A DNA stretch of 5,307 bases, taken from NCBI GenBank assembly GCA_030698575.1, contig JAUYMQ010000606.1, positions 1 through 5,307 on the forward strand, in the 5' to 3' direction. The DNA is from Deltaproteobacteria bacterium. GTDB taxonomy: Bacteria > JAUYMQ01. Made by a program: the position numbers and the translations under genes. How positions within the stretch are numbered: position 1 is the stretch's first letter; every line of letters begins with the position of its first letter. Shown here in pieces: positions 1-5,307 of this stretch. Below the pieces are notes generated by a model that saw only the letters and a list, made by a program, of their open reading frames with translations, had not been told where the DNA came from and did no database searches.

Positions 1-1
1 G

Positions 2-26
2 GAAAGAATACTTCTATTATTCTTTC
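2..26. repeat. AT-rich 9-bp inverted repeat at the left edge
   Basis: The arm GAAAGAATA (2-10) is the exact reverse complement of TATTCTTTC (18-26), with a 7-base spacer. As RNA it could form a 9-bp hairpin, but no U-run follows it, so it is not a clear terminator. It lies about 30 bp before the kinase start and could be an operator or part of the upstream gene's end. A -10-like TATTAT sits at 15-20 within it, but any -35 element would be outside the window. Function is unknown. Confidence 0.35.
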
Positions 27-56
27 TCGACCAAACTCCGTTCGGATCTTGAATAA
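3..56 (+). CDS. Possible 3' end of an upstream gene (partial, uncertain)
   Basis: The frame running into the TAA at 54-56 is open back to the window edge and reads KEYFYYSFSTKLRSDLE. Its stop codon directly abuts the ATG of the sensor kinase, an arrangement typical of translationally coupled genes. The other two forward frames are also open for most of this short stretch, so the reading is weakly supported and I recognise no family. If real, the kinase belongs to an operon that begins left of the window. If not, this stretch is leader sequence. Confidence 0.2.
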   Translation, partial: KEYFYYSFSTKLRSDLE

Positions 57-2246
57 ATGAGCGCATACTCGTTTCCACCCTTCATAGCCGCTATTGCCAA
101 TCTTTGCATTGGTCTCTTTGTTATTGGTTTTGCGCCGAAGCGAAGAATAAACCAACTTTACCTATCGCTTAGCACGTGCGGTGCGCTTTGGAATTTGGGG
201 GTATTTTTCCTTTTCCTTAAGCATGATCCAGAATCAGCATTGTTCTGGGCGCGCCTACTGCAGAATGGCGTCATTCTTATCCCACCGCTATTCTTACATC
301 TTATCTATCATTTGCTAGGCAAAAAAAATTCTAAGTTATTGGCCGGAACTTACGGTATCGCGATCGCATTCGTAAGTCTAAACTTGAGCGGCCATTTAAT
401 AAACGATATAAAGACGGTTACCTATCCGAATGGTGTCCAGCATTCTTATGGCCAGGGCGGAGCGCTGTACGCAAGCTTCATGCTGTTTCTGCTCTCTTCT
501 ATGTTCATTATAATAAAACAGCTACTTTCGGCTATTCGCACCACTACTGGAATCAAACACGAGCAGTTCAAATATTTGCTTCTCGCTCTAGGGATCACAC
601 TCGCCGGTGGGCTAAACGACATGATGCCCATCGTCTCCGTTCAAACCTACCCGATTGTTAACGTCCCCGTGTACCCCTTTGGAAGCATCGCAATCATAGG
701 GTGGGCGTTCATCATTGCCTATGCGATCCTCAAGCATCGCCTGATGGACATCGATGTCGTCATAAAGAAGAGCGTTACTTATTCAGCGCTCCTGTTGCTC
801 TTATTGGTCCCATGCTATGTGATGCTGATTGTTGGCCAGAGCGTCTTCTTCGGACGCGTAGATCGCGGCTTTAGTGCGCTCTTCCTCACCCTCCTCACCG
901 TGGCGACGTTTGTATTCCCAAGGCTGAAGACCCGGACTGAGCAAACAATCGAGCAGGTACTTTTCAAGGGGAAGTACGACTATCGCGACACGCTGGCTCG
1001 CTTCAGCCAGGATCTTGTCACCATCATTAATCTCGATACGCTTCTGAACCGTACGCTGACTGTGCTGGCTGACACCATGGAGATCAGCCGCGCTTGGGCG
1101 TGGCTCTACCATCGGGGAAGCGACCGTTTTCAGCTCCAGGCCTCGACCTCGGAAGATCATATGCTGACCGGCGAGGTATTCCTTCCGATGAGCCACGTGC
1201 TCCTCGAGGAGCTGGCGGTCCGTCCCCGGGTGCTAGTTACAGAGGAGCTCGAGCGCTACGAGATCAATCCAAGTGCCGTAGCGCTCGGTGCCGCGTTGCG
1301 AGAGCTGGACTGCGAGGCCTGCGTCCCGCTCTCGGCCAAGGGGCGCCTCATCGGCGTCATCATGCTCGGGCGGAAGACCGAGGGGGGAATCTATAGCGAA
1401 GAGGATCTGAAGCTCCTCGGTACGCTGGGCAACGAGGCGGCCATCGCGGTCGAGAATGCCCGGCTCTACGAGGACCTGAAGCAGCAGCAGACGCAGTTTC
1501 TGCGGTCACAGCGCCTTGCCACGGTGGGCCAGCTCGCCGCCGGCCTCGCGCACGAGATCCGCAATCCGCTTGTCGCCGTCAAGACCTTTCTCCAGCTCCT
1601 GCCCGAGCGCCTGGACGATGAGGAGTTCCGCACGAGCTTCCTCGAGACGACATCGAGCGAGGTCGAGCGCATCACTCATCTCCTGAACCAGCTTCTCGAG
1701 TTCGCGCGTCCGTCTGATCCGGTTTACCGCCCCGAGGATTTGGTGAAGACCGCCGATCAGATGGCGACGCTGGCGAAGAACGAAGCGTTCAAGCGGGGAA
1801 TCAGCCTCACCACGCGCTACGACGCGGGGATGCCGCTGGTCACGATGGATGCGAAGCAGCTGAAGCAGGTCGTCCAGAACCTTCTCAACAACGCCATCCA
1901 GGCGACGCCGGAGGGCGGCACTGTTCATCTCGAGATCCACCGCCACCGCGGCCCGGGGGGCGAGGCGCAGGTCCAGCTCGAGGTGTCAGACACCGGCCGC
2001 GGCATTGCCGAGGAGGATCTCGATAAGCTCTTCACGCCCTTCTACACCACCCGCGATACCGGCACCGGGCTCGGGCTGGCCATGGCGCATCGGATCATCA
2101 TGGACCACCACGGCACCATCGAAGTGAAGAGCCAGGTCGACTTCGGCACGCACTTCACCATCACGCTCCCAGTCGAGCCCGTTTTCGTTTCTGCGGACAC
2201 CGAAAGCGCGGAACTTCCCGACCCCGGCGATTCGCCCCGCGAGTGA
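57..2246 (+). CDS. Membrane sensor histidine kinase (7TM-type sensor, GAF, HisKA, HATPase)
   Basis: This 729-residue protein should autophosphorylate on a histidine and pass the phosphate to a response regulator, most likely the NtrC-type protein encoded at the right end of the window. Residues 1-225 hold about seven hydrophobic spans, resembling the N-terminal 7TM region of histidine kinases. The family-typical stretch KHRLMDIDVVIKKS (226-239) follows, then two more spans (about 242-263 and 272-288). A GAF-like domain covers roughly 320-468 and a short helical linker 468-485. The H-box has His499 in LAHEIRNP. The N-box has Asn608 and Asn612, the G1 box is DTGRG (645-649), the F-box is LFTPFYTT (658-665) and the G2 box is GTGLGLA (669-675), so the catalytic core is complete. 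A TAA directly precedes the ATG, so no longer ATG-initiated frame exists. No strong ribosome site is visible. The membrane half is much poorer in GC than the kinase half. The ligand is unknown. The layout recalls PrsK-type kinases of exosortase loci, but nothing here proves that. Confidence 0.95.
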   Translation: MSAYSFPPFIAAIANLCIGLFVIGFAPKRRINQLYLSLSTCGALWNLGVFFLFLKHDPESALFWARLLQNGVILIPPLFLHLIYHLLGKKNSKLLAGTYGIAIAFVSLNLSGHLINDIKTVTYPNGVQHSYGQGGALYASFMLFLLSSMFIIIKQLLSAIRTTTGIKHEQFKYLLLALGITLAGGLNDMMPIVSVQTYPIVNVPVYPFGSIAIIGWAFIIAYAILKHRLMDIDVVIKKSVTYSALLLLLLVPCYVMLIVGQSVFFGRVDRGFSALFLTLLTVATFVFPRLKTRTEQTIEQVLFKGKYDYRDTLARFSQDLVTIINLDTLLNRTLTVLADTMEISRAWAWLYHRGSDRFQLQASTSEDHMLTGEVFLPMSHVLLEELAVRPRVLVTEELERYEINPSAVALGAALRELDCEACVPLSAKGRLIGVIMLGRKTEGGIYSEEDLKLLGTLGNEAAIAVENARLYEDLKQQQTQFLRSQRLATVGQLAAGLAHEIRNPLVAVKTFLQLLPERLDDEEFRTSFLETTSSEVERITHLLNQLLEFARPSDPVYRPEDLVKTADQMATLAKNEAFKRGISLTTRYDAGMPLVTMDAKQLKQVVQNLLNNAIQATPEGGTVHLEIHRHRGPGGEAQVQLEVSDTGRGIAEEDLDKLFTPFYTTRDTGTGLGLAMAHRIIMDHHGTIEVKSQVDFGTHFTITLPVEPVFVSADTESAELPDPGDSPRE

Positions 2247-2282
2247 AAAGTTTTTCTCAATTTGTGTAATCTGACCCCCCGA

Positions 2283-2294
2283 GCCCAATTGGGC
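2283..2294. promoter_or_regulatory. Perfect 12-bp palindrome, candidate activator site
   Basis: GCCCAATTGGGC is perfectly self-complementary. Its centre lies about 143 bp upstream of the transcription start predicted from the sigma-54 promoter, within the usual range for upstream activating sequences bound by NtrC-family dimers. No second copy is seen in this gap. That it binds the neighbouring regulator is inference. It could also be bound by another dimeric regulator or be chance. Confidence 0.35.
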
Positions 2295-2405
2295 GCTCCG
2301 TGGGACGTTTTACGGCCGCCGCGGCGCAAGCCGAATCTCTTTCACATTCAGGTACTTGCTCTCTTCCGACGCGCCTCCTCGCTACACGTGGCGGCGCGCC
2401 GGTTT

Positions 2406-2420
2406 TGGCACGTTCCTTGC
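2406..2420 (+). promoter_or_regulatory. Sigma-54 (RpoN) promoter of the fusion gene
   Basis: TGGCACG-TTCC-TTGC matches the known sigma-54 consensus TGGCACG-N4-TTGCW at every defined position except the last, where C replaces A/T. The invariant GG (2407-2408) and GC (2419-2420) are separated by exactly 10 bp, the required -24/-12 spacing. Transcription would begin near 2432, giving a leader of about 80 nt before the ATG at 2514. The match is unusually good. It lies between genes, points towards the next gene and is followed nearby by a gene for a sigma-54 activator, so it is likely functional. Confidence 0.8.
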
Positions 2421-2437
2421 CCCTAAAAAGGGTAAGC

Positions 2438-2471
2438 GGCCGGGATCCTTGCAAATCTTTCTGGTCCGGCC
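2438..2471 (+). other. Possible leader hairpin upstream of the fusion gene
   Basis: GGCCGG (2438-2443) can pair with CCGGCC (2466-2471), extended by one G-U pair, around a loop of about 20 nt. It lies early in the predicted sigma-54 transcript, some 24 nt before the GGAAGGA element. It may only reflect GC-rich sequence. No riboswitch class is recognised. Confidence 0.2.
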
Positions 2472-2494
2472 ACAACGCCATCCCCGCCGGCGGC

Positions 2495-2501
2495 GGAAGG
2501 A
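2495..2501 (+). promoter_or_regulatory. Ribosome binding site of the fusion gene
   Basis: GGAAGGA resembles the Shine-Dalgarno consensus and ends 12 bases before the ATG at 2514. That spacing is long but tolerable. It supports this start, which also places the typical receiver N-terminus (RILVIDDD) immediately after Met-Pro. Confidence 0.5.
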
Positions 2502-2513
2502 CAGAGCACACGC

Positions 2514-4448
2514 ATGCCCCGGATCCTGGTCATCGACGACGACCTGAGCGCACGGGAGTCGGCACGTCTCGTGCTGGCCGATCAAGCCACCGTGAGAACG
2601 GCTTCGTTCGACGATGACGTCCTCACGCAGATCGCTCGCGAGCCGGCGGACCTTCTGCTTGTCGGTCTCTCTACCCCGCTCGATCGGCCGCTGCGTGTTC
2701 TCCGGGAGGTTCTACTCGCGGATCCCAACGTGCGAGTGATGGTTCTCGTAGAGCGCGATCTCATGGCCGCCGCGCAGCGCATCTTCGACTACAGGGTCGA
2801 GGCGATCCTTCCAAAACCTTTTGATCCACATGCCCTTCGCCGGCGCGTCGGCGAGGTTTTCTCGGGGCACGACCGCATTCCAACGCTTCGCGAGTCGATG
2901 GAAGCCGCCGAATCCGAGGAGCACCACACCGGCCCGGATCTCGCCGTTCTGCTCCCCGCCGCCCTGCGTCCCTTCTTCGCCCGAAGCGCACAGAGCAACG
3001 GGCACGTCGTGATCGAGGGTGAACCGGGCACCGGGAAGAGCGCGCTGGCGCATCGGCTCCACCTCGATAGCCCCTGGCGCAACTCGCCCTACGCCCGGGT
3101 GGACGCCTGGGCACTCACCGAGGCCCGGCTCGACGCCGTGCTCACGCGCCTGGCCACGAACGGCACTGAACGGGAGCACGTGGCAACGCTCTGCATCGAA
3201 GAGCTGGCGCTGCTCGCCCCCGAGATGCACCCGCTCCTCCGCGATCTCGCCGAGGGGAACTATCCGCCCGGCACGCATGCTCCCGTCCGGCGCATGACGC
3301 TTCGACTTCTCATCACCACGACCGAATCTCTTGCCGATCTCGCCGCGCGCGGCGCCCTGCCTCGCGAGCTTCGGGATGCCATCGCGGTACTCGTTCTCAG
3401 GCTTCCACCCCTCCGCTCTCGCAAAGGCGAACTGAGCGATCTGTGCGCCGTAATCACGGATGAACTCGCGCGTCGCTACGCGCGGGAGCCCGTGCGGCTC
3501 TCGCAAGACGCGCTGGACAAACTGCACATCTACCTGTGGCCGGGGAACCTGCGTGAGTTGCGCACCGTCCTTGCCCGCGCGATAGCCCTCACCGACAACA
3601 CCGAGGTGTCGGGCGACGCGGTCCACTTCATCGACGAGGTGCTGCCGTTCCCGGCCCCGCCGCTCGAACAGGCAGTGGAGGAAGGGCCCCCGACCGCTTC
3701 CGCTCAGACTGAAGAGCCCGCCCGGAATGCCCCGGCCGTGAACCATGAGCCCGACTCGCCGACACCGGAAACAGCCCCCTGGGGGCTCCCGCCCCCCATG
3801 GAGCTGGTGGCCCAGCTCCTGGCGCATGAGGTGAAGAATCCCCTCGTCGCTATCAAGACGTTCACCCAGCTCCTCCGAGACAAGTTCGACGACGCTGAGT
3901 TCCGCGACCGGTTCTATGAGATCGTGAGCGGGGACGTGGCGCGTATCGATTCGCTCGTCGAAGCGGCAACTGCCTATTCGCGGCTCGAGGCGCCCAGTCC
4001 CGAGCCCGTCGATATCGGCGTGCTCTTCGACGACGTGCTGAAGGAGTTCGAGCGGAGCTTTCTCGGCAAGCGCATCCTGGTGCTGCGCGAGGGTCTGGAG
4101 ACCCGGCCCCGGGCGCTCGCTGATCCCGCGCAGCTTCGCTACGCAATCCGCTGCATCATCGCCAAGTCGGTTGATCTGATGCCCGAGGGTGCGGATCTCC
4201 AGATTGGATTCCAGACCGTCGCGGCCACTGCCGGGACCGGCTCACGCCTCGCGGCGACCCTGCGGATCGGCGGCGCCGAGGGCATGATGGCGGACATGGC
4301 CCCATTGGGCGAGCGGAAAGAGGGCCTGCCCGGAAACCTCGAGATGGCGCTTGCCCGGGAGGTTCTCATGCGGCAGGACGGGGCGCTCCGCATCGACATG
4401 GACGACCCGCGCGCCGCGGTCGTCACCATCGACCTGCCTGCGGCCTGA
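2514..4448 (+). CDS. Degenerate receiver / AAA+ / histidine-kinase-like fusion protein
   Basis: This 644-residue cytoplasmic protein has three modules in a combination I do not recognise as a named family. Residues 1-117 are a receiver with acidic pocket (Asp8, Asp9) and Lys101, but Gly51 occupies the phosphoacceptor site and Val79 the Thr/Ser site. Residues about 140-376 resemble an NtrC AAA+ module. Walker A GEPGTGKS (169-176) and the WPGNLREL motif (342-349) are kept. The Walker B region reads LCIEE (226-230), the GAFTGA loop is absent, and the FRxDLxxRL arginines fall on Pro and Ala in my alignment. A Pro/Glu/Ala-rich linker (about 378-427) joins a DHp-like region with His438 in LAHEVKNP. 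In the ATPase-like end, the N-box asparagines align with Cys547 and Lys551, the G1 Asp is missing, and the G2 glycines are partly lost. No HTH is seen. I infer a regulatory pseudo-enzyme rather than a kinase or sigma-54 activator. The uninterrupted frame argues against a decaying pseudogene. Confidence 0.85.
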   Translation: MPRILVIDDDLSARESARLVLADQATVRTASFDDDVLTQIAREPADLLLVGLSTPLDRPLRVLREVLLADPNVRVMVLVERDLMAAAQRIFDYRVEAILPKPFDPHALRRRVGEVFSGHDRIPTLRESMEAAESEEHHTGPDLAVLLPAALRPFFARSAQSNGHVVIEGEPGTGKSALAHRLHLDSPWRNSPYARVDAWALTEARLDAVLTRLATNGTEREHVATLCIEELALLAPEMHPLLRDLAEGNYPPGTHAPVRRMTLRLLITTTESLADLAARGALPRELRDAIAVLVLRLPPLRSRKGELSDLCAVITDELARRYAREPVRLSQDALDKLHIYLWPGNLRELRTVLARAIALTDNTEVSGDAVHFIDEVLPFPAPPLEQAVEEGPPTASAQTEEPARNAPAVNHEPDSPTPETAPWGLPPPMELVAQLLAHEVKNPLVAIKTFTQLLRDKFDDAEFRDRFYEIVSGDVARIDSLVEAATAYSRLEAPSPEPVDIGVLFDDVLKEFERSFLGKRILVLREGLETRPRALADPAQLRYAIRCIIAKSVDLMPEGADLQIGFQTVAATAGTGSRLAATLRIGGAEGMMADMAPLGERKEGLPGNLEMALAREVLMRQDGALRIDMDDPRAAVVTIDLPAA

Positions 4449-4463
4449 CGCGGGTGCGCGTCG
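4446..4463 (+). terminator. Small hairpin at the stop of the fusion gene, weak terminator candidate
   Basis: GACGCG (4447-4452) pairs with CGCGTC (4457-4462) around a GGTG tetraloop, with one extra U-G pair outside. The stem overlaps the TGA stop codon. Only a poor T-rich stretch (CTTTGTTG) follows, so intrinsic termination would be weak. It may reduce read-through into the next gene or be incidental. Confidence 0.3.
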
Positions 4464-4470
4464 AACTTTG

Positions 4471-4498
4471 TTGCCTTCATGATCTGCCGTGATATAAT
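4471..4498 (+). promoter_or_regulatory. Sigma-70-type extended -10 promoter of the response regulator gene
   Basis: A perfect TATAAT (4493-4498) is preceded by TGA at 4490-4492, giving the extended -10 form TGnTATAAT. A -35-like TTGCCT (4471-4476) lies 16 bp upstream. Transcription would begin near 4505, leaving a leader of about 50 nt. A consensus -10 in such GC-rich surroundings, placed between genes, is unlikely to be chance. It suggests housekeeping expression of the regulator, independent of the sigma-54 promoter of the preceding gene. Confidence 0.65.
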
Positions 4499-4554
4499 CC
4501 GCATCCCCTCCGCAAGATCCGCCGTCCACTAGCCACGGACAGACAAGCAACCAG

Positions 4555-5307
4555 ATGAACACAAAGATTCTTGTCATCGACGATGAGCCGAGTGTTCGCG
4601 AGTCGCTGAAAATGGCACTCAAGAACGACTTTCTCGTGATCGCGGCCGCCTCCGCGGAGGAGGGAATCAAGATCGTCGAGGAGGATCGGCCGGATCTCGT
4701 GCTGCTCGACGTGATCATGCCCGGGGTCGACGGCATCTCGGCGCTCGAGCGCATCCGCGCCATCGATCAGCGCGTCCCCGTCCTCATGCTCACTGCCTCA
4801 CAGACGCGCAATACCGCCTTCCAGGCCGGCCGGTTGGGCGCTTACGATTACATCATGAAGCCTTTCGAGCTCGACGAGCTGCGGCAAAAGCTGGCGCGCG
4901 CGCTCGAAACCGTAGCCCTCAAGGCGGAGAATCAGGAGCTCCGCTCGGAGGTGAAACGGCGGTACCAGTTCGGGAACATCCTCGGGAAGAGCAAGGAGAT
5001 GGAGCGGGTTTACCGGACGATCGAGCAAATCGCCGTTACGAAAACCACCATTCTCATCACGGGCGAGAGCGGGACCGGCAAGGAGATGGTGGCGAAGGCC
5101 GTGCACTACAATTCGCCCCGCAAGGACAAGCCCTTCGTGGCCATCAACTGCGCGGCAATCCCCGAAACGCTCATCGAGAGCGAGCTGTTCGGCCACGAAC
5201 GAGGCGCGTTCACCGATGCCCGCGCCCGCCAGATCGGCAAGTTCGAAAACGCTGTGGGAGGGACCCTCTTCCTCGACGAGATCGGCGAGCTGTCGCTGAC
5301 CCTGCAG
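4555..5307 (+). CDS. NtrC-family sigma-54 response regulator (5' part, truncated by window)
   Basis: The 251 visible residues form the start of a phosphorylation-controlled activator of sigma-54 RNA polymerase, which uses ATP hydrolysis by its AAA+ ring to open promoters. The receiver (1-120) has the acidic pair Asp9/Asp10, phosphoacceptor Asp52 in LLDVIMP, Thr80 and Lys102, so it looks fully functional. A linker helix rich in Glu, Lys and Arg (about 120-138) leads to the AAA+ module. This shows Walker A GESGTGKE (170-177), the sigma-54 contact loop as GAFTDA (217-222) rather than GAFTGA, and Walker B GTLFLDE (236-242). The frame runs off the right edge. Family members are usually about 450 residues, so the end of the AAA+ module and a Fis-type HTH should lie beyond. 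The start is the first ATG before the receiver. The ribosome site is weak (GGA at 4537-4539, 15 bases upstream). Its probable partner is the kinase at 57-2246. Confidence 0.95.

Follow-up and report, generated by a model that had tools for sequence, protein, structure and literature searches.

How is a gene controlled that joins parts of a histidine kinase to parts of a sigma-54 activator, and what does its product do? The question is raised by the window, an entire contig of 5307 bases from a draft genome (G000) of 4.13 Mb. This contig carries three genes: a sensor histidine kinase gene, the fusion gene, and the start of a gene for an NtrC-type response regulator (Table 1). The initial annotation had placed a sigma-54 promoter in front of the middle gene and proposed that the activator encoded next to it controls its own modulator. 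The reading that we favor, with a probability of about 60%, is that the fusion gene has a sigma-54 promoter with an enhancer, belongs to a regulon of PEP-CTERM genes controlled by the kinase and the regulator, and acts in negative feedback.

Table 1. Features of the window (positions count from its first base).
Feature	Position	Strand	Description
Sensor histidine kinase gene	57..2246	+	7TM, GAF, HisKA and HATPase domains
Candidate enhancer (upstream activating sequence)	2242..2259	.	Near-palindrome AGTGAAAAGTTTTTCTCA; matrix score and match at L156
Sigma-54 -24/-12 element	2406..2421	+	TGGCACG-TTCC-TTGC-C; pattern match; predicted +1 at about 2432
Fusion gene	2514..4448	+	Pseudo-receiver, AAA+ and HisKA (DHp); degenerate C-terminus; likely modulator
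Sigma-70-like promoter match	4471..4498	+	TTGCCT-16-TATAAT with TG before the -10; consensus match only
NtrC/PrsR-type response regulator gene	4555..5307	+	REC and sigma-54 activator domain, GAFTDA; candidate regulon activator

The three genes and their host genome

A domain search of the middle ORF (2514-4448) found REC, Sigma54_activat, AAA lid and HisKA domains in one reading frame, in agreement with its label as a fusion gene. A sigma-54 activator gene does follow at 4555, although the contig holds its first 251 codons; because the contig ends inside this gene, the DNA-binding domain of the regulator is not visible. Contig C628 was considered as a source of the rest of the regulator and ruled out, as the overlap sequence differs. 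The initial annotation had also described a housekeeping-type promoter before the regulator. A sigma-70-like consensus match is present there, but 1.1 such matches are expected per shuffled window.

The genome encodes one RpoN (E 6.9e-63); its nearest counterparts come from Desulfuromonadales, Myxococcota and other deltaproteobacterial MAGs and share at most about 59% identity with it. No members of the same phylum were among the genomes sampled as relatives, and no 16S gene was found in the assembly. A single-protein search of the genome contigs found no close relatives of the fusion protein, and a sample of 386 genomes from across the domain yielded nothing beyond ordinary NtrC-type matches, none of which reached the HisKA part. 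The comparison of the fusion protein covered four orthologues. One of them, with 29% protein identity, lies at locus L156 in a Myxococcales MAG (G393).

The sigma-54 element and the candidate enhancer

The bases at 2406-2420 on the forward strand are TGGCACGTTCCTTGC, which confirms the element TGGCACG-N4-TTGC reported initially. GG lies at 2407-2408 and GC at 2419-2420, and TGGCAC and TTGC are 5 nt apart, which corresponds to the spacing of sigma-54 promoters; the sole departure from the consensus is a C for T/A directly after GC. The element points into the middle gene, as had been stated, with the ATG at 2514 lying 93 nt downstream. It was the top-scoring -24/-12 element on both strands of the window, by a weight matrix that is based on the published consensus and whose scores serve ranking only. 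When two mismatches were allowed, the pattern matched twice in the window, against 1.35 matches expected, a difference that is not significant. The exact pattern, on the other hand, had 17 occurrences in the whole genome (4.13 Mb), versus 2 for the reversed pattern. The other 16 exact matches are nearly all intergenic and mostly directed into a gene. The reversed-pattern control puts the number of exact matches expected on this strand of the 267-nt gap before the fusion gene at about 6e-5. The element is thus very likely to function as a sigma-54 promoter, as predicted from its sequence.

The initial annotation did not include an enhancer. A near-palindrome of the consensus GGAAAA-NN-TTTTCC spans the kinase stop codon and begins 164 nt upstream of the start of the sigma-54 element. 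The matrix for this motif was trained without the site in the window and without its counterpart at L156; the two sites scored 22.0 and 23.5, respectively, both within or near the range of the training sites, and these scores were matched by 8 of 20,000 shuffles for the window site and by 1 of 20,000 for the L156 site. The genome contains four copies of the core AAAGTTTTTCYC, and the control none. Each of the four cores is followed by a -24/-12 element about 100-170 nt downstream, the one on C55 starting with AGGCAC. Sequences within one mismatch of GGAAAAGTTTTTCC were found at seven places in the genome; at six of these a -24/-12 element (imperfect in one case, with TTGCAC) follows 107-135 nt downstream, and the remaining one lies at the end of a contig. 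Some of the sites are doubled, with the copies about 21 or about 41 nt apart, as expected if the activator binds as adjacent dimers. By sequence, the near-palindrome at 2242-2259 is a candidate activator site.

The distant orthologue at L156 carries both elements, ordered and placed as in the window. Its sigma-54 element, TGGCACAGGCCTTGC, is 88 nt before the start codon, and its enhancer match is at 2865-2882. When the two upstream regions were aligned, the longest runs of identity were the -24/-12 element itself and the block AAAGTTTTTC, which is about 150 nt upstream of that element and corresponds to 2242-2259 in the window. The expectation that the same element would be found upstream of homologues is thus borne out at one distant orthologue, but not at two of the four, where no enhancer/sigma-54 pair is seen in the short upstream sequence available.

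These data bear on the explanation that the -24/-12 match arose by chance and that the fusion gene is expressed through read-through from the kinase gene. Any 5 kb should indeed contain sites with up to two mismatches by chance, the window shows no terminator-like site from the kinase gene to the promoter, and at orthologue locus L155 the start of the fusion gene overlaps the stop of the kinase gene, with no promoter in between. However, the element in the window is an exact match of a pattern that exceeds its control genome-wide, its enhancer lies at the distance seen in the regulon, and the same pair precedes an orthologue of 29% identity, so that we consider chance highly improbable. Since there is no terminator-like site, read-through from the kinase gene could still supply basal expression of the fusion gene. 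This, together with the overlap at L155, makes the earlier statement that the modulator is made only once the system is active too strong.

PEP-CTERM genes and the PrsK/PrsR system

The combined enhancer and promoter pattern matched three times in this genome, five times in G393, and seven times in the other 46 genomes combined, whereas the reversed control gave four matches over all 48 genomes. A control with the -24/-12 spacing off by one base (N6) gave none in the 48 genomes; it also had a shorter enhancer gap and is a rough control of spacing only. In G393, PEP-CTERM genes follow all five strict matches, of which C102 carries three, C175 one and C302 one; on C302 a dockerin-domain gene comes first. 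In this genome, the pairs at C335:2373, C335:10746 and on C634 precede PEP-CTERM genes or gene runs, and the pair on C55 precedes a gene for a secreted protein of no known family. No evident gene is downstream of the pairs on C61 and C128. These two pairs (L164, C61:20-33; L165, C128:2973-2986) are nearly identical, with their elements 135 nt apart, and are located at contig ends with no long ORF after them. Could they be copies of a repeat, or does the same control act on a small-RNA gene there?

PEP-CTERM matches over the cut-off numbered 15 in this genome and 29 in G393, and none were found in either of the two genomes whose fusion orthologue shows no pair. Most PEP-CTERM genes in G000 and G393 are without an enhancer-promoter pair and must therefore be controlled otherwise. 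Single -24/-12 matches in the G393 contigs examined (11) did not exceed the reversed control (13); the case in G393 thus rests on the pair of enhancer and promoter. No exosortase gene was recognized by eye in the contigs examined. Because the same enhancer and promoter appear to drive PEP-CTERM genes in both genomes, the fusion gene most likely belongs to a PEP-CTERM regulon under sigma-54 control. Neither the enhancer nor these targets had been included in the initial annotation.

In Proteobacteria, a 17-nt upstream motif with TTTACA at its end has been described for PEP-CTERM genes, followed after about 63 nt by a -24/-12 element, together with the PrsK/PrsR pair (Haft et al. 2006, PMC1569441). 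Dependence on RpoN was shown for the PEP-CTERM gene pepA in Aquincola (PMC9850573). The present system appears to work like this control. As with PrsK/PrsR, a membrane kinase and a sigma-54 response regulator are encoded in tandem, and an upstream motif and a -24/-12 element precede a subset of the PEP-CTERM genes, here in two genomes. However, the candidate enhancer here has the consensus GGAAAA-NN-TTTTCC and appears to differ from the 17-nt motif, and the gap to the promoter is longer (about 95-150 nt against an average of 63). A guessed approximation of the published motif, TGTAAA-N5-TTTACA, gave no match near these PEP-CTERM genes with fewer than 3 mismatches of 12. The kinase matched PrsK (TIGR02916) over its full length at 180.5 bits, below the cut-off of 300. 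The genome has 16 strong matches to PrsR (TIGR02915), none of which is above the cut-off, the gene in the window being incomplete; the regulator orthologue at L156 scored 421.8 against a cut-off of 502.6. Finally, an extra gene with pseudo-receiver, AAA and DHp parts lies between kinase and regulator and is itself a putative member of the regulon. With its different enhancer, spacing and family scores and the added chimera, the system appears to be a PrsK/PrsR variant and not a member by the published cut-offs. The regulator of the window and its orthologue at L156 (5177-6547) have GAFTDA in place of GAFTGA in the sigma-54 contact loop.

Which activator binds the enhancer? We infer from the gene neighborhood that it is the regulator encoded at 4555, which is the best candidate because its orthologue is located downstream of the fusion gene at both L147 and L156. 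Since the DNA-binding domain lies off the contig, it is this neighborhood alone that ties the regulator to the enhancer. The proposal that the activator controls its own modulator is upheld in part, with regard to the promoter and the regulon enhancer at the fusion gene, with the regulator as the candidate activator. The promoter might be real and the enhancer bound by another NtrC-type activator, the local kinase and regulator merely adjoining the fusion gene. The genome encodes at least a dozen other NtrC-type activators, its 16 TIGR02915 matches single out none by the cut-off, and the fusion orthologue at L155 has no adjoining regulator gene of the NtrC/PrsR type. The conserved neighborhoods, i.e. 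fusion gene and regulator at L147 and L156 and fusion gene and kinase at L155, nevertheless make another activator a rather improbable choice. The PrsK-like kinase and the NtrC-type regulator remain the pair that most likely controls the PEP-CTERM regulon.

Degeneration and proposed role of the fusion protein

The fusion protein shares with NtrC-family enhancer-binding proteins the REC, Sigma54_activat and AAA lid domains in their usual order. It differs from them by a Gly in place of the phospho-Asp of the receiver, by deletion of the segment carrying the GAFTGA loop (both in all four orthologues), and by a HisKA domain where the HTH would be; no HTH of the Fis type was found in the fusion protein of the four orthologues. 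Without phospho-Asp, GAFTGA loop and HTH, the protein is not expected to be a normal activator. Nor is it expected to be a normal kinase, because no recognizable ATPase domain is present: an HATPase_c domain with N and G boxes was not found in the four orthologues. The DHp helix, in contrast to these lost parts, keeps AHE[VI][KRN]NPL in four of four orthologues and thus conforms to the H-E/D-x-x-T/N pattern. An AlphaFold model computed from one sequence had a mean pLDDT of 36.7 and was discarded as too poor.

The intact H-E-x-x-N of the DHp helix makes negative feedback the most likely role. The domain composition suggests either a phosphatase-type modulator acting in negative feedback or a phosphotransferase similar to Spo0B and ChpT. 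In the circuit that we propose, the activator would bind the enhancer at the 3′ end of the kinase gene and stimulate the sigma-54 promoter, so that the phosphorylated regulator would switch on the PEP-CTERM genes and the fusion protein together. The fusion protein would then dephosphorylate or sequester the regulator, or pair with the kinase. A phosphatase or decoy produced in step with the regulon would amount to negative feedback. Feedback at the DNA level is supported by the sequence, as are the promoter and enhancer, the shared regulon, the conservation at one orthologue and the domain losses; the sign and the chemistry of the feedback are what we infer from them.

The main competing explanation accepts the same promoter and regulon and gives the fusion protein a role in phosphotransfer or positive feedback, by which it would relay phosphate from the kinase to the regulator or keep the kinase active. 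Spo0B and ChpT are phosphotransferases derived from kinases and offer precedents; like them, the fusion protein has a DHp with a conserved His and a degenerate ATPase part, and retention of the phospho-accepting His and of H-E-x-x-N-P in all four orthologues, with the ATPase motifs gone, would suit such a function. Here, however, the DHp is joined to a pseudo-receiver and an AAA+ domain, and phosphotransfer is hypothetical. The pseudo-receiver is without the Asp that a relay would use, and the kinase and regulator in the same cluster both have the domains for direct transfer. A relay or positive role is therefore unlikely in our assessment.

Negative feedback, the role that we prefer, has a parallel in FixT, a feedback inhibitor that acts on FixL and is produced by its own two-component system. 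Both would be modulators in a small circuit that are targeted by its response regulator, as is proposed for the fusion gene. The domain composition of the two proteins is, however, unrelated, and the function here is putative.

Control of PEP-CTERM surface proteins is so far known for a few Proteobacteria, and the present data suggest that two distantly related lineages have a PEP-CTERM regulon marked by another enhancer. More tentatively, and at somewhat less than even odds, the locus may represent a previously undescribed, enhancer-driven form of PEP-CTERM/exosortase control with three components, in which a kinase and an activator are joined by a dead chimera serving as phosphatase or decoy. 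If so, a protein made of a pseudo-receiver, a sigma-54-silent AAA+ domain and an ATPase-less DHp would act back on the kinase/activator pair. Such an enhancer-marked chimera of degenerate kinase and activator parts is a direct, testable candidate for the way in which this circuit limits itself.

The orthologue loci showed further genes next to the fusion gene. At L156, a full-consensus sigma-54 element, TGGCACACGCCTTGCT (6747-6762), with a weaker enhancer-like block, lies directly before a REC-HD-GYP gene (6796-8007) that adjoins the fusion/regulator pair. At L147, a small gene (468-827) separates the fusion orthologue from the regulator gene; its product of 119 aa resembles, by eye, four-helix-bundle proteins of the S23 type.

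Follow-up and report, generated by a model that had tools for sequence, protein, structure and literature searches.

The central gene of the 5307-bp stretch of DNA analysed here, ORF2, almost certainly belongs to a conserved, selected family of pseudo-enzymes that is part of a kinase–NtrC locus. Comparison of the members' sequences showed common ancestry, a conserved gene order and purifying selection, together with a dead receiver, an AAA+ module without its sigma54-contact loop, a dead CA (ATPase-like) domain and a preserved first helix of the DHp domain. Pseudo-receivers and pseudo-kinases are known singly; the present natural family unites disabled receiver, AAA+ and kinase modules in a single chain, in which one short motif is left untouched.

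The window and its three genes

The stretch analysed (the window) was an entire contig (C70) from a 4.1-Mb source genome of 653 contigs. It held three genes, all on the plus strand, to which the coordinates below refer: a 7TM-GAF-HisKA-HATPase kinase, ORF2 and an NtrC-type regulator. The upstream partner (57–2246) encoded a complete histidine kinase of 729 amino acids, in which Pfam matched 7TM, GAF, HisKA and HATPase_c domains and alignment found the catalytic boxes all intact. ORF2 (2514–4448) encoded 644 amino acids, resolved by the ORF list, Pfam and the family alignment into receiver, NtrC-type AAA+ and DHp/CA modules. The downstream partner (4555–5307; Pfam) was an NtrC-type response regulator whose receiver Asp and GAFTD-type L1 loop were intact, and whose gene was cut by the contig end. 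ORF2 lies between a kinase gene and an NtrC-type gene, as the original prediction had stated.

The window kinase scored below the TIGR02916 (PrsK) cut-off (180.5 versus 300). The window regulator scored below that of TIGR02915 (PrsR; 252 versus 502.6), a comparison that is not fair to a truncated gene. Third-position GC of the kinase climbed from 0.47 (57–536) through 0.68 (537–1016) to 0.81–0.89 (1257–2216), and the 7TM part was unlike the remainder of the gene in composition. A 371-codon open frame ran antisense to ORF2 (2712–3827, minus strand) and was in all likelihood no more than the shadow of a GC-rich coding sequence.

Domains and residues of the ORF2 protein

The GC content of ORF2 at codon positions 1, 2 and 3 was 0.75, 0.46 and 0.80, a coding-type pattern. 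Pfam matches comprised Response_reg (aa 4–112), Sigma54_activat (aa 156–292), AAA_lid_14 (aa 301–368) and HisKA (aa 435–493), and HATPase_c gave no Pfam match. Residue losses were read against the intact neighbour genes. In the receiver (aa 4–112; 2523–2849; Pfam and alignment), the phospho-accepting Asp was replaced by G51 (codon 2664–2666) and the switch Thr was lost, while Lys101 was kept; a PF00072 match without the phospho-Asp is by definition a pseudo-receiver. The NtrC-type AAA+ core and lid (aa 156–368; 2979–3617; Pfam and alignment) both exceeded their Pfam cut-offs (Sigma54_activat 35 bits, AAA_lid_14 46.9 bits). The Walker A motif GEPGTGKS was intact (aa 169–176; 3018–3041), the GAFTGA loop was missing (near 3147–3179), the Walker B Asp had become E229 (3189–3206), and the arginine-finger positions held Pro or Ala.

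No HTH family was matched by Pfam where a C-terminal DNA-binding domain would stand; the HisKA region occupies that place. It follows a proline/glutamate-rich linker that alignment showed to be weakly conserved (3618–3815). Pfam, alignment and AlphaFold all identified the DHp domain (aa 435–493; 3816–3992), the conserved core of the family, and its H-box HEVKNPL was wholly intact, with H438 (3825–3827), E439 and N442 (3837–3839) in place. In the CA domain (3999–4445; alignment and AlphaFold) the N-box Asn had given way to C547/K551 and the G1 and G2 motifs were gone, whereas the fold is predicted to persist.

AlphaFold modelled aa 415–644 as a DHp hairpin and a kinase-type ATPase fold with a mean pLDDT of 79; the alignment used consisted of 11 kinases, so the model is biased towards the kinase fold. 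Histidine kinases gave the best structural matches, among which were DivL and RetS, both pseudo-kinases. A full-length model made without an alignment reached a pLDDT of only 36.7, and for this reason we make no claim about domain arrangement. The predicted fusion of three modules in an intact 644-codon frame was thus confirmed by the Pfam domains, the coding-type GC and the modelled DHp-CA fold. Judged from its sequence and gene order, ORF2 can be classed as a pseudo-histidine kinase: it has the HisKA/kinase fold, has lost kinase residues and lies within a two-component locus.

Members of the family and their gene order

Single-protein searches gave a first impression of ORF2 as an orphan. 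A scan of genome contigs with the ORF2 protein yielded no match, and the window protein as sole query returned only ordinary NtrC proteins from up to 386 sampled genomes. That impression was overturned once a profile was built via the 'Deltaproteobacteria' MAG SURF_34, to which the neighbouring kinase had led (the kinase there is 40% identical). SURF_34 held a full-length ORF2 homologue (E 1.8e-57) with an NtrC gene next to it; its kinase and its ORF2 homologue sat at the ends of two contigs, which is compatible with the gene order but does not prove it. With a profile of two rows and later of eleven, we counted carriers in 23 of 395 sampled genomes of the SURF_34 phylum and in 3 of 4 genomes of another phylum, which with the window genome made 27. 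Three further, more divergent members came from kinase loci (G665, G634 and G714), for a total of 30. The family spans three phylum-level groups, and the open frames in 27 loci were 505–658 amino acids long. The members G634 and G714 (L182:5281–6996 and L183:4347–6062) were much more eroded, still lay between kinase and NtrC genes and kept an H-D-L-R-N-P box.

In 26 other loci recovered by the genome searches, similar losses and an identical gene order recurred, which goes beyond chance. Homologues that have the predicted module order and adjoin both a kinase gene and an NtrC gene do exist. A 7TM-GAF kinase gene stood directly upstream in 25/25 loci with upstream sequence and mostly overlapped the start of the pseudo-enzyme gene. 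An NtrC gene followed in 23 of the 24 loci that could be judged (three end too early), directly in 22 and past one small gene in L042. Because the genes form a 27-locus family with shared losses, they cannot be put down to the decay of one gene.

A close relative of the kinase (>550 bits) occurred in 25 genomes, 20 of which also carried the pseudo-enzyme. Three genomes (G746, G670 and G395) had kinase and NtrC genes directly adjacent without it, and two of the 25 had neither pseudo-enzyme nor NtrC gene beside the kinase. Since some relatives possess the kinase–regulator pair alone, the pseudo-enzyme is an accessory that modulates a pair able to exist without it, and an obligatory phosphorelay (Spo0B/ChpT-like) was set aside on the strength of the three adjacent pairs. 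Because loci of both kinds exist, a two-component pair can be compared directly in the presence and in the absence of its accessory.

Selection and origin

We estimated dN/dS by the Nei-Gojobori method, for which many pairs were unusable owing to saturated dS. Close pairs gave values of 0.22–0.43, and two pairs of greater divergence, whose dS was clearly usable, gave 0.13 and 0.11. The CA domain was usually the least constrained part. In divergent pairs dN was lowest in the DHp domain; in close pairs, where few changes were counted, this domain was variable. Wherever both could be measured, the neighbouring regulator was under tighter constraint than the pseudo-enzyme. The whole range, 0.11–0.43, lay well below 1; a ratio near 1 would have spoken against the original prediction of a selected pseudo-enzyme of this pathway, which the 30 members and their synteny likewise upheld.

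The changes that inactivate every module could also be read as the mark of an ordinary pseudogene or an assembly artefact. This reading has next to no probability, being refuted by the long open frames in 27 loci of three phylum-level groups, the dN/dS values and the conserved synteny.

In quick maximum-likelihood trees, the 27 members formed one clade for DHp-CA and one for receiver-AAA+ (SH-aLRT 100 each); placements inside the clade, the window's included, were uncertain because of long branches. Members without a receiver were about 515 amino acids long and fell in two separate branches, so the receiver was lost at least twice and is dispensable.

Residues lost and kept across the family

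Residue counts were made with 23 neighbouring kinases and 22 neighbouring regulators as intact controls. The phospho-Asp was found in 22/22 neighbouring NtrC proteins versus 0/16 family receivers (G in 14, E in 2), and the switch Thr in 22/22 versus 1/16. GAFTGA and the segment after it were absent from 27/27 members and present in the neighbouring regulators. The Walker A Lys survived in 17 of 27 members, including that of the window, and the Walker B Asp in 3. In the CA domain, no member of the 27 retained the G1 Asp or the last G2 Gly, and 11 retained the N-box Asn. The DHp domain differed: His, H+4 Asn, H+5 Pro and H+12 Phe were each present in 30/30 members. The original prediction, that residues needed for chemistry are replaced in each module, stood for the receiver, the AAA+ loop and the CA domain, but needs correcting for the invariant phospho-His and H+4 Asn and refining for the intact Walker A of the window.

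The acid at H+1 was less constant, with E or D in 20/30 members and R or K in 10/30. At the positions that dock the response regulator, family and partner kinases agreed closely: V at H+7 (28/30 versus 28/28), T at H+11 (29/30 versus 28/28) and L at H+15 (28/30 versus 28/28). Mean identity among members was 53% for the DHp domain and 27% for the CA domain. We saw no co-evolution between pseudo DHp and kinase; identity was 44% to the own kinase and 46% to other kinases. The family therefore offers a clean test of which H-E-x-x-N residues evolution keeps once kinase activity is gone.

Possible role of the pseudo-enzyme

As to its role, the original prediction named a scaffold, an inhibitor or a phosphate acceptor, and this is still a matter of interpretation. 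The reading that we favour, at somewhat under an even chance, is that ORF2 may act as a pathway-specific brake. Its DHp domain would dock on the receiver of the neighbouring NtrC and remove its phosphate, making ORF2 a phosphatase-only copy of the sensor with no need of kinase activity; the loop-less AAA+ part, with the pseudo-receiver where present, would tether ORF2 to NtrC through NtrC-like contacts. Because the DHp domain retains the docking face of the partner kinase (the same residues at H+7, H+11 and H+15), it would be expected to bind the neighbouring NtrC receiver. In HisKA proteins, the H+1 acid is needed for kinase and not for phosphatase activity, while the H+4 Thr/Asn is needed for phosphatase and not for kinase activity, and the isolated DHp domains of NtrB and EnvZ suffice for phosphatase activity in vivo (PMC3510030). 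In the family, the phosphatase residue is kept without exception, the kinase residue is relaxed and the docking positions are shared. This pattern of conservation favours a phosphatase-type antagonist of NtrC over a pure acceptor or a pure scaffold.

The last of these, a scaffold or sensor input that only links the kinase to the regulator or uses its former active sites to bind a ligand, without phosphoryl chemistry, agrees with the loss of key catalytic residues from all three modules, and both ligand binding and kinase regulation are known from pseudo-receivers (PMC12632262). Such a protein would have no need to keep His, Asn and Pro without exception where the chemistry of the DHp domain takes place, and the receiver, its obvious ligand-binding part, is dispensable; we consider it the least likely of the functional readings. 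How pseudo-receivers switch has been described as a mystery (PMC12632262).

Several points weigh against the brake. The phosphatase Asn is retained in the partner kinase too, which would make a second phosphatase redundant in part. CA domains normally boost the phosphatase activity of DHp domains, and that of ORF2 is not expected to bind ATP normally. The role assigned to the AAA+ part is a guess. Lastly, the His is invariant though not strictly required for phosphatase activity, and phosphate acceptance would fit this better.

Phosphate acceptance ranks second to the brake and is rather improbable. Here the DHp domain of ORF2 would heterodimerise with that of the kinase, and H438 would be phosphorylated in trans by the ATPase domain of the kinase, its phosphate passing to NtrC or being kept as in a sink, in a three-component system of the FasB/FasC kind. 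The invariant His fits; loss of the His site is rare, since phosphotransfer has no way around it (PMC12632262). DHp helix 1 is nearly identical to that of the partner kinase, and the genes overlap in most loci, as translational coupling predicts. Precedents are the heterodimer of the pseudokinase ChrS with HrrS (PMC9491836) and FasC, proposed to be a pseudo-kinase that pairs with FasB and receives phosphate from it on its His (PMC12675982). The Fas system of group A Streptococcus resembles the present locus in that kinase and regulator are accompanied by a proposed pseudo-kinase, which has kept its phospho-His and can dispense with its CA domain (PMC12675982); the phospho-His is likewise kept in 30/30 members of our family. 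However, FasC is a membrane sensor kinase, whereas the pseudo-kinase of ORF2 lacks a membrane part and shares its chain with two other dead modules, a receiver and an NtrC-type AAA+, and the regulator types differ. Moreover, R or K stands at H+1 in 10/30 members, where HisKA phosphorylation needs an acid. Arg occurs at H+1 in other histidine kinase subfamilies, so this is not absolute proof against phosphorylation. Two further facts count against phosphate acceptance: the pseudo DHp resembles the DHp of its own kinase no more than it does those of other kinases, and kinase and NtrC stand alone in some loci, so a relay step is not obligatory.

The AAA+ part was present in every member, including those without a receiver. 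By known rules it cannot act on sigma54; it may tether ORF2 to NtrC or poison NtrC rings. If poisoning were the whole of its function, the loop-less AAA+ module would join or cap the NtrC hexamer, mixed rings would be unable to contact sigma54, and ORF2 would be a dominant-negative inhibitor of transcription activation. GAFTGA mutants of activators mostly cannot activate transcription (PMC7175178), and the family has lost this motif throughout while the AAA+ and lid signatures (WPGN, PLR.R) persist and the Walker A Lys remains in many members. Against this, the AAA+ part evolves faster than the DHp domain, many members have lost the arginine-finger positions, so that their ring contacts should be weaker, and the invariant DHp motif is left unexplained; poisoning alone is unlikely, if a little less so than a pure scaffold.

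A combination is conceivable but doubtful, slightly more so than phosphate acceptance: a dual brake made of an inactivated kinase half and an equally inactivated NtrC half and acting at both ends of the pathway, in which the DHp domain would strip the phosphate from NtrC or draw that of the kinase, the AAA+ part would block the rings, and expression in the window would be induced by the regulator. If true, ORF2 would represent an antagonist dedicated to a two-component pathway and built in a new way, an architecture conserved in no fewer than three phylum-level groups.

A sigma54-type site upstream of ORF2

The 267-bp gap before ORF2 contained a motif match to a sigma54 -24/-12 type promoter, TGGCACGTTCCTTGCC (2406–2421, plus strand), one match where 0.04 were expected by chance. 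The site suggests a feedback in which active NtrC would induce its own brake. A site of this type was not found at the same place in relatives, so the feedback is claimed for the window only, and this restriction to the window is a further point against the brake.

Comparison with known systems

BumS (PMC11796366) and the DHp domains of NtrB and EnvZ (PMC3510030) resemble the brake that we favour, as histidine-kinase-type proteins that, without kinase activity, dephosphorylate a regulator. BumS, however, is the sole sensor of its pair, whereas the ORF2 locus also has an intact kinase and ORF2 carries a receiver and an AAA+ module. Among pseudo-kinases, DivL (4q20) matched the DHp-CA model with Z 17.4 and rmsd 4.2 over 210 residues, and RetS structures matched as well. 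DivL and RetS act on a partner kinase and, unlike ORF2, have no NtrC-type modules; in DivL, Tyr replaces the His.

The nearest curated relatives of the partner genes by architecture were PrsK and PrsR of the PEP-CTERM system, a membrane kinase and a sigma54-dependent NtrC-type regulator in tandem (PMC1569441). According to the published description, the two genes usually stand in tandem without an intervening gene (PMC1569441), unlike the ORF2 locus. NtrC-family enhancer-binding proteins that lack domains (PMC7175178) share the AAA+ core and lid with ORF2, but ORF2 has no GAFTGA loop and no DNA-binding domain, and ends in a DHp-CA region instead. Defence-system profiles (PADLOC) gave mainly AAA+ matches, to RtcR-type regulators, and were rejected. 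In Pfam, NCBIfam, PADLOC and the literature (subscription papers being mostly outside reach), we found no family in which a single chain contains disabled versions of all three modules, receiver, AAA+ and DHp-CA, in agreement with the original prediction, which knew of no named family with this architecture.

Other features of the loci

In L130, the G604 pseudo-enzyme followed a kinase and no NtrC gene adjoined it. The small gene in L042 (L042:468–827) encoded 119 amino acids and by eye looked like a four-helix 23S rRNA intervening-sequence protein. Two tandem 7TM-GAF kinases preceded the pseudo-enzyme in L127 and L129 (the G187/G589 loci). In most loci the kinase gene was preceded, as a rule immediately, by a FabF-like beta-ketoacyl synthase gene (L070, L071, L075, L076, L077, L127, L128, L132, L133, L134 and L136). 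Downstream of NtrC, a further receiver protein (L039:4090–5274, L075:8942–10105 and equivalents) was fused to an intact kinase in some loci, while others had an HD_5 (HD-GYP-type) domain instead, so that the output is swapped at a single syntenic position.
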